Shown here: positions 1 through 64,000 of the stretch, one piece after another | How the letters are laid out: each line of letters opens with the position of its first letter | Position numbering within the stretch: position 1 is the stretch's first letter | NCBI RefSeq assembly: GCF_002967075.1 | Contig: NZ_PUGE01000005.1 | Location: 1-64,000, forward strand | Direction of reading: 5' to 3' | Length of the DNA: 64,000 nt | DNA from: Corynebacterium sp. J010B-136 | Lineage (GTDB): Bacteria > Actinomycetota > Actinomycetes > Mycobacteriales > Mycobacteriaceae | Made by a program: the position numbers and the translations under genes | Notes under the pieces: generated by a model | Told to the model about the DNA's origin: nothing | What the model saw: only the letters and a program-made list of their open reading frames with translations | Database searches by the model: none

Positions 1-75
1 GCATAGTAGGTAGAATACCTTTCCTCCCAGCCCTAACGGCCGAGAATCTAGATGTCTACCAAACAGGGGTCAGGT

Positions 76-528
76 CCCTGTATCTCGCCACGGTGATCGA
101 CTGCTTCAGCCGCCGCTTGGTGGGCTGGGCCATCGCGGACCATATGCGTACTGAGCTCGTCGCTGATGCGCTCAAGGCCGCTGCCGCGACCCGTGGATCG
201 CTGGCCGGCGCGATCTTCCACAGCGACCACGGCTCGGTCTACACCTCCAAGGCATACGCCGAGCTCTGCGCCCAGCTCGGACTGACCCAGTCGATGGGAG
301 CTGTCGGTTCCAGCGCCGACAACGCGATGGCGGAGTCCTTCAACGCGACAGCGAAGCGCGAAGTCCTCCGGGACGCTGCGTGCTTCACCGACGAACTTGT
401 CCTGCCGTCGAAAGATGTTCCGCTGGCTGACCCGCTACAACACCAGGCGCCGCCACTCCTGGTGCCGCTACCAGCCCCCGAACACCTACGAACGCACCCA
501 CTCCGATAAGCTCGCGCTCGCAGCGTAA
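76..528 (+). pseudogene. IS3-family transposase (OrfB) remnant, 5'-truncated and frameshifted
   Basis: The reading frame carries the rve/DDE integrase fold of IS3-family OrfB: a VIDCFSRRLVGWAIADHM stretch (first catalytic Asp), IFHSDHGSVYTS (second Asp region) and AMAESFNATAKREVL (catalytic Glu region). It enters in mid-domain at about position 76, so the N-terminal half and OrfA are missing. Near position 405 the frame shifts; the normal C-terminus (RWLTRYNTRRRHS, then a stop at 526-528) continues in another frame. The likely right end of the element lies at about 545-560, right against the relaxase remnant. It belongs to the same IS3 subgroup as the remnant at 35.2-36.3 kb but is a separate, more GC-rich copy. 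It cannot encode an active transposase. Confidence 0.88.
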
Positions 529-560
529 ACAACCCCCGTGTCCACGAACCGGGGTAGGGC

Positions 561-1301
561 CCGACCATCGAGGCCGAGCAGCGAACATGGGCGACGATTG
601 CGCACCTCGCCGATCAGTACGAGACGATCGCGCAAGAAGCTCAAGCCGAGCACATCACCGAGCTGTTGGAAGGCACAGGGCTCGAATCTGACGTGCTGGC
701 GCAGATCACCGACTCCGAGACGTTCGGATCGATCGTGACTACGCTCCGCCGAGCAGAGGCCACCTGTCATCAGCCCGAGCGCCTCATCACTCGCGCGCTC
801 AAAGCTGGCCCCGTCAGCAGCGCGGACGATCCGGCGAGCCTGTTGCGTCACCGCATCCAGCAGCTTGCGACCCGCACCACGCCCGGACGCCGCACCAGCC
901 AGCGTCGCCGGTTCATCACGGGATTCATCCCTGAAGCCACCGGCACCATGCCCGCCGATATGAGACATGCTCTGGATGAACTCCGGCAACACATCGAGGA
1001 ACGAGCAGAAGCCCTTGCAGAGGAAGCCGTCACGACCCGCCCTGCCTGGATGAAGAGCCTTGGCACCGTGCCGAGAGAAAGCACGAACGCACGTGAGCGA
1101 TGGGAGAAAACGCTCCGCGCGGTCGTCGCCTACCGGGACCGATACGGAATCGACACCCCTACGAGCTTGCTTGGTCCGGCATCGGACAACACGCAACACC
1201 GCATCGACCGGGAACGCATCGAAACGCTTCTCGCCGAGCCCGCTGAGCCCGCCTCGTCCCACGCTCCATCAGCGATGACTCGGGAAGGGGTGCAGCGGTG
1301 A
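561..1301 (+). pseudogene. C-terminal fragment of a MobF/TraA-type conjugative relaxase
   Basis: The open frame starts after a TAG at 555-557, exactly where the IS remnant ends, and has no convincing start codon or ribosome site. Its content (HLADQYETIAQEA, LRRAEATCHQPERLI, then WEKTLRAVVAYRDRYGI near the end) matches the C-terminal tail of actinobacterial TrwC/TraA relaxase-helicases, which are normally over 1,000 residues. The relaxase and helicase domains are absent. It is therefore the tail of a conjugation gene cut by the IS, and evidence that this end of the window came in on a plasmid or integrative conjugative element. The family call rests on recognition of the tail only. Confidence 0.72.
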
Positions 1302-1443
1302 CGGCTGAATAGTGCGTTGCGTCGACGACTTCGCTCACTACCTCAGGATGCTGCCCCGCTGGCTCACCTCATACCCGTACGAAGTCCCCTGTTCCTGCAT
1401 CAGACCCACGCGTCATACTGTGCTCTTGGCGGGAGGTGGATGG

Positions 1444-2019
1444 TCATGCAAGCACGGCGAGGCGGGCTAGGTAGGTGTCGAGTGCGGTGGTGATGCTGTC
1501 GGGGGTGAAGGTCTTGGGGGCAGTGATCGCGTTGAGCGTGAGGCCGTCGGTGAAGGCCCGTAGCAGGGTGGCTTCGCGTGCGACGTCGGCACGCGGAGCG
1601 AAGGCGTGCACGGTGACCTGGCACAGGTGCTGAAGCCCGTCGTTGATCTCTTGGACGATTGTTCGGAGTTCCGGGGTTCGCGCTGTTGCGGTGATGGCGA
1701 GCCAGACGTGTGCCTCGGTGCGGCGGGTGTCGTCCAGTGGGAGTGCGTGAAGCCAGGCCTGTCGGATGTCGTCTCGTGTGCTGCCAGTCGGCGTGAGGGT
1801 GGCGAGTCGTTCAGCCTGATCATCGCGGAGCAACTGGATGGTCGAGGCGAGCATGCCGTCGCTGCTGGGGAAGTAATGCCGCAGCGTGGACGGCTGTATG
1901 CCCGCTTCGGCGGCAACCGTGCGCACGGATACGGTATGGATGCCGTCGCGTTCGATCACCCGGGCAACGGCGCGTGAGATCGCCGTCCGGCGTGCATCGT
2001 GATCAACGATCTTTGGCAT
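1444..2019 (-). CDS. TetR/AcrR-family transcriptional regulator
   Basis: A 191-residue one-component repressor of the usual TetR length. The N-terminal helix-turn-helix lies at about residues 10-55 (IERDGIHTVSVRTVAAEAGI followed by LRHYFPSSDGML), and the rest is a helical ligand-binding domain of TetR_C/BetI type. I chose the ATG at 2019 because an AAGGAG ribosome site precedes it on the minus strand; the longer in-frame start at 2043 lacks one. It is divergent from the CPBP protease gene, with an imperfect GTAC-N4-GTAC palindrome between them, so it probably represses itself and that neighbour. The ligand is unknown. Confidence 0.9.
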   Translation of the reverse strand: MPKIVDHDARRTAISRAVARVIERDGIHTVSVRTVAAEAGIQPSTLRHYFPSSDGMLASTIQLLRDDQAERLATLTPTGSTRDDIRQAWLHALPLDDTRRTEAHVWLAITATARTPELRTIVQEINDGLQHLCQVTVHAFAPRADVAREATLLRAFTDGLTLNAITAPKTFTPDSITTALDTYLARLAVLA

Positions 2020-2053
2020 CGAGTCTCCTTTGCCTGTACCCATCCCTATTATG

Positions 2054-2065
2054 GTACGACTGTAC
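2054..2065. promoter_or_regulatory. Candidate TetR operator in the divergent intergenic region
   Basis: The sequence GTACGACTGTAC is an interrupted palindrome (GTAC, 4-nt spacer, GTAC) about 35 bp from the TetR start and 31 bp from the CPBP start. Its place between a TetR gene and a divergent target is typical of TetR operators. No binding evidence is available; the call comes from symmetry and position. Confidence 0.4.
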
Positions 2066-2095
2066 TACAATATTTAGCGCCTCCGGAAGGATCCC

Positions 2096-2749
2096 ATGTT
2101 CAAACTCTCGGCCCGTCACGTCACGGGGCTCCTCGTTGTGGGCACGACCTCGGGCATGGCCATCCCGCTGACGCTCTGGCTGCTTCGCGATCCTGTACGC
2201 TTCACTGCTGATCTCCTCGGGATCGGCCAATCCGCGGGCTTGATCCCATGGGCCTGGGGGATGGCGACGGTCATCGCCATCACTTATGTCACCTATACAT
2301 TCTGGGCGGTCCCCTTCGTGAGGGAGCACGCCACAGAGCTCACCGGCCTGAAGCTCCTTGCCGTTCCGCTGGCGCTGGTCAGCGGAACGCTAGAGGAGCT
2401 GATATTCCGGAAGTTCCTTATGGACTGGCTTGATGCCCTTGGCGCAGCCGGCTTCCTGCAAGTCCTCGGGACCGGAGTGGCTTTCGGTGCCGCACATTCT
2501 TTGTGGGTGCTGTTCTCGCGCGATGCGCGGATCATCCTTCCCGTCATCACCGCTACCACCGTCCTCGGGGCGGCGCTCGGGGTGACTTACCTTCTCGCGG
2601 ATCGCAACGCGCTCCCGGTGATCGTTGCGCACATCGTCATCAATCTCATCATCGAGCCATGGCTCCTTCTGAGTGCGGTCAGTGAGAGGTGGGGCGCGCC
2701 GCAACCTGTACCGGCGGGTCACGAGCTATCGCGCGCGAACTGTCCCTAG
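2096..2749 (+). CDS. CPBP-family intramembrane metalloprotease (CAAX protease-like)
   Basis: A 217-residue polytopic membrane protein with about six hydrophobic segments. It carries the CPBP/Abi signatures: an EELIFRKF motif (EExxxR), then a His in FGAAHSLW and another in VIVAHIVIN, which together form the metal site of this Rce1-like family. Many actinobacterial members are of unknown substrate and some contribute to bacteriocin immunity. It is divergent from, and probably repressed by, the TetR gene at 1444-2019. A purine-rich CCGGAAGG lies just upstream of the ATG. The protease fold is clear; the biological role is not. Confidence 0.85.
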   Translation: MFKLSARHVTGLLVVGTTSGMAIPLTLWLLRDPVRFTADLLGIGQSAGLIPWAWGMATVIAITYVTYTFWAVPFVREHATELTGLKLLAVPLALVSGTLEELIFRKFLMDWLDALGAAGFLQVLGTGVAFGAAHSLWVLFSRDARIILPVITATTVLGAALGVTYLLADRNALPVIVAHIVINLIIEPWLLLSAVSERWGAPQPVPAGHELSRANCP

Positions 2750-2798
2750 CGAGGTCCGGCATCCTCAGGGCGGCGCGCCTGGCCGGTTGGTCAGACAG

Positions 2799-2817
2799 AC
2801 TTTATGTCTGATAAAGT
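2799..2817. promoter_or_regulatory. Perfect inverted repeat upstream of the membrane protein/regulator operon
   Basis: ACTTTAT at 2799-2805 and ATAAAGT at 2811-2817 form a perfect 7-bp inverted repeat with a 5-nt spacer, ending 6 nt before the ATG at 2824. It could be an operator for the winged-helix regulator encoded second in this operon (3246-3593). Position and symmetry are the only evidence. Confidence 0.4.
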
Positions 2818-2823
2818 AATTGC

Positions 2824-3249
2824 ATGCCTGATAAGAAGTTCTCTGTTGATGATGCAACTCGTCTGGTCGCTGTGGGCGAAAAAGCCGAGACGGGCGCGCG
2901 GCGCGCGGTGCGGTGGTTCCGTGTGTTCGTGGTCATGCAGGCGGTGTACGCGCTAGCGTTCACCGTGTCGATCGATGTGGCCGGAGTGGACTATTGGAAG
3001 GCGTTCGCGCCGTTCCTGCTGGTCACGCTGTGCATCTGGATGATCGCGCTCCAGCACCGGCAGTCCGCGCCGCGGCACGGCCTGCGGAACGTGGGCATCG
3101 CGGTGGCGACGTGGTTCGCGCTGTATACGCTGATGCTCGACCCGGCGCTTCAGCTGTTCGGCGCGTCTTCGCCGTGGTGGTGGGTGCTTGCCGGCATGGT
3201 TTCGGTCACACCGATCCTGGCCTGCGTGTTCGCGAGCTCGCGGCGATGA
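2824..3249 (+). CDS. Small four-helix membrane protein
   Basis: A 141-residue protein with a short charged N-terminus and four hydrophobic segments (roughly residues 30-50, 58-75, 88-108 and 115-135), ending in a short basic tail. I do not recognise a named family; proteins like this commonly precede MarR/ArsR-like regulators in actinobacteria. Its stop overlaps the start of the next gene in an ATGA at 3246-3249, which implies translational coupling to that regulator. It may be a membrane partner or regulator target. No catalytic motif is visible. Confidence 0.8.
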   Translation: MPDKKFSVDDATRLVAVGEKAETGARRAVRWFRVFVVMQAVYALAFTVSIDVAGVDYWKAFAPFLLVTLCIWMIALQHRQSAPRHGLRNVGIAVATWFALYTLMLDPALQLFGASSPWWWVLAGMVSVTPILACVFASSRR

Positions 3250-3593
3250 GCCATCCCCGCAAGGACATCGACACACTCATCCACTCCCCGGTGCGGTTCT
3301 CGCTGCTGGCCGCGCTGCGCAACCTCGAAGACGTCGATTTCCGGTTCCTCGCTGACCTGTTGGAGGTCAGTGACTCCACGCTTTCCCAGGCCCTGACCGT
3401 GCTGTCGGAGGCGGACTTGGTGAGCGTCCGCAAGGAGGCGGTCGGGCGTCGCACCCGCACCTGGGTCAGGATCACCAAGATCGGGCGTGAGGCGTTCGAA
3501 CAGCACCTTGCGACCCTGCAGGCCATCGTCGAAGCCGGCACCCAGACCTCACGTGGAGAAGAGAAGCCCGATGACACACCAGCTCCCGCATGA
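3246..3593 (+). CDS. Winged-helix (MarR-like, DNA-binding transcriptional regulator)
   Basis: A 115-residue protein with one winged helix: LIHSPVRFSLLAALR, the recognition region LADLLEVSDSTLSQALTVL, and a basic wing around GRRTRTWVRITKIGREAF. This is the compact PF13601-type 'transcriptional regulator' layout. The ATG at 3246 forms an ATGA overlap with the upstream membrane protein, which fixes the start; an open frame further upstream is not needed. The last codons overlap the next gene, whose ATG is at 3571. A truncated paralogue of this regulator lies at 4070-4255. Probably autoregulatory through the inverted repeat at 2799-2817 (inference). Confidence 0.88.
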   Translation: MSHPRKDIDTLIHSPVRFSLLAALRNLEDVDFRFLADLLEVSDSTLSQALTVLSEADLVSVRKEAVGRRTRTWVRITKIGREAFEQHLATLQAIVEAGTQTSRGEEKPDDTPAPA

Positions 3594-4068
3594 TGACACG
3601 GCACGACCTGAAGAACCTCGCTTGGAAGAGCCACGTCTTCCGGGGATGAGCTCAGCGACGATATGGCCGAGCACGCTCATCCTGACCGCGGGAATCGCGG
3701 GGCTCGCCGTCCTCAACGCAGAAGGCGATCTGAAGCTCCCCGGCTCGGAACGGTTGCAGGTCCTTGACGATCCTGAGGGGCTGATGGGGCTGATCTCCTA
3801 CGCCGGAGTCGTCCTCGGCGCCATCGCCTTGGGCGCACTGGTGTTCAGCTGGTGGCGCGGGCGTCGCAAACCCGCTCATGCTCTGACCTACTGCGGATCG
3901 GGACTTGTCCTCTGCGCGCTCGGCGTGGCACTCATCATCGGTGGCGGCGGTGAGCGCCCTGTGCCTTTCGCCGCGCTGGCCTGGATCACGACGGCGACCG
4001 GCCTGATCATGACGGCCTCCTCGCTGACGCGTTTGATCAAGCCTCATCCGGCTGACCGAAGCCCCTGA
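3571..4068 (+). CDS. Hypothetical membrane protein
   Basis: A 165-residue protein. After a hydrophilic, acidic N-terminus (about 30 residues) come four hydrophobic segments: IWPSTLILTAGIAGLAVL, a second in the VVLGAIALGALVF region, a third at LVLCALGVALIIGG and a fourth at AALAWITTATGLIMTASS. The ATG at 3571 lies inside the 3' end of the regulator gene, with GGAGAAGAGAAG upstream. I recognise no family. Its coupling to a winged-helix regulator suggests that it belongs to the same regulatory cassette. Confidence 0.75.
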   Translation: MTHQLPHDDTARPEEPRLEEPRLPGMSSATIWPSTLILTAGIAGLAVLNAEGDLKLPGSERLQVLDDPEGLMGLISYAGVVLGAIALGALVFSWWRGRRKPAHALTYCGSGLVLCALGVALIIGGGGERPVPFAALAWITTATGLIMTASSLTRLIKPHPADRSP

Positions 4069-4069
4069 C

Positions 4070-4255
4070 TTAAGAAAAGGCCGACGCACCCGTACCTGGG
4101 TGGCGATCACCGACACCGGCCGTGATGCCTTCGCACGCCACCTGGCGACCCAGGCCATCATCGGCTCCGGCACTACCGACCCAGCAGCACCGCAGACCCT
4201 CAAGAAAGTGACCGATGAGCACCTCCATCCTCCTAGCCCGCCCAAGCGATCTTGA
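4070..4255 (+). pseudogene. 3' remnant of a second winged-helix regulator, paralogous to 3246-3593
   Basis: In frame from about 4070, with no start codon, the sequence reads RRTRTWVAITDTGRDAFARHLAT. It aligns with RRTRTWVRITKIGREAFEQHLAT in the intact regulator just upstream. The wing and final helix are kept, while the N-terminal two-thirds of the domain is absent. The frame ends at a TGA at 4253-4255, overlapping the next gene by 41 nt, much as the intact copy overlaps its downstream gene. This points to a lost second regulator-target cassette. It is too short and start-less to be expressed as a regulator. Confidence 0.75.
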
Positions 4256-5201
4256 TCCGGCCGCCGATACGCTCACTTCTGCGTTCGAGGATTACCCGTG
4301 GACCCGGCACGTCATCCCCGAGAACGACTACACCGCACGACTGCGTCAGCTGCAGCGTCTCTATCTCGGCTACGCGCACGCGCACGGCCTGGTCGCCGTG
4401 ACCGAGGACCTGGCAGGGGTCATCGTGCTCCTGCCTCCGACCGCTCCTGAACCGGATACGGAGATGATCGAGCAGATCCTCCAGTTGCATGGGGACCGGA
4501 TCGACAGGATCGCTCCTGGTGAACCGCCGGCAGGCGCATGGCGGTTGGAGACTCTCGGCGTACGCCCGGACCGGCAAGGACGCGGGATCGCCACTGCGCT
4601 GCTGACCTTCGCGCTGGCCGAGGTCGCCGACCGGGGTGGGAAGCAGGTGGTGCTCGACACCTCGGACCCGCGCAATGTCCGCCTGTATGAACGTCATGGT
4701 TTCCGTGTCACCGCGCACATCCCAGGAACTGATGGCCCACCGGTGTGGACGATGCGCGCAGCCATCGAACGACCACCCGGCCATGTAACGTCGTTCCCCG
4801 CTTCCGCCGAAGTCGCCCTGAGTGAGTACCTGAAGGCGACCAACACGCATGACTTCGATCAGGTCGAAAAGATCCTTACCCCCGGCGCGGTCTACTTCTT
4901 CGGTGACGCGACCTGCGTCGGCCTCACCGAAGTCCGGGCCTACTTCGAGAGCACCTGGGCAGCGATCCCTGATGAGCGGTACTGGGCTGAGGACACCTCG
5001 TGGGTCGCTGACGGCGCCGACGCCGCGGTGGCCGTGTACACGTATCGCTGGTCCGGGACCCTGGACGGGGCGCTACGCTCGGGAGCCGGGCGCGCCACGA
5101 ACGTGTTCACCCGCACCGGCCAAGGGTGGCGACTGACCCACGAGCACCTCAGCGGCCTGCCCGTTACAGAGAACCCGAGAGCTCAGGAGGAGACCGCATG
5201 A
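4215..5201 (+). CDS. GNAT N-acetyltransferase fused to a SnoaL-like domain
   Basis: A 328-residue two-domain protein. Residues 1 to about 180 form a GNAT fold with the acetyl-CoA pyrophosphate loop in LGVRPDRQGRGIATALL (Q/RxxGxG/A type) and the usual NVRLYERHGF helix. Residues about 195-320 form a SnoaL/DUF4440-type cone (ALSEYLKATNTHDFDQVEKIL at its start and WRLTHEHLS at its end), a fold used for small-molecule binding or isomerisation. The ATG at 4215 sits inside the regulator remnant. The stop overlaps the next gene (ATGA at 5198). The fusion suggests modification of a small amine-bearing molecule, but the substrate is unknown. Confidence 0.85.
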   Translation: MSTSILLARPSDLDPAADTLTSAFEDYPWTRHVIPENDYTARLRQLQRLYLGYAHAHGLVAVTEDLAGVIVLLPPTAPEPDTEMIEQILQLHGDRIDRIAPGEPPAGAWRLETLGVRPDRQGRGIATALLTFALAEVADRGGKQVVLDTSDPRNVRLYERHGFRVTAHIPGTDGPPVWTMRAAIERPPGHVTSFPASAEVALSEYLKATNTHDFDQVEKILTPGAVYFFGDATCVGLTEVRAYFESTWAAIPDERYWAEDTSWVADGADAAVAVYTYRWSGTLDGALRSGAGRATNVFTRTGQGWRLTHEHLSGLPVTENPRAQEETA

Positions 5202-5815
5202 GGACGCTGTGCGTCGTCACCCATCCCGAGGCCACACACCACGTGCATGAGCTCGTCGGGGGCTGGCACGACTCCGAACTCACCCACACCGGTCTAGAGG
5301 CCGCAGAGAGGATCGGCGCCACACTGGCCAAGCGTGTCCCTGCCGGAGAGCCGGTCGAGGTGTTCTCCTCCGACCTGCGGCGTACCGCGCAGACCGCGGA
5401 AGCGATCTGCCGATATCTCGCCGTGCCGCCAGTGTTCGATGCGCGGCTACGGGAGAAGTCGTACGGTGCCGCGGAAGGCAGATCGCAGGCGTGGCTGGAT
5501 GCGCGCTTTCGCACCCCGCTGGCTCATGGTGAGCGGCTACGCCATGACGAAGGGATCGACGGGGCCGAGACGATGCACCAGTTCGCCACCCGCGTCTATG
5601 ACGCCATGGACGAGATCCTGGCGCGCGAATGCGCGCATCAGATCATCTCCACGCACGGTGGTGCGCTCACCTTCATCGCGGCGGCATTCCTGCGCCTGCC
5701 CATTGATGCGCTCGGGCACATGCGACTGCGCTCCGTACCAGGTGGGATCACCGTGCTGCGGGAAGACGACTATTTCCATAACCGCATCCTGGTCGAGTTG
5801 AACACGGTGCCCTAA
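5198..5815 (+). CDS. Histidine phosphatase superfamily protein (phosphoglycerate-mutase-like)
   Basis: A 205-residue protein of PhoE/GpmB type. The usual N-terminal RHG motif is replaced by THPEATHH near residue 8, where the phospho-accepting His remains but the preceding Arg does not. SSDLRRTAQTA at about residue 60 supplies the conserved Arg and STHGG at about residue 150 the second catalytic His. The altered first motif is common in some actinobacterial members and may mean altered activity. The start is fixed by the ATGA overlap with the GNAT-SnoaL gene and by an AGGAGGAG ribosome site. The substrate cannot be read from the sequence. Confidence 0.85.
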   Translation: MRTLCVVTHPEATHHVHELVGGWHDSELTHTGLEAAERIGATLAKRVPAGEPVEVFSSDLRRTAQTAEAICRYLAVPPVFDARLREKSYGAAEGRSQAWLDARFRTPLAHGERLRHDEGIDGAETMHQFATRVYDAMDEILARECAHQIISTHGGALTFIAAAFLRLPIDALGHMRLRSVPGGITVLREDDYFHNRILVELNTVP

Positions 5816-5829
5816 CCGCCCGAGCTCCA

Positions 5830-5850
5830 TTTCGGTCGCACCGACCGAAA
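5830..5850 (+). terminator. Hairpin after the phosphatase gene
   Basis: TTTCGGTCG at 5830-5838 and CGACCGAAA at 5842-5850 form a perfect 9-bp stem with a 3-nt loop, 15 nt past the phosphatase stop. There is no U-tract, so it may be a weak intrinsic terminator or an RNA-stabilising hairpin. Confidence 0.5.
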
Positions 5851-6086
5851 GCTACCCACCCTTCCCGACGCTCTGTGAAGCCGTCTCAGAATCCGGTTAA
5901 GGCAACGTCGTTGTTGTCTACCCACCGGTGGCGGGGTCGTGTTCTCGTGCTCGAACAGAGGGCGCGCTGGGCGGCTCCGGGAGAAACTCGTGGCAGAAGA
6001 CGACGACGATTTCGACAGGCCCCTTCGTCTAGGCGTGCGTAAGTTCCGCGTTACCGCTTCTTCCCTGCTGGCGATGCCCACGTCTT

Positions 6087-6130
6087 GCAACTCAGGTTGA
6101 CAGACGTTTCTGTGCAACGTAGGTTGACAG
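6087..6130 (+). repeat. Paired direct repeats abutting the HTH gene start, candidate operator
   Basis: Two 17-bp repeats, GCAACTCAGGTTGACAG (6087-6103) and GCAACGTAGGTTGACAG (6114-6130), differ at two positions and are spaced 27 bp apart. The second ends 1 nt before the ATG of the HTH gene. Each contains TTGACA, so binding there would block a -35 element or the initiation region. Likely autoregulatory sites of the HTH protein (inference). Confidence 0.55.
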
Positions 6131-6131
6131 T

Positions 6132-6377
6132 ATGGAGTCTTCACAGGTCGCCGAGGTCGCGGAGGACACTACTGATCCGAGGGCGGGGTTGCGGGCGGTC
6201 GCGTCGTTGCGGGTGCTTGCGGACACGTTGGAGTTGCGGCAGGTTGAGGCTGCGTTGCGGGCGGGGATGACGTGGCAGGAGATCGCCGATGCGCTTGGGG
6301 TGAGCCGTCAGGCCGCGCACAAGAAGCATTCCAAGAGGGTCGATCCCTCGATCCCGATTGCCAGGAGGAAGTCATGA
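6132..6377 (+). CDS. Small helix-turn-helix DNA-binding protein
   Basis: An 81-residue protein whose C-terminal half is a clear HTH: MTWQEIADALGVSRQAAHKK, with positive residues in the recognition helix. The N-terminal half is helical (RAVASLRVLADTLELRQVEAALRAG). This HTH type is found in actinobacteria next to Clp-N-domain proteins, as here: the stop overlaps the next gene in an ATGA at 6374-6377. The ATG follows directly on the second of two direct repeats, leaving no room for a Shine-Dalgarno site, which suggests a leaderless or very short leader transcript. A related HTH is encoded at 63006-63668. Confidence 0.85.
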   Translation: MESSQVAEVAEDTTDPRAGLRAVASLRVLADTLELRQVEAALRAGMTWQEIADALGVSRQAAHKKHSKRVDPSIPIARRKS

Positions 6378-7363
6378 GTAAGTTCGTTCAGGCCGCGCAG
6401 ACGAGTCAGGTGCTGTCCTTGACGGCGCTGGAAGAAGCGTCGCGGCAGGGGCTCCGGGAAGCGGACATTGAGCATCTCTTCCTTGCGCTCGTGCTGTCGG
6501 ATCAGGTCGCAGGACGCGTGCTCCGGGAGATGGGGATCGGCATCGATGATGCGCGCCGGGCGGTGCGCGAGCAGCATGACGCGCAGCTGGCGTCCCTGGG
6601 CGTGCGGGCTGTGCTGCCCGATCCTGGACGGATCGTGTTCCACGAGACCGATGGGTACGAGTTGAAGCAGCGCGCCGCTGACTTGATCGGGCGTGCGGGC
6701 GGGAAGAGTCGGGATGGCAGTGCGGCGGCGGTGCTCCGTGAGCTGCTGGCCGAGCCCAGTGGCCTGATCGCGGATATTCTGCACCTACTCGATGCGACGC
6801 CGCAGGAAGTCTCGGAACGCCTCGACCGGAGCGTCGCAGGTGGTGTGGCGGCAGCGCCTGAGCCGAGCGTGGCGAAGGGCCGGACTACCGGCACGCAGGA
6901 GACATTCGTCCCCGCCCCAGCCGCACAGGTCTGGGACCTCCTTGCCGATCCTGTGCGCGTGCCCGAGTGGGAGGTCAGCGTCGGCTCGATCGAGCTTTCG
7001 GACCAGGAGGGGCGCCCTGGCGCGGTGTGGAAAGGCCGAGCGCCCGAAGCACGCCAGGACGGGAAGCCTCTGAAGATCAAGCCACTTTTCCGTCGTCGCC
7101 TCATCGAACTCGTGACCGCAGAATGCCCTCACAAGGTGGCGTGGAGCTTCGAGTATCCGGATGCGCCGCAGAGTCGTCCGATCCTCACCGAGTTCACGCT
7201 TGCGCCGACGACCGGTGGCACGCAGGTCACCATCACCACCTCATGGGCCAGGCGCACGGGATGGCGGCGCTTGATCGGTGTGCCGTTGCGTCCGTTGCAG
7301 AAACTCATGGTCTGGCTTCACCTGTTCCAGACCGGCAGCGCCATCAGCCGCGCTTTCCGCTAA
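6374..7363 (+). CDS. Clp N-terminal domain protein fused to a SRPBCC (START-like) domain
   Basis: A 329-residue protein. Residues 1 to about 150 resemble the Clp_N double repeat of ClpC/ClpB (SQVLSLTALEEASRQGLRE, then DIEHLFLALVLSDQVAGRVL), which in Clp ATPases binds adaptors and substrates; no AAA module follows. Residues about 175-329 form a SRPBCC/polyketide-cyclase-like pocket domain beginning ETFVPAPAAQVWDLLADPVRVPEW. The start is set by the ATGA overlap with the HTH gene. Coupling to the HTH suggests that this protein modulates the regulator, perhaps as a hydrophobic-ligand sensor that delivers it to Clp protease; that is inference. Confidence 0.82.
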   Translation: MSKFVQAAQTSQVLSLTALEEASRQGLREADIEHLFLALVLSDQVAGRVLREMGIGIDDARRAVREQHDAQLASLGVRAVLPDPGRIVFHETDGYELKQRAADLIGRAGGKSRDGSAAAVLRELLAEPSGLIADILHLLDATPQEVSERLDRSVAGGVAAAPEPSVAKGRTTGTQETFVPAPAAQVWDLLADPVRVPEWEVSVGSIELSDQEGRPGAVWKGRAPEARQDGKPLKIKPLFRRRLIELVTAECPHKVAWSFEYPDAPQSRPILTEFTLAPTTGGTQVTITTSWARRTGWRRLIGVPLRPLQKLMVWLHLFQTGSAISRAFR

Positions 7364-7375
7364 AGCGCACTAAAG

Positions 7376-8776
7376 ATGATCACGAAAGACACGATGACCT
7401 CCTCTGAATCTCCGATTGACGATATCGACGACGCGAAGTCGGGCAGCCCTGCGGTCCCGTTCCGTGAAGGTATCGCGCTGTTGTGGTCGTACTCGCGTCC
7501 GCATCTGCGAACCCTTATCGTCGGCGTGCTGCTGGGGTTGTTCGCAACGGCGATCACGCTTGCGACACCGATGGTCACCAAGTGGGTGCTCGACTCGCTC
7601 GGCACCGATCTCGACCTCGCCGGCCCGATCACAATCCTGGTGCTGATCCTGATCGTCGGAATCATCGCGAACCTCGCCCAGAGCGTGCTGCTGGGTAGGC
7701 TCTCAGAGCGCATCGTGCTGGATGCTCGCCGTGGCCTGGTCAGCTGGTTCTTCCTGGCGAAACTGGAACAGATTCAGCGCTTCCGCACCGGCGAACTCGT
7801 CACCCGCGTCACCAGTGACACGCTGCTCTTGCGGGAGGCGACGACGAACAGTCTCGTGCAACTCATCAACGGCCTGGTGTCACTGGTTGGAACCATCGTG
7901 TTGATGGCGATCCTCGACTGGCCTCTCCTGTTGACCACGCTCCTCGCACTGGTCGTGGTCGGCGCATTGTTCGGTGTGCTCGTCCCGCAGATCGGTAAAG
8001 CCGATAAACGTGCACAGGACGCCATCGGAGACCTCGGTGCGACATTGGAGGGCGGGGTGCGAGCCCTGCGTACGGTGAAGTCCAGCCGCGCCGAGCACCG
8101 CGAGATCGCACGAGTGAACACGAAAGCCGAAGAATCTGCCCGGCACGCTATCCGTTCGGTGTGGTTCTCAGCACTGACGTGGGCGGTCGCTGGCGGCGGG
8201 ATGCAGCTGGCGATCATCGTCATCCTCGGTCTTGGTGCAGGACGCGTCGCACTCGGCGAGCTTGCCGTCTCCACTCTCGTCGCGTTCCTGCTCTATGCCT
8301 TCAACATCGTTGACCCGATCGCCTCACTGTCGGAGGCATTCGCGACTCTCCAGAGAGGTCTCGCCGCCGCCGCGCGCATCCGTGAGACCGAACACCTCGA
8401 ACTCGAGAACACGCACGCTCGACCCGCCGATGCATCTACCCACCCGAGCACCCCCGATGCCCCGGTCCTCGCGCTCCGTGCAGTCACAGCGGGCTACGCC
8501 GACGCAGAAGCCCCCGCACTGCGCGACGTAACTCTCGCCATCCCACGCAAGGGGCACGTCGCGCTCGTCGGCCCGTCCGGAGCGGGAAGGACAACGGTCT
8601 TCTCGCTGTTGCTGCGCTTCATCGACCCCACCTCGGGGCGACTCGAACTGAACGGTGTTCCATATGATCGGTTGAGCATTGATGAGGTCAGGTCCGGCAT
8701 CGCCTACGACGAGAACATCGACGCGCTCAAAGCGCGCCCGCTCGGTCGTCTGCACATCGAGGATGAACCGTCATAA
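7376..8776 (+). pseudogene. ABC exporter (TMD-NBD fusion) truncated inside the ATPase domain
   Basis: The first 330 or so residues form a six-helix ABC-type-1 exporter transmembrane domain (with RFRTGELVTRVTSDTLLLRE as a coupling region). The nucleotide-binding domain begins at about residue 360. Walker A reads GPSGAGRTT, with Arg405 in place of the invariant Lys. After IDEVRSGIAY the family sequence stops and 20 unrelated residues lead to the stop at 8776. Q-loop, signature motif, Walker B and H-loop are all missing. The protein should not hydrolyse ATP. The start could be 7376 or 7394. It was probably the export gene of the upstream rightward cluster before a deletion removed its end near 8710. 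Confidence 0.85.
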
Positions 8777-8812
8777 GCGGCGTGCGGGGCGAGAGCTTGA
8801 AGAAGGCCCAGG

Positions 8813-9421
8813 ATGGCGGAGAATGTTCGTCGGCCTCGCCCTCGGGCTTGCTGGTGCAGGGCGCCTCTGTTGTCGGTGAGAGCCGGGCGCACGTTCCTCG
8901 CGGTCCTGGGCACCGCGCTCGTCATCAGCGCTCTCTGGGTCGGGATCGCGTGCCTCACCGCCGACTCGCCACTGGACATCCTCCTCGCGCCTGCGATCAT
9001 CGGCGTCATCGCGCTCGTCAGATTGCTCGTCGGCGCGCCGCTGCTCTGCCGCTTCGTCGAGGCACAGGAGGTCGCCGGCCGCCTCGAGGTACGGTACGTG
9101 CTGAGAGCCCGCGTGATCCCCGTCCCGGACATCGACGAAGTGGTCTTGGTGCGGACCCTGCGCCTATCCTCGTGGAGCGGTAGGCCGTCCTCGGCCCCGC
9201 GGGTAGTGCTGCGGCGAGGCGGGCGTACCGTGGAGCACGGCCACATGGAGCGGATCGGTGACGACTTCTTCGAGGTCGTAGTGATCCTTGATCTCGTCCC
9301 GAACCCAATCCTTGGCTGCCTTGCGGGTCGGGAACGTCATACGGGGCAAAACTACTGGCTTTGCGACACCCATGTCTCGGCCTCCTCGCATGTCCATCCA
9401 GGAAACGTCCCGTCCCGGTGA
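8813..9421 (+). CDS. Membrane protein with a chimeric, read-through C-terminus
   Basis: A 202-residue open frame. Residues about 20-140 look like a genuine actinobacterial membrane protein: two hydrophobic helices (FLAVLGTALVISALWVGIACL and ILLAPAIIGVIALVRLLV) followed by a beta-rich, PH-like stretch. From about position 9235 onwards the frame merely reads the antisense of a DUF3223-like gene, so the last 60 residues are not native. A ribosome site (AGAAGG) precedes the ATG at 8813. It is best regarded as a truncated gene fused by chance at a recombination junction. The function is unknown. Confidence 0.6.
   Translation: MAENVRRPRPRACWCRAPLLSVRAGRTFLAVLGTALVISALWVGIACLTADSPLDILLAPAIIGVIALVRLLVGAPLLCRFVEAQEVAGRLEVRYVLRARVIPVPDIDEVVLVRTLRLSSWSGRPSSAPRVVLRRGGRTVEHGHMERIGDDFFEVVVILDLVPNPILGCLAGRERHTGQNYWLCDTHVSASSHVHPGNVPSR
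9238..9373 (-). pseudogene. N-terminal fragment of a DUF3223/DCL-like protein
   Basis: On the minus strand from the ATG at 9373, about 45 residues (MTFPTRKAAKDWVRDEIKDH and LEEVVTDPLHVAVL) match the start of the DUF3223 (DCL-like) family as I know it. After LHVAVL the similarity ends at about 9237, where the membrane-protein sequence of the opposite strand begins. The rest of the roughly 90-residue family domain is missing. Two head-on gene fragments therefore meet at about 9235-9238. Confidence 0.6.
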
Positions 9422-9465
9422 GACGCAGGCGCTTGGCCGCCCGACAGAACAGTAGAATCGGCAGC

Positions 9466-9633
9466 ATGTCCGACCTGTTGCCCAATGCGGAGCCTCTGGC
9501 TGAGATGCTCCAAGGCGCTACCGAGCCAAAGAACGATGCCCGTGCCATCGTTGCGGCAGCCAGCGCAGCATCATCGGTGGACGAAGTCGATACGGCCATC
9601 GGCACGCTCATCGAAACCTGGCGCACGTCATGA
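9466..9633 (+). CDS. 55-aa protein coupled to the SMC-like ATPase
   Basis: A small, acidic, probably all-helical protein (LLPNAEPLAEMLQGATEPKN, then ASSVDEVDTAIGTLIETW). I recognise no family. Its stop overlaps the ATPase start in an ATGA at 9630-9633, so the two are translationally coupled and likely act together. Possible roles are an accessory subunit, an inhibitor or antitoxin of the ATPase, or a middle component like those of ABC three-component defence systems. None is shown by the sequence alone. Confidence 0.7.
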   Translation: MSDLLPNAEPLAEMLQGATEPKNDARAIVAAASAASSVDEVDTAIGTLIETWRTS

Positions 9634-12143
9634 CACAGACCAGGATCGTATCGCTGGAGGTACGAGGATTCCGAGCATTCGGTACAGATGCTGCGCGCTT
9701 CGAACTCGACGCGCCCGTAACAGTCGTCCACGGTGCGAACAGCCAGGGCAAGACTAGTCTCGCGGAAGCGATCGAGTTCCTCATCTCGGGCCGCAGTAGC
9801 CGCAGAGACCTCCTTGGCGGCGCCAAAGCCGAATATAACGACAGCCTCCGCAACGCTCACCTCCCCGCAGGTGAGCAGGTCTACGTTGAAGCTGTCGTCC
9901 GGATTGGAGACGGCTCCCTCCACACCGCTCGGAGAAACCTCACCGGTGACTTTGGCCGCGGAGCGGAGTGCGACAGCGTAGTTCTGATCGATGGCGACGA
10001 CGCGGAGGACCTGTCCAGCATCGGGCTCTCGCTGGCAGACCCGCCCGTGAGCGCGCCGGTCCTCCTGCAACACATACTTCGCCACGCGCTTTCCACCGAG
10101 CCGAAGCAAAGAGTCGCCTACTTCAAGTCTCTTCTCTCGCTCAGCGACCTCGACCTTCTCAGAGAGCGAGTCGCCGAGGGCCGGAAGCAACTGGAGCAAG
10201 AACCCGACGGACACTGGCTGCAGCAGGTCGCGACCCTTCCCGAAGAACTTGTCGACCTTCAGAAGCGGCTCAGCTCTATCGCACGGACAGCAGAATCACC
10301 CAACGATCTCGCCGCCGCCATCGGCGATGCCTTGCGAGACGCAGCCGAGATCGTCACCGGCGATACGCACGCGTCACTCGCTGACGCCAAGGTAGCCCTT
10401 GAGTCGCGGGTGAGCGCGAAGAGCGAAGCCGTTTTTCCGATCGCTGGATTGCGTGCGCAGCCGATACCGCCCCTCGACCTTGTCGCACCCGAGACAAAGC
10501 AATACGCCGAGGTCCTCTCGGCAGTCGACGCGGAGGTCGCGCGACTCCAGCCGATCCTGGCGGCCGTGCTCCAGGTCGATGAGATCGCCGACGCCTCCGC
10601 ACCAGTGGACTGCCCCGTGTGCGCTACCCCAGAAGCGCTAACACCTGCCCGCATCGAAGCGCTGCGAGCAGAACTGGCTAGCGCCACGAATCTCGATCAG
10701 ATCGCGGCCGAGACGCTCGCCGCCATCGACCGTGCGCAGGACGTTCTCACTGTTGTCACCCGTTATGTCACGACCGGGGTGCCGCAAGCTGCAGACGCGC
10801 CCGAGCCTGAGATCTCGCCTCTAGCAACCAAACTTGACGCGTGGGGACTCGACGCGGATCTTGTTCGTGACAGCTACGCGAGCGCCAGAAGCATCGCAGC
10901 TGACATGCGCTCACTCACGCCCGATACACAGGCTGCCAGTGAAGCGCTGATTGCGCTCAGATCCGCTGTCCAGCGACGGCAGCCGCTACCAGAAGTTGCT
11001 CCTGACTTCGCTGACCTCGACAACAAGCTCCACTCCCTCCGACAGCAGCGTCAGGCGCACGCCGTCACAGTCAGTGCGCTTGAGCAAGCGGTTGCTCCCG
11101 TGATCACGCAACGAGCAGAGATCACCTACCAGCGCCAACTATTGCGGCTCTTCGACGCGGTCACCGGGCTGGGTGAAGACCTCACCCGCGTGGCGCAACG
11201 AGATCGAGCACTTACACGCGTGAGAGCGGCAGAGAAAGAACTGCAGAAAGCTTCTGTAGCGCTACTCGACGCGCGCTTCACCGAGATGAGTGAGACTATC
11301 AAAGCCTGGTGGCTGACGATCCGGCCAGAAGAACTCGTCGACTTCCTCGGAGTGAAATCCAAAGCCAGCGGCAACCGCTTCGTCAACCTCATCGCCGCCC
11401 TGCACACCGAAGCAGGGACAACCCCGGTCGAACGAGACGCCCTTGGGGTATACAGCGATTCCCAACTGAACGCCCTGGGGCTTTCCATCTTCCTGGCACG
11501 AGCAGAGCTATTGGGCTCACCCATTGTCGTCCTCGATGATCCCATCCCAGGCAGCGACCCCGATCACCGACTCACATTCGTCCAGAACACCCTCACGAAG
11601 CTCCTCGATGCCGGAGTCCAAGTCATACTCACGACGTACGACGGGAAGCTCGCGGACTGGAGCAAGAGTCACCACGACCATCGTGGACTTGTGTCCTACG
11701 AGCTCAACCTCGCAAGTCCTAAAGCAGGCACCGTGCCCACACAGACTTCGGACGTGTTCAGCCAGCTCATGCTCGACGCGGAAGACAACCTGAACGCTCC
11801 GACCGCTCGGGGCAGGCGCGCAGGGTGTGGCAGCTACCGCTCGGCAGCGGAACGGCTTGCGAAGCAGATTATCGCCACCGCACGCACCGAATCAGGCACC
11901 CTCTGTTCCGTAGCGGACGTTGAGGCGGAAGCAAGCGTCCTCGGGCAACTCGTGCCGCTTGTTCGCGGATTCGCGCTGAGTAACGATGAGAAGGGGAAAT
12001 GGAACACGTTTTCAACCGTGTTGAACCCTGGCAATCATGACGACGATGTTCCTTCCACAACAGAACTCAAAGTCATGCGTGGGAACCTCCGTGCGATCGC
12101 GAAGTCGCACCGTGCCCACTGGACGAACGGTCTGGTGGCGTAA
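9630..12143 (+). CDS. Rad50/SMC-like AAA ATPase, candidate defence protein
   Basis: An 837-residue protein with an ABC-ATPase head split by coiled coil, as in Rad50/RecF/SMC proteins. Walker A is GANSQGKTS (Lys41), and EVRGFRAFG is the typical AAA_23 start. A CPVC pair at about residues 328-331 sits between long helical arms, reminiscent of a zinc-hook half. Near the C-terminus LNALGLSIFLARA resembles a degenerate signature helix, and IVVLDDPIPGSD (Asp636-Asp637) is Walker B with a non-canonical second Asp. About 130 further residues follow as a possible effector or regulatory tail. No Mre11/SbcD partner is nearby; the partner is the coupled 55-aa protein. Overcoming-type ATPases and RloC-like defence proteins share this layout, so a role against phage or plasmids is plausible but unproven. 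Confidence 0.8.
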   Translation: MTQTRIVSLEVRGFRAFGTDAARFELDAPVTVVHGANSQGKTSLAEAIEFLISGRSSRRDLLGGAKAEYNDSLRNAHLPAGEQVYVEAVVRIGDGSLHTARRNLTGDFGRGAECDSVVLIDGDDAEDLSSIGLSLADPPVSAPVLLQHILRHALSTEPKQRVAYFKSLLSLSDLDLLRERVAEGRKQLEQEPDGHWLQQVATLPEELVDLQKRLSSIARTAESPNDLAAAIGDALRDAAEIVTGDTHASLADAKVALESRVSAKSEAVFPIAGLRAQPIPPLDLVAPETKQYAEVLSAVDAEVARLQPILAAVLQVDEIADASAPVDCPVCATPEALTPARIEALRAELASATNLDQIAAETLAAIDRAQDVLTVVTRYVTTGVPQAADAPEPEISPLATKLDAWGLDADLVRDSYASARSIAADMRSLTPDTQAASEALIALRSAVQRRQPLPEVAPDFADLDNKLHSLRQQRQAHAVTVSALEQAVAPVITQRAEITYQRQLLRLFDAVTGLGEDLTRVAQRDRALTRVRAAEKELQKASVALLDARFTEMSETIKAWWLTIRPEELVDFLGVKSKASGNRFVNLIAALHTEAGTTPVERDALGVYSDSQLNALGLSIFLARAELLGSPIVVLDDPIPGSDPDHRLTFVQNTLTKLLDAGVQVILTTYDGKLADWSKSHHDHRGLVSYELNLASPKAGTVPTQTSDVFSQLMLDAEDNLNAPTARGRRAGCGSYRSAAERLAKQIIATARTESGTLCSVADVEAEASVLGQLVPLVRGFALSNDEKGKWNTFSTVLNPGNHDDDVPSTTELKVMRGNLRAIAKSHRAHWTNGLVA

Positions 12144-12195
12144 GCTTCCGCCTCTCGACATGACCCCCGAGGTTCGCAGTTACTGCCTATGAACA

Positions 12196-12651
12196 TCAAA
12201 GCGACCGCGGTACGGACGATGGGCGCATCTCCACTCCAGCGCGCACAATCTTGGACCGAACTGTTCCCGGGCTATATCCGAAACGTTCTCCGAGACGAGC
12301 GAGAGACTCACCATTCTCGTAACGACGTGCAGCATCTTTGATTTCGGCTTCGGTCATTCTCCGAGGCGGAGCCGCGACGCCTGCGTCATACAGAATCTTC
12401 CGGACCGATGCTTTCGTGACCCTCAGGCTGCTTGCGATGTCCTTGACATATGTCCCGGCGTGAAACAATCGAATGGCTTCGGCTCGGTCCGCGTCCGAAA
12501 TCTTCCGTCGCGTGATCGATGTACACATCTCTCCCCGTGAGTCGACAGCTCCCGAAACGCTGGCTCGCTGGACCTTTCCGTCCCTGACACGGGATGCGGC
12601 ACGGGCAAGGCGCTGAGTGGATCCGCCGTGTTTGACCGTCTTCGCGTCCAT
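12196..12651 (-). CDS. Protein with two tandem helix-turn-helix motifs
   Basis: Up to 151 residues. The first HTH is DRAEAIRLFHAGTYVKDIA with KASVRKILYDAG; the second is EIKDAARRYENGESLARL with SPGTVRSKIVRAGVEMR. Both resemble the Hin/resolvase C-terminal or homeodomain-like HTH found in transposase and recombinase tails. The longest start (12651) has no ribosome site; the internal ATG at 12528 follows GGGGAG, though closely, so the real protein may be 110 residues. It is convergent with the ATPase gene. It could be a regulator or the DNA-binding leftover of a recombinase. Confidence 0.6.
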   Translation of the reverse strand: MDAKTVKHGGSTQRLARAASRVRDGKVQRASVSGAVDSRGEMCTSITRRKISDADRAEAIRLFHAGTYVKDIASSLRVTKASVRKILYDAGVAAPPRRMTEAEIKDAARRYENGESLARLGERFGYSPGTVRSKIVRAGVEMRPSSVPRSL

Positions 12652-12660
12652 TTCACAAGT

Positions 12661-12695
12661 AAAAGGCTTGGTAGAGAAAATCTACCAAGCCTTTT
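12661..12695. terminator. Strong hairpin beside the IS insertion
   Basis: AAAAGGCTTGGTAGA (12661-12675) and TCTACCAAGCCTTTT (12681-12695) form a perfect 15-bp stem with a 5-nt loop and A/T flanks, so it can terminate in both directions. It lies just upstream of the HTH gene start and 25 bp left of the IS, and was probably the terminator of a gene now lost or displaced. Confidence 0.8.
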
Positions 12696-12711
12696 GCATT
12701 TTGTTTGGAGC

Positions 12712-12719
12712 CTAGTTCG
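12712..12719. repeat. Left target-site duplication of the IS256/IS1249-type element
   Basis: The octamer CTAGTTCG directly precedes the left terminal inverted repeat (GGGTAAAGCG from 12720) and recurs directly after the right one. Confidence 0.85.
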
Positions 12720-14222
12720 GGGTAAAGCGACATAAAACGTGTCTTTATCGGCGTGTTGAGTGCTGTGACATTTCGTGTGTCCCCCTAGCCGTGGCGTAGG
12801 GCCTGGGCTGGGGGTTTAGTTGTTAGCGCATGGTTCCTTTGCGTATGCCGATATCGTTGGTGTGCGTGCTTTCGATTCCGGTGTCGTACTGTGCTGGTGT
12901 GCCGTCGTGGTCAAAGGACGTGTCGTTGGTGGACGCAGCGGTTACTTTGGTCAGTGCGCTGCGTCCACCACTTCTGTTGTCGAGCGATCTCAACGGGGTT
13001 GTCGGGGCATTGGGTGTGATTGGGTGTGTAGGTAGCACCACCAGTCGATGGCAGTGCGTTGATGTTCTGGGCTCATGCCGCGGTGGTAGCGGGCCAGGTT
13101 TTTAACCCGGGCGTTGATTCCGCCTTCAAGGCTGTTTGTGGTGCTGGCGAGATTATTGCGTCTGGCGGTATCGCTATCGCCGTGGTCGTCCACTGCGGTC
13201 AGGAATGTAAACAGGTGTTGTTTTTTGTGCAGCTTGACTAGTAGTTTCCAGGCTCGCCTATGGCGGTAGTGGGTATAGAAGTAGGTTTTGTTGCTGCGAA
13301 ACTGTGTGGGGATGTCTGCGTGTTGGATGTCTTTGACGTAGGTCTTTTCGTTAAGCCAGGTGCTGTAGGTGTGTTCGAATTCGTGGAGTTTGGCGGTCCA
13401 TGCAGCAGCTTTGGCGCGGGTATCGACCTTGAGCAGTTGTAGTGAGAGCCAGCGCAGTACTTTGCCGGAATTGAGTGTGGGGTTGAGTCCGACGTCTTGT
13501 TGAATATTGCGTTTGACGTGGACAAGGCAGCGTTGAATCTGGGCTGTGGGCCAGGTATCGCGGATGGCTTTTAAAGCTCCTGCGTGCCCGTCGGTGGTCA
13601 CGACTTGTGGTGGGGGATTTTGTCGAGGAGCCGGTTGTAGTTGTAGGTGTTTTCATGTTTGCACCAGTGCCAGGCTAGGACGTGGTCTTTGGACGAGGCG
13701 ATCAGTAGGCAGTTGTTGCCGAAGTAGGTCCCGTCGATAAAGACCTGTTCGTAGATGCGGTGTGGGTCGAGGTTGGTGGGTACGGTGACGTACCAGAAGG
13801 TGTCGAACCAGCGTTGTAGCTGACGGCGGCTGCGATGATGGTCGTCGGCGACGGTATGTAGTGGGGTTGATGTCAATATCCAGCGTAGGAAGATGCGGAA
13901 GCGTTTGGCTTGGATCGCGGTATCGCTGGTGTTGGTGAAGCTGTAGCCGCAGGTGGGGCTGGTGCAGCGCCATCGTTGTGTGCCGGCTGAGGTTGTGCCA
14001 TTTTTCTTTATTCGCCCGTGGCATAGCGGGCAAGTGTTGTGTTGGTTTACCACGCACCATAATTTTTCCTGCGGGGATACCAGCTACCATAACTTGGGTC
14101 TAGTGCGTGTATTTCCGGACCGAAAGGGCTGGTGCAGCCGCAGGCAGACAGCAGATTTGCTGTTTGTGCTGACCAGCCAGGCTAAAAACTACGATCCGGA
14201 CACACATTAAGACGCTTTACCC
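12720..14222 (-). mobile_element. IS256-family (IS1249-type) insertion sequence, 1,503 bp, complete with target duplication
   Basis: The ends are GGGTAAAGCG (12720-12729) and its exact complement CGCTTTACCC (14213-14222); the match continues imperfectly inwards. An 8-bp direct repeat CTAGTTCG flanks both ends, which is the duplication length expected for IS256-family transposition. The single transposase gene on the minus strand is split by a one-base deletion. The intact ends and duplication show a fairly recent insertion; it lies between the ATPase/HTH block and the HEPN gene. Confidence 0.88.
12990..14053 (-). pseudogene. IS1249-type transposase, frameshifted
   Basis: The first part (14053 to about 13605) holds an N-terminal zinc-ribbon-like module (CPLCHGRIKKNGT, then RWRCTSPTCGYSF) and the first DDE Asp region (FIDGTYFGNN). 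The second part (to 12990) has the second Asp (TTDGHAGALKAI), the CLVHVKRNIQ stretch and the catalytic Glu region (TTNSLEGGINARVK). The two join if one C is restored to the C5 run at about 13608-13612 (minus strand), where six C are needed to read ...KIPPPQVVTTDG. A single-base deletion in a homopolymer, a sequencing slip, or slippage during expression could each explain it. Confidence 0.85.
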
Positions 14223-14230
14223 CTAGTTCG
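14223..14230. repeat. Right target-site duplication of the IS256/IS1249-type element
   Basis: CTAGTTCG, identical to 12712-12719, follows directly on the right inverted repeat CGCTTTACCC. Confidence 0.85.
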
Positions 14231-14282
14231 CGTCGCCAAATATTCTTTGACCAGTTAATATTGGCATGGCGAATGAAAAGTA

Positions 14283-14315
14283 AAGGCGCTCGACCCATGG
14301 GGAGGGGAGCGCCTT
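14283..14315. terminator. Hairpin upstream of the HEPN gene
   Basis: AAGGCGCTC (14283-14291) and GAGCGCCTT (14307-14315) form a 9-bp stem with a 15-nt loop, about 95 nt before the HEPN gene. It may terminate transcription from the left or act in the leader of that gene; the sequence cannot separate these. Confidence 0.45.
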
Positions 14316-14410
14316 AGAAGTTGGAATGGGAAAACAGGTAAGAGAATGTTAGGCGAACCCAAGAATTGCAGTTACGTGAATCCCATTTGCACTCTTAGGA
14401 TAACACACTC

Positions 14411-16018
14411 ATGATTACCATCAAGCCGGAACGGCTTGGGAGCCTAGTTCCACGAATGTTAGAGCTAACATCTCGGACCACGCCGTGGCACCGCCTTGAC
14501 TGGCGAGCCGGAACCCTTGAACTCGTGGAAGAAACATTAAACGAGGTGATGATACCGGGGACTCGCACGCAGGCATTGGAGCAACTTCGGGAATATATGA
14601 AAATCGCGCTTCGCGACGACGATGGCGTGACAGGAACCCAAAAGAAGCTCAACGATTGTGTCAAACATATAGATCCGAGCAGTGCGCATAATAGTCACAA
14701 TGTTGAGCTTGCTCAATACCATGTGAAGGATCTCAAGAAGACCTATCTACAGAACTGGGCGGATCTATTAGAGGAGCCAGATCGAGCTGGTCAAGTGGAT
14801 GTAGAGGGTACCGCGAAGCGTATTATTTCGCATTTGATTTACTGTGGAGTTCCGCCCGCCAGCGTGTATCAAGTGATTCATGACCAGCAACAATCTTCCG
14901 TTGAAGTTACGCTTTCAGATGTACTCCGAGAGTTAGATGAAAAATCAAAGAGCAGGCCAAGGGATTTTAGTTTTGCTATACCCGTTGATCGTACACCGAA
15001 GTTTCTACACTCTTCGCCTGCTCCTCGCGGTTGGTTAACACCAAAACAACTAAAGCAATGGAAACATCAAAATGCCCCGCGAGCAGATGTAGTACGACAC
15101 TATGGTGGTTTCGTTCTCACGGTTCAGGCAAGGGATGTTAATGAAGCTGCGGCAGAGATTCAGCGGCTGCTTCCTCAACTATCATTCAAATTTCAAGCTG
15201 GCTCAGAAAATGGATTTTCAATTCTGCCTGTTATGTGGTCAAAAGAGAGGGGAACTGAGTTCCCAACAAAGCGGACTTCTCACCCGTTGAAAATTAAAGC
15301 TTTTCAAAGAGCGGATACGCTGGACGATTTGCACATAAACTACCGGACGCGGAATATTTTGGCACTTATTGAACCTCTCAAGACCAATGACTCGCACGTT
15401 GCTGTTGTAAATGGGTGGGTCGCGCTTGAATCATTGCTTGTCGATTCTGTGGAAAATGACCGTCTTGCTGCTGAAAGAATGGCGAGAGTCGTCGCTGCAA
15501 GTTATTTTCGTACTGAAATGACTTGGCTTGCGCGGAACTATGTTGATGCATACAAAGGCAAGTCGTTTAGAGCTGACGAGATAGGCAAAGCCGATACGAG
15601 TGCCGAGCGTGCAAAAATGATGGCCAATCTTATAAAAGACGAGGAGAATTTTGAACTTCTAGCCGAGGTGGATCGTCTTGCTATCCGAAAAATGCATGTT
15701 GCATTGACGAAACCGGGTGAGGTTTTTGATCGAACGCAAAAAATTCTTGCCCGAGAGTTTCAGCGGTTATATCGGAAACGTAACCTCTTTGTTCATGGTG
15801 GCAGGGCCGTGGAGCATGGGATTGACTCAATAGATGAGAAAGTTGTTCCGCTTCTCGTAAACGGCATAGATCAGTTGCTCATTGCGAACATTCAATATGG
15901 GCTGGATCCTCAAGCTTTTGCAGCTTCGATTGCGTTTAAGGCTTCTCACTTGGCCCCCGACGGGCGTTCAGATACTTACGCAATATTGGATCTACTTGAT
16001 ATAGAGAATCCTGTTTAG
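14411..16018 (+). CDS. ApeA-like HEPN-domain protein, candidate anti-phage RNase
   Basis: A 535-residue soluble protein in AT-richer sequence than either side, a sign of transfer. The C-terminal third has the HEPN layout: a helix VVNGWVALESLLVDS that opens such domains, and the catalytic-type R-x4-H motif RNLFVH (Arg457, His462) inside LYRKRNLFVHGGR. Nucleases of this group, including the single-gene ApeA defence protein, carry this motif near the C-terminus after a long N-terminal sensor region. The first 300 residues here match nothing I can name. The gene stands alone, beside an IS, in a region of defence-like genes. It is 130 nt or more from the nearest hairpin. The HEPN call is good; the defence role is inference. 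Confidence 0.72.
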   Translation: MITIKPERLGSLVPRMLELTSRTTPWHRLDWRAGTLELVEETLNEVMIPGTRTQALEQLREYMKIALRDDDGVTGTQKKLNDCVKHIDPSSAHNSHNVELAQYHVKDLKKTYLQNWADLLEEPDRAGQVDVEGTAKRIISHLIYCGVPPASVYQVIHDQQQSSVEVTLSDVLRELDEKSKSRPRDFSFAIPVDRTPKFLHSSPAPRGWLTPKQLKQWKHQNAPRADVVRHYGGFVLTVQARDVNEAAAEIQRLLPQLSFKFQAGSENGFSILPVMWSKERGTEFPTKRTSHPLKIKAFQRADTLDDLHINYRTRNILALIEPLKTNDSHVAVVNGWVALESLLVDSVENDRLAAERMARVVAASYFRTEMTWLARNYVDAYKGKSFRADEIGKADTSAERAKMMANLIKDEENFELLAEVDRLAIRKMHVALTKPGEVFDRTQKILAREFQRLYRKRNLFVHGGRAVEHGIDSIDEKVVPLLVNGIDQLLIANIQYGLDPQAFAASIAFKASHLAPDGRSDTYAILDLLDIENPV

Positions 16019-16074
16019 AGCATTGTGTCGTTGAACTCGGGGCCCTTTGGGGATTAGAACTGAGACGCGCGCTA

Positions 16075-16263
16075 CTACGCTCTTGCGGCTCTTTGGTCGA
16101 GCCAGTCTTGGGTAATGGCCATGAATGCAGTTGCAATAGCAACCATTCCGAAGATCCAGTTGAATACTGGGCTGCCAATGAGTACGACGGAAGCTGCGAA
16201 TAGCGCTGCGAAGACCAAGGAAACTACAAGATAGGTTTTGACGCTGATATCAGGGTTGTACAT
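16075..16263 (-). CDS. Small two-helix membrane protein
   Basis: A 62-residue protein with two hydrophobic helices (YLVVSLVFAALFAASVVLI and VFNWIFGMVAIATAFMAI) and a basic C-terminus. The ATG at 16263 has AAAGGA at the right distance. It is convergent with the HEPN gene. The composition is typical of small corynebacterial membrane proteins without a named family; I cannot assign a role. Confidence 0.7.
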   Translation of the reverse strand: MYNPDISVKTYLVVSLVFAALFAASVVLIGSPVFNWIFGMVAIATAFMAITQDWLDQRAARA

Positions 16264-16391
16264 AGACGAATCCTTTTGAAGATTTGAGGTACCCCGACAG
16301 CTGCCAGGGCAGTGATTTTCCTTGCCGGCGAGCCTACACGAAGGAATCCACTCTGTCGCCACTCAAGCCAAGGTCATATTGCCCAAGCATG

Positions 16392-16405
16392 GTTTCACGT
16401 GAAAC
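16392..16405. other. parS-like site (ParB-binding palindrome)
   Basis: GTTTCACGTGAAAC is a perfect 14-bp palindrome that matches the inner 14 of the 16 positions of the bacterial parS consensus; only the two outermost bases differ (G and T here). It is intergenic. ParB sites of this kind cluster around the replication origin, so the window may lie in the origin-proximal part of the chromosome. Confidence 0.65.
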
Positions 16406-16540
16406 TTATCGAAGCCGCGGAATACGACTACTACCGGAGAATCTCAGCTCAAGATTTCCAAAACTCCTGTTAATTGGGCTGCCACCAGCCTAGGGTGGGA
16501 AGTGGAACATTCACCGCCGCGGCGCGACTAAGGAGTTTTT

Positions 16541-16963
16541 GTGAGTTATAACAATTTTAAACAAATCTTTGAAACCGGTGAAAAGCTTGAAGAACTCGCG
16601 GAGTACTTTGTCGGCCAAAGCTACAGGGCGCCGCTTGTCGATGGCACCGTCCCCGTCGCTAATATCACCTTTGAACCGGGCTGCCGCAACAATTGGCATA
16701 TCCATCACGGAGAAGATGGCGCAGGCGATCAGATCTTGTTGTGCACGGCGGGAGCTGGTTGGTACCAAGCGGAAGGGGAGGAGCCCGTCAGCTTGGAGCC
16801 AGGCAGCGCCATTCGCATCCCCGCCGGATTGAAGCACTGGCATGGCGCGAAGGCTGATTCGTGGTTTAGCCACCTCGCCTTTATTACGCCTGGCGAAGGC
16901 GTACGTAATGAATGGCTCGAACCGGTCACCGAAGAAGAGTATGGCCAGTTACCAGGCAATTAA
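16541..16963 (+). CDS. Cupin-domain protein
   Basis: A 140-residue single-domain cupin. The first motif is NWHIHHGEDGAGDQILLCTAG (two His and a Glu/Asp for metal binding) and the second PGSAIRIPAGLKHWHGAKAD (third His). Proteins of this length and type are often annotated as carboxymuconolactone-decarboxylase-like cupins, with oxidoreductase or isomerase roles that are mostly untested. The start is a GTG after AAGGAG. It ends against a strong bidirectional terminator shared with the hydroxyproline locus. Confidence 0.85.
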   Translation: MSYNNFKQIFETGEKLEELAEYFVGQSYRAPLVDGTVPVANITFEPGCRNNWHIHHGEDGAGDQILLCTAGAGWYQAEGEEPVSLEPGSAIRIPAGLKHWHGAKADSWFSHLAFITPGEGVRNEWLEPVTEEEYGQLPGN

Positions 16964-16964
16964 C

Positions 16965-17006
16965 AAGCGAATGCCTTGAGACGTGTGTACCTCAAGGCAT
17001 TCGCTT
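16965..17006. terminator. Bidirectional terminator between the cupin and ALDH genes
   Basis: AAGCGAATGCCTTGAG (16965-16980) pairs fully with CTCAAGGCATTCGCTT (16991-17006), a 16-bp stem with a 10-nt loop followed by TTATTTAT. It serves the convergent cupin gene and the leftward hydroxyproline operon. Confidence 0.88.
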
Positions 17007-17025
17007 TATTTATGGAAGGGTTTAG

Positions 17026-18495
17026 CTAAGGTGCGACCCAAACTGTTTTGGTTTCTTGGTAGTTCGCTAGTGCTTCTGGTCCATTATCGCGCCCCCAGAA
17101 GCCGGACTCGCGAAGACCGCCGAATGGGGTTGCAACCGTGCCTTCGGAGTAGCCATTGACAGCAACGGTTCCCACACGTAGCTGGTCAGCCCACCACTTC
17201 ATCTGAGCGACATCTTCGCACCAAATTGTGGATGCAAGACCGTAGCGTTCGCCGTTGATTCGTTCTACTGCTTCCTCGCGAGTCGAAACCTGCAATACCT
17301 GACTAAGAGGACCGAAGACTTCTTCCGTCGAAAGAGCAGTCCCAGCAGGTGCTTCAGAAATCAGTGTCGGGGAAACCCAAGAACCTTCCGCAGGTACGGC
17401 AGGTCCTTGGTAGAGGACCTCTGCGCCAGCTTTGGTTGCTTCGTCAATCCAACCCTTGATGCGATCTGCCGCACGCTGATTAATGACTGGACCCATGTTG
17501 ACATCAGTGAATGGATCTCCAACCTTAAAATCCTGTGCAGCGTTAACCAAAGTATCGGTGAACTTACTGAAATCATCTGGCTCGCCGCCTACAAAAATGA
17601 TGCGTGAGGAAGCCGTACAATTTTGGCCACTGGTGCCAAAGGCTGCGCCGATGATATCCGCTGCGATGGCATCGTAGTCACGGGCATGTTCGGCGTCGAC
17701 GAGATAGCCAGCGCGTCCACCAAGCTCCAAAGAAACAGCCTTGAGGTTGGATTCGGCTGAGTAGTTGAGGAACCTACGGCCGGTTGGTCCAGAACCGGTA
17801 AAGGTTAGAGCATCAACATCATTGTGCAATCCTAGTGCCTGGCCCGTTACTGCGCCTTGGCCGGAAATGACATTAATAATGCCTTCTGGAACCCCGGCTT
17901 CAATAGCAAGACGCGCGAAGAACAACGCCGAAAGCGTTGAATCCTCCGATGGCTTAATCACCAAGGCGTTGCCGGCAGCAAGCGCAGGTGCGGCCTTCCA
18001 GCCAAGCATGGCAATCGGGTAGTTCCACGGCAGCACACATCCAACAACCCCAACTGGGATTTGCTCGACCCAACCCCAGCCGTCGGAACCTTGTAGGAAT
18101 CGGCCTTCGGCTTGTTCTACGAGGTTGGCAAAGAACCGAAGATTGGCGACAACGTCGGGGACATCCTCCGAAAGAGACTCGTTGACTACTTTTCCGGCTT
18201 CAATGGCATCGAGGTATGCAATGTCATCCGCCTTGGCTTCCACTACTTCTGAGAGTTTGCGTAAAGTGGCGATCCGACGCTCGGTATCAGTTGACCACCA
18301 GCTGTCAGTCCAGGCATGTCGAGCGCTCTTGACTGCCTTATCGACATCGTCTGCGCTAGCTTCTGCCAATACGCCTAGTGTTTCGCCATTGGCTGGATTG
18401 ATCAGCGCGAATTCTTCACCTGACCCGGTGTCAGGTTGCCCGGATATAAACAACCCAGAATTCGAGTTAACAATCTCATTGAGAAATGAAGTCAT
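17026..18495 (-). CDS. Aldehyde dehydrogenase, probable alpha-ketoglutarate semialdehyde dehydrogenase
   Basis: A 489-residue NAD(P)-dependent ALDH with all the family marks: LPWNYPIAMLGWKAAPALAA, the NAD-binding GSGPTGRRF, the general base in LELGG, the catalytic Cys in GTSGQNCTASSR at about residue 295, and EEVFGPL. Its stop-start spacing to the DapA-family gene is 2 nt, with GGAG inside that gene's end. In hydroxyproline breakdown the DapA-type deaminase yields alpha-ketoglutarate semialdehyde and an enzyme like this oxidises it to alpha-ketoglutarate (EC 1.2.1.26). The step is assigned from context; the sequence alone says ALDH. Confidence 0.85.
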   Translation of the reverse strand: MTSFLNEIVNSNSGLFISGQPDTGSGEEFALINPANGETLGVLAEASADDVDKAVKSARHAWTDSWWSTDTERRIATLRKLSEVVEAKADDIAYLDAIEAGKVVNESLSEDVPDVVANLRFFANLVEQAEGRFLQGSDGWGWVEQIPVGVVGCVLPWNYPIAMLGWKAAPALAAGNALVIKPSEDSTLSALFFARLAIEAGVPEGIINVISGQGAVTGQALGLHNDVDALTFTGSGPTGRRFLNYSAESNLKAVSLELGGRAGYLVDAEHARDYDAIAADIIGAAFGTSGQNCTASSRIIFVGGEPDDFSKFTDTLVNAAQDFKVGDPFTDVNMGPVINQRAADRIKGWIDEATKAGAEVLYQGPAVPAEGSWVSPTLISEAPAGTALSTEEVFGPLSQVLQVSTREEAVERINGERYGLASTIWCEDVAQMKWWADQLRVGTVAVNGYSEGTVATPFGGLRESGFWGRDNGPEALANYQETKTVWVAP

Positions 18496-18497
18496 AA

Positions 18498-19409
18498 TTA
18501 TTCGATCTCCTTCAATGCTTTTAGAGCTTCTGCGAGTTCTTCGACCGCTTCATCGGTAGCTGTAGGAAGCGGCGAGCGTACTGGACCCTGTTCTACCAGT
18601 TCTCGGCTGAGACTCTTCTTCAGCAAGGAAATAAATGCAGGTGAGGATTCAATCAGACCCAGTGGCTTGGCAAGTACGTCCCACACCTGGACGGCGTGTG
18701 CCCAGTCCTTGGTTTGTACAGCTTCCATTAGTTTCTGGCATTCTTTCGGCAGCAACCATGCCGATGCAGCGACCCAACCGGTTGCACCTTGGGTGAACCC
18801 TTCCAACGCAATGCCATCAGCACCAACGAATACTTCAACCTTGTTTCCTTGCTCGCCCGCAGCATCTAGTGCAGAACGTAGTTCGCGAACCCTCAGAGCT
18901 TCACCGGAGGTTTCTTTTACTGCCCAGAAGGTTCCGGTATCGACGAGGCTCGCGAGGTGTTCGGGCGAGAGATCTACACCGGTTGAGTGCGGGTTGTTGT
19001 AGACCAAAATTGGTAGTGGTGACTCAACCATTACTTCGCGGAGAGATTCAATTGCTACTTCCGGCTCTAGTCCGCCGTAATAAGGCGGGGTGATCATCGC
19101 TGCTTGAGCCCCGAGTTCGGCTGCGGTTTTTACCTGCTCAAGGACTTCCTTTGGGGTATATCCCATGCAGCCAACGACAATATTGGCACGGCCATCGATA
19201 GTAGAGATTGCATGTGAGACTTGCTCACGGCGCTCATCTGGTGAAAGTGCGAGAGCTTCGCCGGTTGCACCAAGCAACAACAAGCCAGTGACACCTGCAT
19301 CGATGGCACGGTTAATGCCCCGGTCGAGCGCTTCGAGGTTTTGTTCGCCATTAGAAGCGTAAGGGGTGGTCGCTACTGCAAAGACACCGCTGTTGAGAGT
19401 GGAATTCAT
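18498..19409 (-). CDS. DapA-family lyase, probable 1-pyrroline-4-hydroxy-2-carboxylate deaminase
   Basis: A 303-residue TIM-barrel aldolase of the DHDPS/NAL superfamily: GVTGLLLLGATGEALALS (the G-x-T-G-E loop), the Tyr in ILVYNNPHSTG and the Schiff-base Lys in FWAVKETSGEALR. Next to a hydroxyproline epimerase, a D-hydroxyproline dehydrogenase and an ALDH, it fits the pyrroline deaminase of the trans-4-hydroxy-L-proline pathway (EC 3.5.4.22) rather than lysine biosynthesis. The ATG is preceded by AAGGAG. Another DapA-like activity cannot be excluded from sequence. Confidence 0.82.
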   Translation of the reverse strand: MNSTLNSGVFAVATTPYASNGEQNLEALDRGINRAIDAGVTGLLLLGATGEALALSPDERREQVSHAISTIDGRANIVVGCMGYTPKEVLEQVKTAAELGAQAAMITPPYYGGLEPEVAIESLREVMVESPLPILVYNNPHSTGVDLSPEHLASLVDTGTFWAVKETSGEALRVRELRSALDAAGEQGNKVEVFVGADGIALEGFTQGATGWVAASAWLLPKECQKLMEAVQTKDWAHAVQVWDVLAKPLGLIESSPAFISLLKKSLSRELVEQGPVRSPLPTATDEAVEELAEALKALKEIE

Positions 19410-19499
19410 GATTGCTCCTTGAGAAATAGAAATGATTGGAAGTTAGCTGACTGTGGAAACTTTGAGGTGGAGAAAGTCCACGTGAAACTGCATGCATGA

Positions 19500-21005
19500 T
19501 TAGGTGGTTAGGTTTCTGACTTCTTCTTTGACTTCTTCGTCCTGGTCAGCAGTGATCCAGAAATCTGCGCCCTTGATGCCTAGCTCTTCAGGATGGAAGA
19601 CAGGGTTTTGGCCGGCGTTACGCTGTCGCTCGTAGTCTTTGTAGACCTTGATAACTACTGGAAGCAGCAAGAGGATGCTGATCATGTTGATGAAGCCAAG
19701 GACTACGTATCCGATATCTCCTGCGGCCCACATCATGTCTGCGGAGATAACACCGCCGACGAAGGAAATGACTAGGGAGCCAATCTTTAGAACCCACAGT
19801 GCCTTTTCATTCACTTTTTCTTTCGTCAAGAAGATGAGGTTTGAAGAAGCGATATAGTAGAAAGCGACTTGGCTCGTGAAGGCGAAGAGAAAGATAGCCA
19901 GAGCAACGAAGACAGAACCGAAACCTGGGAATACCGTATCGATTGCTGCTTGGGCATTAGCGCCACCGGTTACTAGGTCAGCTGGAATGTGTCCTTGGTG
20001 CAGCACTTCGCCGATTGGTGTGATGACGTTATAAGAATCAGTAGCAACAATCAGCAAACCGGTTGCCATGCAGACGAATAGAACATCGACATAGATGGAG
20101 AATGCTTGGACCAACCCCTGCTTGGCGGGATGGCTGACCTGCGCTGCGGCTGCACCGTAAGTTCCTTCGCCAACACCGGCAACAGATGTGAAAATTGCGC
20201 GGCGGATGCCCCAAGTAATTGCGAAGCCGAGGATGCCTCCGAATACTTCGTGCGCGCCGAACGCACTGGAAAGAATTAGTCCAATGGTCTCTGGAATATC
20301 TTGGAAGTTCCAGAAGATGACGACAAGTGCGACGACGATATAGCCGACTGCCATGAAAGGAACGATAAGTTGCGCGACATTCACAATTCGCTTCGTTCCG
20401 CCAACGATGACAAATCCGAGTAGCGCGGTGACGATAGTCGCCGTGATCCACGGATCGATGCCGAATGCGTATTCAACCGTTGAAGAAATATTGTTGGATT
20501 GGATCCCTGGAACAAGGAATCCATAAGCCAAAAATGCGACGAGCGCTGCAACTACTGCGAGCCAGCGCAGTTTGAGGCCGTGATAGATGTAGTACGGAAT
20601 TCCGCCTCGGTGTTCACCGTCGATTTTGCGCTTGTACACCTGCGCAAGGGTCGATTCTGCATAAGAACTGGCTGAGCCAAGGAATCCAGTTACAGCCATC
20701 CAGAAAATCGCGCCGGGACCACCAGCTGCAATTGCGGTTGCAACACCAGCGATAGCACCGACACCGACGCGGCTAGCGAGTGTCATTGATAGCGCCTGGA
20801 AAGATGAGATTCCCTCTCCATCTTTGCCCATGGTTCCGCCAGTAGAGATGAGGCGCATCATTGTGGGAAAGCGTCGAAGCTGGGTAACTCTGAAAACAAC
20901 GGTGAAAAGGATGCCGAGGGCTAAGGCAAGGTAAGCAAGCCATTCCCAGCCCGTATTGCCTATTGCTTGGAGTATTTCTGTAATTCTAGCCATGATGTCA
21001 CTCAT
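19500..21005 (-). CDS. Sodium:amino-acid symporter (AGCS family), probable hydroxyproline importer
   Basis: A 501-residue transporter with about eleven transmembrane helices and the AGCS hallmarks (GISSFQALSMTLASRVGVGAI and IFWMAVTGFLGSASSYAEST near the start, WGIRRAIFTSVAGVGEG in the middle). AGCS proteins import alanine or glycine with Na+. The gene heads the leftward unit of the hydroxyproline locus, with a copy of the putative regulator site 55 nt upstream, so its cargo is more likely hydroxyproline or a related imino acid (inference). It has a charged cytoplasmic tail (DQDEEVKEEV). Confidence 0.88.
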   Translation of the reverse strand: MSDIMARITEILQAIGNTGWEWLAYLALALGILFTVVFRVTQLRRFPTMMRLISTGGTMGKDGEGISSFQALSMTLASRVGVGAIAGVATAIAAGGPGAIFWMAVTGFLGSASSYAESTLAQVYKRKIDGEHRGGIPYYIYHGLKLRWLAVVAALVAFLAYGFLVPGIQSNNISSTVEYAFGIDPWITATIVTALLGFVIVGGTKRIVNVAQLIVPFMAVGYIVVALVVIFWNFQDIPETIGLILSSAFGAHEVFGGILGFAITWGIRRAIFTSVAGVGEGTYGAAAAQVSHPAKQGLVQAFSIYVDVLFVCMATGLLIVATDSYNVITPIGEVLHQGHIPADLVTGGANAQAAIDTVFPGFGSVFVALAIFLFAFTSQVAFYYIASSNLIFLTKEKVNEKALWVLKIGSLVISFVGGVISADMMWAAGDIGYVVLGFINMISILLLLPVVIKVYKDYERQRNAGQNPVFHPEELGIKGADFWITADQDEEVKEEVRNLTT

Positions 21006-21059
21006 GTCGTCCCTTACTTTCAGTCGGGCATGTGATGTAGAACTCTTCCTTTTGGAATA

Positions 21060-21074
21060 TGTGACATATTACAG
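21060..21074. promoter_or_regulatory. Candidate GntR operator, copy 1 (symporter promoter)
   Basis: TGTGACATATTACAG, the identical 15-mer found at 22010-22024. The inner 14 bases form an imperfect palindrome (TGTnAnATnTnACA), as is usual for FadR/GntR dimer sites. It stands 55 bp before the symporter start. Confidence 0.68.
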
Positions 21075-21253
21075 GCTAAGTTTGATTTGTCTAGCACTTT
21101 CTTCAATTGCTGCAATTAACGTGGGTTTGAGGGGCTGAAATAGGCGATAATGAAACGATAAGACGCGATGAAATGCAAAGGTCGGACAACTGCACAGGCA
21201 AGTGTTGGTTGATTTGCCCCCTTATGCGCCATCGATTTGAGGAGAAGTAGAAA

Positions 21254-21922
21254 ATGGTTTTTGCAAAAGCTGCGGATATTCAGAACCCGCCTAGCCTGCG
21301 TGAGCAGGTGGAAAGATCTATTTCTGCTGCGATTACTTCTGGACAGTTGGAGCCGGGGGAGTTGCTGACGGTTCCGACTTTGGCATCAAATTTTGAAGTA
21401 TCGGCAACCCCGGTTCGTGAGGCGCTATTGGAACTTGCTCGGCGGGGATTTCTGGAGCCGGTAAAAAACAAAGGCTTCCGCGTTACCGACGTTTCAGATG
21501 ATGAGCTGGAGTCAATTGCGAACATTCGCTTATTGCTTGAGCCGCCAACAATGGGGGCAATTGCTCCAGGTTTTGACGAAGGTAAAGAGGCTGAGATGCG
21601 AGAGCTGGCCGACCGGATTCAGCAGGGGGCGGAAACGAATGACCTCAAGCTCTACCTAGAATGTGACGTGGAATTTCATGCACGACTTACGGATATGGTT
21701 GAAAACCCCTTACTGACGGATATGGTCAGTGACCTGCGTACTCGAGCTCGATTGGGGAACTTAAAAAAGATGGCGGAGTCAGGACGTCTTGCCACTTCAG
21801 CAGCGGAACATTATGAGCTTTTGGATGCTCTCGTGGCGCATGATGCGGAGCTGGCGGAAGAGGTTATGCGCCGCCACGTTGGGCACACCGTGGGTATTTG
21901 GGCAGGTCGCGAAGAGTCTTAG
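21254..21922 (+). CDS. GntR-family (FadR/FCD) transcriptional regulator
   Basis: A 222-residue regulator with an N-terminal winged helix (QVERSISAAITSGQLEPGEL, VPTLASNFEVSATPVREALLEL) and a C-terminal FCD all-helical domain. The FCD metal ligands are visible: Asp in LECDVEFHARL, the His next to it, and the later His residues of AEHYELLDAL and RRHVGHT. Such regulators sense carboxylic or amino-acid-like ligands. It stands between the two divergently read catabolic units, each with an identical 15-bp motif, and is the obvious local regulator of hydroxyproline catabolism. The ribosome site is GGAGAAG. Confidence 0.9.
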   Translation: MVFAKAADIQNPPSLREQVERSISAAITSGQLEPGELLTVPTLASNFEVSATPVREALLELARRGFLEPVKNKGFRVTDVSDDELESIANIRLLLEPPTMGAIAPGFDEGKEAEMRELADRIQQGAETNDLKLYLECDVEFHARLTDMVENPLLTDMVSDLRTRARLGNLKKMAESGRLATSAAEHYELLDALVAHDAELAEEVMRRHVGHTVGIWAGREES

Positions 21923-22009
21923 ACCCCTCCCCCCCCCCATCATTGTGGCGTGCATCGCTTTAGGGAATTTTGTGAGACTGGTTGCACATTTATCCACCCT
22001 CGTTTAATG

Positions 22010-22024
22010 TGTGACATATTACAG
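22010..22024. promoter_or_regulatory. Candidate GntR operator, copy 2 (dehydrogenase operon promoter)
   Basis: TGTGACATATTACAG, identical to 21060-21074, 106 bp before the ATG of the D-hydroxyproline dehydrogenase operon. Two identical 15-mers placed before the two halves of one pathway indicate a common regulator. Confidence 0.68.
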
Positions 22025-22129
22025 CGGTGGTTTTATCCACCACTCCACGTTTTCACCAGTAATCCTTGCTTCACATGAAACATTGCGGCAGGACTCACTG
22101 GTGCTGACAACGAATGAATGGAGTCCCTA

Positions 22130-23332
22130 ATGGCCTTTGACGTTGCCATCATTGGAGCAGGAATTGTAGGTGCAGCGTGTGCCCACGCGCTTAGTAATCG
22201 TGGAATCTCAGTTGCAGTTATCGATCGCTCTTTGCCGGCGAGTGGTACCAGTAGCCACTGCGAAGGCAATCTGTTGGTTTCAGATAAAGGTGCCGGTCCA
22301 GAGCTTGATTTGGCGCGGCACTCAATTGCTTTGTGGGAGAATTTAGCGCAATCATTAGGTGAAGAGCTCGGGCCGAAATTTCCTTCGGTTGAGTTTGAAC
22401 CTAAAGGTGGCATCGTCGTTACGACGACGGAAGCAGGAGCTCAGCCTTTAATAGACTTTGCGGGAGAGCAAAGAGCTTCGCTTATCGATGCCCGCGTAAT
22501 GGATCTATCAGAAGCACTCGAGCGCGAACCACACCTTAACCCCGAGATCACAGCAGCTGTTTACTATCCAGAAGACTGTCAGATCCAGCCAACGATTGCC
22601 ACGGAAGCGTTATTGGCGGTTGCACGCAAAAACGGTGCCGAGGTTTTTAGCAAGACAGAGGTAGCTGCATTGCTGCGGGATCCTTCAGGTGCGGTACAGG
22701 GTGTGCACACTGCCCGCGGAGACATTAAAGCAAAGAATGTCGTGGTAGCAGCAGGGCCGTGGTCGGGGAAAGTTTCAGAAGCTCTCGGGGCACCGGTACC
22801 AATTAAACCTCGTCGCGGAAACGTACTTGTCACCTCACGCATGCCGCATCGCGTGTTTCACAAGGTCTACGACGGGGATTATTTCGGTGCTACGCAGTCT
22901 GCCGATGCATCACTGCAAACAGCCGCGGTCATTGAATCATCGCAAGCCGGAACTGTATTAATTGGCTCGAGCCGTGAGCAAGTCGGTTTTAACGAAGCAA
23001 TGCACGCTAACGTACTTGCGGAAATGGCGCAGAAAGCTTTGCGAGTATTTCCATTTCTATCCGACGCAGCCATCATCCGTTCTTATGGCGGGTTCCGTCC
23101 GTACATGCCGGATCATCTTCCGATTATTGGCGATGATCCACGGATTCCTGGTCTTTTCCATGCATCAGGTCATGAAGGCGCAGGAATTGGGCTATCCGTT
23201 GCAACCGCAGAAATCTTAGCCGCTCGTCTTTCCGGCGGCACAGCATCCAGTCCGTTGGGAGACATTGATGACGCGCCCTTCGATCTGCGCAGACCTACCT
23301 TAAGTGAGTGCTTCCAGGAGGAGACCGTATGA
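22130..23332 (+). CDS. D-hydroxyproline dehydrogenase, FAD-dependent (DAO-type) subunit
   Basis: A 400-residue D-amino-acid-oxidase-fold protein. The dinucleotide motif is VAIIGAGIVGAACAHAL at residues 4-20, and the C-terminal FAD segment is SYGGFRPYMPDHLPIIG followed by GLFHASGHEGAGIGLS. I prefer the ATG at 22130 (TGGAG upstream) over the ATG at 22118, which lacks a ribosome site. The stop overlaps the next gene (ATGA at 23329). Together with the small 2Fe-2S protein and the larger flavoprotein downstream it forms the three-subunit dehydrogenase known from pseudomonad hydroxyproline pathways, converting cis-4-hydroxy-D-proline to pyrroline-hydroxycarboxylate. Confidence 0.86.
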   Translation: MAFDVAIIGAGIVGAACAHALSNRGISVAVIDRSLPASGTSSHCEGNLLVSDKGAGPELDLARHSIALWENLAQSLGEELGPKFPSVEFEPKGGIVVTTTEAGAQPLIDFAGEQRASLIDARVMDLSEALEREPHLNPEITAAVYYPEDCQIQPTIATEALLAVARKNGAEVFSKTEVAALLRDPSGAVQGVHTARGDIKAKNVVVAAGPWSGKVSEALGAPVPIKPRRGNVLVTSRMPHRVFHKVYDGDYFGATQSADASLQTAAVIESSQAGTVLIGSSREQVGFNEAMHANVLAEMAQKALRVFPFLSDAAIIRSYGGFRPYMPDHLPIIGDDPRIPGLFHASGHEGAGIGLSVATAEILAARLSGGTASSPLGDIDDAPFDLRRPTLSECFQEETV

Positions 23333-23658
23333 ATTCTCGACTAGTTCCACAAAGTAAAGACCCTATCCAGCGCAAACCCGCACAGCCGATTCATGTCACT
23401 TTTGACGGACAAGAACTTGCTGGTGAACAGGGCCAAACTGTAGCCGGCGTATTGATGGCTAATGGCATTGTCTCCTGGCGAACAACGACGGTTAATTCCC
23501 GTCCGCGTGGACTATTTTGTGGCATTGGAGTTTGCTTCGACTGCATTGTCCAAGTCAATGATCAACGTGACGTTCGAGCATGTCAGCGCCGGTGTAAAGA
23601 CGGCGATGTCATTGTTCCGCAGCATGATGAACTGCCGGTGGTGAAAAGCAATGACTAG
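23329..23658 (+). CDS. D-hydroxyproline dehydrogenase, small [2Fe-2S] subunit
   Basis: A 109-residue ferredoxin-like protein corresponding to the N-terminal domain of sarcosine oxidase alpha. The cluster ligands are visible as FCGIGVCFDCIV (three Cys) and a fourth Cys in RACQRRCKDG. The start is fixed by the ATGA overlap and an AGGAGGAG ribosome site; a longer open frame upstream is not real. It overlaps the following flavoprotein gene by 8 nt. It passes electrons between the two flavoprotein subunits. Confidence 0.87.
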   Translation: MNSRLVPQSKDPIQRKPAQPIHVTFDGQELAGEQGQTVAGVLMANGIVSWRTTTVNSRPRGLFCGIGVCFDCIVQVNDQRDVRACQRRCKDGDVIVPQHDELPVVKSND

Positions 23659-25132
23659 TACACCAGATATGTTTGCCTCAAATTCTGATTCCAGGCATGT
23701 AGTGGTGGTTGGTGGTGGGCCAGCCGGGCTTGCCGCTGCGGTTGCTGCCTCAAAGCAGGGCGCGCGAGTAACCCTTGTTGAAGCATCTGATGAACTTGGT
23801 GGCCAATTCTGGCGACACCTGCCCGAAGAAAGAGCAGGCGCGAAAGAAGCCAAGCTGCACCACAACTGGGACACCTACGTGCAGCTGCGTGACTCAGTTC
23901 TGAACGATGACACTTGCGAGGTGCTGCTCGAAGCCCAGGTATGGGCTATCGAGACTGAAAATGCGAAGTCAGTACTCAACGTGGTTGTAGGAAATGTTGA
24001 TGACGGCGACCGAACCCCCGTGCGTTTATATCCAGACGCCTTGGTGTTGGCTACTGGAGCTCACGATCGAACTCTTCCATTTCCAGGTTGGGACCTACCG
24101 GGAGTATTCACCGCCGGTGCTGCACAAGCATTCGCGAAAAGCGAGCGCATTGCCGTTGGCGAACGCGTCGTCGTAGCTGGAGCTGGACCATTCCTTCTGC
24201 CAGTGATGTCCTCGTTGGCGGCAGCGAACGCCAAAGTAGTTGGCGTATTTGAGGCAAACGGCATCGGTAATCTTAGAAACTGGCTGTTGAATGCGCCGTG
24301 GAAGCTAGCCGGTGCAGCGCACAAAGGCGGTGAACTCGTCGAGTATTTAGCAACGGGAATTCGACATCGGATTCCGTACCACTTAGGTACCGGCGTTATT
24401 GCCGCTCACGGTAAAGATCGAGTGGAGGAGGTAACCGTTGCAAAACTTGGTAGCAACTGGGAACCGATTCCTGGGACAGAAAAGCGCTACAAGGCGGATG
24501 CCGTATGCGTAAGCCACGGATTTACCCCGCGTTTAGAGCTGGCTATCGCAGTAGGCTGCGAAATCTTGCCAACTAAGTTCGTCAAAGTAAATAAAGACCA
24601 AGAAACCAGCGTGCCGAATGTCTTCGCCGCAGGTGAAATCACGTCCATCGGTGGTTGCGATGCCGCATTGGCTGAAGGCGAGATAGCGGGGCACCGGGCA
24701 GCAGGCAGCAAGCGCGACAGTCCACAGCTGCGCAAAGCAGTGCGCATGCAAGCGGTATTCAATCACTTCGCCGGCAGACTCGAAGCAGCACATGGTATTC
24801 GCAAGGGCTGGACAAAGTGGCTTGAGCAAGACACCTTGTTATGCCGTTGTGAAGAAACAAAATACGGGTCATTCTGCGACACCATTTCAAAGACAGAATC
24901 ATCCGGACTGCGGTCCGCGAAGCTGACAACCCGTGCTGGCCTTGGTATCTGCCAGGGACGAATATGCGGACGCAATGTCGAAGCAATTCTTACGCAGTTA
25001 ACCGGTGACTCAGCTGGTGATGGCGCTCGAACCGACCGCCGGCCCATTGTTAGTCCCGTGAGGTTGGGAGATATTGCCAACTTCGGTAACAAGCAGCCTG
25101 CGTCCTTCACCTCAATTGAAAGCGAGAAATAA
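23651..25132 (+). CDS. D-hydroxyproline dehydrogenase, large FAD/NAD(P)-binding subunit
   Basis: A 493-residue pyridine-nucleotide-disulfide-oxidoreductase-type protein. The first Rossmann motif is VVVVGGGPAGLAAAVAAS, the second VVVAGAGPFLLPVMSSLA, and GEITSIGGCDAALAEGEIAGH is the FAD tail. The C-terminus has a BFD-like cluster-binding module with Cys residues in LLCRCEET and GLGICQGRICGRN. This matches the alpha subunit of sarcosine oxidase-like and D-hydroxyproline dehydrogenase complexes. The stop is immediately followed by the epimerase start. Confidence 0.87.
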   Translation: MTSTPDMFASNSDSRHVVVVGGGPAGLAAAVAASKQGARVTLVEASDELGGQFWRHLPEERAGAKEAKLHHNWDTYVQLRDSVLNDDTCEVLLEAQVWAIETENAKSVLNVVVGNVDDGDRTPVRLYPDALVLATGAHDRTLPFPGWDLPGVFTAGAAQAFAKSERIAVGERVVVAGAGPFLLPVMSSLAAANAKVVGVFEANGIGNLRNWLLNAPWKLAGAAHKGGELVEYLATGIRHRIPYHLGTGVIAAHGKDRVEEVTVAKLGSNWEPIPGTEKRYKADAVCVSHGFTPRLELAIAVGCEILPTKFVKVNKDQETSVPNVFAAGEITSIGGCDAALAEGEIAGHRAAGSKRDSPQLRKAVRMQAVFNHFAGRLEAAHGIRKGWTKWLEQDTLLCRCEETKYGSFCDTISKTESSGLRSAKLTTRAGLGICQGRICGRNVEAILTQLTGDSAGDGARTDRRPIVSPVRLGDIANFGNKQPASFTSIESEK

Positions 25133-26134
25133 ATGCGTTCCAAACTTCTTTTTTCAGCAGTCGATTCCCACACCGAAGGCATGCCCACTCGGGTAATCAC
25201 CGGGGGATTCAAGCCGATTCCCGGTGAAACCATGAATGATAAGCGTCTTTACTTCCAGAAGAATCTGGATCATCTGCGCCAATTGCTAATGACTGAACCG
25301 CGTGGACATGGTGCGATGAGTGGAACTATCTTGATGCCGCCAACGCGCGATGATTGTGATTTTGGCGTTCTGTACATTGAGGTTTCCGGTCTGCTTCCTA
25401 TGTGCGGTCACGGCACCATCGGAACTGCAACGGTCCTGGTTGAAACCGGAATGGTGGAAGTTCAAGAACCGGTAACCACCATTCGACTCGATACCCCGGC
25501 GGGCCTCGTGGTTGCACGCGTCGCGGTCAAAGATGGGCACGCGGAGTCAGTAACCATTGAAAATGTACCAAGCTATGTTGACCGCCTCGATAAAACCGTT
25601 GACGTTCCGGGTTACGGTGAGGTGCCGTATTCTTTGGCATTCGGTGGAAATTTCTACGCCATGGTCGAGCTCGACGACGTCAATCTAGAATTCGACCGGA
25701 AGAATCAGCAAGAGATCCTCAAGGCAGGGTTGGCGATTATGGATGCCATCAATGACACCGATGCACCGAAACATCCCACTATTGAAGGTCTTGATCACGT
25801 ACACCACGTGGAATTCATCGCGCCGGGCTCTGATGCCAAGCTCTCACGACATGCGATGGCCATCTACCCAGGCTGGTTTGACCGTTCACCATGTGGCACG
25901 GGTACGTCAGCGCGAATGGCAGAACTGTGGGGCCGCGGTGAGCTGGAGCTCGACACTGACTTTGTCAACGAATCATTCATCGGAAGCCAGTTCACAGGCA
26001 GGCTGATTAAAGAAACTAAAGTCGGCGACTATGACGCGGTCATTCCTTTGATTACTGGCCGCGCGTGGGTAACCGGTATCGGTCAGTACATGCTTGACCC
26101 GACCGATCCTTTCCCAGCTGGATTCCAGTTCTAA
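25133..26134 (+). CDS. 4-hydroxyproline 2-epimerase (proline racemase family)
   Basis: A 333-residue proline-racemase-fold enzyme. Both catalytic cysteines are present, Cys91 in LPMCGHGTIG and Cys254 in DRSPCGTGTSA; the dehydratase branch of the family replaces the first or second Cys with Ser/Thr, so this is an epimerase/racemase. It interconverts trans-4-hydroxy-L-proline and cis-4-hydroxy-D-proline (EC 5.1.1.8), the first step of the pathway encoded around it. The ATG follows the dehydrogenase stop without a gap. The 3' end of a second copy survives at 36323-36421. Confidence 0.88.
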   Translation: MRSKLLFSAVDSHTEGMPTRVITGGFKPIPGETMNDKRLYFQKNLDHLRQLLMTEPRGHGAMSGTILMPPTRDDCDFGVLYIEVSGLLPMCGHGTIGTATVLVETGMVEVQEPVTTIRLDTPAGLVVARVAVKDGHAESVTIENVPSYVDRLDKTVDVPGYGEVPYSLAFGGNFYAMVELDDVNLEFDRKNQQEILKAGLAIMDAINDTDAPKHPTIEGLDHVHHVEFIAPGSDAKLSRHAMAIYPGWFDRSPCGTGTSARMAELWGRGELELDTDFVNESFIGSQFTGRLIKETKVGDYDAVIPLITGRAWVTGIGQYMLDPTDPFPAGFQF

Positions 26135-26162
26135 AGCTACACTGACACCTAGATTCGAAATG

Positions 26163-26197
26163 CTGCCGGAACCACACTCTGATTGTGGCTCCGGCAG
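26163..26197. terminator. Terminator of the dehydrogenase-epimerase operon
   Basis: CTGCCGGAACCACA (26163-26176) pairs with TGTGGCTCCGGCAG (26184-26197), with one mismatch, and is followed by TATTTATA. A diverged but recognisable copy of this hairpin lies behind the epimerase remnant at 36446-36478. Confidence 0.82.
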
Positions 26198-26412
26198 TAT
26201 TTATATGTCCAGGTTAGAGGTGTTATCCTCGAGGTCTGATGATTTAAGCTCCAAGTCTTTGCGAACGGATTGCGCCCTGCGTGGGTTATTGAAAATGGGC
26301 CGAAAATACCCTCTCCTCGTGAACTTTTGGTTACCACATCAGCGGGGTGGCCTGAGAGCCAGTAATTACTTATCTGAGGGTGAAAATTTCAGATAAATAC
26401 ACAGGAGAATCG

Positions 26413-28465
26413 ATGTCCATTTCTAAGGTTCGAATTGCGATTGCTGCCGGCACGGCTATGTCCACGGCGTTCATTGGCGTAACCGTTGAGCAGGTGCAAG
26501 AAGAGATTTCGCAATTTAACATCACCAACATCACTGACTTCCACGGATATATTTCTCCAAGCGCGGCGCACCCGGGTGCGCCGATGCTCAAGTGTGCAGG
26601 GGATCAGGCCGCAGGCGGCCTGATCCAGGCGTTTGTTTCTTCCGGCGATAACATCGGCGGCAGCCCGTTCGCGTCATTCATTCTCAATGATGAGCCAACT
26701 TTGGCGGCGCTCAACCTCATGGGCTTGGACTACTCCGCAGTAGGCAACCACGAATTTGATAAGGGCTACGGTGACTTAACTGGACGCGTAACCGAGCTCT
26801 CTGACTTTGAGTGACTTGGAGCCAACGTTGAGGGCGGCACCCCAGCGTTGGCGCCTTATGGCATCTCTGAGCTGGACGGAACCAAGGTTGCTTTCGTGGG
26901 CACCGTGTCCCAGGAAACCCCGATGCTGGTCAACCCATCCGGCATTGAAGGCATCACTTTCACTGACCCGGTTGAGGTCACTAACACGATTGCTGATGAG
27001 CTGGTTGCCAGCGGTGAAGCTGATGTTGTGGTGGCGTTGTACCACGAAGACATCACCGGCAATGAAGCTTGGTCTGAGAACGTTGATGCAGTGTTTGCAG
27101 GCCACACCCACCAGGCGCGTGACCTAGTCACCGTATATGGTCCGCTGATCTTGCAGGCAGGCAACTATGGCCATGCGCTTGCCGATGTCGATTTCTCCTA
27201 CAAGCACACCACCGACGAGCTTGTCATCGATAACGCTTCAGTACTTGGCGTTGAAGAAATCAACGCCTGCGGCAACCCAGACCCAGCGCTAGAAGCAATC
27301 GTTGCCCAAGCACAGTTGGATGCGGGCGAGGCAGGCAAGAAAGTTGTTGCCACCATCGATTCCGACCTTCTGCGCGCCAAGAACGAGGGCGAAGAATCAG
27401 GTTCCAACTACGGTGCTGAATCCCAGCTGGTCAACATGATTGCCACCGGTGTGCGTTGGTCCATGAGCACCAACACCTCCGTTACTGCTGACATCGGTTT
27501 GATGAACGCCGGTGGTCTGCGCGCTGACCTCTTCGCAGGCGACGTCACCTATGAAGAAGCTTTTGAGATTTAGCCATTCGCTGGTGAAGATTCCTACGTG
27601 ACGCTGAAGGGCGCGGACTTCAAGGATGCACTGGAGCAGCAGTGGAAGGAAGAGGGCGCACGCCCAGTAGCGGCCTTGGGTGTTTCTGACAATGTTTCCT
27701 ATACCTATGACATCACCCGTCCGATTGGTGATCGCGTCACGTCAGTAACCATTGATGGCGCGCCACCGGATCCAAACGCGGACTACGTAGTTGCCGCTTC
27801 GCTTTACCTGCTTTCTGGCAACGAGGGCATGAGTGCATTGACCCGCGGTACCGCCCCTGCTCAGACCGGTATCATCGATGTGAACTCCGCCATTGGCTAC
27901 CTAGCTAATAAAGACGTCAAAGCCCGCACCGGCCAAGGACAGGTTTCTGTCACCCCATCTGGTGAGTTCAAGGCCGGCGAAGACATCAACTTGGAACTTC
28001 CTGGTTTGCGCTACACTCAGGGCGATACGGCCTCTGAAGACACCGTGACCTTGGGTGATGAATCCGTTACCGCTCCAATTGACCCAACTTTGGGCGAGCC
28101 AGGTTTCGTTGAATCCGGCACTGCGACCGTCACCCTTACCGTACCTGCGGAACTTGAAGGAGCACACGAGCTCAACTTCACCACCGATGCAGGCACGGAT
28201 ATCTCCATGCCAGTCGATATCGCTGCTGCAGAGACCGACGATGACAACGGCGGCAATGACAACAACGAGCGCCAACGAAGATGAAGGTTCTTCCATGAAG
28301 GATGCCGGTATCTTTGGTAGAACCGTGGGCCTCATCCTCGGCCTGATAAGTGCCATTGGAGTCATGACCTGGGTTGACCCACACTTCATTAAAGATGCAG
28401 CAGAAGCTGTTCATCTGAGTAGCTCAAACCGAAGTGTGCCTGAACTGCTCCGGAAAGCGGACTGA
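26413..28465 (+). pseudogene. 5'-nucleotidase/bifunctional metallophosphatase, inactivated
   Basis: In one frame the sequence encodes a secreted UshA/NadN-type protein: an N-terminal hydrophobic segment, ITNITDFHGYI (first metal motif), AVGNHEFDKG (NHEFD motif), VFAGHTHQAR (GHTH motif) and the 5'-nucleotidase C-terminal domain (MNAGGLRADLF). Two in-frame stops interrupt it, TGA at 26812-26814 (probably a former TGG Trp in DFEWLGAN) and TAG at 27571-27573 (probably a former CAG Gln before PF). A frameshift at about 28265 throws the C-terminal membrane anchor (RTVGLILGLISAIGVM) into another frame. AGGAG precedes the ATG. The Ser/Asp-rich linker and anchor are typical of corynebacterial cell-wall proteins. 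Three lesions make it a clear pseudogene. Confidence 0.88.
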
Positions 28466-28500
28466 TCAATCAGGTGCTGGTTTCCGGAACGCAGTTCAGG
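28439..28500. repeat. Long inverted repeat at the end of the nucleotidase pseudogene
   Basis: CCTGAACTGC-TCCGGAAA (28439-28456) faces TTTCCGGA-AC-GCAGTTCAGG (28481-28500), an 18-bp stem with a 2-nt bulge and about 24 nt of loop. It overlaps the last codons of the pseudogene. There is no U-tract; it may be a terminator hairpin or the trace of a small mobile repeat. Confidence 0.6.
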
Positions 28501-28584
28501 AAGCTTAACATGCCCGTCTGTAGTTTTATCTACTAGCGGTTTAAAAATTTAGACGGTTACTCTACTGGGAAAGTTGCGTTACCC

Positions 28585-29073
28585 CTAAATGTTAAGCACG
28601 AAGTGCGCAATGACTGCTGATGAAATATAGGTACCGAAAATAACGAGCACTGCAACTATTACGAGCTTCCATCCCGATTTCTTAAGGATATCTATCTCAA
28701 TCTGACTGATCGCGAGACCGGCGTAAGCCAGGCATGGAACTGTGAGTGCTAGGAAATCCAGCTTTTCGACATGCTCGATAAAGAATGGGCCCCATGGCGT
28801 GAAGGGGAGTGTAGCGGCAATTCCAATCAACGAGATCCAAGCAACGCTCGGAATGCGAACCGGCACGTATCGTCCGATGAGTACTCCGATAATGCACATG
28901 AGTATAAGGAGGAAAAGCCCGAATACTGCTTCGATAAAGTTAATGTCGACTGCAATTAGTTGAACTGGAATTGCAATTACAGCGACAATAAATAGCAGGC
29001 TGAGTTCTTGAGTTAATGGCATGCTTGGGGGAGCATCATCATTTTGCACAAACGTATTATCTACCTGGCTCAC
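28585..29073 (-). CDS. Four- to five-helix membrane protein, partner of the DUF3100-type transporter
   Basis: A 162-residue integral membrane protein with hydrophobic helices at about residues 25-42, 48-66, 75-90, 104-125 and 135-158. It starts with GTG in a GTGA overlap with the upstream gene (29070-29073), so the pair is translationally coupled and probably forms one membrane complex. I know no function for the family; context suggests a two-component permease for the substrate of the M20 hydrolase. Confidence 0.75.
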   Translation of the reverse strand: MSQVDNTFVQNDDAPPSMPLTQELSLLFIVAVIAIPVQLIAVDINFIEAVFGLFLLILMCIIGVLIGRYVPVRIPSVAWISLIGIAATLPFTPWGPFFIEHVEKLDFLALTVPCLAYAGLAISQIEIDILKKSGWKLVIVAVLVIFGTYISSAVIAHFVLNI

Positions 29074-29939
29074 TTTGAAGCACCTTCCATTTCATTACGG
29101 CCTCGTCCTGATTTGCGGTATATCCATTCAACTAATGGAAGAGCTACGAAAAGACTGACATACATACCGGTTGCATAAGTAAGGAGATTGCTTGCTCCCG
29201 CTAGGGCTACAATTGTGTCTTCCATCATGGGTTGAGCGCTGATGAGCCCGCCGCTGCAGGCAGCCATCATGGAACCACTACCCACACCACATGCCATGGC
29301 TAGGGCACGTATATCGAGGATGTCCATCGAAGCAAGCAAAGAGGCCGTGATTGTAAAGATGAGGGTGCCGAAAAGTGTACCGACTACGTAAACTCCCATT
29401 ACACCCGCACCTTCAGGACTTTTAAGCCCGTACCGATCGGCAATAATGGCAATGTTTGGTTCCCGTGCAATTGAAAAGGTGGCCCCGATCAGCTCTCTAC
29501 CCATCTTTAGGACCCAGAGTCCTAGAGGGAATGCGATGAGGATGGTGCCAAGATTACCGATTTCTTGGAGTAGTAGTGCAGGACCAGCAGCGATAATCTC
29601 TTCCATCGAAGGTCCAATTGTTGTGCCGAACTTAGCAATGAACGGCATGATAGCGATGACGATGATGGGTGATGCTCTTTGGACATCAGCCTGACGAATA
29701 AATACAGCGAACTTGCCCACAACGTTTGGATTGGTGAGGGTGGCCAATACGAACGCAAATAGCAATGGCAGTAGCAAAATTGCGCCGAACCCAATGGGGA
29801 TCTCACGTGTCCCGATCAATTGAGAAATGACTGCAATGACAACTACAGTCAGGTGCACGCGCCAATCTCGAGCTATCGCACGAAAAGTCGACATATCTTT
29901 TCCTTGGTTGTGTGATCCGCCGTCTATTGATTGAGTCAT
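29070..29939 (-). CDS. DUF3100-like multi-helix membrane protein, probable transporter
   Basis: A 289-residue protein with eight or so transmembrane helices. A Gly/Ser-rich loop (ACGVGSGSMMAACSGGLISAQ) and PFIAKFGTTIGPSMEEIIAAGP recall the DUF3100 family, known from neighbours of amidohydrolases. It overlaps the M20 gene (ATGA at 29936-29939). An alternative start at 29894 has a better ribosome site (AAGGAAAAG). It is likely the permease that feeds the hydrolase and dehydrogenases of this operon; the substrate is unknown. Confidence 0.75.
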   Translation of the reverse strand: MTQSIDGGSHNQGKDMSTFRAIARDWRVHLTVVVIAVISQLIGTREIPIGFGAILLLPLLFAFVLATLTNPNVVGKFAVFIRQADVQRASPIIVIAIMPFIAKFGTTIGPSMEEIIAAGPALLLQEIGNLGTILIAFPLGLWVLKMGRELIGATFSIAREPNIAIIADRYGLKSPEGAGVMGVYVVGTLFGTLIFTITASLLASMDILDIRALAMACGVGSGSMMAACSGGLISAQPMMEDTIVALAGASNLLTYATGMYVSLFVALPLVEWIYRKSGRGRNEMEGASK

Positions 29940-31162
29940 GTGCGGTTCTCCTCACCTGATGGCCTAGAGGCGGTTCGGTATTGAATGAAATGGCTTCGGT
30001 GTTTCGGAGACATCGCAACATCGATGGTGGTAAATGCCAAAGCAGCGGCGGCTTCAAACATTGTCTCGTAGGCAGACGAGGTATTCGCGATCTCGGCGAA
30101 ACCGGAAGAATGAATCGGATCTTGAGCCCCCGGGATGCTTAGCCAAGGATGCAAGGAGGGTATTACTTGGGAAATGTTCCCCATATCGGTTGAACCTCCG
30201 GACATTCCACGAGATGGAGATGTATTATGACCAAACGAGGCCATAGCCTCTGTCCATCCGTCGGCAAGTATCTCGTCTTGAATCAAAGATTCATAAACTG
30301 GTTGGGTGGCGCTAATTTCCAAGGACGCTCCAGTTGCTACTGCCGCTCCTTCAAAGCATTGGTGCACACGGGGAACAAGAGCTTGGAAATCATCCATAGT
30401 GAACGCCCTGCATTCAAAGTCAACGACTGAAGTTTCAGGGATGATATTGGTTACATCACCGGCTTCTTTAACGAACAACCCAACTCGGTGGTCATCGGGG
30501 AGTTGTTGACGAAGTAACCCGACGGCGACTTGACTTATTACCGCCGCATCGGCGGCGTTGGTTCCCATGTGTGGAGCGGCGGCTGCATGGGCAGCTTTCC
30601 CACGAAATACCGCACGATAGCGACCTAGTGCTTGTGCACCCGTTCCTTTAGGATTCGCAGTTTGTCCCTCTTGTACAGGGTGAAACATCATGGCTAGGTG
30701 GACACCTTCGAAAGCGCCGCGCTCAAGCATTATGGATTTTCCGGCACCGTGCTCCTCAGCTGGGGTTCCGATGGCTTTGACTGTGATTCCAAGGTGGTCG
30801 GCTAGCGGAGCTAAGGCTAGGGCCGCTGCAACGGATGCGCCCGCAATGAGATTGTGGCCGCAAGCATGACCGACTCCCGGTAAGGCATCATATTCAACGC
30901 AGAGCGCAACTACTAAGTCACCTGAACCTGTAGAAGCGCTAAATGCGGTGGCTATGTTTGAGGTACCGCGTTCAACCTCAAATCCTCCTTTTTCTAGTAA
31001 CGCAGTTATCTCTGAGGCGGATTTAACCTCCTTAAATGAAACTTCGGGATGGGCATGCAGATTGCGACTCAATGTGAGGACTTCGTCCTGCCAACGTATA
31101 AGTTCTTGAACCAGATCGAACTTCATGCCATTCGTATTTCTGGCTATATCTACCAATTCCAT
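29936..31162 (-). CDS. M20-family amidohydrolase/aminoacylase
   Basis: A 408-residue metallopeptidase-fold enzyme of the AbgB/hippurate-hydrolase branch. Metal ligands are visible in VGHACGHNLI and PAEEHGAG (Glu-Glu pair), with RGKAAHAAAAPH as the dimerisation-domain signature. This branch releases an amino acid or aminobenzoate from N-acyl conjugates. It is the third gene of a leftward operon (dehydrogenase, ALDH, amidohydrolase, two membrane proteins), implying that the hydrolysis product or its aldehyde is oxidised in the same pathway. RBS AGGAAA. Confidence 0.85.
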   Translation of the reverse strand: MELVDIARNTNGMKFDLVQELIRWQDEVLTLSRNLHAHPEVSFKEVKSASEITALLEKGGFEVERGTSNIATAFSASTGSGDLVVALCVEYDALPGVGHACGHNLIAGASVAAALALAPLADHLGITVKAIGTPAEEHGAGKSIMLERGAFEGVHLAMMFHPVQEGQTANPKGTGAQALGRYRAVFRGKAAHAAAAPHMGTNAADAAVISQVAVGLLRQQLPDDHRVGLFVKEAGDVTNIIPETSVVDFECRAFTMDDFQALVPRVHQCFEGAAVATGASLEISATQPVYESLIQDEILADGWTEAMASFGHNTSPSRGMSGGSTDMGNISQVIPSLHPWLSIPGAQDPIHSSGFAEIANTSSAYETMFEAAAALAFTTIDVAMSPKHRSHFIQYRTASRPSGEENRT

Positions 31163-31173
31163 TGTGCTTTCCT

Positions 31174-32721
31174 TTAGTAGTTCAATGACGGAAACGGTGC
31201 TCCGGTGGCTTGCGTTGGCACCCAGATTGCTTTGTCCTGGGTGTACTCACCGAGTACGCCCGGTCCGGAGGAGCGTCCGTGCCCTGAGTCTCCAAAACCG
31301 CCGAAGGGAACTGCGACGTGGATTGTTTTGTAAGAATTTATCCAGAAAGTTCCCGCATTAACTGACCTGGCCACGTGGTGTGCGCGGGAGACGTTGTTTG
31401 TCCAGACAGCTCCAGCTAGCCCGAAGTCAGTCCTGTTGGCTCGAGTGATTGCCTCTGTTTCAGTCTCGAATGAATCCGCTCCGACAACCGGACCGAAAAC
31501 TTCGGTCGTTTCCAATGGATTATCGGAGTGTATGCCGTCAATTAGGGTCGGCATGATCCAATGTCCCCCAGAAAGTTCTGAGTTTTTCAAGGAGTCCGGA
31601 AGTAATTCTCCGGTTACTTTCTGTCCGCCGTATTCAATTCCCGAACGAATAAGGGAATTGACAGTTTCGTACTGGGGTTTCGTAAAAATTGGACCCACTT
31701 CGGTCGCAGGATCAAAAGGATCTCCCAGTTTCAAACGATTAGTCTTGTCAGCTACACGTTCGATGAACTCATCATGGATGCTGCGTTCGATTAATAACCT
31801 GGAACCTGCAACACAGGATTGCCCGGCATTTGAAAAGATTGCTGCGATTGCCCCATCTACGGCGCGGTCGAGATCTGCATCGGCAAAAACGATATTTGCG
31901 CTTTTTCCTCCAAGCTCCAGAACCGTCGGTATACCTTTTCCAGCAGCCGCTACAGCTACTTTCCGGCCTGTGGGGACAGAGCCGATAAAGCTTAGCTTGC
32001 CTACACGACTGTCGGTGCTAAGTGAGGCGCCGACGGTATTTCCGAGTCCTACGGCGACGTTGAATACACCGTCGGGTAGGCCAGCTTCGTGGGCTAACTG
32101 AGCAAGACGGACTGTAGAAGCGGGAGTAAATTCACTGGGCTTGACAATGACGGAGTTTCCTGCAGCTAGCGGAGCCGCTGAATTCCACCCAGCAGTAAAG
32201 ATAGGTGCGTTCCAAGGAGTGATGGCGACTACGACGCCCCAAGGAACACGCTCCGTATACGTGTGCCAGTTACCAGGGACCGGTATAGTTTGCCCCATTA
32301 TCTTATCGGCCCATCCGGAATAGTAGTTGAACATTTCAACAACTTTTGAAACTTCAGCGCGGGCATCCCGGATGGGTTTGCTTGTCGTCGCTGATTCTAG
32401 AACTGCTAGTTCCTCGTGGTGCTTTTCTACGACTAGTGCGATATTTCGAAGTATGTTCGCACGCTCGAACCCATCCAATGCCATCCATGTCTGTGCACCT
32501 CTTGATGAGCTTTCGAGCAATGAATTGATTCCTTCATCACCGAGATCTGAGTATTGAGCGAATGGTTTCCCTGTTGCGGCGGCGGTCAACATTATAGAAG
32601 ACCCACTTCCTTTTTCCACCCGTCCGTCGATGAAAGAACCAAAACCGGTTGGGAACGTGGTATTGAAGATGGCTCCTGTGTTTTGGGTAGTGAAAGCTGT
32701 TGGTGTAATCGTATTAGTCAT
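31174..32721 (-). CDS. Aldehyde dehydrogenase family protein
   Basis: A 515-residue ALDH with intact motifs: ITPWNAPIFTAGWNSAAPLAA, the NAD loop GSVPTGRKV, the general base in LELGGKSANIVF, the catalytic Cys in FSNAGQSCVAGSRL at about residue 303, and EVFGPVV. It differs clearly from the KGSA-type enzyme at 17026-18495, so it is not a duplicate. The position in the operon with an amidohydrolase and a beta-hydroxyacid dehydrogenase suggests an aldehyde intermediate of that route. The substrate cannot be told from sequence. Confidence 0.87.
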   Translation of the reverse strand: MTNTITPTAFTTQNTGAIFNTTFPTGFGSFIDGRVEKGSGSSIMLTAAATGKPFAQYSDLGDEGINSLLESSSRGAQTWMALDGFERANILRNIALVVEKHHEELAVLESATTSKPIRDARAEVSKVVEMFNYYSGWADKIMGQTIPVPGNWHTYTERVPWGVVVAITPWNAPIFTAGWNSAAPLAAGNSVIVKPSEFTPASTVRLAQLAHEAGLPDGVFNVAVGLGNTVGASLSTDSRVGKLSFIGSVPTGRKVAVAAAGKGIPTVLELGGKSANIVFADADLDRAVDGAIAAIFSNAGQSCVAGSRLLIERSIHDEFIERVADKTNRLKLGDPFDPATEVGPIFTKPQYETVNSLIRSGIEYGGQKVTGELLPDSLKNSELSGGHWIMPTLIDGIHSDNPLETTEVFGPVVGADSFETETEAITRANRTDFGLAGAVWTNNVSRAHHVARSVNAGTFWINSYKTIHVAVPFGGFGDSGHGRSSGPGVLGEYTQDKAIWVPTQATGAPFPSLNY

Positions 32722-32742
32722 TTGTGCTAAATCTCTCGAGTA

Positions 32743-33654
32743 TCAGAGGTTTTCGGCATTCGATAGGTCACCTGATTTTGTGATTGCAGGGGCCACGGAA
32801 TGCGCTATTTCGGTGAAATCGGCTGTTGGTCCCAAGCTGGTCAGCGCTTTCTGCCATTGTTCGCTGACCGATTTGAGTAACTGAGGATCCTCACCAATTT
32901 GTTGGGAGATGCTAACGGCAAGCGCAGAGTCGCGGGCCATGAGTCCGAGTGCGAAGCCGGAATCATGAGTTCCTGATAGGACCCATGTTGGGTACATATG
33001 ATTCGAAACCTTACTTCCTCCAGAGGCGTTGCTGATGCTGGCAGCGGCGGTACTCGGATTAATGCCGTATGCATTTGCTACAGCTAGGGCTTCTCCGACA
33101 GCGACCAGATTGGTAGCCGCTAAAACGTTGTTCAGCAACTTGACTACGTTCCCACTACCAGGGCCACCGATATGGTCATAATTCCCACCAGTGAGGGCCG
33201 TTAATATTGGCTCAGCTGATTGAAGTGCTCTTTCTGTGGCGCCGATAAAGGCACTTAAGGTTCCATTTGCTGCCCCGTCTCGGCCCCCGGAAACGGGGGC
33301 GTCTACGAAACTTGCTCCTTGTTGTTCAGCTAGCGCAGCCATTTTAGTGCTGACGTCGGGTTCTGAGGTGGTGGTATCTACAATCGAAATTGTTTCAGAT
33401 CCCTTGAGTAGCTCAGGAACGGTGAGTTCCACGACTTTTGCGGATGGTAGCGAAAGTACAGCAAATGGCGTACTGGAAATTCCTTCTAATGCGCTGACAG
33501 TTTTAATGCCAATTTCTTCAGCATTCTTGCGTGCAGCCTCCGAAGGGTCGAAGCCCGTAACTTGCCAACCAGCAGAATGCAGGGTCGAAGCCATAGCTCC
33601 CCCCATGGCTCCTAGGCCAATGACGGCGGCTCGCTTATCAAGTTCATTTCTCAT
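32743..33654 (-). CDS. Beta-hydroxyacid dehydrogenase (3-hydroxyisobutyrate dehydrogenase family)
   Basis: A 303-residue NAD(P)-dependent enzyme: nucleotide motif VIGLGAMGGAMASTL at residues 11-25, the substrate motif FVDAPVSGGRDGAANGTL, and the catalytic Lys in GGPGSGNVVKLLNNVL. The family includes 3-hydroxyisobutyrate, tartronate semialdehyde and L-threonate dehydrogenases. First gene of the leftward operon, with RBS AAAGGAA, 71 nt downstream of the RpiR regulator gene. The substrate is unresolved. Confidence 0.87.
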   Translation of the reverse strand: MRNELDKRAAVIGLGAMGGAMASTLHSAGWQVTGFDPSEAARKNAEEIGIKTVSALEGISSTPFAVLSLPSAKVVELTVPELLKGSETISIVDTTTSEPDVSTKMAALAEQQGASFVDAPVSGGRDGAANGTLSAFIGATERALQSAEPILTALTGGNYDHIGGPGSGNVVKLLNNVLAATNLVAVGEALAVANAYGINPSTAAASISNASGGSKVSNHMYPTWVLSGTHDSGFALGLMARDSALAVSISQQIGEDPQLLKSVSEQWQKALTSLGPTADFTEIAHSVAPAITKSGDLSNAENL

Positions 33655-33725
33655 ATAAATTCCTTTTGTCTGATGACGAAAATTGAATAGAGATTGAAGG
33701 GGTTTAGGAATCTGGGATGCAAATC

Positions 33726-34601
33726 CTAATCCACGTAAATGTCCAATTCTTTTCCAAGGTTTTGAGAGCGACGTAGGATCGCTCGACTACGTTCTGGTTG
33801 TGCGGCCTCCATTCCGGAAAGTAGGCCGTAAATTACAGAGGTAGCTGTGGTGACTGATTGAAAGAATGAAATTCCTTCGGAAGGGATAATCAATAGATGG
33901 TCTGCGACAGCTGCTAAGGGTCCATGTCGCATATCAGTAACAACCACAATGGTCACTCCGGCTTGTTTTGCAGATTCAGCGACGGACAAGACCTCCCGAA
34001 TCTGCCGCCATACATTCATGACTACGAGTACGTCGTTCTGGTCGAGGGTATTAATACTCGTGACTAGGTGGAGCCCTCCGCGGTCTTCCATGGAAATTGG
34101 GTAACCCATGGTGGAACCCAAGTGCGCCATTACTGTCGCCGGTCCTGCGAATGACCCCGACCCGATGACTTTTATGGAGCGTGCTGAGGATAATGCGGAA
34201 ACTGTAGATTCGACTTCTGATGAGGAATTTGCTTCCAAGGTTAATTGTAGATTTTCAATATCGTGGTGGATCGCTGCATGCACTGGACTTTGGTGATCTC
34301 CGCTGTCGGTTAGTTTTTCAACGGTGGAAATTGTTGCCAAGTACCGAGCTCTAAGCTCACGCTGAAGATCTGGCCAACCGCGATAGCCCAGGCTTTGTGC
34401 CGTTCGGACAACGGTTGAGCTGTTGACTCCTGCGCGCTCTGCGATGTCTGATAATTCAGCATAAGAAGATAATTGGGGATTTCCTGCGATCACTCCTACT
34501 ACGCGGGTTTGTGCTTTGGAGAGGGGGATATCCGGCAGTGCGTCACCGAGCCATGATGTTGGGTCGGGAACGATTTGCGTTGACGAGAGACTGTTGTACA
34601 T
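33726..34601 (-). CDS. MurR/RpiR-family transcriptional regulator
   Basis: A 291-residue regulator. The HTH_6 domain spans about residues 25-100 (SYAELSDIAERAGVNSSTVVRTAQSLGYRGW) and the SIS domain about residues 125-270 (SIKVIGSGSFAGPA, DVLVVMNVWRQIREVL), which usually binds a phosphosugar but in some members other acids. It is read in the same direction as the downstream catabolic operon and is its likely local regulator. RBS ATAGGAT. Confidence 0.88.
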   Translation of the reverse strand: MYNSLSSTQIVPDPTSWLGDALPDIPLSKAQTRVVGVIAGNPQLSSYAELSDIAERAGVNSSTVVRTAQSLGYRGWPDLQRELRARYLATISTVEKLTDSGDHQSPVHAAIHHDIENLQLTLEANSSSEVESTVSALSSARSIKVIGSGSFAGPATVMAHLGSTMGYPISMEDRGGLHLVTSINTLDQNDVLVVMNVWRQIREVLSVAESAKQAGVTIVVVTDMRHGPLAAVADHLLIIPSEGISFFQSVTTATSVIYGLLSGMEAAQPERSRAILRRSQNLGKELDIYVD

Positions 34602-35035
34602 ATCCTATTACCACTTCTTTGTTTTGTGGGTCACAATGCAACACTAATTGCTAAGTTACATTTTGGCAATAGCGGTTGCAGAGTTAATGCAAGGAAGGTG
34701 TTTTAACCGCTATTCGGTGTGCCTGTGCGGTGTATAGGCGGCAATCTTCGATAGATAAAGTTGCGGTTAGTCGACTGATGCAGGTAGGAAATCGATTATG
34801 TCCAAAGCGATGCAGGTCGGATGCCACTGAAGGGTATAATCCTTGAACGGTGTTCGAATTGCGAATGATCAATCGATTTCGACCAAACCTGTACTCGAAT
34901 GATTTAAGAAATTGTGCGATATTTACTGCTAAAACTGTCTAGTGCGCTTAAAGGATGGTTGTCTTTCTGAAGCTCAACCGTGAGCCGACATGGCCGAGCT
35001 ATTTCGACTTAGTGAGTGTTAGCTCTGGTGGAGAC
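34602..35035. other. Gene-free stretch between the RpiR gene and the aldolase stub
   Basis: 434 bp that should include the RpiR promoter. Open frames here are short, lack ribosome sites and show no family features. I see no strong hairpin or repeat. The right end borders the recombination scar at 35036, so part of it may be decayed sequence. Confidence 0.5.
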
Positions 35036-35160
35036 CTAATTCAGCAACAAATGTTTCTTGATAGCAGCGGTAAAGGCATCGACGTCGGCTTCGGTGGCGT
35101 CGAAAGAACAGACCCAGCGGACTTCATTGGTTGTTGCGTCCCAGTCATAGAAGTGGAAGG
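35036..35160 (-). pseudogene. 3' stub of a threonine-aldolase gene
   Basis: On the minus strand the frame reads FHFYDWDATTNEVRWVCSF, continues DATEADVDAFTAAIKK and ends at TAG (35036-35038). It matches the last 40 or so residues of the intact aldolase at 46389-47465 (FHFYDWDAATNEVRWMCSF). The gene body is missing and the IS3 remnant begins at once to the right (about 35164). It is a paralogue, not a copy of the extant gene, since about a quarter of the residues differ. Confidence 0.85.
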
Positions 35161-35163
35161 GCG

Positions 35164-36322
35164 TGGCCCCTGAAAATTAGACAGGTTAGGGGCAGTTATG
35201 CTGCCTTGGATAGTGTACTAAATCGTGCTTCGAAGTCATCCGGCGATATCTGTCCGCACTATGAATGCCGGCGTCGGGTGCTGTATTTTATGCACCAGCG
35301 AAAGACCTCCTGACGGCATTGCAGCGGATTGACAAAGACTTTCCTTTCACGAAGGACTTCTCTTTTCATCGAGGAATTAAGAGACTCCGGCATAGCATTA
35401 CCAGCGCTGGTACCAACCGCGCCCATGGCCTGGGCCACACCTAAAGCCTGACAGCGTGTGCTAAACGCCCCTGACGTGTACACACAGCCGTGATCTGAAT
35501 GGAAGATGGCACCGTCAAGCCCGCCACGTACCGCATTGGCATGTTCTAAAGCTTCAATCACGAGGCTGGTACGCATATGATCAGCAATCGCGAAACCAGC
35601 AAGCTTGCGCGAGTACAGGTCAATGACTGTAGCTAGATACATATTCGTACCGTTCTTACAAGCCAGATAAGTAATATCGCCGACATATACCTGGTTCGCA
35701 GCGTTGGCGTGAAAACGGCGCTTTACCAGGTCTGCGAAAGCCGGATTCGCCGTGCTGCGCCGGGTTGTCACGCACCGGCGGCGTTTTGTAAAGCCACGTA
35801 GGTTCATGTTTTCATGATCCGGACAACCTTTTTATGATTAACTCTGGCAAAGTCTTTGACTTCGTTTAGCGAGGCAGTGATGCGTTTAGTACCGGACAAG
35901 CCTTTTCTTCATCAAAGACCGCAGCAATTCGGGCTCCAAGCACACCATCAGCACACGTCCTTACGACATGACGTGTCTGTCTGGCTTTCCATTTGTAAAA
36001 CGATGAGCGCGTGAGCTTTAAAACAGTGCACATCCGCTTGACCGAGTATTCGGTGCGGTGGTCTTTGACAAACTTAGAAGCGGATCACCAGCGTGTCTGG
36101 TCGGCAAAATATTTCGCAGCCTTACGCAAAATGTCTCGTTCTTCGCGTAGTTTGGCGTTTTCTCTTTCCAACGCACGTATACGTTCGGCATCGGATACAT
36201 ATTCTGCCTGGGCTTTAGCCTCAGCCATGCGTGTCTTCTTCCCGGTGCCGAATTCCTTTTTTTCATTGATGCAATGAGGCCCGATTGACTCCTAATTCAG
36301 CCGCGGCAGCAGCCAGAGACAA
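35164..36322 (-). mobile_element. Degenerate IS3-family element, left end kept, right end lost
   Basis: The left end starts at the motif GGCCCCTGAAAATTAGACAGG-like repeat from about 35164 (only its first part is quoted here: GGCCCCTGAAAATTAGACA). The minus strand carries OrfA and OrfB remnants. No matching inverted repeat is visible on the right, where the sequence passes directly into an epimerase gene stub at about 36323. No target duplication can be recognised. The element is inactive and probably mediated a deletion that removed the bodies of both flanking genes. Confidence 0.8.
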
Positions 36323-36330
36323 GTCCTCAT
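35196..36330 (-). pseudogene. IS3-family transposase OrfA/OrfB, multiply frameshifted
   Basis: OrfA pieces: an HTH segment AAAAELGVNRASLHQ at about 36270-36325, then, in another frame, the leucine-zipper stretch ERIRALERENAKLREERDIL and KAAKYFADQTRW. OrfB pieces: VKDHRTEYSVKRMC, KRITASLNEVKDFARVNHKK, then the DDE domain (QVYVGDITYLA, ATVIDLYSRKLAGFAIADHM, IFHSDHGCVYTS, AMPESLNSSMKREVL). At least three frameshifts and a premature TAG after RRRHS break it; the tail SPDDFEARFSTLSKAA ends at 35196. It is of the same subgroup as 76-528. Confidence 0.85.
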
Positions 36331-36421
36331 TTCTTTGATTATTGGCCGAGTATGGGTGACTGAGATTGGACAATACTTGTTCGATCCGACAGTTCCATTC
36401 TCAGCTGGATTCCAGTTCTAG
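36323..36421 (+). pseudogene. 3' stub of a second 4-hydroxyproline epimerase gene
   Basis: Thirty-two codons in frame to the TAG at 36419-36421 read LISLIIGRVWVTEIGQYLF, then DPTVPFSAGFQF. The intact epimerase at 25133-26134 ends with LITGRAWVTGIGQYML and DPTDPFPAGFQF. The body is missing and the IS3 remnant begins at the junction. The hairpin behind it (36446-36478) is homologous to the terminator behind the intact gene, so the duplicated unit included the operon end. Confidence 0.88.
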
Positions 36422-36445
36422 GAAACTTGGATAAAAGAGTCATGC

Positions 36446-36478
36446 TGCCGAGGCAATAGTTTGATTGTCGCCTCGGCA
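36446..36478. terminator. Bidirectional terminator, homologous to the one at 26163-26197
   Basis: TGCCGAGGC (36446-36454) and GCCTCGGCA (36470-36478) form a perfect 9-bp stem, extended by AAT/ATT in the loop, followed by CTATTTATG. Flanks (ATGCTGCCG and CTATTTAT) resemble the terminator behind the intact epimerase. It now serves the leftward amidohydrolase gene. Confidence 0.82.
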
Positions 36479-36482
36479 CTAT

Positions 36483-38149
36483 TTATGTATTCATGCCAGC
36501 AGCCCAACGCCCAAGCACTTTCGTGTTGTGGACGTCCTTGATTTCGCCGATGAAGATGTTGCGGTCAAGGGCGATGAAGTCGGCGGATTGCTGGCTTCGA
36601 TGGTCCCGGTCTCATCGGCAATGCCTAGGGCCTTGACGGATTCGCGGGTGAATGCGGCCATGGCTTGGGGCAGTGTGTTGGATTGGGCGATGTTGACGGT
36701 GCGGTCGCCGTAGTCCGTGCCTGATTCGCTGCGGGCTTTGCCGTCATTGGCGGCAGCCTGGCGGGTGACCATGCCTTCGATGCCGTGCCAGGGGTTAAGA
36801 ACCGGGAGGCCGACGGGCCAGTCAGAGCCGCCGGCAACCAGGGCGCCGGTGGCCGGGAGATCTTTGAAGGGCCAGATATTGGCCATGGTTTCATCGGCGA
36901 CGAAGGCGCCGACTCCATCGTTGAGCGGGCTGGGGAACCACATGAATGGGCAGGCATCGGCAGCCACGTTGAGTTCCGCGAAGCGCGGAAGATACTGCTC
37001 AGAGATAAAGGACATGTGGGCGATCTGCATTGAGGGGCCGCCGTCGGCGTCTCGACGGACGATTTCAGCGGCGTCGAGAGCCTGGCGCACAGAAGCATCG
37101 CCGGTGGCGTGCAGCTTGGCATCAAGCCCCAACTCCGCACAGCGGCGCAACGCGGCCACGAGATCATCCAAAGTCCAGTAGAGCTCACCGCGGAAGTTCG
37201 GATCGTGGCTGGAGTGATTACATTTATACGGATTTAACAGCGCGGTTGTATGCGTGGTGGGAACACCGTCTAAGACGAACTTCGCAAAACGCGGCTTAAC
37301 GTGTTCGCTCTCATAAGGTATGCCGGCGGCGAAGAGTTCTTCACCCACGGTGCCATCTTCAATGAAGGGACGCATGGGCATCGATGCAATCACGCGCATG
37401 TCCAACTCGCCGGCTTCTTCCAAAGCGGCCAGGCCTGCAAAGTGCGGAAGCATGGTCGCGGCATCTTGCACGGTGGTTATCCCCAGCGCAGCCAGACGAT
37501 CTAGTGCGGTGCGGAGTGCTTTAACCTGGCGCTTTTGCGGATCAACGTGGGACCTAGCAGCTACACCTTCGGCCATCGCGCAGGCTAGCTCCCATAAAGC
37601 GCCGGTAAGCCGGCCTTGATCATCGCGAACGTACGTGCCGCCTTCTGGGTCAGGGGAGTCAGCGGTGATACCCATGGCTTCAAAAGCGGCGGTGTTGATC
37701 TGCCGGTTGTGCATGGTGTCATCGCGCAGAAGCACCGGATGGCCGTGGGAAGCTTCGTCGAGTTTTTCTAGAAACTCCACGTTATTCAGCGTGGGCAGCA
37801 CACCGCTGCCGATGATGCCGCCAATGATCCACTCGCCTGGTTCCAGGCGTGAGGACCACTCGCGCACCTTTGCCAAGATAGTTTGAGCACCATCGGTGGG
37901 ATCTAAAGGTAACTCGTGAGCCAATTGGGTGCCGCCGAGGCTTAAGTGAAGGTGGCCATCGATAAGCCCTGGCGTAACAATGCCCTTATCAATCGTAACT
38001 GTTTCATGCTGCTCACCAACTTGGTTCTCGACGTGTTGCTGCGTGCCGGCGGCAATGATGCGGCCATCTGCAACGGCGAAGGCTTCGACCCAGTCATTAT
38101 CGGCAATACCGGTCCAAATCTTTCCGGTGTATACGGTTGTCTGCGCCAT
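36483..38149 (-). pseudogene. Amidohydrolase family 3 (YtcJ-like) with a frameshifted C-terminus
   Basis: A 555-codon gene for a metal-dependent hydrolase: GIVTPGLIDGHLHLSLGG (HxH), AKLHATGDASVRQAL (His ligand), a Lys in FAKFVLDGVP, and GSDWPVG (Asp). All catalytic residues are intact. At about 36588 one A (minus strand) is missing: the tail reads PPTSSPLTATSSSAKSRT instead of SADFIALDRNIFIGEIKD, and stops at 36491 rather than at the proper TAA (36483-36485, ...AAGMNT). Since the last 35 residues complete the beta-sandwich, the product may be unstable; a sequencing slip is also possible. It starts directly at the amine oxidase stop, with AGGAG upstream. Confidence 0.75.
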
Positions 38150-39499
38150 TTACTGCTCCTTCTTATCCCGTATGCCGTTGATGACCTGGCGGGCGGTGGT
38201 CAGGCCTTTCTCCAAAGCGCCGTCGACGCAGACCCCGCGCCAGCCGTAGGCGTAGTCCGATCCGGCGAAGAAGAGCTGGGAATCGATGTCGTCGAAAAGG
38301 CTCCAGCCTTGGGTGAACTGGCCCTTACGCAGCGTGCCCCAGGCCTGGCCAGCCCACTTATCGGCAACCCAGTCGTGGCCGGTGGTATCTACTACTTCCA
38401 GGTCATCGCGCCATTGGTTGATAACAGCTTGGGCGTCTTCGATGGAGTTGAGATCAATATTGGTGCTGTCGTAGCCAAAGCCCACCAGGATGGTGGTGTC
38501 ATCATCCATGAAGTATTCAGAGCGCACCACGGACATCTTGGCCGGCTTTGGTGCATAGCCTAAGAAGCGGTGGTGGCCTTTGATCTTGATCCAGATCTTC
38601 GCACCTTGGGAGTTCCACTTGTCATCGATAACGCTTTGTACAGCATCGGGCAGGGCAGGGGAGAATTCAATATTGCTCAGCGCGCCCACTGGCACGGTGC
38701 AGATTACTGCCGATGCTTCGATGACCTCACCTGATTCAGTCGTCACGGTTGCGCCATTGTCGTGGTGCTCGACCCTAGCCACCGGGGTGTTGAGGCGAAT
38801 ATCGGTGGTGAGGTCGCCGGCGATGCCATCGTAAAGCGAGCGCATGCCGTTATTCAGCTTCCACTTCAAGGTGATATCTTCCATCACTCGGTAGCGATTA
38901 TCAGACAGTGCACCCCATTGCTTCGCCATCAGCGCGGAGCCGGTGTACGGGTCGCCGATGTATCCGGCGCACCAGAAGGCATCGACAAGATCGATGGTTT
39001 CTTGGTCGAATCCAGCATCTTTGACAAGATCAATGGCGTTTTTCTGGTCATCGGCAAGAAAACGTTCACGCACTTCGGCTGGGCCGTCGAAGTCATCAGA
39101 GAGAACCCATAGCGGATTAAGCGGGTTGGGGAAGTACTCTTCACTGCCTTCATAGGTCACGTCCATTGCGGCGGTGAGCTTTTCATCCAGGTCATCCTCG
39201 GTACCCTTGACCACCTTGCCGTCAGTTACCCAGTGGGCATCATTGCCGGAAGGAGACGCCGTGATTTCCGTGCGCTGACCATAGCGCATGACTTCAGTCC
39301 AGGTGTGTGCTTGGAACCAGTGCACCCAGGTAGCACCCAACTCCAGCGGGCGACCCATGCGCTCTTCGGTCCAGGCACGCCCGCCGATGCGGTCTTTGGC
39401 CTCCAAGATTTCATATTCAATGCCAGCGGTTTGCAGCTCGCGCGCAGCAACCAGACCTGCGAATCCGGCGCCGATGATGACAACTTTGTTGTTGGACAT
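38150..39499 (-). CDS. Flavin-dependent amine oxidase
   Basis: A 449-residue monoamine-oxidase-fold protein. FAD motif VVIIGAGFAGLVAARELQ at residues 5-22, then EAKDRIGGRAWT (the conserved RxGGR), and the C-terminal FAD segment FAGSDYAYGWRGVCVDGALEKG. The ATG at 39499 has AAGGAAA; a longer frame lacks one. Such enzymes oxidise primary or polyamines to aldehydes with H2O2. It stands between a permease gene and an amidohydrolase gene, so the three probably import, oxidise and hydrolyse one amine compound (inference). Confidence 0.88.
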   Translation of the reverse strand: MSNNKVVIIGAGFAGLVAARELQTAGIEYEILEAKDRIGGRAWTEERMGRPLELGATWVHWFQAHTWTEVMRYGQRTEITASPSGNDAHWVTDGKVVKGTEDDLDEKLTAAMDVTYEGSEEYFPNPLNPLWVLSDDFDGPAEVRERFLADDQKNAIDLVKDAGFDQETIDLVDAFWCAGYIGDPYTGSALMAKQWGALSDNRYRVMEDITLKWKLNNGMRSLYDGIAGDLTTDIRLNTPVARVEHHDNGATVTTESGEVIEASAVICTVPVGALSNIEFSPALPDAVQSVIDDKWNSQGAKIWIKIKGHHRFLGYAPKPAKMSVVRSEYFMDDDTTILVGFGYDSTNIDLNSIEDAQAVINQWRDDLEVVDTTGHDWVADKWAGQAWGTLRKGQFTQGWSLFDDIDSQLFFAGSDYAYGWRGVCVDGALEKGLTTARQVINGIRDKKEQ

Positions 39500-39554
39500 G
39501 TCAGAAGTTTCCTTTTCTTTAAGTGAATGATGCTGGCTTCGAGTAGGCAAGTAC

Positions 39555-41042
39555 CTACACCGTCGCCGCGGGCTCGGGTTCGACCTCCGCTACCTCGCCC
39601 GTGATGTGCGCGGAGTTCATGGTGTTGCGGCGGATCAAAATCTCACCCCAGATAAGGCCAATGAGCCCGGAACCTAAGATGATGGCCGGCATGATCCAAA
39701 TCATGAAGAAGTCTTCGGTGTCCATCATGAGGTTGAAGTTGATAAGAATCAGCGCGGTTACCACCGCCATACCAATGCCGGCGAACAGTGGCGCGATAGT
39801 TTTCACAAACACGCTGTACTCACGGTGGTAACGGTTCGCCCACACCATCACGGCGAAGCTGGTGACCGCCAGCAGGAAGGTCAGGCCAAAGGCCGCGGCG
39901 TTGGTAAACCAGGTAAATAAGGTCACCACCGGAAACAGTAATTCTTGTTCTGAGCCACTGCCGACGATGGCAAAGACCACCAGGACCACAATTGCTAGGA
40001 TGGATTGAGCTAGCGAGCCACCGATTGGTGCACCGTTCTTCGCGGCTCTTCCGAAGGCTGCAGGAAGAACTCCGGATTGGCCAAGGGAGAAGAAGTAGCG
40101 GGCGGCCGCATTGTGGAACGCGATGAGAGCTGCAATCAGGCTGGTGACAAAAAGCAGGTGCGCGGCATTCGATGCCGTGGAACTAAAGTCCGCGAGCCAG
40201 ACAAAGACCAGGTCGGGGCCAAATTCTTGTGCTTGGCTAACGATGCTCCTTGGCCCCACGCCCATCTGCAACGCCCACGCGGAGAACGCATAAAAAGCAG
40301 CGATGATACCGACGGCAATATATGTTGCACGGGAAACAGTGCGTTCAGGATTCTTGGCTTCCTCCGAATAGATCGCGCCGGATTCAAAGCCCATGAAAGC
40401 GGCCATCGTAAAGGCTAGAAGCACACCGATGCCTGGGGTGAAGAACTGATCCGGCTGCCAACCGCTCGTGCTAACTCCTTCTGGGGCATTGGCAATGGCC
40501 ATGACGGAAAAGACAATGACCAGCAAAAATTCCAAGGTGACGATGACGCCCAGTACCTTGGCCGAGAAATCAATGTTGTTCACGCCCAAGATGCCAACGA
40601 TGAGCCAGCCCACGATGCCGAGCAACCACCACGGAAGTGCTACCCCGGCTAATGCCTCAATGGCATTAGCCGCGGAGAACCCAAAGAGCCCATACAGGCC
40701 AATCTGCATGAGGTTATACGCAACGAGCGCCAAGATAGCGCCGGCAATTCCTTGGCGCAGCCCCAGACCACGCGCAATAAACACGTAGAAAGCACCTGAG
40801 GATTGAATCTTACTGGCCATACGCCCATAGCCCACGGCGAACAGTGCCAGGATGATGCCAAGTACCACGTACCCAATGGGCACTCCGAGCAATCCTGCAA
40901 CCGCGTAGTTAGTGGGCGCACCACCCGCCAACACCGTCAAAGGTGCCGATGCCGCGATGATGATAAATACCAATGACGCCGTGGACAGCTTTCCGCTTTT
41001 GAGTCCATTGTGAGTGTCTTGTTGTAACGGTGAAGTAGTCAT
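39555..41042 (-). CDS. APC-superfamily amino-acid/amine permease
   Basis: A 495-residue permease with twelve predicted transmembrane helices and APC marks (STASLVFIIIAASAPLTVLAGG in TM1 with the unwound GG region; AAFMGFESGAIYSEEAKNPE between TM6 and the next loop). It is the promoter-proximal gene of the leftward amine cluster and is divergent from a TetR regulator. Cargo is unknown, likely an amine or amino acid that feeds the flavin amine oxidase. Confidence 0.87.
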   Translation of the reverse strand: MTTSPLQQDTHNGLKSGKLSTASLVFIIIAASAPLTVLAGGAPTNYAVAGLLGVPIGYVVLGIILALFAVGYGRMASKIQSSGAFYVFIARGLGLRQGIAGAILALVAYNLMQIGLYGLFGFSAANAIEALAGVALPWWLLGIVGWLIVGILGVNNIDFSAKVLGVIVTLEFLLVIVFSVMAIANAPEGVSTSGWQPDQFFTPGIGVLLAFTMAAFMGFESGAIYSEEAKNPERTVSRATYIAVGIIAAFYAFSAWALQMGVGPRSIVSQAQEFGPDLVFVWLADFSSTASNAAHLLFVTSLIAALIAFHNAAARYFFSLGQSGVLPAAFGRAAKNGAPIGGSLAQSILAIVVLVVFAIVGSGSEQELLFPVVTLFTWFTNAAAFGLTFLLAVTSFAVMVWANRYHREYSVFVKTIAPLFAGIGMAVVTALILINFNLMMDTEDFFMIWIMPAIILGSGLIGLIWGEILIRRNTMNSAHITGEVAEVEPEPAATV

Positions 41043-41258
41043 ATCGGTCTTTTCTGCCGGGAATAAGAATTGATGTGAATCTCTCTAGGTGCTGAAAGTG
41101 TTTCACGCCACGTTTAAGTTCTACTGGTGTAGAGAATAAACCCGAAGTGACGCATTGGCAAGGGGATATCTGAAATTAGTTTGAACCACGCAACAACCAA
41201 CTTGAGCAGCGTGAGTGCTTAGTACAATGTCAACAGCACTATTGAGTGGAGAAAATGA

Positions 41259-41849
41259 ATGCCAAAAGTAGTTGACCATGTACAGCGCAAGCGGGAGCTT
41301 GTTGAATCAACGTGGCGGGTTATTGCGCGCCTAGGACTCGCCGGTGCCACGATGCGGCAGATTGCTGAAGAAGCGGGTTATGCCAATGGTGCATTGAAGC
41401 CGTATTTTCCCACCAAGATGGACCTTTTAGAGGCCACGTTTGAACACGTTTATAGCTCCACCGAAGAGCGTATTAGCAAGTCCATCGAAGGCCTGCGTGG
41501 GTTTGAAGCACTGCGTGCGATGTGCCTGGAAGTCCTCCCATTTACTGAACGACTGCGTGATGAGGCGCGGATAGTTGTGTCATTCTGGGACAGCGCTGCC
41601 CAAGATGAAAAACGTGCGGCACTAGCTGCGGTTTCAACGAACCGGTGGTGCGAAATGGTGGCCACGATGCTCAAAGAAGCTAAAGATGATGGGCTGCTTC
41701 GTTCAATTTCCAACGTTGAAAGCACGGCGGAGATACTGGTGGTTTTCTTGCAAGGCTCGCAGATCACCGCGGTTATGGACCCAGACGGTTTTAACGAGGA
41801 GCGGATCCTTAATCAGCTGGAGGCGTACTTGGATCTTCTGCGCGCATAA
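41259..41849 (+). CDS. TetR-family regulator (BetI-like C-terminal domain)
   Basis: A 196-residue regulator. HTH at about residues 10-55 (LGLAGATMRQIAEEAGYANGA, LKPYFPTKMDLLEATF) and a TetR_C_6/BetI-type ligand domain (ILVVFLQGSQITAVMDPDGF). It is divergent from the APC permease (216-bp gap) and is its likely repressor. GGAG lies 8-11 nt before the ATG. Ligand probably the imported amine (inference). Confidence 0.89.
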   Translation: MPKVVDHVQRKRELVESTWRVIARLGLAGATMRQIAEEAGYANGALKPYFPTKMDLLEATFEHVYSSTEERISKSIEGLRGFEALRAMCLEVLPFTERLRDEARIVVSFWDSAAQDEKRAALAAVSTNRWCEMVATMLKEAKDDGLLRSISNVESTAEILVVFLQGSQITAVMDPDGFNEERILNQLEAYLDLLRA

Positions 41850-41905
41850 AAGGCTAGACTCGCCCGGAACAGATCCGAGTGGACTACAAGCCAAGAGGAA
41901 GATTT

Positions 41906-42856
41906 ATGCCAAGCGTTGAACTAGGCAGCAGCGGGCAACAAGTACCCAACATTATCGCGGGAATGATGCGCATCGGAGATAAGTCTGATGCGGAGATTCG
42001 TGGTTTATACGATGCCGCGCGTGAGGCTGGCGTCAGCTACTTTGATCATGCGGATCTTTATGGTTTCAACGTTCCCGAGGGCGGGTATCACTTGTGCGAG
42101 CGGAGGTTCGCAGAGGCGTTGAAGCTATCTTCAGCGGAGCGCGAAGATATTATTGTGCAGTCGAAAACGGGAATCATCGACAAACCATCGGGCTATGACC
42201 AGTCCTATGAGCACATTGTTGCTTCAGCAGAGCGATCGTTGCAGGCCCTGAATATGGACTATTTAGATGTGCTGTTGCTGCACCGCCCAGACGCTTTGGT
42301 GGAACCGGAAGAAGTAGCGCGTGCTTTTGATGATCTTGCGGCAGCTGGGAAGGTGCGCGCTTTTGGCGTCTCCAACCACACTCCACGTCAGATTGATCTG
42401 CTCAAGACTGCCGTGGAGCAGCCGATTCAGATCAACCAGGTGCAGCTGTCAATTACACATTCTGCTTTGGTTGCGCAGGGCATGACGTCGAATATGACTA
42501 CTACTGGGGACGCCATCACCCGCGATGGAGGCGGATTAGTGGACTACGCGCGGATTAATGACATCACGCTGCAGGCTTGGTCGCCTCTGCAAAAAGGGAG
42601 TGAGCCGGGAATCTTCCTGGGCTCGCCGGACTATCCGGAACTCAATGCTGAGATTGAGTGTCTCGCTGAGAAATATGGCGTGGAACCCATCGCCGTTGCG
42701 TGCGCCTGGATCACGCGTCATCCTGCGAATATGCAGGTTGTGCTGGGCACGACGACGCCCTCTCGCATCGTCGATGCCGCAGCGGGTTCAGATATTTCGC
42801 TATCCCGCGCAGAGTGGTACAGCCTTATCCAGGCAGCTGGTCACAAGCTGCCTTAG
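41906..42856 (+). CDS. Aldo/keto reductase
   Basis: A 316-residue AKR with the catalytic tetrad in place: Asp and Tyr in SYFDHADLYG, Lys in IIVQSKTGI, His in VLLLHRPDAL. NADPH-site residues appear near the end (VVLGTTTPSRI). I chose the ATG at 41906, preceded by GAGGAAG, over an upstream GTG. It resembles the YdhF-type branch. It follows the TetR gene closely (56 nt) but its substrate and any link to amine metabolism are unknown. Confidence 0.88.
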   Translation: MPSVELGSSGQQVPNIIAGMMRIGDKSDAEIRGLYDAAREAGVSYFDHADLYGFNVPEGGYHLCERRFAEALKLSSAEREDIIVQSKTGIIDKPSGYDQSYEHIVASAERSLQALNMDYLDVLLLHRPDALVEPEEVARAFDDLAAAGKVRAFGVSNHTPRQIDLLKTAVEQPIQINQVQLSITHSALVAQGMTSNMTTTGDAITRDGGGLVDYARINDITLQAWSPLQKGSEPGIFLGSPDYPELNAEIECLAEKYGVEPIAVACAWITRHPANMQVVLGTTTPSRIVDAAAGSDISLSRAEWYSLIQAAGHKLP

Positions 42857-42865
42857 GCTGATGGG

Positions 42866-43480
42866 TTACTGAGCGGGTTCGATTTCGCTTTCGGTAACCC
42901 ACTTGTGGTTTTTCATGGTCATCTCATCATTATCAATGTCGACCATGTACACCGTTTCCTGAGTGGAGTAATCAATCGTGGCCTCGGCGTCTTTCATCCC
43001 GGGCATGTGCTCAGCGGTCATCACTGCCTTGGCGCCATCAGCAAGCGGTGCTTCGCCGGGATCCACGAGTTCTTCGTGCACAACCCAACGGTGATCAGTA
43101 ACTGGAGCATCGCCGTTAGTGGGGGTGTAGCTCACGGAATAGGTCGTAGTATCAAAGGCGCCGGAGATGGTTGCGGTTGCGCCATCCATGCCCGGCATGT
43201 GATCCGCGGTCAAGGTGACCTCAGTGCCGACGGGGTAGGTCGGGTTTTCTGCTTCCTGGATTCCGGCTGGGGGAGCGCCGCCGTCTTCAGGATGGTCGTG
43301 AGCCATGTCTTCATGCCCTTCGTCCTCCGTCGCGTTTTCTGAAGTCGCAGCGCTGTCCGAGCTATCGGCACTTTCAGAAGTAGCCGGCGCAGGCTCAGCG
43401 GAATCTGAGGCGTCGCTGCAGGCACTCAAGGTAAGACCAGCGGCGAGCGTGAGAGCGATGAGAGAAGTGGAATGTTTCAT
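42866..43480 (-). CDS. Lipoprotein with two DUF1541 (YdhK-like) repeats, copper locus
   Basis: A 204-residue exported lipoprotein. The signal peptide ends in the lipobox LTLSAC (Cys at residue 21), followed by a Ser/Glu/Ala-rich linker with a His/Met patch (GHEDMAHDHPEDGG). Two repeated units follow, each with VTLTADHMPGMDGATATI or VMTAEHMPGMKDAEATI and a DHRWV/NHKWV end; the HMPGM core supplies Met and His for metal. Such proteins accompany copper or heavy-metal exporters; here it lies just downstream of a CopB-type ATPase. Confidence 0.85.
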   Translation of the reverse strand: MKHSTSLIALTLAAGLTLSACSDASDSAEPAPATSESADSSDSAATSENATEDEGHEDMAHDHPEDGGAPPAGIQEAENPTYPVGTEVTLTADHMPGMDGATATISGAFDTTTYSVSYTPTNGDAPVTDHRWVVHEELVDPGEAPLADGAKAVMTAEHMPGMKDAEATIDYSTQETVYMVDIDNDEMTMKNHKWVTESEIEPAQ

Positions 43481-43543
43481 GTGAAACCTTTCAGAGGTTG
43501 AGAAAATTATGGTTTAGAAAGCTTTATCATCAAGCGGTTATGG

Positions 43544-45625
43544 TTAAAGTTTTTCGCTTGAGGTAACGGGTGCTACATGCGTTGGTTTTAGATCGATCCT
43601 TCTTAAAAGTTGGGCATTGAAGGCCACGATTATGGTCGACAATGACATCAAAATTGCGCCCACCGCTGGCGAGAGAACAAAGCCAATGGGAGCTAGTACA
43701 CCAGCAGCGAGTGGGACCGCGAGGATGTTGTAGCCCGATGCCCAGACCAAGTTTTGAACCATCTTGGAGTAGCTGGCCTTGGACAAAGTGATCATGGACA
43801 ACACCGCGCGGGGATCATCGCTGGCGAGCACAACGCCAGCGGATTCCATGGCTACATCTGTGCCCGCGCCGATAGCGATGCCAATATCGGCCCGCGCCAG
43901 GGCAGGCGCGTCATTGACGCCATCGCCGACCATGGCCACGTCGAATCCGCGTTTCTGCAGCTCAGAGACCTTGGTGTCTTTGTCCTGCGGTAGAACCTCG
44001 GCAAAGACTTCGTCGATACCCAATTCTTGGGCCACGCTTTCTGCAACTTGAGAAGCATCGCCGGTAATCAGCGCGACTTTCACACCCGCATCTTGCAGTG
44101 CCCGGACGGCATCGTGGGATTCGGGTCGGATATGATCCTCGACGGCTATGGCCCCAATGACTTCCTTGTTGCGAAGCACGTGCAAGACTCCTGCGCCGCG
44201 GGAGGTCCACGTAGAAATCTTGTCGTGCAGTGAGCCAGGGGAGTCAACGCCAAGCTCGCGCAGCATATTGGGGCCTCCAACCATGATGTTTTCTCCATCG
44301 ACGGTTGCTTGCACGCCACGACCCGCGGCGGTGCGGAAATCCGAGCCAACGCGCGGGCTTTGCGATGCCACTGGGTGCGCGGCTGCAGCAGTGACGATCG
44401 CTCGGGCTAGTGGATGCTCACTATTAATTTCAGCTGCAGAAGCTAGGGCCAGAACATCTCCCTCCGGCACTTCCGATGCTGCCGCGACACCGGTGACCGC
44501 GTGTGCACCTTCGGTTAAAGTGCCAGTTTTATCAAATAAAACAATATCGATGGAGCGCATGCGTTCAAGGGCAAGCCGGTCCTTGATGAGTAAGCCAGCT
44601 TTGGCGGCGCGTTCCGTAGAGATGGCAATGACCAGGGGGATGGCCAGGCCCAGGGCATGGGGGCAGGCAATGACCAGTACGGTGACGGTGCGGACAATGG
44701 CGTCATCAGGGCTGCCGATGATTGTCCAGACGATGGCCGTAATAATGCCAGCGGCTAAGGCAAACCAGAAGAGCAAAGCCGCGGCCCTATCGGCTAGGGC
44801 TTGCGCACGGGAAGAAGAATTTTGTGCTTCGGCAACCATGCGTTGAATACCAGCCAAGGTGGTATCAGCGCCGATCTTTTCCACTCGGACGCGCACGGTG
44901 TTATCCGTAGCCACGGTGCCGGCAATAACGGTTTCGCCACTGTTGCGATATACAGGCTGGGATTCGCCAGTGATCATCGATTCGTCGAATTCGGCGAAAC
45001 CATCGATGATGGTGCCGTCAGCAGGTACTCGCGCGCCGGGGCGAACTAGCACGATGTCATCAGCAGTAAGCTCAGAGATGGCTACCGAGTGGATAGCATC
45101 GCCGTCAACCTTTTCTGCTTTCTCCGGAAGGAGGGCAGCTAAGGCATCGAGGGCAGAAGATGCAGAACCTAGGGCCCGCATTTCCATCCAATGGCCCAAC
45201 AACATGATGACAACCAGCAGGGCAAGCTCCCACCAGAAGTCGAGTTCAAAACCACCGATGCCCAAAGTGGTAACCCATGAAGCGACAAATGCGACTGTGA
45301 TCGCCATGGCAATCAGCAGCATCATGCCCGGTTGACGCGAGCGAATCTCTGACAGTCCACCTTGGAGGAAAGGGCTGCCGCCGTAGAGGAAAATCACGGT
45401 TCCTAGAACCGGGGCGACCCAGGTTGAACCTGAGAATTCCGGCACGGTGTAGCCCAGGAAGGTGGCAAACATGGGGCTGAAGACAATCACCGGAATGGAC
45501 AGTAGGAGGCTCAGCCAAAAGCGGTCTTTAAACTTCGTAACGCTGTGACCCGCATGTTCATCATGGTTATGTCCTTCATGGCCATCATGGCTTGAGGACT
45601 TGTGATCGTGGTGTGGGGTACTCAT
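43544..45625 (-). CDS. copB: Copper-translocating P-type ATPase, CopB type (P1B-3)
   Basis: A 693-residue heavy-metal ATPase. The N-terminus is His-rich (HHDHKSSSHDGHEGHNHDEH) with no CxxC domain. TGES at about residue 220 marks the actuator domain, CPH (not CPC) at about 321 marks the P1B-3/CopB metal site, DKTGT at about 362 is the phosphorylation site, and GDGVNDAPAL closes the P domain. Eight transmembrane helices are visible. Such pumps export Cu(II)/Cu(I) or Ag. It is divergent from the CueP gene, across a CsoR-like palindrome. Confidence 0.88.
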   Translation of the reverse strand: MSTPHHDHKSSSHDGHEGHNHDEHAGHSVTKFKDRFWLSLLLSIPVIVFSPMFATFLGYTVPEFSGSTWVAPVLGTVIFLYGGSPFLQGGLSEIRSRQPGMMLLIAMAITVAFVASWVTTLGIGGFELDFWWELALLVVIMLLGHWMEMRALGSASSALDALAALLPEKAEKVDGDAIHSVAISELTADDIVLVRPGARVPADGTIIDGFAEFDESMITGESQPVYRNSGETVIAGTVATDNTVRVRVEKIGADTTLAGIQRMVAEAQNSSSRAQALADRAAALLFWFALAAGIITAIVWTIIGSPDDAIVRTVTVLVIACPHALGLAIPLVIAISTERAAKAGLLIKDRLALERMRSIDIVLFDKTGTLTEGAHAVTGVAAASEVPEGDVLALASAAEINSEHPLARAIVTAAAAHPVASQSPRVGSDFRTAAGRGVQATVDGENIMVGGPNMLRELGVDSPGSLHDKISTWTSRGAGVLHVLRNKEVIGAIAVEDHIRPESHDAVRALQDAGVKVALITGDASQVAESVAQELGIDEVFAEVLPQDKDTKVSELQKRGFDVAMVGDGVNDAPALARADIGIAIGAGTDVAMESAGVVLASDDPRAVLSMITLSKASYSKMVQNLVWASGYNILAVPLAAGVLAPIGFVLSPAVGAILMSLSTIIVAFNAQLLRRIDLKPTHVAPVTSSEKL

Positions 45626-45705
45626 GTCACTTCTTCTCTCAATTTTTAGGATTTTAGGAAACCGAGATGTGGAGGAGATAGATAATTAAGCGCTACAAAC
45701 AACGG

Positions 45706-45723
45706 TATACCCCGACAGGGTAT
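45706..45723. promoter_or_regulatory. CsoR-type copper operator
   Basis: TATACCCCGACAGGGTAT contains ATACCC and GGGTAT inverted around a 5-nt spacer, the symmetry and C/G-tract pattern of CsoR operators. It lies between the divergent copB and cueP genes. No csoR gene is in the window. Confidence 0.72.
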
Positions 45724-45781
45724 GTTTCAAGGAAGGCTAGCTCTTTGTCGGGATAGGAGAAATGGTGCTATTAATTAGCCT

Positions 45782-46396
45782 ATGGAAAATATTCAGGATG
45801 GAGCTGGATCGCAACCAGCAAGCCCCCAGCGGGCTGCGAGAAAAAGCGCATCAATTGTTAGCGCAATCGTCGGTGCTTCGCTCGCTTTAAGTGCTTGTTC
45901 ATCCTCGGGCGAGGAGCAGGAAGAAGTACTAAACGCGTATGGCCTAGTGGGGATGGATGCTCGCGAAATTATTGACTATCTGGATCAGCAACCGATCGCT
46001 GAACGCCCTACTGATTTGATGGCTTCAGTAAGAAGCGAAGAATTGATCCTGAGCAACGAGGCGGGAGAAGTCACACTCGCTATGCCTGAGGACCTGAGTT
46101 ATGTCTCGGTCGCCCCCTTCGTGTCCCAAACCCATGACTGCTACTATCACAGCCTTACCACCTGCGTAGGAGAGCTGGACAATGAGCCAGTAGAGGTATC
46201 AGTCTTTGATGAGGAAACCGGCACAACGCTTGTCGATGGCCCCGCTACGACCTTCGACAATGGCTTTGCCGGGTTTTGGGTTCCGCGCGGAAGCGCCGGT
46301 ACCATTACGGTGAATTACCAGGGCTTAGAGGGCACAACGGAATTTGCCACGGGAACAGAAGACGCAACGTGTATCACCGATTTGCGCCTTAGCTAG
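45782..46396 (+). CDS. cueP: CueP-family copper-binding lipoprotein
   Basis: A 204-residue exported protein with a lipobox at LALSAC (Cys at about 40) after a basic N-terminus. The mature part has the CueP core: GLVGMDAREIIDYLDQ, ASVRSEELILS, the metal-ligand stretch in THDCYYHSLTTCVGEL (Cys, His, Cys), FDNGFAGFWVPRG and a final Cys near EDATCITDL. CueP holds copper outside the membrane and protects against it. The start is uncertain: the ATG at 45782 has no ribosome site, whereas an AGGAG stands before an out-of-frame ATG at 45762. Its end overlaps the convergent aldolase gene by 8 nt. Confidence 0.84.
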   Translation: MENIQDGAGSQPASPQRAARKSASIVSAIVGASLALSACSSSGEEQEEVLNAYGLVGMDAREIIDYLDQQPIAERPTDLMASVRSEELILSNEAGEVTLAMPEDLSYVSVAPFVSQTHDCYYHSLTTCVGELDNEPVEVSVFDEETGTTLVDGPATTFDNGFAGFWVPRGSAGTITVNYQGLEGTTEFATGTEDATCITDLRLS

Positions 46397-47465
46397 GGTG
46401 TGAAGCCCACACTTGTTTTATGGCTGCGGCAAAAGCGTCAATGTCTTTTTCAGTGGTGTCGAAAGAGCACATCCAGCGCACTTCATTGGTTGCGGCATCC
46501 CAGTCATAGAAGTGGAAGTCCTGACGAAGTTCTTCGGCGACGCCATCGGGCAGGGTGGCAAAGACCGCATTAGATTCGGTGGTTTGGGTAAATTTCAAGC
46601 CCGGTAGGTTCGCTTCTTCCAGGGTGCTGCGCAGGCGCTTGGCCATCGCGTTGGAATGACGAGCGTTGTTAAGCCACACGTCGCCTTCATATAGGGCGAT
46701 GAGCTGCGCGGAGATAAACCGCATTTTGGAGGCTAATTGCATTGATAGTTTGCGCACGTACGGCAAGGCTGCCGCGCCACCGACTAGTACGTCAGGGTTG
46801 AGAACCACGACGGCCTCAGCGCCGAGCGCACCATTTTTGGTACCGCCCAGGCTTAAAACATCCACGCCAGCCTCGGTAGTAAAAGCAGACAGCGGTAGCC
46901 CGAGTGTTGCGGCCGCATTGGAAATGCGCGCGCCATCCATGTGCAACGCCATGCCGCGGGCATGGACATGATCCGCTAGCGCCCGAATTTCCTCTGGGGT
47001 ATAGCAGGTACCCATCTCTGTGGTCTGGGTTATGGAAACCACCAGCGGTTGCGCGCGGTGCTCGTTGCCAAAGCCCCAGGCCTCGCGGTCGACAAGTTCT
47101 GGGGTGAGCTTGCCATTGTCCGTTGGCACCGGCAACAACTTGATTGAGCCCATGCGTTCGGGTGCGCCGCCTTCATCGACATTGATGTGCGCAGTCGCAG
47201 CACAAATCACCGCGCCCCAGCGCGGCAATAACGCCTGTAAGCCCACAACGTTTGCGCCAGTTCCGTTAAAAACCGGATACGCGGTGGCGGTGGAGCCAAA
47301 ATGCTTCACGATGACATCGTCAAGCAATGCCGTGTACTCATCCGCCCCGTATGCCGCCTGGTGCCCGCCATTAGCCGCCGTCAACGCCGCGAGTACCTCC
47401 GGGGCAATGCCCGAATAATTATCGGAAGCGAAACTGTGCGCTTGTACGTCATGCAGGGATTTCAC
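46389..47465 (-). CDS. ltaE: Low-specificity L-threonine aldolase (beta-eliminating lyase family)
   Basis: A 358-residue PLP enzyme. It begins SFASDNYSGIAPEVLAAL, has HINVDEGGAPE, the Asp that pairs with the PLP nitrogen in LHMDGARISNAA, and the Schiff-base Lys in LSLGGTKNGALGAEAVV. It cleaves L-threonine (and allo-threonine) to glycine and acetaldehyde. I chose the GTG at 47465 because AAGGAG precedes it; the longer open frame runs into the next gene. A stub of a second copy remains at 35036-35160. Confidence 0.87.
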   Translation of the reverse strand: MKSLHDVQAHSFASDNYSGIAPEVLAALTAANGGHQAAYGADEYTALLDDVIVKHFGSTATAYPVFNGTGANVVGLQALLPRWGAVICAATAHINVDEGGAPERMGSIKLLPVPTDNGKLTPELVDREAWGFGNEHRAQPLVVSITQTTEMGTCYTPEEIRALADHVHARGMALHMDGARISNAAATLGLPLSAFTTEAGVDVLSLGGTKNGALGAEAVVVLNPDVLVGGAAALPYVRKLSMQLASKMRFISAQLIALYEGDVWLNNARHSNAMAKRLRSTLEEANLPGLKFTQTTESNAVFATLPDGVAEELRQDFHFYDWDAATNEVRWMCSFDTTEKDIDAFAAAIKQVWASHPS

Positions 47466-47512
47466 GCGGGACTCCTTCGAGATTTTCGGCTCTGCAGAAA
47501 ACCGTACACCGG

Positions 47513-47959
47513 TTACAACGAGAACTTGTGGGGGTCCATGCCGCCCTCTGGGAATTGGTCGAGTGTGAAGGGGGTCAGCATGAACCTGCTCATCCACGGA
47601 AGAGGGAACTCCCATACGTAATCCCAGCCATCTTCATTCTGTTCTGCTTCGTCCCGAGTTAAGTAGGCTTTAAGGGGGATGAAGTCACTGAACTCGGCAG
47701 CCAGCGGATCGTTCTGATCCATGGAGCTCTGGCCTGGAATGAATACGGAAGTCGGTGGGGAGTCAGGGTTTACGGTGAATGCGAGGGGCACCTCGGCCGA
47801 GACGAGAGGTGTTCCTTTTGCTCGGGCCTTGTCTGCCAGGCTACGGACCTCATCTTCTGTCCATACTGATCCACAAACGACTGTCCACGTACGGGGTTCG
47901 TTTGGGCTATCGATCCAGGTCACAGTTCTGCCTCGGTAGATAATAAACATGCTGTTCAT
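47513..47959 (-). CDS. Hypothetical protein, 148 aa
   Basis: A soluble acidic protein (MFIIYRGRTVTWIDSPNEP at the start, then WTVVCGSVWTEDEVRSLADK). No signal peptide, transmembrane helix or known motif is visible. The ATG at 47959 follows AAGGAG. It lies between a threonine aldolase and a toxin-antitoxin pair; no functional link is evident. Low-complexity or phage features are absent. Confidence 0.72.
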   Translation of the reverse strand: MNSMFIIYRGRTVTWIDSPNEPRTWTVVCGSVWTEDEVRSLADKARAKGTPLVSAEVPLAFTVNPDSPPTSVFIPGQSSMDQNDPLAAEFSDFIPLKAYLTRDEAEQNEDGWDYVWEFPLPWMSRFMLTPFTLDQFPEGGMDPHKFSL

Positions 47960-48099
47960 CGGCACTCCTTAAGTAGGCGGGAAACAAGGGCCTTTGACAA
48001 TCAAGAGTAGTAACAAAACTCGGGCCATAGGCGGACTCGAGTTCTTTGTGGAATGCTGCAACCCTGGATTTCCGAATACATTCCGAATAGGATGTGGTT

Positions 48100-48558
48100 A
48101 TGCCTATTACAGCTGATCGCCCCGACCAGACACGTCGCTCTTCGGATCTGAGCAAGCACTCCGCCGAGGTCTTCGCCGCGGCCGAAGACCATCCTGTCAC
48201 GATCACGCGTCGCGACGGCGAGGCGCTGGTGTTGATGTCGCAGCGCGAGGCTGAGGGGCGCGCACGTCTTCTCGAATTTGCTGCACAGCTGATCACCGTC
48301 GCCATTGAGGAAGATGGAACGCTCACCGAACGCATGACGAAAATTTTTCCCTGGATGCTCGCCCTGTCGACGGCGGATCGTGAGTCCTGTGCGCAGGACC
48401 TCGTCGACGCTGCCCGCGCTTCGTTTGCCACCGAACAACCACACCTAGCAATCTCCGAGCTGACCTCTTGGAAAGAGACAGCTACCGCCGTTGCTGCTGG
48501 ACTGGGAAGCGCTGACCTCGAGTGGCTTGAAGACGACGAGATCGTGGAGCGACCGTAA
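48100..48558 (+). CDS. Phd/YefM-type antitoxin
   Basis: A 152-residue protein. The N-terminal fold matches prevent-host-death antitoxins (RRSSDLSKHSAEVFAAAEDHPVTITRRDGEALVLMS), which bind DNA and autorepress. The rest (about 90 residues) is an unusually long C-terminal region that should wrap the toxin. The ATG at 48100 follows AGGA; the toxin gene begins 2 nt after the stop. It neutralises the adjacent RelE-like toxin and probably represses the operon. Confidence 0.85.
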   Translation: MPITADRPDQTRRSSDLSKHSAEVFAAAEDHPVTITRRDGEALVLMSQREAEGRARLLEFAAQLITVAIEEDGTLTERMTKIFPWMLALSTADRESCAQDLVDAARASFATEQPHLAISELTSWKETATAVAAGLGSADLEWLEDDEIVERP

Positions 48559-48560
48559 TT

Positions 48561-48911
48561 GTGGCGGCCGCCAAGAAGGGGGAGCTGGTTCCTCGGCCCC
48601 TGAAGAAGACTGAGTATGAGATCCACTTCGCCACCAACGACGCTCGAAAAGGATGGCGGGATCTTGTTGCGACGATTCGCAACCCTATAACAGAGACGTG
48701 GGACTTTCTGACGAGAACACCGCTGGCCACAACACCTACCAACTACCGGCTGAAGGGCGATCTCTCGACGGTCCAACGCGCCGGGAAAAGCTATGACCGC
48801 TGGCAGCACAAACCGACGGCGAAGGGTGCGGCGCGTATCTGGTTTTATGTGGACGGGCACAAGGTGTTCCTCGAGCAGGTACACACGAGTCACCCAAACG
48901 AGACGAAGTAG
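48561..48911 (+). CDS. RelE/YoeB-superfamily toxin
   Basis: A 116-residue basic protein. The fold and C-terminal pattern (SYDRWQHKPTAKGAARIWFYV, then KVFLEQVHTSHPNETK) are those of RelE-fold toxins found with Phd-type partners in actinobacteria; basic residues fill the expected RNA-binding face. It starts with GTG 2 nt after the antitoxin. Such toxins cut mRNA at the ribosome. Catalytic residues cannot be assigned with certainty by eye. Confidence 0.82.
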   Translation: MAAAKKGELVPRPLKKTEYEIHFATNDARKGWRDLVATIRNPITETWDFLTRTPLATTPTNYRLKGDLSTVQRAGKSYDRWQHKPTAKGAARIWFYVDGHKVFLEQVHTSHPNETK

Positions 48912-49012
48912 CACGCAGAATGCTCGAAAAGGATATAAATTCTTCCCCCAGCATGCTCTGACGCAGAAAGTTATTGCCGGCACGCATCACCTGGGTTAGT
49001 GTGGTGCGTTAA

Positions 49013-49089
49013 GACACGGGGTGCCGTAGCAAGCGGCTGAGATTACACCCGTCGAACCTGATCTAGTTAGTACTGGCGAAGGGATTGTC
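49013..49089 (+). promoter_or_regulatory. TPP riboswitch (THI element) upstream of thiM
   Basis: The conserved THI-box strings are in order: ACACGGGGTGCC, GGCTGAGATTACACCC, GAACCTGATCTAGTTAGTAC, and GCGAAGGGA. GACA (49013-49016) and TGTC (49086-49089) close the P1 stem. It lies 99 nt before thiM and should turn off the rightward thiamine operon when thiamine pyrophosphate is plentiful. Confidence 0.95.
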
Positions 49090-49187
49090 CGGATGAAACT
49101 GGCTGTGCGCGGATACCTGAGGTGTCCTGTTGTGCGCTGCGGTGATGCTGCACATTCTTCTTCGTCAGAGGAAGAAAGCGAAAGGCC

Positions 49188-49997
49188 ATGACCTTATCTT
49201 TTGCCGCAGCATTGCTCGGTGAACTACGCGCGCACAATCCCTTGGTGCAGTGCATAACCAATTCGGTGGTTACCAACTTCACCGCCAATGTGGTGCTTGC
49301 TATCGGGGCGGCACCAGCGATGACGGACATCGTCGGGGAAGCGGGCCCTTTCGCCCGAGTCGCGGGCGGGGTACTGGTGAATTTGGGAACCCCCACGCCG
49401 GAGCAGCGCTTAGCGATGGAAGAAGCCGTCGCCGCCGCCAACGAATCTGCAACACCGTGGGTGTTGGATCCAGTGGCGATTGGCGCGTTGCCCATTCGCA
49501 CAGCCTTGGCGCAGAAACTCGCTCCGCAAACCCCGTTTGCGATTCGCGGTAATGCCTCTGAGATTCTTGCCCTCGCCGGGGAAGGCGCTGGTGGCAAGGG
49601 CGTGGAGTCCACGGATTCCACAGAAGCTGCCGCGCCGGGCGCGATTGCCCTGGCGCAGCGTCTCAACACCGTGGTCGCGGTATCCGGGCCGGAGGATTTC
49701 ATCACCGATGGCACGCGCGTTATCCGCGTGGCTAACGGCGATGAGCTTTTAACCAAAGTCACCGGCGGCGGTTGCGCGCTGGGCGCGTTGATAACTGCGT
49801 TCGCTGCGGTGCGCGGGTCCTATTCCCCGGTTGAGGCAGTCGCCGCCGCGCATGCAGTCTACGGCATTGCGGCCGAACAAGCTGCCGCGCAAGCAGCAGG
49901 CCCAGGGTCTTTCGCAGTTTCGCTTATCGATGCCCTCTCCACCCTCACCCCGTCCACCATCTCCGCGGAGCAGCGCATTCGGGAGTACGCGGCATGA
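49188..49997 (+). CDS. thiM: Hydroxyethylthiazole kinase
   Basis: A 269-residue ribokinase-fold enzyme that phosphorylates salvaged 4-methyl-5-(2-hydroxyethyl)thiazole. It has the family start [19 protein letters not shown], the Gly-rich [12 protein letters not shown], and the catalytic [13 protein letters not shown] with the Cys typical of ThiM. It follows a TPP riboswitch and overlaps thiE in an ATGA at 49994-49997. Confidence 0.95.
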
Positions 49998-50644
49998 GCA
50001 ACGAAGAAGATTATGCCATTTACCTAGTCACCGACCCAGTGCTGTGCGGGGCGCGCGGCGTGGTGGAAACCGTGCGCCTGGCCGTGGACGGCGGCGTGCA
50101 CACGGTGCAGCTGCGCGATAAACACGCCAGCTTTGACCAACAGCTATCCCAACTTGAGCAGCTCGCAGTTGTCATCGATGGCCGCGCGAAGCTAGTGATC
50201 AACGACCGACTCGATGTCGCAGTCGAAGCTCAAAGGCGTGGCATTGCCATCGACGGTGTGCATCTTGGCCAAGGCGATAAATCCGTACTCGTCGCCCGCG
50301 ACAAGCTCGGAGCGGACGCCGTCATCGGGCTGACCGCTAACACCGAAGATCACCTCGCTGCCGTTGCCGCACTTCCCGCAGGCACCGTGGATTATCTCGG
50401 CGTCGGTGTTATCCGGCCGACTTATACCAAGCCGGATCATCCACCAGCACTGGGCATCGCGGGCTTTGCGCACCTGACCGCGTTGGCATCAGTGCCGACC
50501 GTGGCCATCGGTGGTGTCCTCCAAGAAGACATTGCTGCTCTGCGATCCGCTGGAGCCGCTGGTGTCTGCTTTGTCTCCGCGCTATGTGCTGCCGAGGATC
50601 CCGAGCATGTCGCCCGCAGCATGGCCGAATCCTGGAAGGAATAA
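49994..50644 (+). CDS. thiE: Thiamine-phosphate synthase
   Basis: A 216-residue TIM-barrel enzyme that joins HMP-pyrophosphate and thiazole phosphate. It has [13 protein letters not shown] (phosphate-site Lys/Arg), [12 protein letters not shown] (Asp for Mg), [36 protein letters not shown] and VAIGGV (phosphate loop). Translational coupling to thiM through an ATGA overlap; the transporter genes follow in the same operon. Confidence 0.95.
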
Positions 50645-50652
50645 CGAAAACC

Positions 50653-51699
50653 GTGAAAACTACATCAATTTCTCTTCGCACCATCGCCGCAGCCGGCGTC
50701 CTTGCTCTCACAACCTTGCTGACTAGCTGTGCGGGAGGTGATGAGGCGGAGGGGGCATCGGCAAGCAATGCGAAAACCACCGTCCGCTTCGCGCTGGACT
50801 GGACACCGAATACCAACCACACCGGGCTCTACGTGGCATTGAACAAGGGCTACTTCGAAGAAGCCGGCATTGACGTGGAAATCCTGCCGTTTAACAACAG
50901 CAACCCCGAAGTGCTTGTCGATGCCGGCCAAGCCGAGTTCGGCATCAGCTTCCAAGACACGGCGTCGATGTCCATGGCCTCTGGCGCGGACCTGAAATCA
51001 GTACTCGCCGTGGAACAAACCTGGGCCACGGAAGTAGCGGTACTGGCAGATCGCGATGACATTCAAAGCCCTGCCGACTTGGATGGGCTGACCTTCGGTG
51101 GATTCGATAACCCGGCGGAGACCAAAACCATGCAAGGCGTGGTGCAATCCGCGGGCGGCGACGGGGAATTCGAAACCGTGACGTTGGGAACCTCTGCCTA
51201 TGAGGCGTTGTACTCCGGCGATGTTGATTTCACCGTCCCTTATGTCGCGTGGGAAGGCATCGAAGCCGAACACCGCGGCGTGGACCTGAAGACTTTCGCG
51301 TACACCGATTACGGTTTCCCGGATGCGTACCAAGTCCTGGTGGTGGGCAATAACACCTGGTTGGAAGATAATCCGGATACCGCGCGTGACTTCGTGCAGG
51401 CCCTTGCCCGTGGCTATGAAGATTCCGTGGAAGACCCCGAAGCTGCTGCAAAGATTCTGCAGGAAGAAAACGCTGGCCTGCTCACTGACCTAGACATGCT
51501 GGTGGAAAGCCAAGAGATGCTCGCGGATAAATACATGCTCGATGACAACGGTGACTTCGGCGTGCAAACTGAGGAGCACTGGAGTGAGCTGGGGCAGTTC
51601 CTCTTTGCTTCCGATTTGCTGACTGATAACAACGGCAAACCGTTGGATAAGCAGCCTGCGTGGTCAGAGTTTTTCACCAATGAATATCTGCGGGACTGA
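50653..51699 (+). CDS. thiY: HMP/thiamine-precursor ABC transporter, substrate-binding lipoprotein
   Basis: A 348-residue NMT1/THI5-type binding protein. The signal peptide ends in the lipobox LLTSC (Cys about residue 25). The mature part begins VRFALDWTPNTNHTGLYVAL, the hallmark of ThiY/THI5 pyrimidine binders, with a following GYFEEAGIDVEILPF. It catches a pyrimidine precursor (HMP or formylaminopyrimidine). The GTG at 50653 starts 8 nt past thiE. Its stop overlaps the permease start. Confidence 0.9.
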   Translation: MKTTSISLRTIAAAGVLALTTLLTSCAGGDEAEGASASNAKTTVRFALDWTPNTNHTGLYVALNKGYFEEAGIDVEILPFNNSNPEVLVDAGQAEFGISFQDTASMSMASGADLKSVLAVEQTWATEVAVLADRDDIQSPADLDGLTFGGFDNPAETKTMQGVVQSAGGDGEFETVTLGTSAYEALYSGDVDFTVPYVAWEGIEAEHRGVDLKTFAYTDYGFPDAYQVLVVGNNTWLEDNPDTARDFVQALARGYEDSVEDPEAAAKILQEENAGLLTDLDMLVESQEMLADKYMLDDNGDFGVQTEEHWSELGQFLFASDLLTDNNGKPLDKQPAWSEFFTNEYLRD

Positions 51700-52481
51700 T
51701 GAAGCAGTATTTTTCGATTCAGAATATTTGGGTGCCCGCAGGCTTTCTCGCCGTGCTCCTTGTCGCGTGGGAGTTAATCGTGCGCCTGACCGCGGTGCGC
51801 CCGCAGGTGCTGCCGGCGCCATCCTTGGTGGCAAGCTCCGGTTGGGAGCATCGCAACGCACTTGGCGCGCATGCTTTGGCCACGTTAAATGTCACGCTAT
51901 TGGGCTTTGCGGTGTCATTAGTGTGCGCGTGGCTGATTGCCATCGTCATTGATTTCTCCCCGCTGATGCGCCGCGGCCTGGTGCCGCTGCTGATTTCTTC
52001 CCAAACCATTCCGATTGTCGCAATCGCGCCGTTGATGATCATCTGGTTCGGCTTCGGGCTGCTGCCCAAGATCCTGGTGGTGGCTCTGGTGACTTTCTTC
52101 CCAGTCACTATCGGGCTGGTGGAAGGTTTTGCGCGCGCGGACAGGGAAGCTTCGGCGTTGCTGCGCAGCATGGGCGCCGGCCGCATCAAAGAGTTTCTTT
52201 TCCTGCGGCTACCTTCGGCGCTGCCGCTGTTTTTCACTTCTTTGCGCATCGGCATTACGTATGCCGTGGTGGGCGCCATCTTCGCTGAGTATGTCGGCGC
52301 GAAACAGGGCCTGGGCATTTATATGAGCGTGCAAAAGAATGCTTTTCGCACCGATTTGGTGCTCGCCGCTGTTGCCGTCGCAGCTGTGATCAGCATTGTG
52401 CTCTACCTATCCACGTACCTGGTGGAACGGGCCGTTATTCCGTGGCATATCAAAGAAAGGACCGCTGCCAATGAGCGTTAA
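51699..52481 (+). CDS. thiX: HMP/thiamine-precursor ABC transporter, permease
   Basis: A 260-residue BPD-type permease with six helices. The EAA loop that contacts the ATPase reads ASALLRSMGAGRIKEFLFLRLPSALP. The start overlaps the thiY stop (TGATG) and the end overlaps thiZ by 11 nt, so the three are one transport unit in the TPP-regulated operon. Confidence 0.9.
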   Translation: MKQYFSIQNIWVPAGFLAVLLVAWELIVRLTAVRPQVLPAPSLVASSGWEHRNALGAHALATLNVTLLGFAVSLVCAWLIAIVIDFSPLMRRGLVPLLISSQTIPIVAIAPLMIIWFGFGLLPKILVVALVTFFPVTIGLVEGFARADREASALLRSMGAGRIKEFLFLRLPSALPLFFTSLRIGITYAVVGAIFAEYVGAKQGLGIYMSVQKNAFRTDLVLAAVAVAAVISIVLYLSTYLVERAVIPWHIKERTAANER

Positions 52482-53217
52482 AACCGTACCGCGTCTGCAA
52501 CTCGAGGGCATTTCACGCACCTTCCCGCTTGCTGATGGCCGCCAGCGCGCAGTGCTGGATGACATCTCTTTGACGGTGAATCCTGGCGAGTTTGTCTCCA
52601 TCATTGGGCCATCCGGTTGCGGCAAGAGCACGCTGTTTAACATCATCGCCGGTTTGGATTCACCGACTAGCGGTACGGTGGGCATCGATGGGGAAGTGGC
52701 CTATATGCCGCAAAAGGATGCGTTGTTTCCGTGGCGCAGCATCGCCGCGAATGCCGCGCTCGGCCTGGAAGTCCAAGGTGTTAAACGCCGTGCGGCGCGG
52801 GCACGGGTCAAGGAATGGTTTCCCCGCTTTGGGCTCGCGGGCTTTGAAGATTCCTTGCCGTTTGAGCTTTCCGGCGGCATGCGCCAGCGGGCAGCACTTC
52901 TGCGCACGGTGGTTCAAAACAAGAGCACTTTGCTTCTCGATGAACCCTTCGGCGCCCTCGACGCCCTTACCAAACAGGATTTACAAACCTGGCTGCAACA
53001 AGTGTGGGCTGAACATAACTGGACAGCACTGTTGATTACGCATGATGTCCGCGAGGCAATCTTGCTCTCCGACCGCGTGGTGGTGCTCAGCCCGCGCCCC
53101 ACGACAGTCAGCCTCATTTTGGATGTTGACCTGCCGAAGCCGCGTGGGATCGATGCGCTGACCAGCCCTAGGTTCTTAGAGCTGGAACGCATCTTGCTTC
53201 AAACACTAGGCAGCTGA
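52471..53217 (+). CDS. thiZ: HMP/thiamine-precursor ABC transporter, ATPase
   Basis: A 248-residue nitrate/taurine-type ABC ATPase: Walker A GPSGCGKST, Q-loop AYMPQKDALFPW, signature LSGGMRQRAALLR, Walker B LLLDEPFGALD, and the switch His in LLITHDVREA. The ATG at 52471 lies within the end of thiX. The operon ends here, 1 nt before the stop of the convergent tenA gene, so the two thiamine operons meet tail to tail without room for a separate terminator. Confidence 0.92.
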   Translation: MSVKTVPRLQLEGISRTFPLADGRQRAVLDDISLTVNPGEFVSIIGPSGCGKSTLFNIIAGLDSPTSGTVGIDGEVAYMPQKDALFPWRSIAANAALGLEVQGVKRRAARARVKEWFPRFGLAGFEDSLPFELSGGMRQRAALLRTVVQNKSTLLLDEPFGALDALTKQDLQTWLQQVWAEHNWTALLITHDVREAILLSDRVVVLSPRPTTVSLILDVDLPKPRGIDALTSPRFLELERILLQTLGS

Positions 53218-53218
53218 A

Positions 53219-53890
53219 TCAGGCAGCTGAATCCAGTGCTTGCTGCCAGAACGCAGCTTCCAAGCGGGTGGCGGCGCGGAAGATTTCTACTAAGGAATCA
53301 AAGCGCTCCGCAGTGACACTACCTGCGGTTAGCGCGTCGAGTCGTTCGGTGGCAGCTTGTGCTGCGGTTTGAAATTCTGTGCCGGAGTATTCAGCAATCC
53401 ACTCGGCGTATGGGTGTTCTTCGCCGGCATCGAGAGCCTGTGTTCGTTGCGGCTCCAGAGCTGCACCAATTTCTGCGTAGCCAATGGAGCACGGTGAAAG
53501 TGCAACGTGCATATCTAGCAGGTCGCCAGACATGCCGGTGTCTAAGACGTAGCGGGTATAAGCCACGGTGGTTTGTTTTTCTGCTGCGGAATCAAGCTCT
53601 TCTTCCGTGATTCCCCAGCGTGCGGTTAGTCGGCGGTGTAGTTCGGTTTCGTGCACGATAGCCTGCAGTGCGCCCGTCGCGTCTTTAATATCGGCCAGCT
53701 TGCGGCTTTTGTATGCAGCCAGCGCATTCGCCCGCGCGAACTGCACCAGGAAGTGATAATCCTGCACCAGATAATCCTGGAAGACGGGTAGCGGCAAGGT
53801 GCCTTCGCCAAGTTTGCGCACGAATTCGTGCTCGGTGTAATCGGTCCACTCGGTACCGATGGCCTTTTTCAATTCAGCAAATAGTGTCAT
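53219..53890 (-). CDS. tenA: TenA aminopyrimidine aminohydrolase (thiaminase II), Cys type
   Basis: A 223-residue all-helical TenA protein. Conserved features are FQDYLVQDYHFLVQFARANALAAYKS (Asp and Tyr of the pocket) and the nucleophile Cys in ALSPCSIGYAEIG, with a late Glu in EIFRAATRLEAAFW. It hydrolyses aminomethyl-pyrimidine breakdown products of thiamine to HMP, which thiD then phosphorylates. It is the last gene of the thiD-tenA-tenA operon; its ATG overlaps the upstream stop by 1 nt. Confidence 0.92.
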   Translation of the reverse strand: MTLFAELKKAIGTEWTDYTEHEFVRKLGEGTLPLPVFQDYLVQDYHFLVQFARANALAAYKSRKLADIKDATGALQAIVHETELHRRLTARWGITEEELDSAAEKQTTVAYTRYVLDTGMSGDLLDMHVALSPCSIGYAEIGAALEPQRTQALDAGEEHPYAEWIAEYSGTEFQTAAQAATERLDALTAGSVTAERFDSLVEIFRAATRLEAAFWQQALDSAA

Positions 53891-54552
53891 TATTTTTCTC
53901 CTGTGATGGGGTGGGCGTAGGCAGCATCAAAAAATGCGAGCTCGATTTCGACTGCGCGGTGAAAGAAGTCTTGTGCGACAGCGCGCCGGGCTGGGCCGAC
54001 GCGGTCGAGTTCTGCGCGTAAGAATGCGATGCGCTCGTGGAATTCCGGAAAATCATGCAGTCGAATCCATTCCGCGTGCACGAAGTTGTCCGGCAGTGGG
54101 CGTGCACCGCGGGTTGCCCAGTCGAGGTACAACCATTCCGCGACCAGCAGCACCGCGACGATTGCTACGTAGTCACGCGTCTCCGCAGCCTCGCGCATCA
54201 ACGCGCAAAACGCGGTGGTTGGCTCGGTATTCGGGATTTCTTCGCGCTGCTTTGCGCTCACGCCCAGCGCGTTGAAAGCGTCGAGGAAGTAAGTATTTTC
54301 ATCGCCAGCTATCTCGCCGATGAATTGCGCAAATCGCAGCCGTGGTTCCAGCGCATCCGCCGTGCTTACCGATGCCCCCAGCAACACCAAGAAACTATCC
54401 AAAAAGCGGTAGTCCTGCACCAGGTAGCTGGCCATGACGGAGTCGTCGATGGTGGCATCGAAAAGCTCTTGCACAAAGCGGTGAGAAACTGCCTTCTCCC
54501 ACGTGGTGTGGTTTTGCTCGCGCAAAAGGTCCGTAAATCGCTGAGTGCTCAT
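53890..54552 (-). CDS. TenA-family protein lacking the nucleophilic Cys (TenA_E-like)
   Basis: A 220-residue TenA-fold paralogue. It keeps MASYLVQDYRFLDSFLVLLG and the C-terminal ARRAVAQDFFHRAVEIELAFF Glu, but where the companion gene has SPCS it reads VAVLLVAEWLYLDW, with no Cys. That is the pattern of the TenA_E branch, which uses Glu and acts on formylaminopyrimidine-type or amino-pyrimidine intermediates. The ATG at 54552 follows AAGGAA and overlaps the thiD stop (ATGA). The two TenA proteins probably act on successive pyrimidine salvage steps. Confidence 0.82.
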   Translation of the reverse strand: MSTQRFTDLLREQNHTTWEKAVSHRFVQELFDATIDDSVMASYLVQDYRFLDSFLVLLGASVSTADALEPRLRFAQFIGEIAGDENTYFLDAFNALGVSAKQREEIPNTEPTTAFCALMREAAETRDYVAIVAVLLVAEWLYLDWATRGARPLPDNFVHAEWIRLHDFPEFHERIAFLRAELDRVGPARRAVAQDFFHRAVEIELAFFDAAYAHPITGEK

Positions 54553-55379
54553 CGTTGTGTTCCTTGCAGCTGTAAAGGCGCGTTGTTCCACAGCGCGTGG
54601 AAGTGATGGACCGGGCCGTGGCCTGCGCCAACGTCCAATTCATCCGCGTGGCGCAGTGCCTGCGTGAGATAGTCTTTGGCGCGCCGCACTGCTTCTTCGT
54701 ATCCGTGCTGGGGCAAAAGTGCTGCTATCGCGGCTGATAGTGTGCACCCGGTGCCGTGGTCATTGATGGTGTCCACACGAGGCGCCGTGAGTTCTACGGT
54801 TTCTTCACCGGTAAGAATGTCGGTGCTTTCCGCGCCATTTAGATGCCCACCTTTGAGCAGTACCCACTTTGCGCCTAGTGCGCGCAGATCATCTAAAGAT
54901 TCACGCATTTCTTTAAGGCTGCCCATCTCTACCTCGCGGCCAAGTAGCACCGATGCCTCCGGCAGGTTCGGTGTAATCAGCGTTGCCCGCGGCACCAGAC
55001 GTTCCCGAATTGCGTCAACATCGTCCTGTTTGAGCAGGTGATCGCCACTTTTAGCGACCATCACCGGATCCAACACCACTGGGCACTGCGCGTATTTATC
55101 CAGTGACTGCGTAATCGCGTCGGCGATATCAGCATTGGCCACCATGCCGATTTTCACTGCATCGACGCGGACATCCTCGAAGACCGCCGCGATTTGTTCG
55201 GCCACGAAGTCAGGTTCCATGGCGACGATGCTTCCCACACCGCGCGTATTTTGCGCGACCACCGCGGTGACCACGCTCATCCCGTATGCGCCGTTGGCTG
55301 AAAATGCTTTTAAGTCTGCTTGAATCCCCGCACCACCGGTGGGATCTGTGCCAGCAATGGTTAATACATTCGGTATCAA
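54549..55379 (-). CDS. thiD: Hydroxymethylpyrimidine/phosphomethylpyrimidine kinase
   Basis: A 276-residue ribokinase-fold kinase: IAGTDPTGGAGIQADLKAF at the start, ALGAKWVLLKGGHL, and the anion hole TINDHGTGCTLSAAIAALL. It phosphorylates HMP twice for ThiE. I prefer the TTG at 55379 because GGAG stands 7 nt before it and family members begin just before IPNVLTIAG; a GTG-ATG pair at 55400-55395 lacks a ribosome site. First gene of the leftward operon, behind a TPP riboswitch. Confidence 0.92.
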   Translation of the reverse strand: MIPNVLTIAGTDPTGGAGIQADLKAFSANGAYGMSVVTAVVAQNTRGVGSIVAMEPDFVAEQIAAVFEDVRVDAVKIGMVANADIADAITQSLDKYAQCPVVLDPVMVAKSGDHLLKQDDVDAIRERLVPRATLITPNLPEASVLLGREVEMGSLKEMRESLDDLRALGAKWVLLKGGHLNGAESTDILTGEETVELTAPRVDTINDHGTGCTLSAAIAALLPQHGYEEAVRRAKDYLTQALRHADELDVGAGHGPVHHFHALWNNAPLQLQGTQR

Positions 55380-55477
55380 CGCTTGTCTCCGTTTCATCAC
55401 TCATACCGAGTTCGAAGAAGCGAAGCGTGCCGCAGTAGATACAGGTATCCCTGCATATACTGCCTGCGTCGTTTACC

Positions 55478-55549
55478 GACATCCCTCCGCGAGTCCGAAC
55501 TCGATCAGGTTCTCGGGTTTAATCTCAGCCCTTTCGGGCACCCCGTGTC
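55478..55549 (-). promoter_or_regulatory. TPP riboswitch (THI element) upstream of thiD
   Basis: On the minus strand: GACACGGGGTGCCC, GGGCTGAGATTAAACCC, GAACCTGATCGAGTTCGG and GCGGAGGGATGTC occur in the canonical order; GACA (55549 side) and TGTC (55478 side) close P1. About 100 nt separate it from thiD. It differs in sequence from the element at 49013, so it is not a recent copy. Confidence 0.95.
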
Positions 55550-55591
55550 TGGCGCCCACGCTAGCACAAAATGTCCTGGCAAGGAACGACT

Positions 55592-56743
55592 TTAAGAAAA
55601 GATGCTGAGCGCGTAGAGGATGAAGACGAATAGGTGTGCTCCACCGTGAATCGCGGTGACTTTCCGGGAGTTAAACGTCGCGATGCTCAAAGCCAGGCTG
55701 ATTCCTAGGAGCAGCAGGTTGGTGGGATTTTCGGCGAGGGTGACGGTCTGCCCAGTAAGCAGACCGATGATGAGCACGACCGGCAAAGTGAGGCCAACGC
55801 AGGAGACGAGCGCGCCGTGGGCGAGGTTAACCACGCGTTGTCCTTCGCCACCCCAGGCAGCGCGAACGGTGGTGATTGCTTCGGGCAAAAAGACAATCAT
55901 TGCGATGATGATGCCGGAAAGCGCGATGGGGGCGCCGAGGCGATTAAGGCCGTCATCGAGAAGCGATGCCATATCGTGAGAGAGCAACACGATCGGAATT
56001 ACCGTGATGAGCAAAACCATCGCGCGGGCGAAAATTTCTCCTTTGTGCTCGCGGAAAATCGCACCGATTCCAGGGCGAAGTTCAGTACCATGAACATCGC
56101 CGGAAGCAACGACGTCCTTGTCTGTTTCCGTGAAGTCGGCATGCTGGGCGCCGGTTTGGCGGTAGAGAAAGAATGCGTACAGGATGACCGTCAAGGTCAC
56201 GATGGTGATGGCCTGCGCGGTGTTATATGCGCCATCCGTGCCGATGACAGCCGGAATGGCGAAGGCGGTGGCGATGAGTACGACGAGCATCGACAAGTAT
56301 GCGGAAATTCCGGCGCGGTTGACCTGCAGGTTGTTATGCCGCATGCCGCCGACGATGAGCGCCAGGCCAATGACCAGATTGAGGACAATCATGACCGTGG
56401 CCATGACGGAATCACGCGCGATGGTGTGGTGATCGCCGGGTCCGAGCATGACCGCGGAGATTAGAATGACTTCAATGCCGACAATTGAAAGGGTCAGCAC
56501 CAGGGTGCCGTAGGGATCGCCAAGCCGGTGCGCGAGGTATTCAGCCTGGGTGACAACCCCGCCGGAACACGCGATGATAACGCCCACGATGAGCGCAAGA
56601 AGGGTGAAGACGAGGGGCATCGATAAGCTGCCGGTGAGAAAACCTGATGCCAGTGATAGTAGTGCGACCGCAACCCAGCCCAATACAATTCGGGCGATGA
56701 CAGATCCGGTGAGAACGCCGCGCAGGGCAGTAGAGGCTGACAT
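55592..56743 (-). CDS. chaA: ChaA-type cation:proton antiporter (CaCA superfamily)
   Basis: A 383-residue antiporter with eleven helices in two inverted halves. The alpha-repeats are visible as a GVVTQAEYLAHRLGDPYGTLVLTLSIVGIEVILISAVM segment (quoted in part: GIEVILISAVML) and IVFLPEAITTVRAAWGGEG, each with the conserved acidic residue. The family exchanges Ca2+, Na+ or K+ for H+. A guanidine-II-like two-hairpin leader lies just upstream, with AAAGGAG 10 nt before the ATG, so the true cargo or signal may be guanidinium; that is inference. Confidence 0.86.
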   Translation of the reverse strand: MSASTALRGVLTGSVIARIVLGWVAVALLSLASGFLTGSLSMPLVFTLLALIVGVIIACSGGVVTQAEYLAHRLGDPYGTLVLTLSIVGIEVILISAVMLGPGDHHTIARDSVMATVMIVLNLVIGLALIVGGMRHNNLQVNRAGISAYLSMLVVLIATAFAIPAVIGTDGAYNTAQAITIVTLTVILYAFFLYRQTGAQHADFTETDKDVVASGDVHGTELRPGIGAIFREHKGEIFARAMVLLITVIPIVLLSHDMASLLDDGLNRLGAPIALSGIIIAMIVFLPEAITTVRAAWGGEGQRVVNLAHGALVSCVGLTLPVVLIIGLLTGQTVTLAENPTNLLLLGISLALSIATFNSRKVTAIHGGAHLFVFILYALSIFS

Positions 56744-56763
56744 GGACGAAGACTCCTTTTATT

Positions 56764-56808
56764 GCAGGGTCGTCCCGGCTCTAGCTTTTACTGTGCAGGT
56801 CGTCCTGC
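56764..56808 (-). promoter_or_regulatory. Guanidine-II (mini-ykkC)-like riboswitch before chaA
   Basis: On the minus strand two hairpins follow one another. P1 is GCAGG-ACGA-CCTGC (56808-56795), a perfect 5-bp stem with an ACGA loop. P2 is GCCGGG-ACGA-CCCTGC (56779-56764), a 6-bp stem with one C-U mismatch and the same loop. A 15-nt linker separates them, and a Shine-Dalgarno AAAGGAG follows P2 closely. Two hairpins with ACGR loops closed by GG/CC, a short linker, and a nearby ribosome site are the definition of the guanidine-II class. Confidence 0.72.
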
Positions 56809-56866
56809 CAGCGTGTTCTAACCAGCAGCCTAGCACGCCTGGCAGATACGGCAAGCTCAGATTTCT

Positions 56867-57046
56867 TTAATTTGGACGATTGGTTTTATACACCAGATAA
56901 GACAGTAGAGCCCCGAAAAGGACGAATCCGATGGTGGCTACCGTCATGGAATGCTGCCATTCGAGATAGGCAGCGAATAATAGGCCGCCGATAAATACGG
57001 TTATGGCTTTCGTAATGGCACGCTGCTTAGTTCTTTTATCACGCAC
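56867..57046 (-). CDS. 59-aa membrane protein upstream of chaA
   Basis: A short gene that begins with GTG at 57046, preceded by AAGGAG (about 8 nt spacing), and ends with TAA at 56867. The product has a very basic start (RDKRTKQR), then two hydrophobic helices (AITVFIGGLLFAAYLEW and VATIGFVLFGALLSYLVY) with a short loop containing a His, and a basic tail. It lies between two paralogous hairpin leaders, in the same direction as chaA. It may be a small transporter subunit, an antiporter regulator or an unrelated membrane peptide; I recognise no family. Confidence 0.72.
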   Translation of the reverse strand: MRDKRTKQRAITKAITVFIGGLLFAAYLEWQHSMTVATIGFVLFGALLSYLVYKTNRPN

Positions 57047-57065
57047 GACTAGTGCTCCTTAGATC

Positions 57066-57109
57066 GCAGGATTGTCCCGGCCAAGCTTTAACTGTGTAAG
57101 TCCCCCTAC
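57066..57109 (-). promoter_or_regulatory. Degenerate paralogue of the guanidine-II-like leader, before the 59-aa gene
   Basis: On the minus strand: P1' GTAGG-GGGA-CTTAC (57109-57096), linker ACAGTTAAAGCTTG, and P2' GCCGGG-ACAA-TCCTGC (57081-57066). The linker begins ACAGTTAAAGCT where the chaA leader has ACAGTAAAAGCT, so the two are paralogues. In P1' the stem keeps pairing by a compensatory change (C-G to T-A), but the loop is GGGA instead of ACGA; in P2' the loop is ACAA. AAGGAG and the GTG start follow. Confidence 0.62.
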
Positions 57110-57255
57110 CAGTACGGCTCATAATGAACCCTACACGCCAGGCGGCTCAGGCGAGACAGCCCGATTTCTATAGTGGGGCTGTTTAGGGCAGCGGAAGACG
57201 TATTAGTGTGGGGCACACTGAATGCTTGATTCCTATGCGTGCTCGTTGAGGGGAA

Positions 57256-57768
57256 ATGATGACTGACACCGCCACGCTTAAGGAACAACGCCGGCCCACG
57301 GCTTCCCTGAAGCGGTTAGCCACTGTAGAAGCTATTTTTGGCTACATCATGGTGCCGTTTTATGTGGTGTTGCAGTACGTTTTCCCAAAGCCGCGGGAGA
57401 AAAACGACCGTCAGCAAGGGGCAATTAAAGGTTTCATTGCCACGTGGGTGAAGTCGATTGGTATCGCGGTTAGTGCAGGAGCACTACTTGGCGCGGTGGA
57501 GTGGGTATTGGCCAAACTGCTTGGTCGCAGGCTTCTCGATGGCATCCCCGCCGTCCTGGCCGGAATCGGCATTCCGGCACTGGTCGGGGGCTGGCTGATT
57601 GACAAGCGCAATCGTCTGCGTGGTGCGATGATTGCGGCGGTGGCAACGCTTCCGCGCCTTGTGGTTTCTGAAAGTTGGGTCCGCGATAAATCCAGTGATG
57701 AGGAATTCGACCAGGAGATGAAGATCGCGCGGGATCGCTTGTACGCAGTGCTTAACGATGCCTCCTGA
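57256..57768 (+). CDS. Hypothetical membrane protein, 170 aa
   Basis: The protein has an amphipathic start, three hydrophobic stretches (about residues 28-45, 66-90 and 98-115) and a charged C-terminal region (SDEEFDQEMKIARDRLYAVL). GAGGGGAAATGATG provides the ribosome site and two start options. It is convergent with the LysR gene (1 nt between the stops). No family or function is recognised. Confidence 0.72.
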   Translation: MMTDTATLKEQRRPTASLKRLATVEAIFGYIMVPFYVVLQYVFPKPREKNDRQQGAIKGFIATWVKSIGIAVSAGALLGAVEWVLAKLLGRRLLDGIPAVLAGIGIPALVGGWLIDKRNRLRGAMIAAVATLPRLVVSESWVRDKSSDEEFDQEMKIARDRLYAVLNDAS

Positions 57769-57769
57769 T

Positions 57770-58678
57770 TCAAGCGCCAGTGGACTTCGCGATGGTAATC
57801 AGTTCGTGCGCCAACCTGGGCGGCCGGCGGTGCCCTGACCAGATTGCTGTGAGCGGGCGTGTGATCTTGTCGCCTTCTAAAGGCACTTGCAGGAGGTTGC
57901 CATTGGCGAGCTGATCGCGCACTGCCAGCTCACTCATCACTGCGGGTCCGGCACCGGAAGCTACTGCGACACGCACGGCCGCAATGCTGTTGAGTACTTG
58001 GGCTGGTGTAGCAACATCCAGGCCAGCTAAATGGTCTTGCAGGGCTTCGAAGGTTCCGGAGCCGGGTTCTCTTACAACAAGTGGTGTTTCAGCCAGCTCT
58101 TGCAAGCTGATTCGCCCGGTTCGTGAGGCCCAGTGGTGGTGCGGGGCAATCACCACGAAAAGCTCGTCTTCCTGGACGATTTGAGCGTTCAGCTGCACTG
58201 GTACATGTGGCGTTTCGATGAAACCTACATGGAAATGGCCATGTCGAACCTGTGAGATAACTTCTGCTGAATTCACCACAGAAATAGCAACCTGGACATC
58301 GGGGTATCGTTCGCGCAGCGCGGCAATCCATACTGGCAAGAGTGTCTCCGCGATGGTCAAGCTGGCGCCGACGCTGAGCGTCTTTTGTGATTCGTCGTGA
58401 TTCTCCGCGACCCAAGATTGAAAATCACGCGCAGCATCCAGGACTTCACGCGCATGCGCAGCGAGCGAAAGCCCGAAAGGCGTGGGCACTGAGCCGCTGG
58501 GACGACGATCCAGCAAATGGCTTTGCATCGTTGCCTCAAGCTCGGCCATCGCGCGGCTTGCATTAGGCTGCGCCATTCCGACACTGCGCGCCGCGGCGCC
58601 GAGGCTGCCGCTATCCACCACTGCGACGAACAGTTCCAGTGTGCGAAGGTTGGGCCAGCGGTCCTGAGCAGGAGTCAT
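57770..58678 (-). CDS. LysR-family transcriptional regulator
   Basis: A 302-residue LTTR. The N-terminal winged HTH covers about residues 10-70 (LRTLELFVAVVDSGSLGAAARSVGMAQPNASRAMAEL in part; QPNASRAMAELEA is the recognition helix) and the rest is a periplasmic-binding-protein-like effector domain. I chose the ATG at 58678; the longer frame runs over the divergent gene. It faces the YeiH-type exporter over a 71-bp gap, the usual layout for an LTTR and its target. Confidence 0.9.
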   Translation of the reverse strand: MTPAQDRWPNLRTLELFVAVVDSGSLGAAARSVGMAQPNASRAMAELEATMQSHLLDRRPSGSVPTPFGLSLAAHAREVLDAARDFQSWVAENHDESQKTLSVGASLTIAETLLPVWIAALRERYPDVQVAISVVNSAEVISQVRHGHFHVGFIETPHVPVQLNAQIVQEDELFVVIAPHHHWASRTGRISLQELAETPLVVREPGSGTFEALQDHLAGLDVATPAQVLNSIAAVRVAVASGAGPAVMSELAVRDQLANGNLLQVPLEGDKITRPLTAIWSGHRRPPRLAHELITIAKSTGA

Positions 58679-58749
58679 ATCAGTAGTATATGCCCGGATG
58701 TGTAATTGCCGTCTACCGCAAACCACGTTGCGCGGTGAGACTTTAAAGC

Positions 58750-59787
58750 ATGTCCACTGAAATCTCGGCACCTGCTTCAAATGAAGTTCAACCGCGCGCA
58801 CGTGTAATCAAGACGTATGCGCCCGGGCTGCTGCTGTGTCTAGGCGGCGCTATTGTCGCGATGATTTTCAGTTCTTTTGTTCCGGGGCTTAGCGCGATGA
58901 TCGTGGCGATTATCGCCGGGATCGCTCTAACGAACATGACACGGCTTCCCGGCACGTTTTCGCCAGGTATCCAAGTAGCAGCTAAGACTTTGCTGCGGTG
59001 GGGAATCGTGTTTCTGGGACTGAAACTGGTTATCGCAGATGTCCGCGGCCTCGGGCTGCCGATGCTTCTTGTCATTGTCTGCATAGTCTCCGGCGGAATC
59101 ATCGGCACGCTGCTTATCGGACGCCTGCTAAAGATGAAGCCAGCGCAGGTATTGCTCATCGCCTGCGGATTTTCCATCTGCGGCGCGGCGGCCGTCGCGG
59201 GAGTCGAAGGCACAAGCGATGCGGAGGAAGAAGACGTTGTCATCGCCGTCGCGTTGGTGGTGATTTTTGGAACCATCATGATTCCGACCATCCCGTTTCT
59301 CGGTGCCCTTGCCGGTTTAGCCCCGGAAACGATAGGAATGTGGGCCGGTGGATCAATTCACGAGGTTGCCCAAGTCGTTGCCGCCGGAGGCGTCATAGGC
59401 GGTAGCGCTTTGGAAATAGCCGTCGTTGTTAAACTCGCGCGCGTTCTAATGCTAGCTCCAGTCGTATTCATTCTGAGCCTTGCAAAACGTCGTCAAAGTA
59501 GCGGCGTGCAGACTACGGGCAAAGAGAAGCGCCCACCCATAGTCCCGCTGTTTATCATCGGTTTCTTATCGATGGTCCTTCTTCGCTCCACCGTCGACCT
59601 TCCCGAGCCAGTCCTCGCCACCGGCGATTTCTTACAAACAATTCTGCTTGCAACCGCGATGTTTGCTCTCGGGTGCGGGGTGAAAATCCAAAGCCTGCTG
59701 CACGTTGGAGTTCGTCCCTTCATCCTGGCCTTTGCGTCAACAGTGCTCGTCGCAACCATCGCATTTGTAGGCATTGAGCTCGTCTAA
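58750..59787 (+). CDS. YeiH/YadS-type putative sulfate exporter (UPF0324)
   Basis: A 345-residue protein with about ten helices. UPF0324 marks are GIALTNMTRLPGTFSPGIQVAAKTLLRWGIVFLGLKL (quoted in part: LRWGIVFLGLKL), GRLLKMKPAQVLLIACGFSICGAAAV (in part: IACGFSICGAAAV), and the GGSIHEVAQVVAAG motif. Members are controlled by LysR regulators of the CysB/YeiE kind and are thought to export sulfate or sulfonate-like anions. Divergent from the LysR gene. Confidence 0.85.
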   Translation: MSTEISAPASNEVQPRARVIKTYAPGLLLCLGGAIVAMIFSSFVPGLSAMIVAIIAGIALTNMTRLPGTFSPGIQVAAKTLLRWGIVFLGLKLVIADVRGLGLPMLLVIVCIVSGGIIGTLLIGRLLKMKPAQVLLIACGFSICGAAAVAGVEGTSDAEEEDVVIAVALVVIFGTIMIPTIPFLGALAGLAPETIGMWAGGSIHEVAQVVAAGGVIGGSALEIAVVVKLARVLMLAPVVFILSLAKRRQSSGVQTTGKEKRPPIVPLFIIGFLSMVLLRSTVDLPEPVLATGDFLQTILLATAMFALGCGVKIQSLLHVGVRPFILAFASTVLVATIAFVGIELV

Positions 59788-59899
59788 TCGGCGTGCCTGT
59801 GGATAACTTCGCCGTTTGGGTGACGTGTCATGTGAATTACTCGCAGGTTTTTGAACTTGCCCTAGTCGGGGGTTGCACTGTCGTTTTAGTGTCGAAGTC

Positions 59900-61018
59900 A
59901 TGAACGGATATGAATTATTTGAAGCCTTCGACAGAGGTGGCGTGGGTATTCTTCGCGACTTTTACGAGCTATCACCCTACGACGTAGCTACTGACGGACA
60001 CAGACTTTCTACAGCGCAGAAATATGCTCGGCTGGCCAGAGTTTACTTTGGGTCCTGCGACTCGCCGCGTGTGCAGCAAGAGGCTGTCGCACTTGCCGAA
60101 GAGCGCAGGTTGAGCATCGAGTTCTTAGAGATGGTTAATAAACACGCGAAGAATTTGAAAGCGCGTGGTGCCGCGTGGAAGCTCCGTGCAGAACTCATCG
60201 CGTATGAGGGAAGCTACGAAGAAGTCGATGAGCATGGCAAAAAGCGCGTGACCGAAGAAGGCGGTGACAAACCGAAACAAAAAGGCGTACGCGTTGGCCG
60301 CGTAATAGACGGGCTGCGCACCATTAGCATTACCGATACCCAACGCCGGATTACTGATTTAGAAAAGACGCTTGATGCTGGCATCAAGCACGATGAGGAC
60401 CAACCACGCTCCGAAGCCCTTCTAGAGCCATTCTGGGACTTAGTTGAAGGCAACGGCACGGGTCTTATCAAGCCTGAATACCGCACGGTTATCGCTATCG
60501 GCCTCAATGACTCGGCAAAGGTCTTCAGCGGCGAAGGCGACGATGTCAACGTCGGCGCCTCCGACGGCACCACCATGACCGGAGCCGAAATAGTCAACGC
60601 AGCGATGGAAGGCGCACTCGGCGGCAAGCTCTATGTCGGGCTTTTCCACCCCTCCGCCGGGCCGGTCAATCTCTACGAGGCCCGCTTCGCTTCCGACAAG
60701 CTGCGCACCTTGGCCATGGTGGAGAATCTCGTCTGCCCCTGGCCGGACTGCAACGTCCCGGCCGACAGGTGCCAAGTCCACCACATCGAGGCACACAAGA
60801 ATGGCGGCCATACAAAGCCGTCGAACCTGACGATGTTGTGCAAGTACCACAACGGCGTCAACGACGATAACCCCAACCGTCCACGCAAGAAGCGAAAACG
60901 GCCAAGTCGTGGCAGGATGCGACGCCACCGCGGAATAGTCAGGCACTTCACCCCACGTGGAAAACCCGTCGATAACACGCACCCCTTGAGCAGCATGGGA
61001 GCGATGAACCTGATCTAA
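59900..61018 (+). CDS. HNH endonuclease-domain protein
   Basis: A 372-residue protein of the actinobacterial DUF222-HNH type. The N-terminal two-thirds is helical and charged (AEERRLSIEFLEMVNKHAKN). The C-terminal HNH motif reads CPWPDCNVPADRCQVHHIEA, then HTKPSNLTMLCKYHNGVN, with two Cys pairs for zinc and the catalytic HH, N and H. A very basic tail (RPRKKRKRPSRGRMRRHR) should bind DNA. The ATG at 59900 is preferred to a TTG at 59873. Corynebacteria carry many such genes; their role is unknown. Confidence 0.85.
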   Translation: MNGYELFEAFDRGGVGILRDFYELSPYDVATDGHRLSTAQKYARLARVYFGSCDSPRVQQEAVALAEERRLSIEFLEMVNKHAKNLKARGAAWKLRAELIAYEGSYEEVDEHGKKRVTEEGGDKPKQKGVRVGRVIDGLRTISITDTQRRITDLEKTLDAGIKHDEDQPRSEALLEPFWDLVEGNGTGLIKPEYRTVIAIGLNDSAKVFSGEGDDVNVGASDGTTMTGAEIVNAAMEGALGGKLYVGLFHPSAGPVNLYEARFASDKLRTLAMVENLVCPWPDCNVPADRCQVHHIEAHKNGGHTKPSNLTMLCKYHNGVNDDNPNRPRKKRKRPSRGRMRRHRGIVRHFTPRGKPVDNTHPLSSMGAMNLI

Positions 61019-61093
61019 TAACGCATACCCACGCTGAAACTGTGGACCGAAAGGTGGAAGAGAAAATAAACTCAATCGACTAAGGTTGTTGAC

Positions 61094-62104
61094 ATGAACG
61101 CAACTGCAGTTGAAATCATTTCTTCCCGCGCTGTTCCCCTAGGCGGACCACGCGCGATGACGGTTCACCGCACGCTTCCACACCGCCAACGATCGCTCAT
61201 TGGCGCGTGGTGCTTTGTCGATCATTTTGGTCCCGATGATGTGTCAAAGACCGGAGGCATGGACGTTGCGCCGCACCCGCACACTGGGCTGCAGACCGCG
61301 ACGTGGCTATTTACCGGCGAGATTAGCCACATCGATGCCGGGGGCGGACGCGGCTTCGTGCACCCCGGTGAGTTCTATTTGATGACTGCCGGTAATGGCA
61401 TTTCGCATACGGAGACCACCACGGAAAAGACCACGATCTTGCATGGAGTGCAGCTGTGGATTGCGCTGCCGGATTCCACACGTAGTACTGCCGAGCGCGA
61501 CTTGGCTTATTTCAAACCTCCAGTTCCCGAGCTCGATGGCGGTCAGCTCAAAGTGTTTATGGGTGAGCTCATGGGCGCATCTAGCCCAGTGCACTCGCAT
61601 ACCCCGATGGTCGGCGCGGAAATCACTATCGATCCGCGCTCAGAAATCGTGCTTGACCTCAACCCCGAATTTGAACACGGCGTGATCGCAGACTCCGGAA
61701 CCATCGTGGTCGCAGATACCGAGCTGGAAAAGACGCAGATTGGATACACCGGTATCGGTGAAACGCGTCTGCGCATCCGCAACGATTCCGATGACATGGG
61801 TCGCGCACTATTTATCGGCGGTGAACCGCTGCGGGAAGAAATCCTCATGTGGTGGAATTTCATCGGCCGCGACCATGATGAAATCGTGCGTTTTCGCGAC
61901 ACTTGGCAAGCTAGCGAAGGTGAAGACGTTGACGGCCAGTTCGGTTTCGTCGATGGCTACATCGGCCACGGCGGCGTCGGCGAAGATGGCCTGGGCCGCA
62001 ACGCCGATGGCATGACCTGGCTTCCAGCGCCGAATCTTCCCAATGCCCGAATGCGCCCGCGCACTCTCACCGAACCCGTCGCGCGGCCAAACACGAAAAT
62101 CTAA
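61094..62104 (+). CDS. Pirin-family protein (bicupin)
   Basis: A 336-residue pirin. The N-terminal cupin has the metal ligands in VAPHPHTGLQT and ISHTETTTEKT regions, and the C-terminal cupin follows from about residue 180. Bacterial pirins act as quercetinase-like dioxygenases or as partners of pyruvate dehydrogenase. AAGG precedes the ATG. The stop overlaps the convergent protease gene by 4 nt. Confidence 0.88.
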   Translation: MNATAVEIISSRAVPLGGPRAMTVHRTLPHRQRSLIGAWCFVDHFGPDDVSKTGGMDVAPHPHTGLQTATWLFTGEISHIDAGGGRGFVHPGEFYLMTAGNGISHTETTTEKTTILHGVQLWIALPDSTRSTAERDLAYFKPPVPELDGGQLKVFMGELMGASSPVHSHTPMVGAEITIDPRSEIVLDLNPEFEHGVIADSGTIVVADTELEKTQIGYTGIGETRLRIRNDSDDMGRALFIGGEPLREEILMWWNFIGRDHDEIVRFRDTWQASEGEDVDGQFGFVDGYIGHGGVGEDGLGRNADGMTWLPAPNLPNARMRPRTLTEPVARPNTKI

Positions 62105-63006
62105 ACCTTTTGCTTAACTCCGCGCGAGCTAACAAACAACACGACGGCGACTACCGCAAAAATCGCGATGCCAGGAACGCCCATGGGCGCAGCAAGGACG
62201 CGGTCCCAATTATCACCGGTTGCAACAAGCATCGCGGGGAAACCGGCGAGCGCGTTGAAAAATGCGTGCCCAATAGCTGCGGGCAGTACGCTCTGGGAGC
62301 GCAGGCTCAGCCAGCTCAACACCGCGCCGAAGGCAATGCAGAAAGCCGTGAACAGTAGCACCGCCACGGCGCCGGGAATCTGATCACTGAAGTTATAGCC
62401 CGCCGCGATTAACGGTGCGTGCCACAGCCCCCAGATAACGCCAATGAGCAGCACTTGGCGCAGGCGCCCCAGCGGCTCTAAAGCATTTTGCAGCCAACCA
62501 CGCCAGCCGGCTTCTTCACCGAAAGCCATGAGGGCGTTGATAGTAATGCCAGCGATAAACGCCTGGATAACCGTCATGACGATCAACACCGTCGGCGAAA
62601 TATCCGCACCCGCTTCAATCAAAGGCGCACGGGTCTGCGTCATCTCCCAATCAGGATTCAGCCACCCAGCGGCAGTCGCCAGCGCGATCGACGCTGCAAT
62701 CACGCCCACAACCAGCTCAAACCCGATGAATACCGAAGAAACAATCTTCTTCCAGTTACCATTCGCAAAAGATTCCTGGCCCAGCCCGACGGCACTCGTC
62801 CACTTTTCAAAGGTAATAAACCGGCAAACAATGACCGTTGCAATCAGCGGCGTGAACATGCGCAGCGAAATCGGCAGGATAGCCAGCGGATGCGCCAAAC
62901 CCAGAGTGCTTAAAAGAACAGCATCGAGCGCATAAGCAAGCCCGAAAGAAATCAGCACGAAGAAGCCGACGGCTCTCCAATTGACTGCTCGCGTTTCGGT
63001 ATTCAT
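62101..63006 (-). CDS. CPBP-family intramembrane metalloprotease
   Basis: A 301-residue membrane protein with eight or so helices. Active-site motifs are MAFGEEAGWRGWLQNAL (EExxxR), LWGLWHAPLIAAGY (His) and AAIGHAFFNALAG (His, Asn), all intact. It is coupled to the upstream HTH gene by a 1-nt overlap (TAATG), so the HTH protein probably controls it. This is the second CPBP protease of the window, not closely related to that at 2096-2749. Confidence 0.88.
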   Translation of the reverse strand: MNTETRAVNWRAVGFFVLISFGLAYALDAVLLSTLGLAHPLAILPISLRMFTPLIATVIVCRFITFEKWTSAVGLGQESFANGNWKKIVSSVFIGFELVVGVIAASIALATAAGWLNPDWEMTQTRAPLIEAGADISPTVLIVMTVIQAFIAGITINALMAFGEEAGWRGWLQNALEPLGRLRQVLLIGVIWGLWHAPLIAAGYNFSDQIPGAVAVLLFTAFCIAFGAVLSWLSLRSQSVLPAAIGHAFFNALAGFPAMLVATGDNWDRVLAAPMGVPGIAIFAVVAVVLFVSSRGVKQKV

Positions 63007-63668
63007 TAATCTGGCCTTTCTGTTAGTGCCTGGTCAGCGGGCACGAACCACAGTCCAGCCATGCTGCCATCGGTGTTGTAGCTAATGCGTGCAACTAGGT
63101 CGGCGGCTTCGAAGGCGAGGTGTTGTTCGACAACAGTGATGTCATCGGCAAGCCCGATAGCTTCAGCAGGCAGTCGGGTTTCTAACGCACCGCTTATCGA
63201 TGCCACCTGCGCCCACGTCGTGGCCAACCCCTCCGCATCCAAATGCGCGCCGATGACCGGACCCAATTGACCTGCTGCTTCTTCCCAGCGGGATGCGGTC
63301 AGGTCGTCTAAAAATTGCTCCGCCTTGGTTATGGCTTCGCGCTTAGTATCTTCGGTCGGTTTGTTCATCGCTTTTCCTGTCCGAGGGTCAATCGCCGTGC
63401 CAAAACGTTGGAAGGCAGCTTGGCGCGAAATGCCCAGGGCATCTCCGATGGTCTGCCACGTAATTCCACGCTCGCGGGCATCGCTCACCAAGTGCGCCAA
63501 TGCTTCATCGGCGAGCGCCTGCAAAGACCGCGCCGTGGACAGCGCATGGGTGACATCGCTGCGCGAACTTTCCCCGGAAGAGTCGTCTGAGGTGGAGAGT
63601 TCATCGGCAAGCAATGCGACTATGCGCGTGATGTGATCTGCCAGCTCGTGGCCTCGTTGATTGCCCAC
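63006..63668 (-). CDS. HTH protein with a C-terminal DUF3887-like domain
   Basis: A 220-residue protein. Residues about 45-95 form a helix-turn-helix (RGITWQTIGDALGISRQAAFQRFG) of the same type as the small HTH at 6132-6377. Residues about 110-215 form an alpha/beta domain (KAEQFLDDLTASRWEEAAGQL) like DUF3887/SnoaL-type sensors. It starts with GTG, and a TTGACA box lies about 40 nt upstream, leaving room for a near-leaderless mRNA. The start codon lies inside one arm of an 11-bp inverted repeat. Likely an autoregulator that also controls the coupled protease. Confidence 0.82.
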   Translation of the reverse strand: MGNQRGHELADHITRIVALLADELSTSDDSSGESSRSDVTHALSTARSLQALADEALAHLVSDARERGITWQTIGDALGISRQAAFQRFGTAIDPRTGKAMNKPTEDTKREAITKAEQFLDDLTASRWEEAAGQLGPVIGAHLDAEGLATTWAQVASISGALETRLPAEAIGLADDITVVEQHLAFEAADLVARISYNTDGSMAGLWFVPADQALTERPD

Positions 63669-63720
63669 GTGTCAAGTCTGCCTTTACAACAAATGCTTTG
63701 TCAAGGAAAACTTGACACGT
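63667..63720. repeat. Inverted repeat at the HTH gene start, candidate operator
   Basis: ACGTGTCAAGT (63667-63677) and ACTTGACACGT (63710-63720) are perfect inverted 11-mers, 32 nt apart. One arm overlaps the GTG start at 63668. A further TTGACA lies in between (minus strand, near 63700) and may be the -35 box. Both arms contain TTGACA, as do the direct repeats before the related HTH at 6132. Confidence 0.55.
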
Positions 63721-63724
63721 CCCG

Positions 63725-64000
63725 TCACCAGAGACCGATGAGGTTCATCCAACCCATGCCGACGAAGATCCAGATAGCCAAAGAAATCACGCCCGCGACA
63801 AGACCCACGCCCCACCATTGCGCGACGGAGTTGTACTTCATTCCGAACAGCGTCGGCGATGCGCCACCTGCGTAATGGGTCAACGACTGGAAGATATTCG
63901 AGCAGTAAGCGAAGATCAGCGCGGACAATAGCGGCGGTGCGCCGAGTGCGAGTGCCGCGCCGAGGAAGGCGATGTACATCGCGGAAATATGCGCGGTAGC
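63725..64000 (-). CDS. C-terminal part of a DASS-family (sodium:dicarboxylate/sulfate) symporter, cut by the window edge
   Basis: The last 91 residues are visible; the start lies beyond position 64000. They hold the end of a transport domain, with LTHYAGGASPTLFGMKYNS (the second SNT-like/GGxSP region of CitT-type carriers) and a final helix pair (WGVGLVAGVISLAIWIFVGM). Family members import di- or tricarboxylates or sulfate with Na+. It lies upstream of the HTH gene in the same direction, 56 bp away, across the inverted repeat. Confidence 0.8.
   Translation of the reverse strand, partial: ATAHISAMYIAFLGAALALGAPPLLSALIFAYCSNIFQSLTHYAGGASPTLFGMKYNSVAQWWGVGLVAGVISLAIWIFVGMGWMNLIGLW

Follow-up and report, generated by a model that had tools for sequence, protein, structure and literature searches.

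An antiporter gene of Corynebacterium sp. J010B-136 is preceded by a pair of hairpins of the guanidine-II (mini-ykkC) kind. This two-hairpin element is conserved, it covaries, and it is tightly linked to one clade of antiporters. The leader is probably a guanidine-II translational ON switch, with a guanidinium exporter of the CaCA superfamily as its target. We refer to the whole stretch of DNA analysed (64,000 nucleotides of contig NZ_PUGE01000005.1) as the window. The original prediction, made from the letters of the window, had read the hairpins as a riboswitch that points to guanidinium export by the antiporter or its small neighbour, or to control of cation exchange by guanidine. The hairpins before the antiporter gene are confirmed and the interpretation is supported.

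The hairpin pair and its conservation as RNA

On the minus strand, two GGACGACC hairpins, with an ACGA loop in both, have their cores at 56805–56798 (P1) and 56775–56768 (P2). They are followed by AAGGAG (56758–56753) and the ATG of the antiporter gene (56743–56741), so that the features of the region, in the order of transcription, are as follows.

56849–56854, minus strand: possible −35 element TTGCCG, 16 nt before the −10 element (by eye, in the window only)
56827–56832, minus strand: likely −10 element TAGGCT (from TANNNT placement in the leaders of relatives)
56765–56811, minus strand: putative guanidine-II riboswitch aptamer, two hairpins and linker (RF01068, 24.9 bits, E = 0.0046)
56795–56808, minus strand: hairpin P1, GCAGG-ACGA-CCUGC (sequence; covariation among 24 and 89 leaders)
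56764–56779, minus strand: hairpin P2, GGG-ACGA-CCC core, outer part with one C·U mismatch (sequence)
56753–56758, minus strand: Shine-Dalgarno-like AAGGAG (sequence)
56736–56749, minus strand: UCGUCC, AUG and the next codons, predicted partner of 56812–56800 (minimum free energy fold)
55592–56743, minus strand: CaCA/CAX-type antiporter of 383 amino acids, proposed guanidinium exporter (PF01699, PDB profile, AlphaFold2, Foldseek)

The window contains a single copy of the GGACGACC double motif, and 100 dinucleotide shuffles contain none. The Rfam model for guanidine-II, RF01068, of which the leader of E. coli gdx/sugE is a known example, matches the leader at 56811–56765 over its full length (model positions 1–48 of 48). 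The score of 24.9 bits, with an E value that refers to 401 bases searched, lies under the Rfam gathering score of 32, an automatic filter and not a defining trait of the class. The second-best match in the host genome has 12.8 bits. R1, a model that we built from 24 leaders of the genus, gives the leader 53.5 bits, but the window belongs to its training set. The likeness to guanidine-II RNAs extends to the GC-rich stem-loops with ACGR tetraloops (here both ACGA), to the position near the ribosome binding site (24 nt from the P2 core to the ATG) and to the linker, which at 15 nt between extended P1 (56808–56795) and extended P2 (56779–56764) agrees with the at least 13 nt reported for the great majority of the class (PMC5486947). 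ACGA loops, the 15-nt linker and the place before the Shine-Dalgarno sequence are thus as originally described. The leader differs from known guanidine-II RNAs in its target, a CaCA antiporter and not an SMR pump or a guanidine enzyme. A match to mir-2755 on the opposite strand (18.2 bits against a gathering score of 76) was taken as chance; a chance origin of the hairpin pair itself was rejected on account of the shuffles and of conservation.

Stem covariation in homologous leaders, which the original prediction had made a test of its case, is present in P1. Among 24 leaders of the genus, the covariation score of the whole structure is 0.297 compared with 0.132 after shuffling, with two-sided, compensatory changes at five of the six P1 pairs. 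We also compared 89 distinct leaders (from 111, leaving aside 15 that lack two strict cores and merging identical ones). P1 pairs 3, 4, 5 and 6 are standard in 87, 88, 66 and 58 of these, where 78.6, 75.2, 36.4 and 39.8 would be expected from column make-up. The P2 core is almost invariant in both sets and therefore yields little covariation signal. All loops in the set of 89 are ACGA or ACGG by construction of the search pattern; P1 has ACGA in 73 and P2 has ACGG in 59, and this commonest mix is also that of E. coli gdx (PMC13064478). On comparative grounds, the identity of the leader as a riboswitch is close to certain.

In 77 of 92 distinct leaders, a TANNNT motif is found 22–45 nt upstream of the P1 core, where 200 mononucleotide shuffles give a mean of 11.9 and a maximum of 27; this placement suggests that the transcript probably begins just ahead of P1. 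The P2 core lies 13–30 nt from the start codon in 83 of 89 leaders. Given this short distance, control of translation is the natural reading, and guanidine-II is described as a translational class (PMC9561414; PMC12186494). A Shine-Dalgarno-like motif, sought with a loose pattern, occurs in only 36 of the 89 distinct leaders; in many leaders the start codon itself may therefore have to be the point of control.

The leader in the window has a predicted minimum free energy of −31.0 kcal/mol (z = −2.52), matched by 1 of 200 shuffles, in a fold that pairs 56812–56800, the 5′ half and loop of P1, with 56749–56736. The resulting helix of 13 pairs includes two letters of the start codon, U and G. Forcing both hairpins to form raises the energy to −22.6 kcal/mol and lowers the mean pairing across the start zone from 0.79 to 0.38. 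The hairpin state is thus placed 8.4 kcal/mol above the predicted OFF state, a gap which suggests that co-transcriptional folding or error in the energy model must matter. This predicted OFF helix, in which the 5′ half of the aptamer's P1 covers the start codon, is unlike the anti-Shine-Dalgarno role proposed for the linker in E. coli (PMC9300104) and the P0 helix proposed in Pseudomonas aeruginosa (PMC9561414).

UCGUCC before the AUG is kept in the three closest relatives, UCGUCCC adjoins the GUG in Kocuria palustris and AUGCCGUCC is found in a group of Corynebacterium. Counting leaders without regard to lineage, 16 of 93 zones have YCGUCC close to the start, compared with 5.2 in shuffles. 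Duplex energies to the start zone single out the 5′ half of P2 (z = −3.7) and less so that of P1 (z = −1.4), with none for the other three segments. As a general rule, burial of the start codon was rejected: across 85 leaders, enforcing the hairpins lowers mean pairing only from 0.57 to 0.51, with a drop of more than 0.3 in only three. Support for a start-codon helix is confined to some lineages.

Distribution of the element and its gene

We searched 201 Corynebacterium genomes from RNA to gene and from gene to RNA. RF01068 gave 17 matches over the cut-off, and 16 of the 17 precede a gene homologous to that of the antiporter in the window, with scores of up to 44.6 bits in these leaders; L016, which also exceeds the cut-off, has no antiporter. 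Of the 30 RF01068 loci fetched, leaving aside the window's own, 23 precede a homologue (40–94% identity by BLAST); the seven without an antiporter (L016, L020, L023, L024, L029, L030 and L032) were omitted from alignment A2. In the opposite direction, the protein profile A1 finds the antiporter gene in 27 of the 201 genomes, and a hairpin pair stands before all 27. The RF01068 search supplied 24 of these pairs, and R1 together with inspection by eye supplied L162 (29.2 bits), L167 (21.6 bits, with a long linker) and L163 (16.9 bits, E = 0.19, with an extra A preceding the P2 loop). In L162 and L163 (genomes G186 and G090), P2 reads GGGAACGGCCC, with the extra A before an ACGG loop and a lower score.

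The leader is kept far beyond the genus. We applied R1 to the best 80 of 549 relatives, selected by protein alone, which include Leucobacter, Kocuria, Microbacterium, Nocardiopsis, Brevibacterium, Arthrobacter, Saccharopolyspora, Georgenia, Cellulomonas and a Streptomyces. The element is in place in 77 of the 80 at E ≤ 1 and in 75 at E ≤ 0.01; four of the 80 are Corynebacterium records (L036, L044, L045 and L101) that probably overlap with the training set of R1. The misses are L092 (cut by a contig end), L043 (an Arthrobacter with a decayed P1) and L097 (Pseudonocardia parietis), and the matches of L083 and L108 are weak. Twenty of the 80 loci were also searched with the Rfam model, and 12 of these 20 pass its own cut-off. 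Four further high-scoring antiporters from class- and phylum-wide searches (G577, G659, G657 and G457) all have the element, although G577 is probably L049 and G659 probably L082, hence not independent of the loci already counted. An intermediate protein (G563, 296 bits) is without it.

Searched across the phylum, RF01068 gives matches at E ≤ 0.001 in 11 of 296 genomes. One, in G457, precedes the antiporter; the other ten do not, several of them lie inside long reading frames, and L115, L116 and L123 show two cores each. In this GC-rich phylum, matches away from the antiporter look like chance.

Some loci carry additional hairpins. In Cellulomonas pakistanensis (L083, before position 3001), three GGACGACC hairpins in a row, not two, stand ahead of the antiporter. 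Second R1 matches about 420 nt upstream of the antiporter's own occur in Microbacterium oxydans BEL163 (L064, 2513–2558; 44.7 bits) and M. maritypicum MF109 (L110, 2515–2560; 43.3 bits). Both directly precede a small open reading frame (94 amino acids in L110) for which there was no NCBIfam match and no Pfam match over the cut-off; it is possibly a second guanidine-controlled gene.

The class- and phylum-wide searches for the protein return a second group of ChaA-type genes at about 160–212 bits, whose actinobacterial proteins are 27–29% (a few 35%) identical to the window protein. At 33 such distant loci, R1 found no match in place on the right strand, and none in the E. coli chaA region. In a plasmid collection the nearest homologues are alphaproteobacterial (11 records, 7 fetched). 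One, from Aminobacter niigataensis, is 41.5% identical to the window protein and has a guanidine-II match of 29.6 bits in its leader, under the cut-off (R1, 24.2 bits); the other six fetched homologues have no element in place.

The conserved unit is the leader and one gene. Among 80 antiporter loci we found no conserved operon partner, the largest cluster of neighbours spanning 9 loci, and only L148, L149 and L154, the three nearest relatives, have thiD next to the antiporter gene. The switch would therefore act on the antiporter gene alone. The small neighbour (56867–57046), to which the original prediction had allowed a role in export, has no family above the cut-off in Pfam or NCBIfam and no tblastn match at E ≤ 1 × 10−4 in 110 related loci. 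It is no conserved part of the system and was left out of the finding for these reasons.

The antiporter and its clade

The gene at 55592–56743 encodes a protein with two stretches of Pfam Na_Ca_ex (PF01699, 63.7 bits, cut-off 24.9), the only family that Pfam finds; there is no match to SMR (PF00893). The best NCBIfam match is ChaA (NF007895), but at 155.4 bits it is well below the equivalog cut-off of 505 bits, whereas E. coli ChaA itself scores 774.9. The target was first called a ChaA-type antiporter; the family assignment stands and membership of ChaA proper does not. ChaA-like CaCA antiporter, a relative rather than ChaA itself, seems the more exact name for a protein that shares with E. 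coli ChaA 29% identity, the CaCA family and both alpha-repeat glutamates. PDB profiles match Vcx1 (E = 2.8 × 10−11) and YfkE (E = 2.6 × 10−9). The AlphaFold2 model is confident (pLDDT 92.8, pTM 0.90), and its best structural matches in Foldseek include Vcx1 (E = 1.6 × 10−9), YfkE and CAX1, followed by NCX_Mj. The modelled structure shows a CAX fold, and together with the Na_Ca_ex repeats and the glutamates this places the protein in the CaCA superfamily. The CAX glutamates correspond to E91 and E288 (alignment, by eye), both invariant in 56 sequences.

In an unrooted tree, the high-scoring sequences (105 distinct, including the few members without a detected element) separate from the other 35 with a split support of 1.0. 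Four positions set this clade apart from both ChaA of E. coli and the distant actinobacterial proteins of ChaA type: it has Ser112 where they have Thr, His256 (Lys), Ala311 (Ser) and Ser314 (Ala). It thus differs from the ChaA types in its tree position, in these residues and in the presence of the element, which was not in place at any of the 33 distant loci searched. At position 256, YfkE has Glu and Vcx1 has Asp (alignment by eye), so the site differs between transport classes as His, Lys, Glu or Asp, and it may shape the substrate site. The Aminobacter protein has Ser112 and His256, as in the riboswitch-linked clade; its tree neighbour from Methylobacterium is without the element and has Thr and Lys at these sites. 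This single contrast is only suggestive of a link between the element and the two residues. L165, inside the clade, has the element yet Gln at 256.

Proposed function, rival readings and other guanidine systems

We propose the following course of events. Transcription would begin shortly upstream of P1. Without guanidine, the 5′ half and loop of P1 would pair with UCGUCC and AUG and bury the start codon, as energy folding of the window leader predicts. With guanidine, which the leader would bind by analogy with its conserved class, the two ACGA loops would dock around two guanidinium ions and hold the hairpins, allowing ribosomes to enter at the antiporter start. The antiporter would then swap guanidinium for protons through E91 and E288, the glutamates of the CAX alpha-repeats. 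This course of events, with guanidinium as the putative ion moved, draws on the full-length RF01068 match and the covariation in P1, on the element before all 27 genes of the genus and in 77 of the 80 relatives, on its absence at all 33 distant ChaA-type loci, on the residues specific to the clade, two of which Aminobacter shares along with the element, on the lack of a conserved neighbour gene, on guanidine-III RNAs beside SMR genes in the same genus, and on the occlusion of the start codon in the predicted fold. Several points count against this reading. The window copy is sub-threshold, 8.4 kcal/mol is much for two weak ligands, burial of the start codon is not general, SMR genes are no rarer where the antiporter is present, and the host has a SugE-like SMR gene. 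In addition, the corresponding motif predicted in C. glutamicum is described as 'not observed' in RNA-seq (PMC3890552).

The strongest competitor keeps the guanidine sensor and has the antiporter swap an inorganic cation (Ca2+, Na+ or K+) for H+, with guanidine signalling a need for cation or pH balance, for example after guanidinium uptake. The fold and the two glutamates are indeed those of Ca2+/H+ exchangers, among named models ChaA, an Na+/K+/H+ antiporter, comes closest, and SMR genes occur alongside the antiporter in 15 of 27 genomes. We nevertheless regard this as rather unlikely: the targets described for guanidine-II are efflux pumps and guanidine enzymes (PMC5486947; PMC12186494), the 33 distant loci that likely encode inorganic-cation carriers are without the element, and the clade departs from the distant ChaA-type proteins at conserved positions. 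A guanidine derivative (methylguanidine, aminoguanidine, agmatine or another) as the true ligand and substrate would fit the guanidine-II pocket, which has one open side and accommodates such compounds (PMC5486947), but it is improbable given that the loops and closing pairs match the validated class and show no hint of an altered pocket. That the hairpins are no riboswitch at all, but a protein site, the remains of a terminator or a motif arisen by chance, could draw on the sub-threshold window copy and on the chance-like RF01068 matches elsewhere in the GC-rich phylum; this is highly implausible, since the position, the loops and the covarying P1 persist in many genera of actinobacteria as well as in Aminobacter.

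Guanidinium export by SMR proteins of the Gdx (SugE) type, under guanidine-I, -II or -III control, is the established arrangement. The system described here resembles it in placing a guanidine switch in front of a cation/H+ antiporter gene. It differs in having a 383-residue CaCA exchanger of unrelated fold where Gdx is an SMR protein of about 105 residues; the antiporter may work like Gdx but is no member of that family. Within the genus, 38 of the 201 genomes contain guanidine-III RNAs, in 37 of them with a score above the cut-off; a gene for an SMR protein, the exporter type known for guanidinium, adjoins at least 35 of the 38 (compared by eye). A search for guanidine-I at E ≤ 0.001 gave matches in none of 101 genomes. 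Guanidine-III occurs in only 1 of the 27 genomes with the antiporter compared with 37 of the 174 others (P = 0.033, genomes being treated as unrelated). Replacement of SMR genes by the antiporter was considered and rejected, SMR genes being found in 15 of 27 genomes with it and 82 of 174 without it (P = 0.54). One exporter is not cleanly exchanged for the other, but guanidine switches do stand before cation/H+ antiporter genes in this genus. The SugE-like SMR gene of the host (L227, 528–842, minus strand) scores 96.1 bits against a cut-off of 126, and the surrounding 1,601 bases contain no Rfam match up to E = 1.

With slightly less confidence than we have in the reading of the window itself, we think it likely that the CaCA clade is a second, unrelated type of guanidinium/H+ exporter, present in many genera of actinobacteria, reaching at least one genus of alphaproteobacteria, and nearly always provided with its own guanidine-II element, and that the genus uses either guanidine-III with SMR or guanidine-II with the antiporter. 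The reported presence of Gdx in about 80% of Actinobacteria (PMC9574504) speaks against a need for a second exporter. Gdx also moves Cs+ (PMC13064478), so an overlap between guanidinium and alkali-cation antiport is not far-fetched. If the proposal is true, genes now named calcium:proton antiporter need re-annotation, a unit of switch and exporter has been built twice from different parts, and the clade offers a direct test of how a CaCA pocket takes an organic cation. It would also add a new fold for export to the guanidine-II transporters of the literature, which the available texts describe as being of SMR type or as efflux pumps without further specification.

The RNA belongs to a known kind, and its pairing with the CaCA protein family is undescribed as far as open-licence main texts go. 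Reported mini-ykkC targets comprise multidrug transporters and urea and agmatine genes (PMC3766115), and those of guanidine-II efflux pumps and modifying enzymes (PMC5486947). The available parts of PMC12186494, PMC7266159 and PMC7736828 name no CaCA target, and in the open-licence main texts we found no statement that ties a guanidine riboswitch to ChaA, CAX or CaCA. One earlier record bears on the site itself. Rfam's mini-ykkC prediction in C. glutamicum (33.52 bits), for which the available text names no gene, lies 3,164 nt after a TPP riboswitch (PMC3890552). In G186 and G090, a TPP riboswitch and the guanidine-II element are 3,172 and 3,173 nt apart and the latter precedes the antiporter; from this matching spacing, the 2013 prediction is very probably the same antiporter leader. 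The window itself contains two TPP riboswitches above the Rfam cut-off, at 49007–49102 (plus strand) and at 55465–55555 (minus strand), the second of them between the antiporter gene and a thiD-type gene.
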